A stretch of 22,109 nt of DNA from a virus: positions 1 to 22,109 of the IMG/VR virus record IMGVR_UViG_3300018405_000069. One strand, 5' to 3'. How positions within the stretch are numbered: the stretch's first letter is position 1; each line of letters opens with the position of its first letter. The notes beneath the pieces were generated by a model. It did no database searches and was not told the origin of the DNA. It saw only the letters and a list, made by a program, of their open reading frames with translations. Made by a program: the position numbers and the translations under genes. Positions 1-22,109 of this stretch are shown here, in pieces.

Positions 1-145
1 CCTTGCAGCTCTTGGAGTAGTATTTGCCCCATCCCCGCTTTACATCGGCGGTGCGCACCACCTTGTGGCTTCGCCATTCCGGCAGTTGCGCTTGCACCAT
101 CTGCTTTTCTGATAACGGCTCGTGCACTTCCACGGCTTGTGTCAT
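1..145 (-). CDS. Hypothetical protein, N-terminal 48 residues only (runs off left edge)
   Basis: The reading frame opens with ATG at 145-143 and stays open to the left edge, so only the N-terminus is visible. It begins MTQAVEVHEPLSEKQMV and is rich in charged residues, with no signal peptide or membrane segment. The start is supported by a strong ribosome binding site (CAAGAGG, 6 nt upstream), the same type used by several genes in this window. It lies behind its own promoter (358-387) and a structured leader, so its expression may be separately controlled. I do not recognise the family. Confidence 0.7.
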   Translation of the reverse strand, partial: MTQAVEVHEPLSEKQMVQAQLPEWRSHKVVRTADVKRGWGKYYSKSCK

Positions 146-351
146 GAAATAACCTCTTGATTGATTAGGGTGCCGGTTACGATTCCGGCGTCACTGTCGT
201 GTGACCGAAGGTTCCGTTTTAACGTCCGCGCCTGGACGGCGATGAGGTAAAAGCAGCCTTTTAGGCGGGGTCGATGCCTCTCGGCATTGGCGCTACCTGC
301 CAGTAGCGCATTGTCTCCCGGTATCGGAGGGGCGCTGCCTCCCGGCAGTGC
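146..351 (-). promoter_or_regulatory. Structured leader RNA: array of stem-loops upstream of the leftmost gene
   Basis: This 206-nt stretch on the minus strand, between the predicted transcription start and the ATG at 145, is packed with hairpins. They are: 352-331 (9 bp including one G-U, loop GGGA); 329-315 (imperfect); 309-290 (6 bp, GCGCTA/TAGCGC); 290-271 (8 bp including G-U pairs, loop GAGA); 238-223 (CGTCC/GGACG); and 189-172 (GCCGG/CCGGC). Two loops are GNRA tetraloops when read on the minus strand, which fits RNA made in that direction. A 16-codon ORF beginning MRYWQVAP (ATG near 312) is preceded by GGGAG. No U-run follows any stem, so I do not call a terminator. It is probably a regulatory leader; its function is unknown. 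Confidence 0.5.
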
Positions 352-357
352 CTTACC

Positions 358-387
358 AGTATACGAATCAGCGACATAAGTCGCCAA
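358..387 (-). promoter_or_regulatory. Putative sigma70 promoter for the structured leader
   Basis: On the minus strand TTGGCG (387-382) and TATACT (363-358) are separated by 18 bp. The predicted start near 351 is exactly where the array of stem-loops begins. Inferred from consensus match and position only. Confidence 0.45.
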
Positions 388-397
388 TAGCGGCCCT

Positions 398-472
398 CTA
401 TGCAAACTGGGCCAGCAATAGCGCTACGGCAATGACGCCCAGCACCAACAGAAAGACATATTTAAAGTCCAT
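398..472 (-). CDS. 24-residue single-pass membrane miniprotein
   Basis: ATG at 472-470 opens a 24-codon frame, MDFKYVFLLVLGVIAVALLL followed by AQFA and a stop. After a four-residue polar start it is one continuous hydrophobic helix, so it should be an integral membrane peptide. It overlaps the end of the upstream gene (462-737) by 11 nt, as expected for translational coupling. A longer frame reaching 601 exists, but that extension is Arg/Lys/Ser-rich and antiparallel-overlaps real coding sequence, so I reject it. Function is unknown. Confidence 0.5.
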   Translation of the reverse strand: MDFKYVFLLVLGVIAVALLLAQFA

Positions 473-737
473 GGTCGACCTTTTTGAAAACGCGGCTTTC
501 CCAGTCCGGCACGAAGTCTGCCAGGCGGTTGTGTTCGGCCAGCCGATGGATTTCCTCGCCCTTGGCGCCTTTTTGGTGCGCCTGGCGCAAAAAGACGGCA
601 AACGATTCCGGGCTTTCGCCGATAGCGGCCACTGTCCAGAGCCCTTTCACGAACGGGCTCATGACGTCCACGTCGCCGCCGGGCTTGTAAATCATCCGGC
701 CATTCTCGTGCAGGTAGTATTCCCCTTGCGGCGCCAT
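462..737 (-). CDS. Hypothetical phage protein, 91 residues
   Basis: A soluble, mixed-charge protein beginning MAPQGEYYLHENGRMIYKPG. I recognise no domain. The ATG at 737-735 overlaps the TGA of the upstream gene, and a GAGGGGGA Shine-Dalgarno lies just before it. A GTG at 740 is an alternative start that adds one residue. It is part of the leftward run of small accessory genes and is followed with overlap by the 24-residue membrane peptide. Confidence 0.7.
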   Translation of the reverse strand: MAPQGEYYLHENGRMIYKPGGDVDVMSPFVKGLWTVAAIGESPESFAVFLRQAHQKGAKGEEIHRLAEHNRLADFVPDWESRVFKKVDHGL

Positions 738-1252
738 CACTCCCCCTCGCTATCAATCAGTCGGTGAATGGCATCCAGCACATCGGACACATTCTCGGCG
801 CTGGTGCGCCCATGATCCTGCTCGCCCGGGCTCAGATACTGATACACCCGGTAGCCATCGAACAGCCAGTCCGGGTAATACCGATGACCTGCGACGGACA
901 CCGCCAATGACAGAAGGCGCGAGTCAAACACGCCGTTGCTGTCTGATTTGGCGGTTATTTTGTCCGCTCGCCTGACAATGGCCTTTGCGCTCACGCTGCT
1001 ATTAAAGTAACCCACCAGCTCCGGCGCCGGCACCATCATTTCCGGCGGAATGTGGCCGTCTGACGACAGGTTCATTCGCCCTGGCCTGGCGTCTTCGCAG
1101 ATCTTATTAGCCTCTTGCGCGGTGTACCGCCCGGCGTCTTTGGCGGCGTGCGTGTACCCGCATCGGTTTGGCCGCAAGTATGCGTTATGTTCGTTGGACC
1201 AGATCAGCCAGTAGCCGTCCGGTATCAGTTTTGTGCGGGGCGTTGTGGTCAT
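737..1252 (-). CDS. Hypothetical phage protein, 171 residues
   Basis: Starts MTTTPRTKLIPDGYWLIWSN and is rich in aromatic residues, including YYPDWLFDGYRVYQYL near the C-terminus. There is no signal peptide, membrane segment or motif I can assign. The ATG at 1252 has GAGAGGAAG upstream and lies about 22 nt downstream of the predicted start of the promoter at 1281-1310. Its stop overlaps the next gene's start. It looks like a soluble accessory early protein of unknown function. Confidence 0.75.
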   Translation of the reverse strand: MTTTPRTKLIPDGYWLIWSNEHNAYLRPNRCGYTHAAKDAGRYTAQEANKICEDARPGRMNLSSDGHIPPEMMVPAPELVGYFNSSVSAKAIVRRADKITAKSDSNGVFDSRLLSLAVSVAGHRYYPDWLFDGYRVYQYLSPGEQDHGRTSAENVSDVLDAIHRLIDSEGE

Positions 1253-1280
1253 AGCTTCCTCTCGTTTTATCTTTAGTCAC

Positions 1281-1310
1281 ACTATAGCGCCTTTTTATTA
1301 TTAGTTGCAA
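1281..1310 (-). promoter_or_regulatory. Putative internal sigma70 promoter
   Basis: On the minus strand TTGCAA (1310-1305) and TATAGT (1286-1281) are separated by an AT-rich 18-bp spacer. The -10 overlaps the stop codon of the upstream gene, and the gene starting at 1252 follows after a short leader. Consensus-based inference. Confidence 0.5.
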
Positions 1311-1758
1311 CAGTTTCTGCCGTCCATCCTTGCGCCACAAAGTGCTGGGGGTTGATGGCGTTGTAGTTTTCGGTTTTGGCCCTGGCCGCCATGTCTTCCA
1401 AATACGTAATTTGAACCGGGCCATCGGTTTCAAAGTCGGTGTGCTCCACGTAATCATCCCCGGCTGGTGGGCTTGCCAGTACCCAGGTGTGCACCCGCCA
1501 GACAAACTCTCGGGCCTGAAAGTTGGCCAGCGCCTTGGCGTGCAGATCCTGCCGGCCGCCCAGTGGTACCCAGCGCTTGGTGTGAATGCCAGGCGGGGCG
1601 TACACCGATCCGGCCGGCACCAGAATGGACACCTCTGCGTATTCCTCACCATCGATGGACCACCGGGTGTCGTGCGCCATGCGCACACCCAAAATGGCTT
1701 CGCTCAGGCTGCGGCGCTTGGCGCGGTAGTTCTTCCGGACCTTCTTACTCTTGGGCAT
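1282..1758 (-). CDS. Hypothetical phage protein, 158 residues
   Basis: The N-terminus is strongly basic (MPKSKKVRKNYRAKRRSLSE), which suggests nucleic-acid contact. The remainder is neutral to acidic and includes YAEVSILVPAGSVYAPPGIH. I recognise no family. The start overlaps the end of the upstream DUF3268 gene by 14 nt, as expected within an operon, and the stop lies at the -10 of the next promoter. Confidence 0.75.
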   Translation of the reverse strand: MPKSKKVRKNYRAKRRSLSEAILGVRMAHDTRWSIDGEEYAEVSILVPAGSVYAPPGIHTKRWVPLGGRQDLHAKALANFQAREFVWRVHTWVLASPPAGDDYVEHTDFETDGPVQITYLEDMAARAKTENYNAINPQHFVAQGWTAETVATNNKKAL

Positions 1759-2251
1759 GCTGAGTCCCGCCCTTCCCGCTCATCATGGCGAGGCGTGCAA
1801 TCTTGCCGGCCTGCTCGCACTGCTCAATCTCAAACCAGCCGAAGTGGCATTCTTCGATGGGTATGTTCATTTTGCGCGCCAACCACGCGTAGGCTTCCTT
1901 TCGCCGCCAGCCACACAAACGCTGAAGCTCAAGGAAGTCCGCTTTGTGGTGCTTTCTGGCGCCCCTGAGATCCTTGTCGGCCAGCGGCCCCAGAGGTATG
2001 TCCGTGTTCGGGTGCAGGCCTACGTAGGCCTCGCAGTTGTCGCACAGGTACATGTAGGGCCAGTCGCCATACTCGCGGCCATAAATATCGGCATTACTCA
2101 CCAACGACACCGGGGTATTGGGCCCGCAGTAGCGGCAGGTTCCCGGTGCCGGCAATGGATTCTTCACCCGGCGCAGTGCCTTTCGGCTGACAAAAGGCAG
2201 CGGATGGGGTGGCACGATCTTTTCCGGGGAATAGGCGCGTTTATCCAGCAT
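1745..2251 (-). CDS. DUF3268-type zinc-finger phage protein
   Basis: A 168-residue protein with two Cys-x2-Cys pairs about 30 residues apart (CRYC and CDNC), so a zinc ribbon-like fold is likely. The pattern of CRYCG, then YLCDNCEAYVGLH, then the conserved tail around LCGWRRKEAYAWLA matches the DUF3268 family of phage and plasmid proteins, whose function is not known. I chose the ATG at 2251 over an in-frame TTG six bases upstream, because AGAGGAG sits at proper spacing to the ATG. It overlaps the end of the upstream gene. Family assignment is from motif recognition, not a search. Confidence 0.75.
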   Translation of the reverse strand: MLDKRAYSPEKIVPPHPLPFVSRKALRRVKNPLPAPGTCRYCGPNTPVSLVSNADIYGREYGDWPYMYLCDNCEAYVGLHPNTDIPLGPLADKDLRGARKHHKADFLELQRLCGWRRKEAYAWLARKMNIPIEECHFGWFEIEQCEQAGKIARLAMMSGKGGTQHAQE

Positions 2252-2573
2252 GGTCAACGCTCCTCTCTTCGCTCAGCTCGCACAACAACGCGGCCAGCTC
2301 TTCACGATGCCCGGTCACGTCTTTGCCTCGGCTCTGGCGCCACTTGATCTGCAGCTCCACCAGTTGAACCTTGCCCTTGGTGGTAATGCGGAAGAACTCG
2401 CCCGAGCTGCCCGTGGACAGAGGGCTCAGCATGCCCCGGGATACCAGCGAGTCGACAATTCTCCGGCAGTCGCTGTCCTTAGGCTCGTTGGGCTGAACAT
2501 GAAAGGCCTGTTCGTGATTGGCGAAAAACAGCACTTTCTCTTCGTTGAAGATTACTCCACGTCGGGTTCCCAT
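2241..2573 (-). CDS. Hypothetical protein, possible winged-helix
   Basis: 110 residues. The middle part (CRRIVDSLVSRGMLSPLST, then FFRITTKGKVQLVELQIKW) has the helix-turn-wing rhythm of a small winged-helix domain that reports on a 'restricted' or processed end of a transcript or operon regulator. This is a weak inference. AGAGGAA precedes the ATG by 8 nt, and the gene overlaps the preceding gene by 22 nt. The C-terminal 30 residues are Glu/Leu-rich and probably helical. Function is unknown. Confidence 0.65.
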   Translation of the reverse strand: MGTRRGVIFNEEKVLFFANHEQAFHVQPNEPKDSDCRRIVDSLVSRGMLSPLSTGSSGEFFRITTKGKVQLVELQIKWRQSRGKDVTGHREELAALLCELSEERSVDHAG

Positions 2574-2821
2574 ATTTCGTTCCTCTTGGCTTCTGTGTAG
2601 GCCTTGTATATCCGGGCTTCATCCTGCCGGGTCAGCCGGGCGCTCAGGTCCGGGTCCGGGTTTTCATCCAGGTCCATGACCTCAACGATTTCAAACTCGT
2701 CTTCGTCGTTGGGCTCAAGGCTGGCGCTGTGAATGAAGTAATCGGTGCCTGGGGTGTAATCAATCTCCACCAGGCAATCGACGCCGTCTATCGTGGCTTC
2801 TATGATTTCTGTGGTCATCAT
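2552..2821 (-). CDS. Small acidic hypothetical protein
   Basis: 89 residues, highly acidic in the centre (EPNDEDEFEIVEVMDLDEN), with a Lys/Arg-richer C-terminal helix (ARIYKAYTEAKR). Small acidic early proteins of phages are often inhibitors or DNA mimics, but nothing here shows that. Two consecutive ATG codons (2821 and 2818) leave the start uncertain by one residue. It lies in the early operon downstream of the DUF2303 gene with a 32-nt gap. Confidence 0.7.
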   Translation of the reverse strand: MMTTEIIEATIDGVDCLVEIDYTPGTDYFIHSASLEPNDEDEFEIVEVMDLDENPDPDLSARLTRQDEARIYKAYTEAKRNEIWEPDVE

Positions 2822-2853
2822 GGTAAGCGGCCCGTTTCCGGGCCACTCTCCGG

Positions 2854-3738
2854 TTAAATGCTGCCGATCAGCACGCGGAACAGGCCGCCGCCTCCACCCA
2901 GCCGGTCCTGAAGCAGATCAACGAACTCGGTGGCAATGTCTTCCTGAACCGTTTCAAACTGCACGGCACGCACGGTGAATTGAGGATCTGAGCCGTTTCG
3001 GATGGCTACCCGCATGCTCAGTTTGCGCTCGCTCAACTCCTTGTAAGGCTTGCAGGCAAAGTCAATGAACGCCGGAAGCCGGTCGGCATTTTTGGCGTTA
3101 ACTTCGGACAGCGCGGTTTTTCGGGTGCCAAAGTTCTTTTCTTCGCTACCCGCCTCGTTCTTCTCGGACACTTCGTAATTGCGCACCGCGGCGATCACGG
3201 CAGCAAAGGGCAAAACCTCACCTTCCGAGTTGTACGCGGTAATGAAATCGCGCCAGTCTTCCAGCCATTCGGCAAAGGTGCGCTGGGTTGCGGATTCACC
3301 GTTGCGACGACAAAACTCCCGATACTCGGCGGTCTTGGTCAGGGTCACCGTGGCCTTGTTGTCGGCGTGCAGTGGAACGGTGACGTTGCCCAGGTCGAAC
3401 ACCGCCTGCGCGCTCATTTCGTCCGGGTCCACAAACACCGGTACCGGGTCGCTCACCTGGCTGGATTGTTCCTCGTCCGGATGCTGGCCAACGCTGGCGC
3501 TTACAGTGCTCACCTGGCGCGCCATGTCGTCGGCATAAACGACGAAGCTCTGAATTTCATTGGTGCGCAGGTGCGCCTGAAAGCGGCGTTTCTCTGGCAG
3601 ATACTTCTCAATGTCCTTGAGCTGAAAATTGTTGTGTACCGCCACAACGCTGTTTTCGGTTTCTCTGCTGATCTGGTCGTGCGCCGACTTGGCGGACGAC
3701 AGCTCAACGATTTTGTCGATTGCGTCTGATTCCATCAT
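2854..3738 (-). CDS. DUF2303 family (YfdQ-like) phage protein
   Basis: 294 residues. The opening (AVHNNFQLKDIEKYLPEKRR, then a predicted strand ending in VVYAD), the central NKATVTLTKTAEYREFCRR, and the C-terminal region with TVRAVQFETVQEDIATEF match the DUF2303/YfdQ family. That family is widespread in prophages of Proteobacteria and has no established biochemical role. Length is normal for the family. GAGAGGAA precedes tandem ATG codons at 3738 and 3735. The adjacent upstream gene (3741-4100) is the usual small partner of this family. Confidence 0.8.
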   Translation of the reverse strand: MMESDAIDKIVELSSAKSAHDQISRETENSVVAVHNNFQLKDIEKYLPEKRRFQAHLRTNEIQSFVVYADDMARQVSTVSASVGQHPDEEQSSQVSDPVPVFVDPDEMSAQAVFDLGNVTVPLHADNKATVTLTKTAEYREFCRRNGESATQRTFAEWLEDWRDFITAYNSEGEVLPFAAVIAAVRNYEVSEKNEAGSEEKNFGTRKTALSEVNAKNADRLPAFIDFACKPYKELSERKLSMRVAIRNGSDPQFTVRAVQFETVQEDIATEFVDLLQDRLGGGGGLFRVLIGSI

Positions 3739-3740
3739 GT

Positions 3741-4100
3741 TCAGCTATTCCTCTCTTTGTGGGTATCGCCGCGACGGTCGAACAGCGGCACCTGGTTTTC
3801 GGGTTCAAACGACAGCTTGCCCCCGGTGTGGACCTGCATGATTGTGCTGGTCTTGTCTTTCTCCTGGACCGTGCCGTAGTCGGTCGGCACCGTGTAATCC
3901 AGGTTGTGGGTAATGTTCACCTGAGCGCTGGCGCCCACGGCGGCCATATCAAACGATATGATGACCTTACCCTTCACTTTCTGATCCATGACACCGCCGG
4001 CCACTTCCGTCAAAGCCCGGTTGAGCTTTTCCAGAAAATTGCCGCCGTCGAGGTCTTGCAGCACCTCAAGCGTGTCGGTCAGCCTTTTTTCCTCGTCCAT
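3741..4100 (-). CDS. Small phage protein, YfdP-like partner of DUF2303
   Basis: 119 residues. It has an N-terminal helix (LEVLQDLDGGNFLEKLNRAL) followed by alternating strands (KGKVIISFDM, QVNITHNLDY) and a closing TGGKLSFEPE. This arrangement is typical of the short protein encoded directly upstream of DUF2303/YfdQ in many prophages, called YfdP in one Escherichia coli prophage. I assign it from that resemblance and from the gene order; the role is unknown. The ATG at 4100 has GAGGTG 9 nt upstream, and the gene overlaps the preceding one by 35 nt. Confidence 0.65.
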   Translation of the reverse strand: MDEEKRLTDTLEVLQDLDGGNFLEKLNRALTEVAGGVMDQKVKGKVIISFDMAAVGASAQVNITHNLDYTVPTDYGTVQEKDKTSTIMQVHTGGKLSFEPENQVPLFDRRGDTHKERNS

Positions 4101-4431
4101 ACAACATCACCTCTTTCTTGATAGAACGCCGGGTCCACGGCGTTGTGAGTACCCGCACCACCAGCCGCTTGTGCAACTGGGGCGTGAGCATGTCCAGCTC
4201 TTCAAGGCGCAGCCGGCGGATCCCCTCATGGCCGGAGGCTTTGAACGCAGGCCGGTGCGGCCCAAGGGAGAACATATCGCACAGCTCATCCAGCCAGCCG
4301 TAGCGCTCGGCCATGTCCCAGACCGCTCGCGCACCCAGATTGATGTTCCGGCAGGCAATGGGCAGCTCAATGCCCAGATTGCTGTACGCCTTCAGGCGTT
4401 GCTTGAGTCGGTCGGATTCACGCTTGGTCAT
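4066..4431 (-). CDS. Hypothetical basic phage protein, 121 residues
   Basis: A basic protein (MTKRESDRLKQRLKAYSNLG, C-terminal TTPWTRRSIKKEV) with a helical middle (ARAVWDMAERYGWLDELCDM). It may bind nucleic acid, but I see no named domain. The start overlaps the end of the upstream gene by 14 nt and the end overlaps the next gene by 35 nt, so it sits in a tightly coupled operon. Confidence 0.65.
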   Translation of the reverse strand: MTKRESDRLKQRLKAYSNLGIELPIACRNINLGARAVWDMAERYGWLDELCDMFSLGPHRPAFKASGHEGIRRLRLEELDMLTPQLHKRLVVRVLTTPWTRRSIKKEVMLYGRGKKADRHA

Positions 4432-4675
4432 GGAGCGCTGCCTCAGAGGCTTCGGCCAGAAGGTCTACCAGGGACTGCAGGATTACTGAGCGCATCAGCC
4501 CATAGTTGCCGTGCTGAACAATATCCTCAATGGCCTGACTGAATTGCGGCTGCCCGGCCACCCGGTCGGAAATTACCGAGAAATCCAGGTCATTGGTTGG
4601 GTAAATCAGACCGCCGCCAATGTCTTTCAGGTCGTGAAGATCAGCTTTTAACGGAGGCCTTTGTGTTTTTGCCAT
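4418..4675 (-). CDS. Hypothetical protein, 85 residues, first gene behind an internal promoter
   Basis: Starts MAKTQRPPLKADLHDLKDIG. Its C-terminal half is predicted to be helical (MRSVILQSLVDLLAEASEAA). I do not recognise the family. AGAGGAAA precedes the ATG by about 6 nt. It is the first gene after the promoter at 4732-4760 and leads the accessory operon running left to about 1745. Confidence 0.7.
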   Translation of the reverse strand: MAKTQRPPLKADLHDLKDIGGGLIYPTNDLDFSVISDRVAGQPQFSQAIEDIVQHGNYGLMRSVILQSLVDLLAEASEAALHDQA

Positions 4676-4731
4676 ATGGCTTTCCTCTTGAATGCTGTGT
4701 TTTTCTGTCTTTTTATTATTGCTACACCCGT

Positions 4732-4760
4732 AATATACTGGCTGAGCTTGTTATTTTCAA
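4732..4760 (-). promoter_or_regulatory. Strong sigma70-like promoter inside the end of the helicase-loader gene
   Basis: On the minus strand TTGAAA (4760-4755) and TATATT (4737-4732) have exactly 17 bp between them, each one mismatch from consensus. The -35 overlaps the stop codon of the DnaC-like gene. It should start transcription near 4725 and drive the accessory operon beginning at 4675. Confidence 0.65.
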
Positions 4761-5644
4761 GAAACTTTTGAGCGATAACTGTCCCAGTCGAATAACACTG
4801 CTCGCCCGCGCTCTGTCAGGCGGTCGTACACCGGTTTGGTCAACCACTCTTCCAGCTGCGCCTTGGTCTGCATATTGGTGATGATGACCGTAGGCCGGTC
4901 CAGCTCATAACGCCCGTTGATGATGTCGTACATCAAGACCTTCTCGGTCTGGCTGTTGTGACTGATACCCAGTTCGTCGATCACCAGCAGGTCGCGGCAC
5001 ACAAAGGCGTTGATTACGTCCTGCTCTTTGGCGCCAGCATCCTTCCCGCCATAGGTTTCTTTGATCGCCCGGTACATGCGGGCAGCGGTGATGTACGTGG
5101 TACTGGCGCCGTGGCGGTGGCCAATCTCTTTCACCATCGCGCAGGCCAGATGCGTCTTGCCATTGCCAACATTGCCCATCATCACCATCGACGCGCCGGT
5201 TTTCAGGCAGACAGGAAAGTTGTCGACGTAGCTCTGGCACACCCTGACAGCCTTTTCCTGGCGCTCGCCCCCTTCCCCCATCTTGTAGTTCTCAAAGGTG
5301 GCGTTAGCGAACTTGGCCGGGATACCCGATGATGAAATCAGTCGGTTGCTGGCGCGGGCAAGCGCTTCACGCCGCTGGGCTGCGCGCTCATTCCGAGCTT
5401 CCCAGTCGGCCGCTTCCACCAGACACTGCGGGCATTTTGACCACCGCTCTTCGCCCTCTTCCCCGTACAGCGAGGCCTCATACACGCCGTGCACCGAACA
5501 GGTCTTTGAGCCGCGCTTTTTGACGCCCAACGCATGATCCATGCCGCGCTGGATAATCTCGCCAATACCGCCCATCAGCTCGGCACCGCTCTTCATGCCC
5601 CGGCCGTCGGGGCTCTGCTTCTCTTCCAGGCCGTCCGTTTTCAT
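4757..5644 (-). CDS. DnaC/lambda-P-like replicative helicase loader (AAA+ ATPase)
   Basis: 295 residues. The C-terminal AAA+ domain carries Walker A (GNVGNGKT, residues 157-164), Walker B (LLVIDELG, about 219-226), a sensor-1 region (VIITNMQ) and a late Arg-containing helix (VYDRLTERGR). This is the pattern of DnaC/IstB-type helicase loaders. The N-terminal part has Cys49, His52, Cys71 and Cys74 and may form a zinc-binding knuckle, followed by a charged helical linker (residues 80-100). It should deliver the host replicative helicase to the origin marked by the upstream initiator. Its ATG overlaps the stop of the initiator gene (ATGA), matching the lambda O-P arrangement. Confidence 0.9.
   Translation of the reverse strand: MKTDGLEEKQSPDGRGMKSGAELMGGIGEIIQRGMDHALGVKKRGSKTCSVHGVYEASLYGEEGEERWSKCPQCLVEAADWEARNERAAQRREALARASNRLISSSGIPAKFANATFENYKMGEGGERQEKAVRVCQSYVDNFPVCLKTGASMVMMGNVGNGKTHLACAMVKEIGHRHGASTTYITAARMYRAIKETYGGKDAGAKEQDVINAFVCRDLLVIDELGISHNSQTEKVLMYDIINGRYELDRPTVIITNMQTKAQLEEWLTKPVYDRLTERGRAVLFDWDSYRSKVS
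4764..4781 (+). repeat. Direct repeat, left copy, bounding the replication module
   Basis: An 18-bp element, ACTTTTGAGC-G-ATAACTG, within the last codons of the helicase-loader gene. It matches the copy at 6849-6866 at 17 of 18 positions in the same orientation. The two copies bracket the initiator plus loader genes. Confidence 0.7.
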
Positions 5645-6837
5645 AGCGCGAAACTCCCATCGTCGTTTTCCGCAAACTCGTCCTCGCCTACGGTCCCCAC
5701 TGTGTTCCCGGTAGCGGGATCAATCAGCGGTATGTCGTCGTGCCACCGCTCGTTGTTCAGGTAAGTGGTTGGGTGCAGTCGATCAAAGCCAAACACTTTG
5801 TTGTCCAGGCGCCGGTGCACGTCCAGTATCAGCTCGTCGGCAAAGTCCCCTGGCGACTGATTCAGGTCTTTGCACTTGCGCTCGAACGCTTTCCTTGCCT
5901 TCAGCTTATCAACTTTCCGCATTCCTGCTTTCCAGTACCGCTCAAATGCCGACGCTACACTCTCACTTTCGCCGTCATCGGATGCCTTCTCTGCGGCCAA
6001 CACGCTCCGAGTCAAGCTGTCTGGATTACGCCGCTCCCCCCTCGGCTCATCGTCCGCGAGGCCGTCGCGGTGATTACTGGTACTCTGATCCTTGGTACCT
6101 TGATTACTGATTAACTGATCTGTTGGAAAATTTTCCACGCTTACATTGGATTTTTTTCCAACTTTACCGTTGCTTTTTTTCCACTCTGCATTGGAGTTTT
6201 TTCCAAGGTTGGATTTTTTTCCACTCTTATCCATGAACTCTTTCATGGTCATGTCTGACTTTGACCTGTTGCAGAATCCGCACAAGCATTGCAGGTTTTC
6301 TGCATTGTCCCCACCTCCCTTCCATGGTGGAGTTTTGTGGTCCAGCTCAGGGGCATCGTTCGATGGCGTGCCCGCTTTATTCTTATCTGTAATCTTTCCG
6401 CATCCCTGGCATTCGTACCTGTCGCGCTCAAAAATCTCTGCCTTAATATCGTCTGGCTTCCGCTTTTTGCACCTATAGGGCTTCTTCCGATTATGGAATT
6501 TTTCTATTTCTTCTTCAGACAGCCGGTAATCCGTATTCCACAAAAGACCTTTTCCGGTGATCCTGACAAGCGTTCTTCGATTGTCGCTCGCAAGCTCTAT
6601 GAGGCCCTTCTCTTCTAAAACCTTCAGTATCTTAAAAACCGTGTTTGGCTTGTCACTGATTATTGGTAACTCTTTAGTGATTTTGCTTTTCGCGATATGA
6701 AAAAAACTCTCTCCATGAAACTCAACTGTCGTTGCCCAGGTTGGAACCGAATGAACGAAGGCAAAAACTATTGCCTGCTGCACGTTAAGTTGCCACTCCA
6801 CGGATCTGACTTGATTTACAAATATGCCGAACTGCAT
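5641..6837 (-). CDS. Lambda-O-like replication initiator with an embedded HNH domain
   Basis: 398 residues in three parts. Residues 1-105 form a winged-helix DNA-binding domain of the type found in phage O-like proteins (MQFGIFVNQVRS, then PNTVFKILKVLEEKGLIEL). Residues 133-195 are an HNH nuclease-type domain: CQGC, LDHKTP, then NLQCLCGFCN, so two Cys-x2-Cys pairs and the His-Asn core are present. Residues 205-240 are a low-complexity linker with repeated GKKSN, encoded by the origin iterons. Residues 293-365 resemble the O C-terminus that recruits the loader (AFERYWKAGMRKV, YLNNERWHDD). AAGGTG lies 6 nt before the ATG. It should bind the iterons and hand over to the DnaC-like protein. Whether the HNH domain cuts DNA is unknown. 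Confidence 0.85.
   Translation of the reverse strand: MQFGIFVNQVRSVEWQLNVQQAIVFAFVHSVPTWATTVEFHGESFFHIAKSKITKELPIISDKPNTVFKILKVLEEKGLIELASDNRRTLVRITGKGLLWNTDYRLSEEEIEKFHNRKKPYRCKKRKPDDIKAEIFERDRYECQGCGKITDKNKAGTPSNDAPELDHKTPPWKGGGDNAENLQCLCGFCNRSKSDMTMKEFMDKSGKKSNLGKNSNAEWKKSNGKVGKKSNVSVENFPTDQLISNQGTKDQSTSNHRDGLADDEPRGERRNPDSLTRSVLAAEKASDDGESESVASAFERYWKAGMRKVDKLKARKAFERKCKDLNQSPGDFADELILDVHRRLDNKVFGFDRLHPTTYLNNERWHDDIPLIDPATGNTVGTVGEDEFAENDDGSFAL
6123..6223. other. Predicted replication origin: five iterons inside the initiator gene
   Basis: Five copies of a dyad-symmetric element with consensus TTGGATTTTTTTCCA lie at 6123-6137, 6146-6160, 6170-6183, 6191-6205 and 6209-6223, spaced 18 to 24 bp apart. 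Two copies (second and fifth) are identical; the third is one base short with a changed left arm. The tract is strongly AT-rich compared with its surroundings. Iterons within the coding sequence of the O-type initiator are the hallmark of lambda-type origins, so this is the probable ori. Established for lambda; inferred here. Confidence 0.75.
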
Positions 6838-6848
6838 GATTACACCTT

Positions 6849-6866
6849 ACTTTTGAGCTATAACTG
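6849..6866 (+). repeat. Direct repeat, right copy, bounding the replication module
   Basis: ACTTTTGAGC-T-ATAACTG, the partner of 4764-4781. This copy lies just upstream of the initiator start and contains the TATAAC that could serve as the -10 of the small RNA at 6871. Confidence 0.7.
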
Positions 6867-6870
6867 ATTG

Positions 6871-6969
6871 CCAGTGCTCACCAAGTCGATTACCTTAGAG
6901 GCTCGCTTGGTGAGCTTCCCCTTACTGGGCGTTTCCTCTTGTTGGGCTACTTCGGTAGCCCTTTTTTTT
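6871..6969 (+). ncRNA. OOP-like antisense small RNA opposite the initiator leader
   Basis: On the plus strand, opposite to all neighbouring genes, about 99 nt fold into a long hairpin followed by a perfect terminator. The hairpin arms are 6876-6885 and 6906-6915 (10 bp, perfect), extended by CCAGT (6871-6875) with ACTGG (6924-6928). A TATAAC -10 lies at 6859-6864 with only a weak -35; an alternative promoter is TTGATT 6811-6816 with CATGAT. No protein gene ends at this terminator. In lambda the OOP RNA occupies the same place, antisense just upstream of gene O. The transcript itself is inferred. Confidence 0.6.
6944..6969 (+). terminator. Intrinsic terminator, UUCG tetraloop
   Basis: GGGCTAC (6944-6950), loop TTCG, GTAGCCC (6955-6961), followed by eight T residues. 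The stem is perfect and the U-run occurs only when read on the plus strand, so it terminates rightward transcription. It ends exactly at the stop codon of the minus-strand RuvC-like gene. Confidence 0.9.
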
Positions 6970-7453
6970 ATTGCCCAGCGGAGACCAGCCCACAACGCCC
7001 AATCAAAAGGGCGTCACCCAGAGCCTGACCCTTGGCCTTCAATGCCAGCTCTTTTATGTGGGGGTACAGTTGCACGCACCGCCCCCGACTGGCGTCCTTC
7101 TCCTTCCCTATCAACCCTGCATGCTTTTTCCAGACCTGGGGGGTGAGGTAGGTGCAGGGTATCCCCATACCGGCCACCACGCCCTTCACACATCCGTAGG
7201 CGTCACCGAACTTGAACGACGCCGACGCGCTTTGCTTCTGGCCGTTCTTGTTGATCCCGCCAACTTTCTCGATAAAGCAATGCTCAAACTCCCCGTGACC
7301 GAGCAGGAATTCCCGCACCGCCGGAACGTTTACCTGGTTATCGTTGCCCACCTTCATGGTCGGCATGAACAAGTGGTCGATGTGCTTGCCGCTTCCGTCG
7401 ATAACTGCAATTGCTCCGGCCAGTCCGGGGTCTATCGAAACGTACTTCTTCAT
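6968..7453 (-). CDS. RuvC-like Holliday junction resolvase
   Basis: 161 residues with the RNase H-like fold of RuvC. The first strand has the catalytic Asp (YVSIDPGLAGAIAV). A second strand ends in an acidic residue (HCFIEKVGG). The C-terminal pair is KEKDASRGR and ALGDALLIG, giving the expected four acidic residues. Phage members of this family resolve recombination or replication junctions before packaging. It lies directly after the 87-residue gene (adjacent, ATG at 7453) and before the replication genes, and acts in the cytoplasm on branched DNA. Catalytic assignment is from motif order. Confidence 0.8.
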   Translation of the reverse strand: MKKYVSIDPGLAGAIAVIDGSGKHIDHLFMPTMKVGNDNQVNVPAVREFLLGHGEFEHCFIEKVGGINKNGQKQSASASFKFGDAYGCVKGVVAGMGIPCTYLTPQVWKKHAGLIGKEKDASRGRCVQLYPHIKELALKAKGQALGDALLIGRCGLVSAGQ

Positions 7454-7717
7454 TCAAAACTCCAACATGGTTGCTTGCCGTAATTCGGTCATGTCGCAGA
7501 CTGCGCGCCCTGCGCTGGCGTTACATGCCGGGTGTCGCTTTCCGTTTATCCAGCCTGACAGACCGCCTTGCCATCCTGGCCACACGCTCAATATTCCCTT
7601 TAACTCTTCATCCCAGTACCAGTTCCTCGCGTCTCTCAGCCAAATTAGCCGAAGGTCAGAACCTGGCTCTGTATCATCATTCGGACCGTTCGGGTTTGGC
7701 TGCGGCGCATATACCAT
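7454..7717 (-). CDS. Hypothetical Trp-rich phage protein, 87 residues
   Basis: Begins MVYAPQPNPNGPNDDTEPGS and continues with aromatic, Trp-rich sequence (WLRDARNWYWDEELKG, VWPGWQGGLSGW). The frame remains open further upstream, but that part is a shadow of the DUF1364 gene. I chose the ATG at 7717 because AAGGAG lies 8 nt before it. It overlaps the end of the DUF1364 gene by 73 nt and abuts the RuvC-like ATG. I do not recognise a characterised family. Confidence 0.65.
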   Translation of the reverse strand: MVYAPQPNPNGPNDDTEPGSDLRLIWLRDARNWYWDEELKGILSVWPGWQGGLSGWINGKRHPACNASAGRAVCDMTELRQATMLEF

Positions 7718-7965
7718 TCTTTGTGCTCCTTTTCGGTTTCCGGCCAGGGGGCTCGCCCATCGAGCACTCCATGGCAGGAATTGCAGGCATACCCACCACT
7801 GCAGTCGTCGGATTTTCGGCTCATGCCGTGGCTCTCGTCCGGGAAATGGGCGAACACCACAGTTCTGGGGTCGTAGCTGCAAACCCCGACAATGTTCATG
7901 GTGCAAGGCTTGCCCTTGGCCGACTCGGTGATTTTTTTGCTGCGTATAGGTTCGATTTTCCGCAC
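7645..7965 (-). CDS. DUF1364 family phage protein, possible HNH-like nuclease
   Basis: 106 residues. The opening with SKKITESAKGKPCTMNIVGV, a second Cys (VCSYDP), the conserved TVVFAHFPDESHGMSRKSDD and GGYACNSCHGVLDGR match DUF1364. That family is found in lambdoid and related prophages and is thought to have an HNH-like zinc fold, with Cys ligands and a His near the core. The start is GTG at 7965, placed by a very good Shine-Dalgarno (GGAGGAAAC). It follows the DUF1367 gene after 8 nt. Confidence 0.8.
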   Translation of the reverse strand: MRKIEPIRSKKITESAKGKPCTMNIVGVCSYDPRTVVFAHFPDESHGMSRKSDDCSGGYACNSCHGVLDGRAPWPETEKEHKEWYMRRSQTRTVRMMIQSQVLTFG

Positions 7966-7973
7966 GTTTCCTC

Positions 7974-8558
7974 CTATCCGTCGAAACTCAACAGCTCCAT
8001 CACCACGCTCTCGGCGTGCTCAGGGCTGTCGAAGGTTTGTTTTAACACCAAGTCCCAGCAGGCGTTGAACACGCCCTTGTACAGCTCCTGAAACTTGCTG
8101 TCGCTCATGTTCTTGTACGCCCAACTCTTCGCCACGCGCTTGGGGCCGGCGGGGGTTATCACCGTATCGTAAAAGCCAGCCTCCACGGTGATGAATTCCC
8201 GGAAAGCGTCAAAACTGCGATCCGCGTCCATGCCTTTGCGGCTTTCGTTGAGCGTCTGCATGTACTGCTTGCACAAGGCGCGCGCGGCGTCCGCGTCTAC
8301 TCCGTGCTGGACCATGAACTTGCCCAGGTTGCCGACGGTCTTTTTCTCCACGGTGCTGACAAAGTTCTTCGGCTCCCAGTAGTCAAAGGCCAGCTTGAGT
8401 AAAACAAAGGCTTTACGGTGCAGCCCTTCGTTACGAACGGTAACGATGTCTACCCCAACGCGTTGCCCGGTTTTGACTTTTCGCAGTTCTGCCTGGCCTT
8501 CGCTGTCTACCGGGATCAGCATGTCGCCCCGGCGCTCCATCATGATTCGTTCAGCCAT
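7974..8558 (-). CDS. DUF1367 family phage protein
   Basis: 194 residues starting MAERIMMERRGDMLIPVDSE. The N-terminal half (KVKTGQRVGVDIVTVRNEGL, then HRKAFVLLKLAFDYWEP) is the signature of DUF1367, a family of prophage proteins commonly encoded in the nin-like region between replication and late genes. Its function is not established. The ATG at 8558 is preferred over one 17 codons upstream because it has AAAGGGG in front and overlaps the preceding stop by 8 nt, whereas the longer form would overlap more deeply. Confidence 0.8.
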   Translation of the reverse strand: MAERIMMERRGDMLIPVDSEGQAELRKVKTGQRVGVDIVTVRNEGLHRKAFVLLKLAFDYWEPKNFVSTVEKKTVGNLGKFMVQHGVDADAARALCKQYMQTLNESRKGMDADRSFDAFREFITVEAGFYDTVITPAGPKRVAKSWAYKNMSDSKFQELYKGVFNACWDLVLKQTFDSPEHAESVVMELLSFDG

Positions 8559-9131
8559 TATCGCTTGCCCCTTTACAGCTTCTTGCGATAGCCAATAGAA
8601 ACTCAGCAAACCTCTGCGGCGTTCGCTCTCTGTCCGCCTTGGAAATCTCTTTTTTCTTCAAGTGATTCTTCCTGGACATTGCCACCACGAATTCAGGCTC
8701 TCCAAGTTTCAACTCAATATCGGGTACTTGACGCATTGTGGTTCCACATATATACAACATCGTCATTTTTTCGGCTTTGTGGCCGAACCACCATTGCGAT
8801 ACCACCATAGTGAAACCGCCAAATTCATCCCTTCGCCCAGGGGGCGGAAGGGGCTTTTCTTTCCACAACCGTGATCCATAAGGATGCTCCAATACCCCCC
8901 CCACTGACGCACTTGATCCACGGCCCATAACGCAAGCTTCCTCTCACCGGGACGCGGATTAGCTCGATGCGCCAGCCGTCCCCAGCTGCGGCAAGGAGGA
9001 TGCGCAATAACCGGCATGCCGCCTTCAAACGTCATGGCATCCCGGTCAATGTCGTACACGTCACAGCCCGGCAGTGACTTATAAACACTGTCGGACCTGG
9101 CAAAAAGGACGGCTACCGGCTTTTCGCTCAT
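8551..9131 (-). pseudogene. Methyltransferase-like phage protein split by a frameshift in a G8 run
   Basis: Two overlapping frames make one protein. The first (ATG at 9131) reads MSEKPVAVLFARSDSVYKSL, VIAHPPCRSWGRLAH and LWAVDQVRQWGG, then turns to nonsense. The second continues VLEHPYGSRLWKE, FGGFTMVVSQWWFGHKAEKM and runs to the stop at 8551. The switch lies at eight G residues (minus strand, 8902-8895). One extra G, or a -1 slip, joins them. The order LFAR, HPPC, LEHP is reminiscent of cytosine methyltransferase motifs I, IV and VI, but this link is weak. The cause could be a true mutation, programmed slippage, or a sequencing error in a homopolymer. Its ribosome binding site lies just after the ssb second exon. 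Confidence 0.7.
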
Positions 9132-9144
9132 AGAATTTCGCCTT

Positions 9145-9920
9145 TTAGAACGGAATCATTAGTGTTCAGGCCGGATCGCTAAGCCGGCCCCGCCTTTCGG
9201 CAGCTACCTGTTTCCAGGCAGATCAGACCATATCATCACCTGCTTGAGGTGGCCCCCGCTTCCGCTCGCTTGAGCGTACGCCTTTCGGCTGGTCGTTGAA
9301 CGTTCCCTTTTGGGCTTCGCTGCTGATTGTCTTCGGCTTCATCCGGTCAGAGTTCCCAGCAATTCAAGGGCTTTTCACTGCCGCATCGCTACGGCAGGCG
9401 ACATTTATTTATCGTCATCAAAATCATCCGCCGGCTCTGGCAGACTGCCGCCGCCTTGGTGGCTTCCATGGTTGCCAGACCCGCTTTGGGAATACTGGTG
9501 GTACTGATTCTGACCGGCTCGCTGCTGGCCCTGGCTGGCGCCTTTCTGATTGCCCTGCTGGCCGTCACCTTGCGGCTTGCTGTCCAGCATCTGAATCTGA
9601 CCGTTGATATCAACCACCACTTCGGTGGTGTAGCGGTCCTGGCCGTCCTGCCCCTGCCACTTTCGAGTTTGCATCTTCCCCTCGACGTAGAGCTTGGACC
9701 CCTTTCGGCAATACTGGGAGACGATTTCCGCCAGCTTTCCGAATACCACCACCCTATGCCACTCGGTCTTCGGCACCTTCTGCCCGGTGCTCTTGTCCTT
9801 GTAGCTTTCATCGGTGGCGAGATTGAGATTCACAACCGGGTTGCCGCTGGGGGTGTACCGGGTGTCTGGATCCTGCCCCAAATTTCCGATGAGAATTGCC
9901 TTGTTTACACCCCTGCTCAT
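9145..9920 (-). CDS. ssb: Single-stranded DNA-binding protein, gene interrupted by a group I intron
   Basis: The coding sequence is split: exon 1 is 9920-9411 (170 codons) and exon 2 is 9156-9145 (ATT CCG TTC TAA). Residues 1-112 are the OB fold ([47 protein letters not shown]). Residues 113-160 are a Gln/Gly-rich linker, and the spliced end is DDFDDDIPF, the canonical tip that docks repair and replication partners. Without splicing the frame ends DDFDDDK at 9405. The spliced protein is 173 residues, normal for SSB. It covers single strands during phage replication and recombination. Its ATG overlaps the stop of the upstream regulator. Confidence 0.92.
9157..9410 (-). ncRNA. Group I self-splicing intron, td-like (IA2-type), no ORF
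   Basis: 254 nt. Conserved core: GUUCAACGACCA (9301-9290) and GAUAUGGUCUG (9234-9224) give P7 as GACCA/UGGUC. Pairings (minus-strand coordinates): P1 CGAU (exon, 9414-9411) with GUCG (9402-9399), including the U-G at the 5' splice site; P10 AUU (9156-9154) with AAU (9405-9403); P2 9397-9392/9383-9378; P3 9371-9366/9257-9252; P4 9362-9357/9325-9320; P6a 9314-9312/9307-9305; P7.1 and P7.2 with loops GAAA and AAGC; P8 9251-9247/9241-9237; P9 9221-9215/9210-9204; P9.1 and P9.2 (9189-9184/9174-9169). It ends UGAACACUAAUG with the terminal G at 9157. The core closely resembles the T4 td intron as I recall it, with a compensatory pair change in P7. Confidence 0.93.
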
Positions 9921-10219
9921 GTCTTTTCTCCAGTGTCTTTATGGTTTGCCACGGCGGCAGCGGCCGAGCGGCCGAAATCGGCCATCTGCTTGAGTTCGCG
10001 CAGCGAGTGGGTGTCCATCACGGGGATGCCCAGCACAAATCGCATGAAGACCATAAGCCGCAAGTGCCGGTTGTTCTGGTTGAAGCGCCCGCGCTCAAAG
10101 TTGCTGCCCTGTTGCAGCGAGAAGCCGACTTCGCTCCAGAACGCTTCCTGCTTCATGCCGGTTTTCTTGCGGATCTCGCGGACCTTTTCCGGGGTCAGCG
10201 TATCAAGTTCATTGCCCAT
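9917..10219 (-). CDS. Helix-turn-helix transcriptional regulator
   Basis: 100 residues. Residues 8-60 look like an XRE/Cro-type helix-turn-helix ([20 protein letters not shown], then a recognition-helix region [18 protein letters not shown]), followed by a helical tail. It is the first gene of the leftward early operon and is transcribed divergently from the recombination genes, the classical position for a repressor or Cro-like protein. Its operators are probably in 10220-10399. A GGAGTG Shine-Dalgarno precedes the ATG. Its stop overlaps the ssb start, so regulator and SSB are translationally coupled. Confidence 0.7.
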
Positions 10220-10243
10220 GTTGTCACTCCGTTCGTATTTGTT

Positions 10244-10258
10244 CGGTTATTTACACCG
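10244..10258. promoter_or_regulatory. Candidate operator near the leftward early promoter
   Basis: A 15-bp interrupted palindrome, CGGT-N7-ACCG. A TATAAA on the minus strand (about 10264-10259) lies beside it as a possible -10 for the regulator gene, but I find no convincing -35. A regulator dimer could bind here. Weak, sequence-pattern evidence only. Confidence 0.25.
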
Positions 10259-10313
10259 TTTATAGTAATCGCTTCACACCTTACTGGCCAGCGTCTTTAC
10301 AATCAAATCTGTT

Positions 10314-10378
10314 ATTTCCGGGTTGCGTTTAGCGTTTGTGTTAACGATAATGGTGGACACCGGTAACAACCCGGAAAT
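10314..10378. repeat. 12-bp perfect inverted repeat bracketing the rightward promoter
   Basis: ATTTCCGGGTTG at 10314-10325 and its exact complement CAACCCGGAAAT at 10367-10378. The left arm touches the -35 and the right arm lies past the predicted transcription start, so the arms are more likely paired protein-binding sites in DNA than an RNA hairpin. Centres are 53 bp apart, near five helical turns. Confidence 0.7.
10323..10351 (+). promoter_or_regulatory. Sigma70 promoter of the recombination operon
   Basis: TTGCGT (10323-10328), a 17-bp spacer, then GATAAT (10346-10351). Transcription would start near 10358, and the exonuclease ATG follows at 10400 behind AAGAGGAA. The flanking inverted repeat suggests the promoter is regulated. 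Confidence 0.65.
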
Positions 10379-10399
10379 TAAATCAAGAGGAACGCAATC

Positions 10400-11524
10400 A
10401 TGCACGATAGAGAAACGTTAACGTTCGACACGGAAGAGCAGTGGCTGGCCATGCGCCGGGAAGACCTGACCAGTACCGAGTCGTCCGCGCTGTTCGGCGT
10501 GTCGCCCTACAACACCGAGTACCAGCTGTACCACGTCAAGCGTGGCGATGTGGATGGTTGTATTGAGCAGAACGAGCGCATGAAGTGGGGCAACCGCCTG
10601 GAAGCGGCCATTGCCGAAGGCGTGGCCGAAGATTACGGACTGATTGTTGAGCCCTTCAAGGTCTACATGCGCCTGCGGGATCGCCGCATCGGGTCGAGCT
10701 TCGATTACAAGATTGTCGGCATCACCGACACCTTTGAGGGCGACGACGAGACTTACCGGGATCTGTTCCGTCAGCTGGGCGAGGGCCTTCTGGAAATTAA
10801 AAACGTCGATGGCTTCATCTTCCGCAAGTCGTGGTCCGAAGAAGACAGCGAAGTAGAGGCGCCCCCGCACATCGAGTTCCAGGTGCAGCACCAGATGCTG
10901 GTGTCCGGCCTGCAGTGGGGCGTGCTGGCCCCTTTGGTGAACGGCAATACGCCCAAACCCACCTATCGCGTTCAGAGTGACAAGGTGCATGAGGGCATCC
11001 TGAAAAAGGCGCAAGCCTTCTGGGCCAAAGTTGACGCCGGAACCCCGCCGGAGCCGGATTTCTACCGCGACGGCGACACCATTGGCAAGCTGCTGCTGGA
11101 TGACGACGACACCGAAGAAGACATGACCGATAACCAATACCTTGCGCAGCTGTGTCAGGAAGAGATTGAAGCCGGCATTGCCAAGCGTGAGGCTGAAAAA
11201 GAGCAAAAGGCGAAGAAGGCGGAAATCCTCACCATCATCGGGCATCACCGCAAGGTCGTCGTCGGCGGGATCAACGTCAATGCCAAGACCGTCAAAGGTT
11301 CGGACGGCGAAACCCTGACGCCGGATGACATTGGCGAGCGCATCGGGGCTCGAAAAGGCGGCACCCGGATACGCATCAGCCAGTACCAGGTGCGGGACAA
11401 CCCCGGCAAGGTGGTGGATGAAAGCATGATTGGCCAAAAGGTTGGGGAGCGCAAACCCCACCGCACGCCGAAGCTCACCCAGCCCAAACCCAAAGCCACC
11501 AAGAAGAAGGCCAAGCAACCATGA
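10400..11524 (+). CDS. YqaJ-type phage recombination exonuclease
   Basis: 374 residues. The N-terminus (REDLTSTESSALFGVSPYNT) is the YqaJ signature. It is followed by KWGNRLEAAIAEGVAEDYGL (motif with the first acidic residue), then SSFDYKIVG (Asp) and GLLEIKNVDG (Glu-x-Lys), completing the PD-(D/E)xK nuclease core in order. Residues 230-374 are a Lys-rich extension unlike the usual compact enzyme, ending KPKATKKKAKQ, and may contact DNA. This is the lambda-Exo counterpart: it resects double-stranded ends to expose single strands for the annealing protein encoded next. The stop overlaps the ERF start (ATGA), so the two are coupled. AATCAAGAGG gives a strong ribosome binding site. Confidence 0.85.
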   Translation: MHDRETLTFDTEEQWLAMRREDLTSTESSALFGVSPYNTEYQLYHVKRGDVDGCIEQNERMKWGNRLEAAIAEGVAEDYGLIVEPFKVYMRLRDRRIGSSFDYKIVGITDTFEGDDETYRDLFRQLGEGLLEIKNVDGFIFRKSWSEEDSEVEAPPHIEFQVQHQMLVSGLQWGVLAPLVNGNTPKPTYRVQSDKVHEGILKKAQAFWAKVDAGTPPEPDFYRDGDTIGKLLLDDDDTEEDMTDNQYLAQLCQEEIEAGIAKREAEKEQKAKKAEILTIIGHHRKVVVGGINVNAKTVKGSDGETLTPDDIGERIGARKGGTRIRISQYQVRDNPGKVVDESMIGQKVGERKPHRTPKLTQPKPKATKKKAKQP

Positions 11525-12381
11525 CCGACGCAAAAACCACACAGAAAAAGACGACAGCCAGAGCGCCGGCAACACGCAGAGCCACGGCTGCCAAGTCCAA
11601 GCAAGTGGCCGCTCCGGTGCAGGAGCATCAGGCCGTCAACCAGATGATCGAAGTCATTGAACGGGTCGCCATGAACCCGGAGGTTGACGTTGAGAAAATG
11701 GAAAAGCTGCTGGATATGCAAGAACGCATTCTAGACCGTCAGGCGCAGCAGGAATTCGACATTGCCATGGCGAACATGCAGCCGGAACTGCCGGTGGTGG
11801 CCAAGAAAGGCATCATCTACAACAAAGACGGCACGACGGTGCGCAGTAAGTATGCCAAGTTCGAGGACATCAACAAGGAAGTGAAGCCGATCCTGTCCCA
11901 GTACGGGTTTTCCATGACGTTCAACGTCAATCAGAGCGGCAACGAGATTTCCGTCGTTGGCAATCTGGCGCACAAGGCCGGGCACCGGGAAAGCACCAGC
12001 ATCACCCTGGGCCCGGACGTGTCCGGCAACAAGAACGCAGTGCAGGCGGTGGCCTCGTCGGTCAGTTACGGCAAGCGCTACACCATGAGCGCGCTGCTGA
12101 ACCTGATCTTTGAAGACGAAGACGACGACGGCGAGAACGCAGTGGCCTGCGTCACTCAGGATCAGGCCGAGAAACTGGCCGCGCTGTTCGATAAATCCGC
12201 GAAGAACATTCAGAAGTGGATGATCGATAAATACGGTAGCGTTGATAACGTACCAAAGGCCGACTTCGCCTGGCTGATGACCGAGCTCAACGCCAAGTTG
12301 CGAAAAACGCCCGGCAAGTCCTCCCGAGCGGAATCCATTGTCGACGCTCACGCCGATGGGGAGCCTTCCGACAATGGATAA
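11521..12381 (+). CDS. ERF family single-strand DNA annealing protein
   Basis: 286 residues. A Lys/Ala/Thr-rich N-terminal tail (residues 1-40) precedes the ERF domain. Recognisable segments are AQQEFDIAMANMQPELPVVA, KYAKFEDINKEVKPILSQYG and a conserved SSVSYGKRYTMSALLNLIFE, then an acidic stretch (EDEDDDGENA). ERF proteins anneal complementary strands in phage recombination and work with a partner exonuclease, here the YqaJ-type enzyme directly upstream. The usual position and length are kept. The C-terminal 80 residues are probably helical and could interact with SSB. The next gene starts within the last codons of this one. Confidence 0.88.
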   Translation: MTDAKTTQKKTTARAPATRRATAAKSKQVAAPVQEHQAVNQMIEVIERVAMNPEVDVEKMEKLLDMQERILDRQAQQEFDIAMANMQPELPVVAKKGIIYNKDGTTVRSKYAKFEDINKEVKPILSQYGFSMTFNVNQSGNEISVVGNLAHKAGHRESTSITLGPDVSGNKNAVQAVASSVSYGKRYTMSALLNLIFEDEDDDGENAVACVTQDQAEKLAALFDKSAKNIQKWMIDKYGSVDNVPKADFAWLMTELNAKLRKTPGKSSRAESIVDAHADGEPSDNG

Positions 12382-12589
12382 GCTGCCCCCCATCGATCAA
12401 CGGGCATGGCTCACCGAGTCGGAACTGGCCGCGCGCCTGGGGTTCCAGTCGAAAGACTGGTTCTCCAGGCTGCGCAGGGCCAGTCCGGACCAGTACCCAC
12501 CGGTGGCCACCCACCTGAACCAGAAGCCGCTGAAGTTTATGAAAGCGGATATCGAAGACTTTGAATCAAGAGGAACACCCCATGAGTGA
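12374..12589 (+). CDS. Small AlpA/excisionase-like DNA-binding protein
   Basis: 71 residues starting MDKLPPIDQRAWLTESELAA. The core (WLTESELAARLGFQSKDWFS, then a wing ending FMKADIEDFES) resembles the MerR-like winged helix of excisionases and AlpA-type regulators. In-frame ATG codons further upstream exist, but 12374 is best placed after GGGGAG and overlaps the ERF stop. It might regulate this operon or act as a recombination directionality factor; no integrase is in the window to support the latter. Confidence 0.65.
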   Translation: MDKLPPIDQRAWLTESELAARLGFQSKDWFSRLRRASPDQYPPVATHLNQKPLKFMKADIEDFESRGTPHE

Positions 12590-13619
12590 CGAACAAAGCA
12601 CCGAATCGAAGAACCTGCAAAAAGTCGAGCGCCTGACGCCAGCCATCTTTGAACAAAAGAAAATCACCAAACTAATCACCGACGTAAAGCGAGAGGTGTT
12701 GTCGCTGGTGCCGGATGCCAGCACCGAAAAGGGCCGAAAAGAGGTCAAGAGCCTGGCGTATAAGGTGGCGCGCTCGAAGACCACACTGGATAACATGGGC
12801 AAGGAGCATGTCGCCAGCATCAAAGAGCAGGCCAAAGAAGTGGATACGTGCCGCAAGCAGTGGCGCGACGCCATGGACGATCTGAAAAGTTCCGTGCTGG
12901 CACCGGTGACCGAGTACGAAGAACGCGAGGCGGCCCGGGTCGAAGCCATTGAGCAGAAACTGCAGAAGATTAAGGATCTGGCGCACGCTGACGACGCCGG
13001 GTATTTCTACACCGCGGCACAACTGGAAGAGCGCAAAGCAATACTGATGGCCATGGAAGTGGATGCATCCTTTGAGGAATTTGAAGAAAAGGCGCACGCG
13101 CAGTGGGGCTACGCACTGCGCACGCTGGACACCCTGATTGCCGGCGCCAGGGCCAAGGAAGTCGAAGAGGAAGCAGCCCGGAAAGCGGAAGAAGAGCGTC
13201 AGCGCAAGGCGCAGGAAGAGCGCGACCAGCGGATCCGAGAAGAGGCGGCAGAACAGGCTCGCCGGGAAGAGCGTGAAAAGGCGGAACGCGAGCGACAGCA
13301 AGAACGGGAGCGCATCGAGCAGGAGCAGGCAGCGTTACGGGAAAAGCAGGCCAGGGAACAGACTGAAGCCAAAGCGGCAGCGGACGAGGCCAAGCGTCAG
13401 GCCCAGGCTGAGCAGGAAAAAGCGGACGCGGAACGCAAGGCACAGGCAGAAAAGGATGAAGAAGAGCGCCGGCGCCGTAACACACAGCACCGGGGCAAGG
13501 TGAACAGGGCCGCCATGGAAGCGCTCATGGAAAGCGCCGGGCTGGATGAGGCGGCCGCCAAGAAAGCGGTGACCGCCATCGCCAAAGGTCAGGTTCCGGC
13601 GGTCAGCATCACCTACTGA
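12582..13619 (+). CDS. Coiled-coil phage protein, TolA-like middle region
   Basis: 345 residues. Residues 1-195 form a mostly helical region (KKITKLITDVKREVLSLVPD, SLAYKVARSKTTLDNMGKEH). Residues 195-310 are a long, highly charged Glu/Arg/Lys/Ala coiled coil (many EERQRKAQEE-like repeats), and the end is a small conserved globular tail (DEAAAKKAVTAIAKGQVPAV, then SITY). Proteins of this type accompany recombination genes in many phages and are often misnamed TolA because of the coiled coil; the role is unknown. The start at 12582 follows AATCAAGAGG; a Met seven codons upstream is less well placed. Its last codons overlap the convergent hydrolase gene by 7 nt. Confidence 0.75.
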   Translation: MSDEQSTESKNLQKVERLTPAIFEQKKITKLITDVKREVLSLVPDASTEKGRKEVKSLAYKVARSKTTLDNMGKEHVASIKEQAKEVDTCRKQWRDAMDDLKSSVLAPVTEYEEREAARVEAIEQKLQKIKDLAHADDAGYFYTAAQLEERKAILMAMEVDASFEEFEEKAHAQWGYALRTLDTLIAGARAKEVEEEAARKAEEERQRKAQEERDQRIREEAAEQARREEREKAERERQQERERIEQEQAALREKQAREQTEAKAAADEAKRQAQAEQEKADAERKAQAEKDEEERRRRNTQHRGKVNRAAMEALMESAGLDEAAAKKAVTAIAKGQVPAVSITY

Positions 13620-14218
13620 GATTGCCGGTACAACCGCTTCCAGGCACTCGCCAATTTGCCAATCAACGCCCCCCACGCCCTAACGGCAGGGGGGCTGAAA
13701 AGCCCGCTGTGCCCGCTGACCGGGTCGGTTATGACGCCCTTGTGAGAGTCCCAGTTCGTTACCTTCGGCTGACCACGGGTAAAGCCGTGTCGCCCGGCCG
13801 CGCCCCAGCCATGAAAATTCAGCCCGCCCAGCGATACCAGTCGGGACCACCATCGGCCCAGCTCCACCACCCAGTCGGTCGAGTTGTGGATGCACATCAC
13901 TCTCAGAGATTCTGGCCACAGCGTGTCCCGCCTCAGGGCCGGGTTGATCACCACCACGCCGGCCAGCTTGTCGGCGTGGTCCTGCGCCAGCTGCCAGATA
14001 ATCCACGCCGCGTTGCTGTGCCCAACCAGCACGTCGCCGGGTTGCAGGCAGGCGACAATTTCTTCAATGGCCCGAGCGTTGCGGCAACGAAGACTGAACA
14101 GGAATGTCCAGCCGTAGTCGTGGGCAACCACAGGGCCCTCAAGAAATGGCTCCAGTCTGCGAACCGTGCTTTTTCCTCCGTCCCCCACGTTGAATCCGTG
14201 AATCAGGTGAATGGCCAT
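13613..14218 (-). CDS. Alpha/beta hydrolase
   Basis: 201 residues starting MAIHLIHGFNVGDGGKSTVR. An HGF oxyanion-type motif (residues 7-9) and the nucleophile elbow VGHSNAAW (Ser68) are clear. Asp115 (NSTDWVV) and His170 (SGHSGLF) fall in the right order to complete a catalytic triad. No signal peptide is seen. It could hydrolyse an ester or lipid, as some phage lysis or host-modifying enzymes do, but the substrate is not evident. It lies downstream of the lysis cassette but beyond an intrinsic terminator, so it may have its own control or depend on readthrough. An upstream Met 15 codons earlier is less likely. Confidence 0.75.
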   Translation of the reverse strand: MAIHLIHGFNVGDGGKSTVRRLEPFLEGPVVAHDYGWTFLFSLRCRNARAIEEIVACLQPGDVLVGHSNAAWIIWQLAQDHADKLAGVVVINPALRRDTLWPESLRVMCIHNSTDWVVELGRWWSRLVSLGGLNFHGWGAAGRHGFTRGQPKVTNWDSHKGVITDPVSGHSGLFSPPAVRAWGALIGKLASAWKRLYRQSQ

Positions 14219-14243
14219 AATGCGAATGTCCTTTTGTGGCGAC

Positions 14244-14281
14244 AATAAAAAGCGCCCCGGCAACGACTGTCACCAGGGCGC
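14244..14281 (-). terminator. Intrinsic terminator after the lysis genes
   Basis: On the minus strand GCGCCC (14281-14276) pairs with GGGCGC (14257-14252), with a further inner GG/CC pairing, and is followed by TTTTTATT (14251-14244). It comes 18 nt after the lipoprotein stop codon and separates the lysis cassette from the hydrolase gene. Confidence 0.8.
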
Positions 14282-14299
14282 CCTGGCTGGGCTTTAACG

Positions 14300-14746
14300 T
14301 CAGCCAGGAGGCTGGCGCTGATCGTAACGTTTGGCGGCAGACTCAATCCAGCCAAGGAAGGCGTCCAGCGCAATGCGCTGTTCTCCACTAAGCAGGCCAG
14401 CACCAACTTCCTCTTGCAATCGTTCAGCGGCCCGAGTCAGCACGGCATCGATTAACACGGAGTCTTCCGGCGCCAGTTGACTCCATTCAATTTCACTGCG
14501 AACAAAGGCATCCAGCGCCGACACCGTGGTGACGGCATCCTCCCCGACGGTGGCGCGCGCTTTGCTGACAATGTCAATGACGCGCTGAGCGCGGTCGGCA
14601 TCGCCGTCAATCACCTTGGCGGTGGCGTAGTGAGTGGTCAGCCTGGCGGTGTCCGGGTTGTCCTGCATGCCCTGAAGCACCGAACAGCCTGACAGCATCA
14701 GGAAGGAAAACGCGGCCACAATGGCCATTACCATGGATCGTTTCAT
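14300..14746 (-). CDS. Small lipoprotein of the lysis cassette
   Basis: 148 residues with a classical lipoprotein signal: MKRSMVMAIVAAFSFLMLSG followed by Cys21, giving the lipobox LSGC. The mature part is soluble and helical (DIVSKARATVGEDA, AERLQEEVGAGLL). The ATG overlaps the endolysin stop (ATGA). Its place directly after the endolysin suggests a role in disrupting or protecting the envelope during lysis, such as a spanin-like outer-membrane component, but the sequence is longer and less Pro-rich than typical Rz1 proteins. Function is therefore open. Confidence 0.75.
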   Translation of the reverse strand: MKRSMVMAIVAAFSFLMLSGCSVLQGMQDNPDTARLTTHYATAKVIDGDADRAQRVIDIVSKARATVGEDAVTTVSALDAFVRSEIEWSQLAPEDSVLIDAVLTRAAERLQEEVGAGLLSGEQRIALDAFLGWIESAAKRYDQRQPPG

Positions 14747-15567
14747 GCGGTGAATACCTCGCTTTGGTTGGATTTCTCTTCGTCGTACAGGGCGCGGTAC
14801 CGCTTATACGCCGCCTGTAGTTTTGTGTCGTAATCGTTTTGAGCGTAAGCCGGGCCGTTGTAAATGCGCGCCACTTTGGCCCAGTCTTTATTTTGAATGG
14901 CGGCCAGCAGACCCTTGTCCGCTTTAATGAACCGAACCAGGGCATCCAGGTGCCGGCCTTCGTTGTCGCGCATGGCAGAGGAAAAATCACCAGGGCTCGG
15001 GTATCCCAATCGCTCCCAATGAATACCCATGATCTGAAACAGCCCCCAGGACGTGGATTCAATCGCGCTTTCGATATCAATGCTCTTGGCTTTGTCGAGT
15101 CTGGCGTACTCATGAAGACCGCCACGGTAACCGCCAGGACGGCGATTAACCACGTCCGGGTATTGGATCTCAAGTGCTTCGACATCAAAGCCCTCGCCGT
15201 AAATCAGGCGCCGACGCATGACATGGCGCTCAAACAGAATGGCCGGCTTTCCGGCATCCACGAACCCTTGGCCACGGCTTTCCACCTCGTTGAAGGCCAT
15301 GATGGCAGCCACGGGCACCGACAGTTCTCTTGCTGCCGCCTCGATGTCCTCTTGGCTGAGATGGCCAGGGTCAAACAGATGCGTGAGTTTGGCGACCGTC
15401 TTGGGGCCAACAATGCCGTCGGCTACCAATCGGTGGGACTTCTGGAAGTGAATGACGGCGTTTTCGGTTTTGGGTCCGAACAGGCCGTCGGGTTTTAGGC
15501 GATAGGACAGTTCATTGAGGTTGTCTTGCAGTGCTCGTACATCGTCGCCGCTGCTACCTAGTCTCAT
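14743..15567 (-). CDS. Endolysin: peptidoglycan-binding domain plus N-acetylmuramidase
   Basis: 274 residues. Residues 2-63 are a PG_binding_1 domain (GSSGDDVRALQDNLNELSYR, GLFGPKTENAVIHFQ, GIVGPKTVAKL). Residues 72-260 match the N-acetylmuramidase (DUF3380) catalytic domain, with the probable catalytic Glu in FNEVESRGQGF (Glu94/Glu96), ILFERHVMRR and STSWGLFQIMGIHWERLGYP. It cleaves the glycan strands of peptidoglycan at the end of infection. No signal peptide is seen, so it needs a membrane partner for export, perhaps the coiled-coil membrane protein encoded immediately upstream (2-nt gap). Confidence 0.92.
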   Translation of the reverse strand: MRLGSSGDDVRALQDNLNELSYRLKPDGLFGPKTENAVIHFQKSHRLVADGIVGPKTVAKLTHLFDPGHLSQEDIEAAARELSVPVAAIMAFNEVESRGQGFVDAGKPAILFERHVMRRRLIYGEGFDVEALEIQYPDVVNRRPGGYRGGLHEYARLDKAKSIDIESAIESTSWGLFQIMGIHWERLGYPSPGDFSSAMRDNEGRHLDALVRFIKADKGLLAAIQNKDWAKVARIYNGPAYAQNDYDTKLQAAYKRYRALYDEEKSNQSEVFTA

Positions 15568-15568
15568 A

Positions 15569-16072
15569 TTAGTCGCCTAGAATGATCTTGATTACCCCGC
15601 CAAGTAGCAACAACAGCAAGGAGCCCTGAAGCCACTGAGCGCGCTTTAGCGCCCCGTCGTGGTTGCAGATCTTTCCTGCCAGTGTTGTTTGCTCGGTCTC
15701 CATGGCGTGAAGTTTGGCGTTAAGTTCCTCCTTGTCCTTTGCCGATTGCTCTTTCTGAGCGGCAATGTCCGAAACCACGTCTCGGTGCTTCTGGCCCAAC
15801 TCGTTGATGTCCTTGTTGGCCCGCTCCATTTTCTCGCTGACGGCGGCCAGTTTGACTACCGCGTTGGCCATCTCTCTGATGGATTTGGCCTGGTCGACCA
15901 TCTGCAGGTTCATGTGGTGAATGTCCCTCACCACGGCGGCTTGATCGGTTCGCAGGTCTGCCTGCGAGCGACTGACGGCGGATACTTCACTTCTCAAGCC
16001 GCGCATTTCCTGAAGTGTCTGTTTTTCCATGCGAATACCAGCTGCTTCCGGTCCAAAACGTCTGACTGTCAT
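15569..16072 (-). CDS. Coiled-coil protein with C-terminal membrane anchor, holin/XhlA-like in topology
   Basis: 167 residues. A long helical, heptad-rich body (residues 15-140, for example SEKMERANKDINELGQKHRD) is followed by one hydrophobic segment near the end (WLQGSLLLLLLGGVIKIILG). A single C-terminal membrane helix after a coiled coil is the topology of XhlA-type lysis proteins, and it sits directly before the endolysin, so a holin-like or lysis-regulating role is reasonable. The family is not proven. The ATG at 16072 is chosen over a TTG at 16144 because AAGGTGG precedes it. Confidence 0.65.
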   Translation of the reverse strand: MTVRRFGPEAAGIRMEKQTLQEMRGLRSEVSAVSRSQADLRTDQAAVVRDIHHMNLQMVDQAKSIREMANAVVKLAAVSEKMERANKDINELGQKHRDVVSDIAAQKEQSAKDKEELNAKLHAMETEQTTLAGKICNHDGALKRAQWLQGSLLLLLLGGVIKIILGD

Positions 16073-16088
16073 GTTGCTAACCCACCTT

Positions 16089-16100
16089 GGCACTTGTGCC
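16089..16100. promoter_or_regulatory. Palindrome beside the ribosome binding site of the lysis membrane protein
   Basis: GGCAC-TT-GTGCC lies just upstream of the AAGGTGG of the gene starting at 16072. As RNA it would form a short hairpin next to the ribosome binding site, and as DNA it is operator-like. No further support. Confidence 0.3.
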
Positions 16101-16166
16101 GGTACCAACAAATCCCTGTAGTATCGGTTGGGTGGACGGTGCAATTGGGCTCCTTGCCGCCCTCAA

Positions 16167-16203
16167 GGTCAAGAGGTTCGCGCTTTCGCGCCCCCTCAAG
16201 ACC
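16167..16203. repeat. Long interrupted hairpin in the gap before the lysis genes
   Basis: Paired blocks GGTC, GAGG and GCGC on the left match GCGC, CCTC and GACC on the right, with small symmetric interruptions. On the minus strand the apex is GCGC-GAAA-GCGC, a GNRA tetraloop. There is no U-run, so it is not a terminator. It could stall, process or stabilise the late transcript between the giant gene and the lysis cassette. Confidence 0.4.
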
Positions 16204-16245
16204 GCACCCAATGACAGCCCTGAAGGATGTGTACAGGATAGCATC

Positions 16246-16407
16246 ATGATAGATCGAAAACGACGTAAGATCCGGCGCCCAGAGGGTTTTTTAAACTTGC
16301 GCTGGGATATGGACCGGAACAACGAATACCGTATGGCAGTGATCGGATTCATCGTCAGTCTCGCGATTCCTCTGGCACTATTCATCGCCCCCTTCCTCCT
16401 GCGGTGA
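16246..16407 (+). CDS. Possible 53-residue membrane protein on the opposite strand
   Basis: Begins MIDRKRRKIRRPEGFLNLRW, a strongly basic cytoplasmic segment, and ends with one hydrophobic helix (MAVIGFIVSLAIPLALFIAP). AGGA lies 7 nt before the ATG. It would be the only plus-strand gene in the late region and its end overlaps the 3' end of the giant gene by 30 nt. Such isolated, opposite-strand membrane genes are often phage 'morons', for instance exclusion proteins. A competing minus-strand frame covers the same DNA, so the call is moderate. Confidence 0.45.
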   Translation: MIDRKRRKIRRPEGFLNLRWDMDRNNEYRMAVIGFIVSLAIPLALFIAPFLLR

Positions 16408-19400
16408 CAAAATCTCGTTGATGCCAAAGGCTTCGCGCATGCGTTCGGCCTGGCTGCGAGCCCCGGTACGCTCACGCCCATAGGTGGATTGAACGCCTTC
16501 CATTTCCCGCATGATGCGGTTGTTTAGGGCCTGGTCACCAATCTGGATCAGGCGCGACGGATCTTCCACGCTGTCGTTGTGCTCTTTGATCTCCATAAAG
16601 ATTTGTTCGATTTTGTTATCCAGCTCCAAGCGAAGTTCCGGATCCACCGTTGTCTCGGCCTGCACAATGTTGCGCGCCAGATCGTTCAGGAAGCGGGTCT
16701 TCTTCTTGTAGATGGCAGTTTCCGCCCGGTACTGGGCGTATTCGTAATCGCGAATGCTGGTTACCGCCGAATCCTGGAAGCCAATCATTTTCTTGGCGAC
16801 CATGCCTGGGGTTACCTGCTCGGGCAGCAGCAGGCGCCGACCCTGACCGTCCCGGATGCCGTCGTTCGCCCAGCTCATGGCGGTCATGGGGTTTTTCACA
16901 AAGTTCGGCATGAACTCGGCAGCGGCCCCCACGTAATCCCCTTGTGTCACCTGTTTGAATGAGCGGGTCGGCCGGCCAATGAACAGGTCGGCGGGGATGC
17001 CCAGCATTTCGGTTGGCGTTTTTGGCAACAGCTCACCCAGGCCGATGCGGCTCAGGTCAATGCCCAGCGGGTAGCCGGCGCCCTTGGTGGCGTATTCCGC
17101 CAGCCATTGCTGGCCGGTGGTGTCGTTAATCCACAGGCGCAAGTCGGTTTCCAGATCCTTGTCTTCTTCGGTCAGCAGTCTGAACAGGTCTTCAATCAGA
17201 CCCTTGAGTTCTTCGCCGCCGGGGAAGCCCCACAGCCCGCCCAGGTTGGTCATCATGGCCAGAGACGCGGCGGCCGCCATCTTGCCTTGCTTGCCCTGAA
17301 CGCTCATCCAGCGGTACCAGGCTTCCAGCGACTGCATCATGAAGCTTTTGAACTGCATGATGGGCGCACCAATGCCGCGACTGATGCGAGGCCGGTTGAC
17401 CTTGCCCATGCGGTACTGGGTCTCGTAGATCATGAACTCGCCGATCTTCTTCGGCGACAGCTCGCCGTTGGGTCCGAACAGCTGCGCCTGCGCCAGCGGG
17501 TTGCCCTTGTAGGTGTCGCGAAACTTCGCTTCCCACTTCGGGGTTTTCGCGATGCGGGTGGCAGCGATAAACGTAACCAACCGGTTCAGGCGCTCTACCG
17601 CCGTGAAGGTGTAGGCAATCACCTGAATGCTTTTTTCAAACTTGCGGCGGACCTGACGCTGGCCAACGCCACGAGCTCGAGCAGTGGCCATCACCTCGTA
17701 GGTTTCCAGCGGCACAAAGGCGCCTTCGCCCCAGGCTTCGGCCAGCTCCTGTCGGACATCGGCCGGGGCGGCGTCTACGTCAAATACCTGCAGTCCGGTC
17801 TTGCGGTTGAGCCGGAACATCTTTAGCGCATCCTTGTACGCCCGCGCCACTTCCCGGGTGGCGGTGGCGTGACTGGATATCATGCTCAGTGCCGGCATGG
17901 TCATCACCGGCACCTGCGTGCTGTTGACCGCGGCGGTCGACAAGTTGCCGGCAATGTACGACAGGAAGCCGATTTGCCGGACCATGGCAAATTCTTCCAC
18001 CGGATCGTTGATGTAAGCGCGGTATTCCTTGGTGTATTCGTACACGCGCGGCGCCTTCATGTCTGACAGCACATCATCCCAGGCTTTCGCGTAGTGGCGA
18101 CGAGCCAGGTACCCGCCCATGCCGGCGATGTACTGGGAAATGTTGCGCTCGAAGTCCACGCTGTAGCCGGGCGTGTTGTCGGACCGGAAGAAGTGCCGGC
18201 GGAAGCTTCGACCCTTAACCTCGTCTTCCATCTGGCTCCGGATAATCTCCCATTGGGCATTATCCACGCCGGCCAGGCTGGCCAGATTGTCCATTTCGCT
18301 CAGGCTGACATTCTCCTGATTGATCTGGGACGGAGCAAAGGCGGTGATTTCCCGGCTCGGATGGCCTTTCACCCACTGGTCGTTGATGTCCTTGATGGCC
18401 TTTTTCACGGCCGGAATGTCCGACACCCGGCCATCGGTGTTGCCCAGACGGCGGATACTGAAGGCATCACGCAGACCGGTTTCAACCTTGGTGCTGTACA
18501 CCACCCGTTCCACATCGTTTCGGAAATCCTGATACTGCTGCGGGCTCAGGTTGGCGGTGCCGTCCTCGTTCACTGTGCCGCCCACGGCTTCGACTACCTC
18601 GAAGTAGGTTGGCGACAGGCCGGATACCAGCATCTGGTCTCCTTGGCGCTCAACGGTCATGCCATCCGGCGTCTGCTTAACCGTCACCACGTAATCGCCA
18701 TGGCGGGACAGGGGCACATAGCCTCGGCGTTTGGCCTGCTCGATTTCCTCGATGGTTTTGGCAATTTGCACCAGCCGCTCAAGCTGCTTGGTCGGAATCA
18801 TCGGGTTGGCGTTGACCTCTTCCATGATGGCCTCGGCGGCGCTGTCCATGCCCACGTATTCGTCCAGCCCGAACTCGCGTAGCATCTGGCTTTTGAAGTA
18901 GTTCAGGGCGTCATCAAACATCTGGCGCAGGTTGCCGTAGGCTCGGGCCTGCTCATCGGTGAGCGTAATCACCTCGCCAGGCTTGCTGAGCTCAAGGTGT
19001 ATCCGCTCTTCGATCACCCGGGCGCTGCCATAGTCGTCCAGCTCTACGCGATCCACGGTGCTTGGCACTTCGATGCCTTTGGTCAGGCCCTTGTAGGTGT
19101 AGTTGTTGCCGATGATCCGGCCCAGCTCCAGCACCTGGTTAACCTTCGCCTTGCTGGCCTTGTCCAACATCATGTACGGGTTGTAGGTGCCGTACAGGGT
19201 GTCGATGATGCGATCACGCATCTCAAACTGACTGATGGCCGTGACGTAAGCGGGGGTGAACTGCTCATGCAGGGACGCCACCTGACGCGGGTGCAGCAGG
19301 AACTTGGCTACGCGGGTCATGTCGCCCACCACCTTGCCAGACTTTACTTTCGGGTCCGGCTCACGGGTTTTCAGGGCCTTGATGGCGTCCGCCAGTACCT

Positions 19401-22109
19401 TTTTCTCTGCCTGCCGGCGCTCTCCTGGCTTCATATCGCTGACTCTGGGGCCGCGAGACAGATACGGCTGCGCGTTATCGCCCATGCCCCGGGTTACCAG
19501 GCTGCCTGCTTGAGCGGCTCGCCGCTGGCGTTGCTGGCTATCCTGATAGACTTCCTGCGCCAGTGCGCCAATCTGTTCATCGGTGATGCCATCTTTGAGC
19601 CCGCCTTGTCTGGGCGCATGCTCCTGCAGGATACCGCGAACTTGCTCGATCATGTCATCCATGTCCACGTAGCTCGGACTCAGGTAGTCGGCATATACCC
19701 GCGCGATCTCTTCTTCAATAGATGCCTCGCTGTTGGCGAAGTCGCCCCGGCCTTTGAGAAGATCCCGCAACATAGGCACCTGGGCGGCCGCGTTGGCGTC
19801 ATTATCCGGAACACCCAGGCCGTCTTCGTCCAGGTCAAACATGGCGCTGTCGATGCGGTCGTAGGCCTCGGTCAGAGTGGCGTCCAACTGCTCGGCCAAC
19901 GCCAGCTCGCCATTTTCATAAGCTTCGGTGACGCGATTCGCGAGGCCTGGCACCGCCTCGATCAAACGGTCCAGCGGCATGTTGGCTACGTCATTGGTGC
20001 CTTTTCTGCTCAGGTATGGGTCAGGGACAATCACGCGGTCCGGGTCAAACGCCACGTAGTGGTAGGTGCCGCCTTCGCCGGTGTAGTCAAACACGACACC
20101 GTCGTGACCTTGCGCGATTAGTTTTTCGCGTAGAGCTTTCGCTTCTTGCGGAGAATCAAAATCCGGCGCAGTGCCGGTGGTGTAAATCTTGGGGCTGCGC
20201 AGATCCAAGCTGTACGCGGTGGCCGTGCCATAAGCGCCGGCTTCAGCCCTTGAGCTTGAGAACCACACCCCCAGGTGCGCGCTGGGGTTGCCAGATGAAA
20301 AGCCCAGGCTTTCGTTGCTGAAGTGATTCGGTCTTAGTGAATCGTTGGCGCCCCGGTAGACAACGGCCGGGCTTCCGGACTCGTCTCGGATGCGCGTTTC
20401 TTGTCGCCAGCCGTTGACAGCTTTCCTTCCTGTAACAGTTGTGCCAGCGGCTTGCCGTTGGCGCCTTTGTTGTTGTTGATAACGGGTGATGGCTTCTTGG
20501 GTTTCGGCATTGTTGGCTCCCTCTTGTACCTCCATTGTAGGCAGATCTCTGCCGCGATTGAAATACACATCGTCTTTCCCGCGAACTGCAATCTCACCGT
20601 TGCGCACAAACCGCTCCGCTCCGCGCAAGATGCTGTTGAGGTCATTGCGGTTGGGTCGGATGGTGAAACCAAGACGACGAAGGGCGTTTTGCACGACGCC
20701 CTTTACCCGGGCCCACAGCTTGTTGTGCCCGTTGGTTTCGGCCAAGTGCGCCAGCAGCTCGGCACCCACGCGCACACGGTGCTCTTTGATGGAGGCGCTG
20801 AATTTCTCGTCTGTGAAGTAGTCCTTGATGATCTTCTTGGCCTCCGGCGTGCCCCGGAAGTTCTGGAAAATCTGCTGGGCCGCGCCCTCAAACTGCGGAC
20901 CGAAGAAACCCATCACCCCGTAGTGGCCGATGCCTTCGTGCAGGATGGTGGCCTGCAGGGCGTTGGCGCTGGGTATATTGGGCAGGTAAAAATACATGGC
21001 GCCATCCCAGTACACGCCGGTGAAGTCCTGTTGCGCGCCATTGTCTTTGACGTACCTCTGCAAGGGGTCGGGCAGATCACTGAAGCGCTCGGCGCTGACC
21101 AAATCCGGGGCATTGTCCCAGCCGCGCATGATGTTTCCGGGCTGGGTGAATCGATCCACCAAGCGCCGCGTCATACTACCGGCTTTTTCGGTATTGCGGC
21201 GTAGGTTTGGGGTCTCCGTGTCCGGCGCAGTGCTATCCATCTGCTCTTGCGCCCACAGCTGAGCGTCTTTTTTGGTGTTAAACCCGGTGTCTGGCTGGCC
21301 CTGGAACCGAGCCTGCCCTTCGGTGACCACGAACCAGCGACCCTTGGCGTCACCAGACCTGCCTTCTTCGACGGTGTAGCGACTGCTACGGGTCAGCACC
21401 GGGGCTTCTTTGTCCACCACTTCCGGCGGTTCAAAGGTGCGCTCTTCGTACAGCTCAAAGCCTTGTGCGTCCTTCACTTCCATGTACGGAATGGCAACGG
21501 TTTTGCCCTCGGCGTTTTCGGCCAGCACAAACCAGCCGTCCTTGTTCCAGCGGTGCCCGGTGACCGTATAGGGCTTGCCCTCCCACAGCACCTCGGTTTC
21601 CACCGGGGCGCCGGTGCGCAGCCAGGCCGGCGGTGCCACCGGGTTTTGTTGCAGATCCGTTTCCAGCGCGGCCAACTGATCCTGCTGTCGCTTAAGGTCG
21701 TCAGCGTAGGCAAAGGGCTCATCCTGTATTTTTTCCGCGCGTGCCTTGGACGCTTCCGCCTCCTGCACGTCGGCGCGCATCTTCTCCAGTCGCTCGTTCA
21801 CGCCGCGCAGCGTGGCTTCCAGGCTCTGCAGGCCCAGCGAGCCGGTGTTGATTACCACGTCGTTGCCGTAATCAATACCGATTGCGGATCCGGCCTGAGC
21901 CCCAAACAGGGCGTGCAGGGTCATATCCCCATACTGACCGATGGCATCTTCACGGGCCGAACGACTTGGGCTACTCTGCGCCTGGCGGCTGACACGCTCA
22001 CTGATTCCCGCCAGCGCCACCTTGGCCTCGGCACGCTCGGTGTAGGTTTCGCCCTCAATGGTCATTGAGAACGAGTCGCCAACGCTGCCTTTCAGGGCCT
22101 GCTCAGTAC
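16378..22109 (-). CDS. Giant phage polyvalent protein, C-terminal 1.9 kb of residues (5' end beyond right edge)
   Basis: At least 1910 residues; the frame is open across the right edge, so the Met at 22065 is internal. Numbering from that Met: 1-140 is the helical extension (TYTERAEAKVALAG, coiled coil near 80-140) that usually follows methyltransferase/helicase domains in DarB-like proteins. Residues 150-270 hold two small beta-rich modules. Residues 370-440 are a zincin-type metallopeptidase with HEGIGHY (376-382) and a downstream Glu (RVGAELLAH). Residues 565-685 resemble an ADP-ribosyltransferase (VYRGA, WFSSSRAEA). From about 880 to the end is a long helical C-terminus of the large polyvalent-associated type. 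Such proteins are packaged in the capsid, injected, and thought to protect phage DNA or modify host targets. Confidence 0.8.
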   Translation of the reverse strand, partial: TEQALKGSVGDSFSMTIEGETYTERAEAKVALAGISERVSRQAQSSPSRSAREDAIGQYGDMTLHALFGAQAGSAIGIDYGNDVVINTGSLGLQSLEATLRGVNERLEKMRADVQEAEASKARAEKIQDEPFAYADDLKRQQDQLAALETDLQQNPVAPPAWLRTGAPVETEVLWEGKPYTVTGHRWNKDGWFVLAENAEGKTVAIPYMEVKDAQGFELYEERTFEPPEVVDKEAPVLTRSSRYTVEEGRSGDAKGRWFVVTEGQARFQGQPDTGFNTKKDAQLWAQEQMDSTAPDTETPNLRRNTEKAGSMTRRLVDRFTQPGNIMRGWDNAPDLVSAERFSDLPDPLQRYVKDNGAQQDFTGVYWDGAMYFYLPNIPSANALQATILHEGIGHYGVMGFFGPQFEGAAQQIFQNFRGTPEAKKIIKDYFTDEKFSASIKEHRVRVGAELLAHLAETNGHNKLWARVKGVVQNALRRLGFTIRPNRNDLNSILRGAERFVRNGEIAVRGKDDVYFNRGRDLPTMEVQEGANNAETQEAITRYQQQQRRQRQAAGTTVTGRKAVNGWRQETRIRDESGSPAVVYRGANDSLRPNHFSNESLGFSSGNPSAHLGVWFSSSRAEAGAYGTATAYSLDLRSPKIYTTGTAPDFDSPQEAKALREKLIAQGHDGVVFDYTGEGGTYHYVAFDPDRVIVPDPYLSRKGTNDVANMPLDRLIEAVPGLANRVTEAYENGELALAEQLDATLTEAYDRIDSAMFDLDEDGLGVPDNDANAAAQVPMLRDLLKGRGDFANSEASIEEEIARVYADYLSPSYVDMDDMIEQVRGILQEHAPRQGGLKDGITDEQIGALAQEVYQDSQQRQRRAAQAGSLVTRGMGDNAQPYLSRGPRVSDMKPGERRQAEKKVLADAIKALKTREPDPKVKSGKVVGDMTRVAKFLLHPRQVASLHEQFTPAYVTAISQFEMRDRIIDTLYGTYNPYMMLDKASKAKVNQVLELGRIIGNNYTYKGLTKGIEVPSTVDRVELDDYGSARVIEERIHLELSKPGEVITLTDEQARAYGNLRQMFDDALNYFKSQMLREFGLDEYVGMDSAAEAIMEEVNANPMIPTKQLERLVQIAKTIEEIEQAKRRGYVPLSRHGDYVVTVKQTPDGMTVERQGDQMLVSGLSPTYFEVVEAVGGTVNEDGTANLSPQQYQDFRNDVERVVYSTKVETGLRDAFSIRRLGNTDGRVSDIPAVKKAIKDINDQWVKGHPSREITAFAPSQINQENVSLSEMDNLASLAGVDNAQWEIIRSQMEDEVKGRSFRRHFFRSDNTPGYSVDFERNISQYIAGMGGYLARRHYAKAWDDVLSDMKAPRVYEYTKEYRAYINDPVEEFAMVRQIGFLSYIAGNLSTAAVNSTQVPVMTMPALSMISSHATATREVARAYKDALKMFRLNRKTGLQVFDVDAAPADVRQELAEAWGEGAFVPLETYEVMATARARGVGQRQVRRKFEKSIQVIAYTFTAVERLNRLVTFIAATRIAKTPKWEAKFRDTYKGNPLAQAQLFGPNGELSPKKIGEFMIYETQYRMGKVNRPRISRGIGAPIMQFKSFMMQSLEAWYRWMSVQGKQGKMAAAASLAMMTNLGGLWGFPGGEELKGLIEDLFRLLTEEDKDLETDLRLWINDTTGQQWLAEYATKGAGYPLGIDLSRIGLGELLPKTPTEMLGIPADLFIGRPTRSFKQVTQGDYVGAAAEFMPNFVKNPMTAMSWANDGIRDGQGRRLLLPEQVTPGMVAKKMIGFQDSAVTSIRDYEYAQYRAETAIYKKKTRFLNDLARNIVQAETTVDPELRLELDNKIEQIFMEIKEHNDSVEDPSRLIQIGDQALNNRIMREMEGVQSTYGRERTGARSQAERMREAFGINEILSPQEEGGDE

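Follow-up and report, generated by a model that had tools for sequence, protein, structure and literature searches.

The locus analysed here raises the question of what a strong intrinsic terminator is doing on the plus strand of a phage gene block that is read leftward, with no plus-strand gene ahead of it. The window, by which we mean the whole stretch of DNA that was analysed, is a 22.1-kb virus record for which no close DNA relatives were found among phage records. Its leftward genes run from 10219 to 737 and encode a regulator, SSB, two small proteins, a NinB-like protein, YbcO, a RuvC-like protein, an initiator, a loader and more. A rightward recombination operon begins at 10400 with a YqaJ/RecE-type exonuclease, followed by a probable Erf-like annealing protein (named by eye). 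The far end of the contig is occupied by a single 1895-aa open reading frame (16378-22065, minus strand). The genes around the terminator are as follows.

6968 to 7453, minus strand: RuvC-like Holliday junction resolvase, the gene before the predicted RNA (phrog_1770, E 8e-32).
5641 to 6837, minus strand: replication initiator-like gene with an HNH insert (phrog_11527, E 9e-40; phrog_270, replication initiation, E 1e-13; HNH).
4757 to 5644, minus strand: DnaC-like helicase loader (phrog_50, E 3e-61; Pfam IstB, E 8e-20).

Between ruvC and the initiator gene, a gap of 130 nt holds a set of plus-strand elements that can be read as a small RNA, lying opposite the leader of the initiator gene. They are listed here with the evidence for each; the relative is a second phage, found through its RuvC.

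6859 to 6864, plus strand: candidate -10 box TATAAC, read directly, without a -35.
6870 to 6969, plus strand: predicted small RNA of about 100 nt, from its fold, with the end taken from the terminator and the start deduced from the -10 box.
6871 to 6928, plus strand: 5' stem-loop, GCTCACCAAG/CTTGGTGAGC with outer CCAGT/ACTGG, from sequence and fold; in the relative this place is taken by a 10-bp stem of unrelated sequence.
6932 to 6940, plus strand: seed of anti-Shine-Dalgarno type, TTTCCTCTT, identical in the relative and largely unpaired in both folds.
6944 to 6969, plus strand: intrinsic terminator GGGCTAC-TTCG-GTAGCCC-T8, from a terminator scan and shuffles, kept in the relative, where two stem pairs have become G-U.

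The terminator, GGGCTAC-TTCG-GTAGCCC-TTTTTTTT, has a perfect 7-bp stem, a UUCG loop and a run of eight T residues, and is the sole perfect-stem terminator of such strength within the 22-kb window. None of 200 dinucleotide-shuffled versions of the window contained a comparable terminator (the shuffle-test script scored the site twice, owing to its long T run). The earlier note is upheld in its description of a UUCG-loop, eight-T terminator that serves no plus-strand gene. The inverted repeat upstream is perfect over 10 bp (6876-6885 and 6906-6915, with a gap of 20 nt), and its extension, CCAGT at 6871-6875 and ACTGG at 6924-6928, can pair only across an 8-nt bulge. By chance, 0.66 inverted repeats of 10 bp are expected in a window of this size; one such repeat by itself is not surprising, and the combination of terminator and inverted repeat is. 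The RNA from 6868 to 6969 folds with -40.5 kcal/mol (z -5.1), a value equalled by none of 200 shuffles.

The start of the predicted RNA is placed near 6870 because this position fits TATAAC as a -10 box. No recognisable -35 is paired with it and a promoter scan with a threshold of 9 matches in 12 gave nothing at this site; judged by consensus, the candidate promoter is weak. The inverted repeat with its extension and the TATAAC were all described earlier and are all found at 6859-6928. The RNA region had been drawn from 6811, which is too far upstream; about 6870-6969 is what fits the -10 box. The 3' end falls on the second base of the stop codon of ruvC, an overlap of at most 2 nt, in line with the earlier view that the RNA merely touches the end of the RuvC-like gene.

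Searching with RuvC as bait identified one relative phage, represented by three contigs (including L002/L124), with a RuvC identity of 66%. The relative retains the order regulator-ssb-ninB-ybcO-ruvC (43-74% identity) and three other genes further on, and the replication module between ruvC and those three genes has no similarity to that of the window. Opposite ruvC, about 3 nt past its stop, the relative carries the terminator ACGGGCTGC-TTCG-GTGGCCCGT-TTTTATTT, with TTTCCTCTT and a 10-bp stem-loop ahead of it, the latter unrelated in sequence to that of the window; the RNA folds with a z of -5.3. About 10 nt ahead of the stem-loop is TTGTCC-17-TATTGT (by eye), which matches the consensus at 8 of 12 positions and is under the scan threshold. 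Fourfold codon sites are close to saturated between the two phages (identities of 41% for ruvC, 26% for ninB and 40% for ssb), and the alignment of terminator and linker is nearly perfect, with only 1 of 2000 shuffles as good.

The two base changes in the stem are informative as to strand. In the RNA opposite ruvC they turn U-A into U-G and A-U into G-U, and on the ruvC strand the same changes give C-A mismatches, so that the relative's hairpin has -9.7 kcal/mol on the RNA strand versus -4.5 on the ruvC strand. Since the changed pairs hold only opposite ruvC, the apparent target of selection is an RNA made from the window's plus strand, as far as two sequences and two base changes can indicate. 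A plus-strand RNA of about 100 nt opposite the initiator leader, proposed earlier as the simplest reading, gains from the relative keeping its terminator specifically on this strand. Neither the replication genes nor the 5' stem-loops are related between the phages, so the break in homology falls inside the RNA: its 3' half stays with ruvC, and its 5' arm varies with the replication genes.

The phages also differ elsewhere among the leftward genes. Between ybcO and ruvC the window has 191 nt without a clear gene (7454-7644), and these two genes abut in the relative. The ssb gene of the window is interrupted by a group I intron at 9145-9410, minus strand (Rfam RF00028, 82.5 bits). The unspliced frame closes with DDFDDD-K-stop where the 5' splice site is inferred (after 9411); ATTCCGTTCTAA comes after the inferred 3' end of the intron at 9157. 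Because ATTCCGTTCTAA encodes I-P-F-stop past the intron, spliced ssb would regain the SSB tail DDDIPF, and the unspliced mRNA would yield an SSB that lacks the protein-binding tip; the ssb of the relative, with no intron there, reads DDFDDDIPF.

The most conserved part of the RNA, absent from the earlier note, is the 9-nt single-stranded linker of anti-Shine-Dalgarno type between stem-loop and terminator, which is identical in the two phages and largely unpaired in the folds of both RNAs. An RNA that acts purely in cis as an antisense requires no fixed linker sequence, and the conserved linker therefore points to pairing in trans as well. Any linker containing CCUC can pair with Shine-Dalgarno sites. 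CU-rich linkers are the seeds of the anti-Shine-Dalgarno RNAs AbcR, MmgR and NfeR1 (PMC7143759).

We lean, without great confidence, towards the explanation that 6870-6969 (plus strand) is a phage small RNA gene, antisense within the gap between ruvC and the initiator, with a seed for ribosome-binding sites. That there is an RNA gene here at all is likely, as a prediction; its transcription and its pairing in cis and in trans we infer. The transcript would start near 6870, form the 5' stem-loop, expose single-stranded UUUCCUCUU (6932-6940) and end at the UUCG terminator at 6969, and would thus run counter to the leftward early operon, across the gap between ruvC and the initiator. In cis, it may pair with read-through mRNA, and its synthesis may collide with leftward RNA polymerase, as for lambda pO/OOP. 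In trans, the seed would most likely pair as well, with purine-rich ribosome-binding sites of phage mRNAs, and perhaps host mRNAs, and so block their translation. The best candidate for such a target is the recombination exonuclease gene yqaJ.

10384 to 10395, plus strand: candidate trans target, the ribosome-binding site CAAGAGGAACGC of the yqaJ/RecE-type exonuclease gene (10400 to 11524), from seed pairing.

Pairing of the seed with this site covers 9 bp + 3 bp in the window and 12 bp in the relative, and the summed energy for both phages is equalled by 1 of 3000 shuffled linkers. Under a null that preserves the core (TTCCTC kept), a fraction of 0.008 of linkers match that summed energy. Among ten gene pairs common to both phages, ybcO and yqaJ have the best pairing with the linker, better than 99% of linkers that retain the TTCCTC core. 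Cognate linker-yqaJ pairs are no stronger in energy than swapped pairs; the longest exact matches do favour the cognate pair but the pairing energies do not, and we do not claim co-variation of seed and target. The trans role is thus best treated as a lead. The window contains the 10-mer CAAGAGGAAC at three places (2578-2588, 10384-10393 and 12567-12576), each time as a ribosome-binding site, and the relative has AAAAGAGGAAAT, likewise a ribosome-binding site, ahead of two genes.

Among the RuvC and YqaJ neighbourhoods scanned, the element has one independent relative; about 75 further RuvC neighbourhoods lack the arrangement, as do 25 further ones around YqaJ. In epsilon15, Tyrion, Microcystis and Pseudomonas phages, the surroundings of RuvC have no synteny with the window, and those scanned are without the element. 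With the initiator protein as bait, no relatives were found in viral contigs; phiAH14a, Medea1 and LKA5, related to its N-terminus, have different neighbouring genes. A pattern of TTTCCTCTT plus UUCG terminator, searched across viral contigs, recovers the three contigs of the relative, and the rest are almost all acidic coding repeats; a match in L013 falls in a short intergenic gap of an unrelated phage. A looser pattern adds two matches behind probable structural genes, with no shared gene. Shortly past ruvC, L036 (2498-2600) and L040 (1958-2060), whose RuvC identity is 49-50%, carry a GC-rich hairpin with a T run on the opposite strand, unrelated in sequence.

By layout, a close known system is lambda OOP/pO, which shares the arrangement of upstream gene, antisense RNA, initiator and loader, and has its own terminator; its short RNA, too, is read from immediately before the initiator gene in the direction of the upstream gene. 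The window has both the opposite-strand position before an O-like initiator and loader, and the intrinsic terminator. What is missing is any long overlap into the 3' part of the upstream gene: OOP overlaps 52 bases of cII (PMC5869508), whereas the predicted RNA shares at most 2 nt with ruvC. OOP triggers RNase III decay of cII, and the upstream gene here is ruvC. OOP acts on cII, and the stability of O-P mRNA is reported to be unaltered (PMC3985674). The conserved anti-Shine-Dalgarno linker of the predicted RNA also sets it apart from OOP. The initiator ribosome-binding site, at about 6843-6849, is outside the predicted RNA, which falls about 20 nt short of it. With so small an overlap and this site missed, neither ruvC nor the initiator is an obvious antisense target. 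The likeness to OOP drawn in the earlier note consequently holds for position and antisense layout but is in doubt for the target.

In its working parts the predicted RNA resembles another set of RNAs, the alphaproteobacterial suhB/MmgR, AbcR and NfeR1, which have variable stem-loops, an unpaired CU-rich anti-Shine-Dalgarno motif and a terminator. MmgR is an Hfq-dependent anti-Shine-Dalgarno RNA (PMC7143759). The nearest Rfam family is suhB/MmgR (RF00519; 35.7 bits, E 2e-6), CCCUU..UGGGCGUUUCCUC agrees with the suhB consensus, TTTCCTCTT supplies an unpaired CU-rich motif between stem-loop and terminator, and the U8 tail is compatible with Hfq dependence. Membership of the family is rejected, as the score is below the cut-off of 41 bits and the RNA of the relative scores only 11.4 bits. 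Unlike suhB/MmgR, the RNA here is phage-borne and antisense to a replication operon; the resemblance is probably one of working parts, and family kinship is doubtful. That the predicted RNA is a new variant of known phage regulatory RNAs is plausible.

A purely cis-acting, OOP-like element, in which the RNA or its transcription lowers initiator expression and the linker has no targets elsewhere, seems to us rather unlikely, for all that it has in its favour. The position and layout are those of lambda cII-oop-O-P, lambda pO interferes with rightward transcription (PMC3985674), and the 5' arm varies as the replication module does. Known antisense RNAs do cover initiator leaders: the repABC ctRNA also has its gene in the gap before an initiator, on the strand opposite the operon (compared by layout), and is a plasmid-borne RNA of 55-59 nt that controls repC (PMC10194956), compared with about 100 nt predicted here in a phage. 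ArrA, the antisense RNA of Bacillus subtilis dnaA, is antisense to the 5' untranslated leader of an initiator gene (PMC12112137). ArrA is chromosomal and from Bacillus, whereas the predicted RNA is in a phage. We know of no conserved anti-Shine-Dalgarno linker in ArrA. Against action in cis only, the predicted RNA does not include the initiator ribosome-binding site, the linker is conserved although such action does not demand it, and a promoter-like TTGGTG-16-TATAGC on the minus strand of the region (by eye) could start the initiator mRNA past the overlap.

It is decidedly improbable that the terminator is only a roadblock, halting stray rightward transcription against the leftward operon with no dedicated promoter and no regulatory RNA. 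The terminator is strong and the promoter weak, and the opposite-strand sites past ruvC in L036 and L040 would suit this role, but it leaves the conserved linker and the stable 5' stem-loops of both phages unexplained. We consider it very unlikely that the inverted repeat works at the DNA level, as an operator or origin element, instead of forming an RNA stem: a perfect 10-bp repeat does lie beside a replication gene, and the relative has two inverted repeats there with an HTH-like small gene adjoining, but apart from the two arms themselves the window has no further exact copy, single-mismatch matches are scattered, and terminator and linker go unexplained. Least probable of all is that AAGAGGAAA, on the leftward mRNA, is a leftover or working ribosome-binding site past ruvC with a hairpin ahead: sites of the AAGAGGAA type do act as ribosome-binding sites elsewhere in both phages (CAAGAGGAAC, AAAAGAGGAAAT), but neither phage has an ATG, GTG or TTG at a usable distance past AAGAGGAAA, and the relative's hairpin is broken on that strand.

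Returning to a small RNA with a seed for ribosome-binding sites, if it is made, unrelated replication modules would have a small RNA at the lambda-type antisense position before the initiator, and module exchange could cut through the RNA gene yet retain a functional seed and terminator. A further possibility, which we think unlikely, is a dual-function RNA with an exchangeable 5' arm matched in cis to the replication module and a fixed 3' half that represses recombination genes such as yqaJ in trans. If so, one RNA would couple replication to recombination across module swaps.
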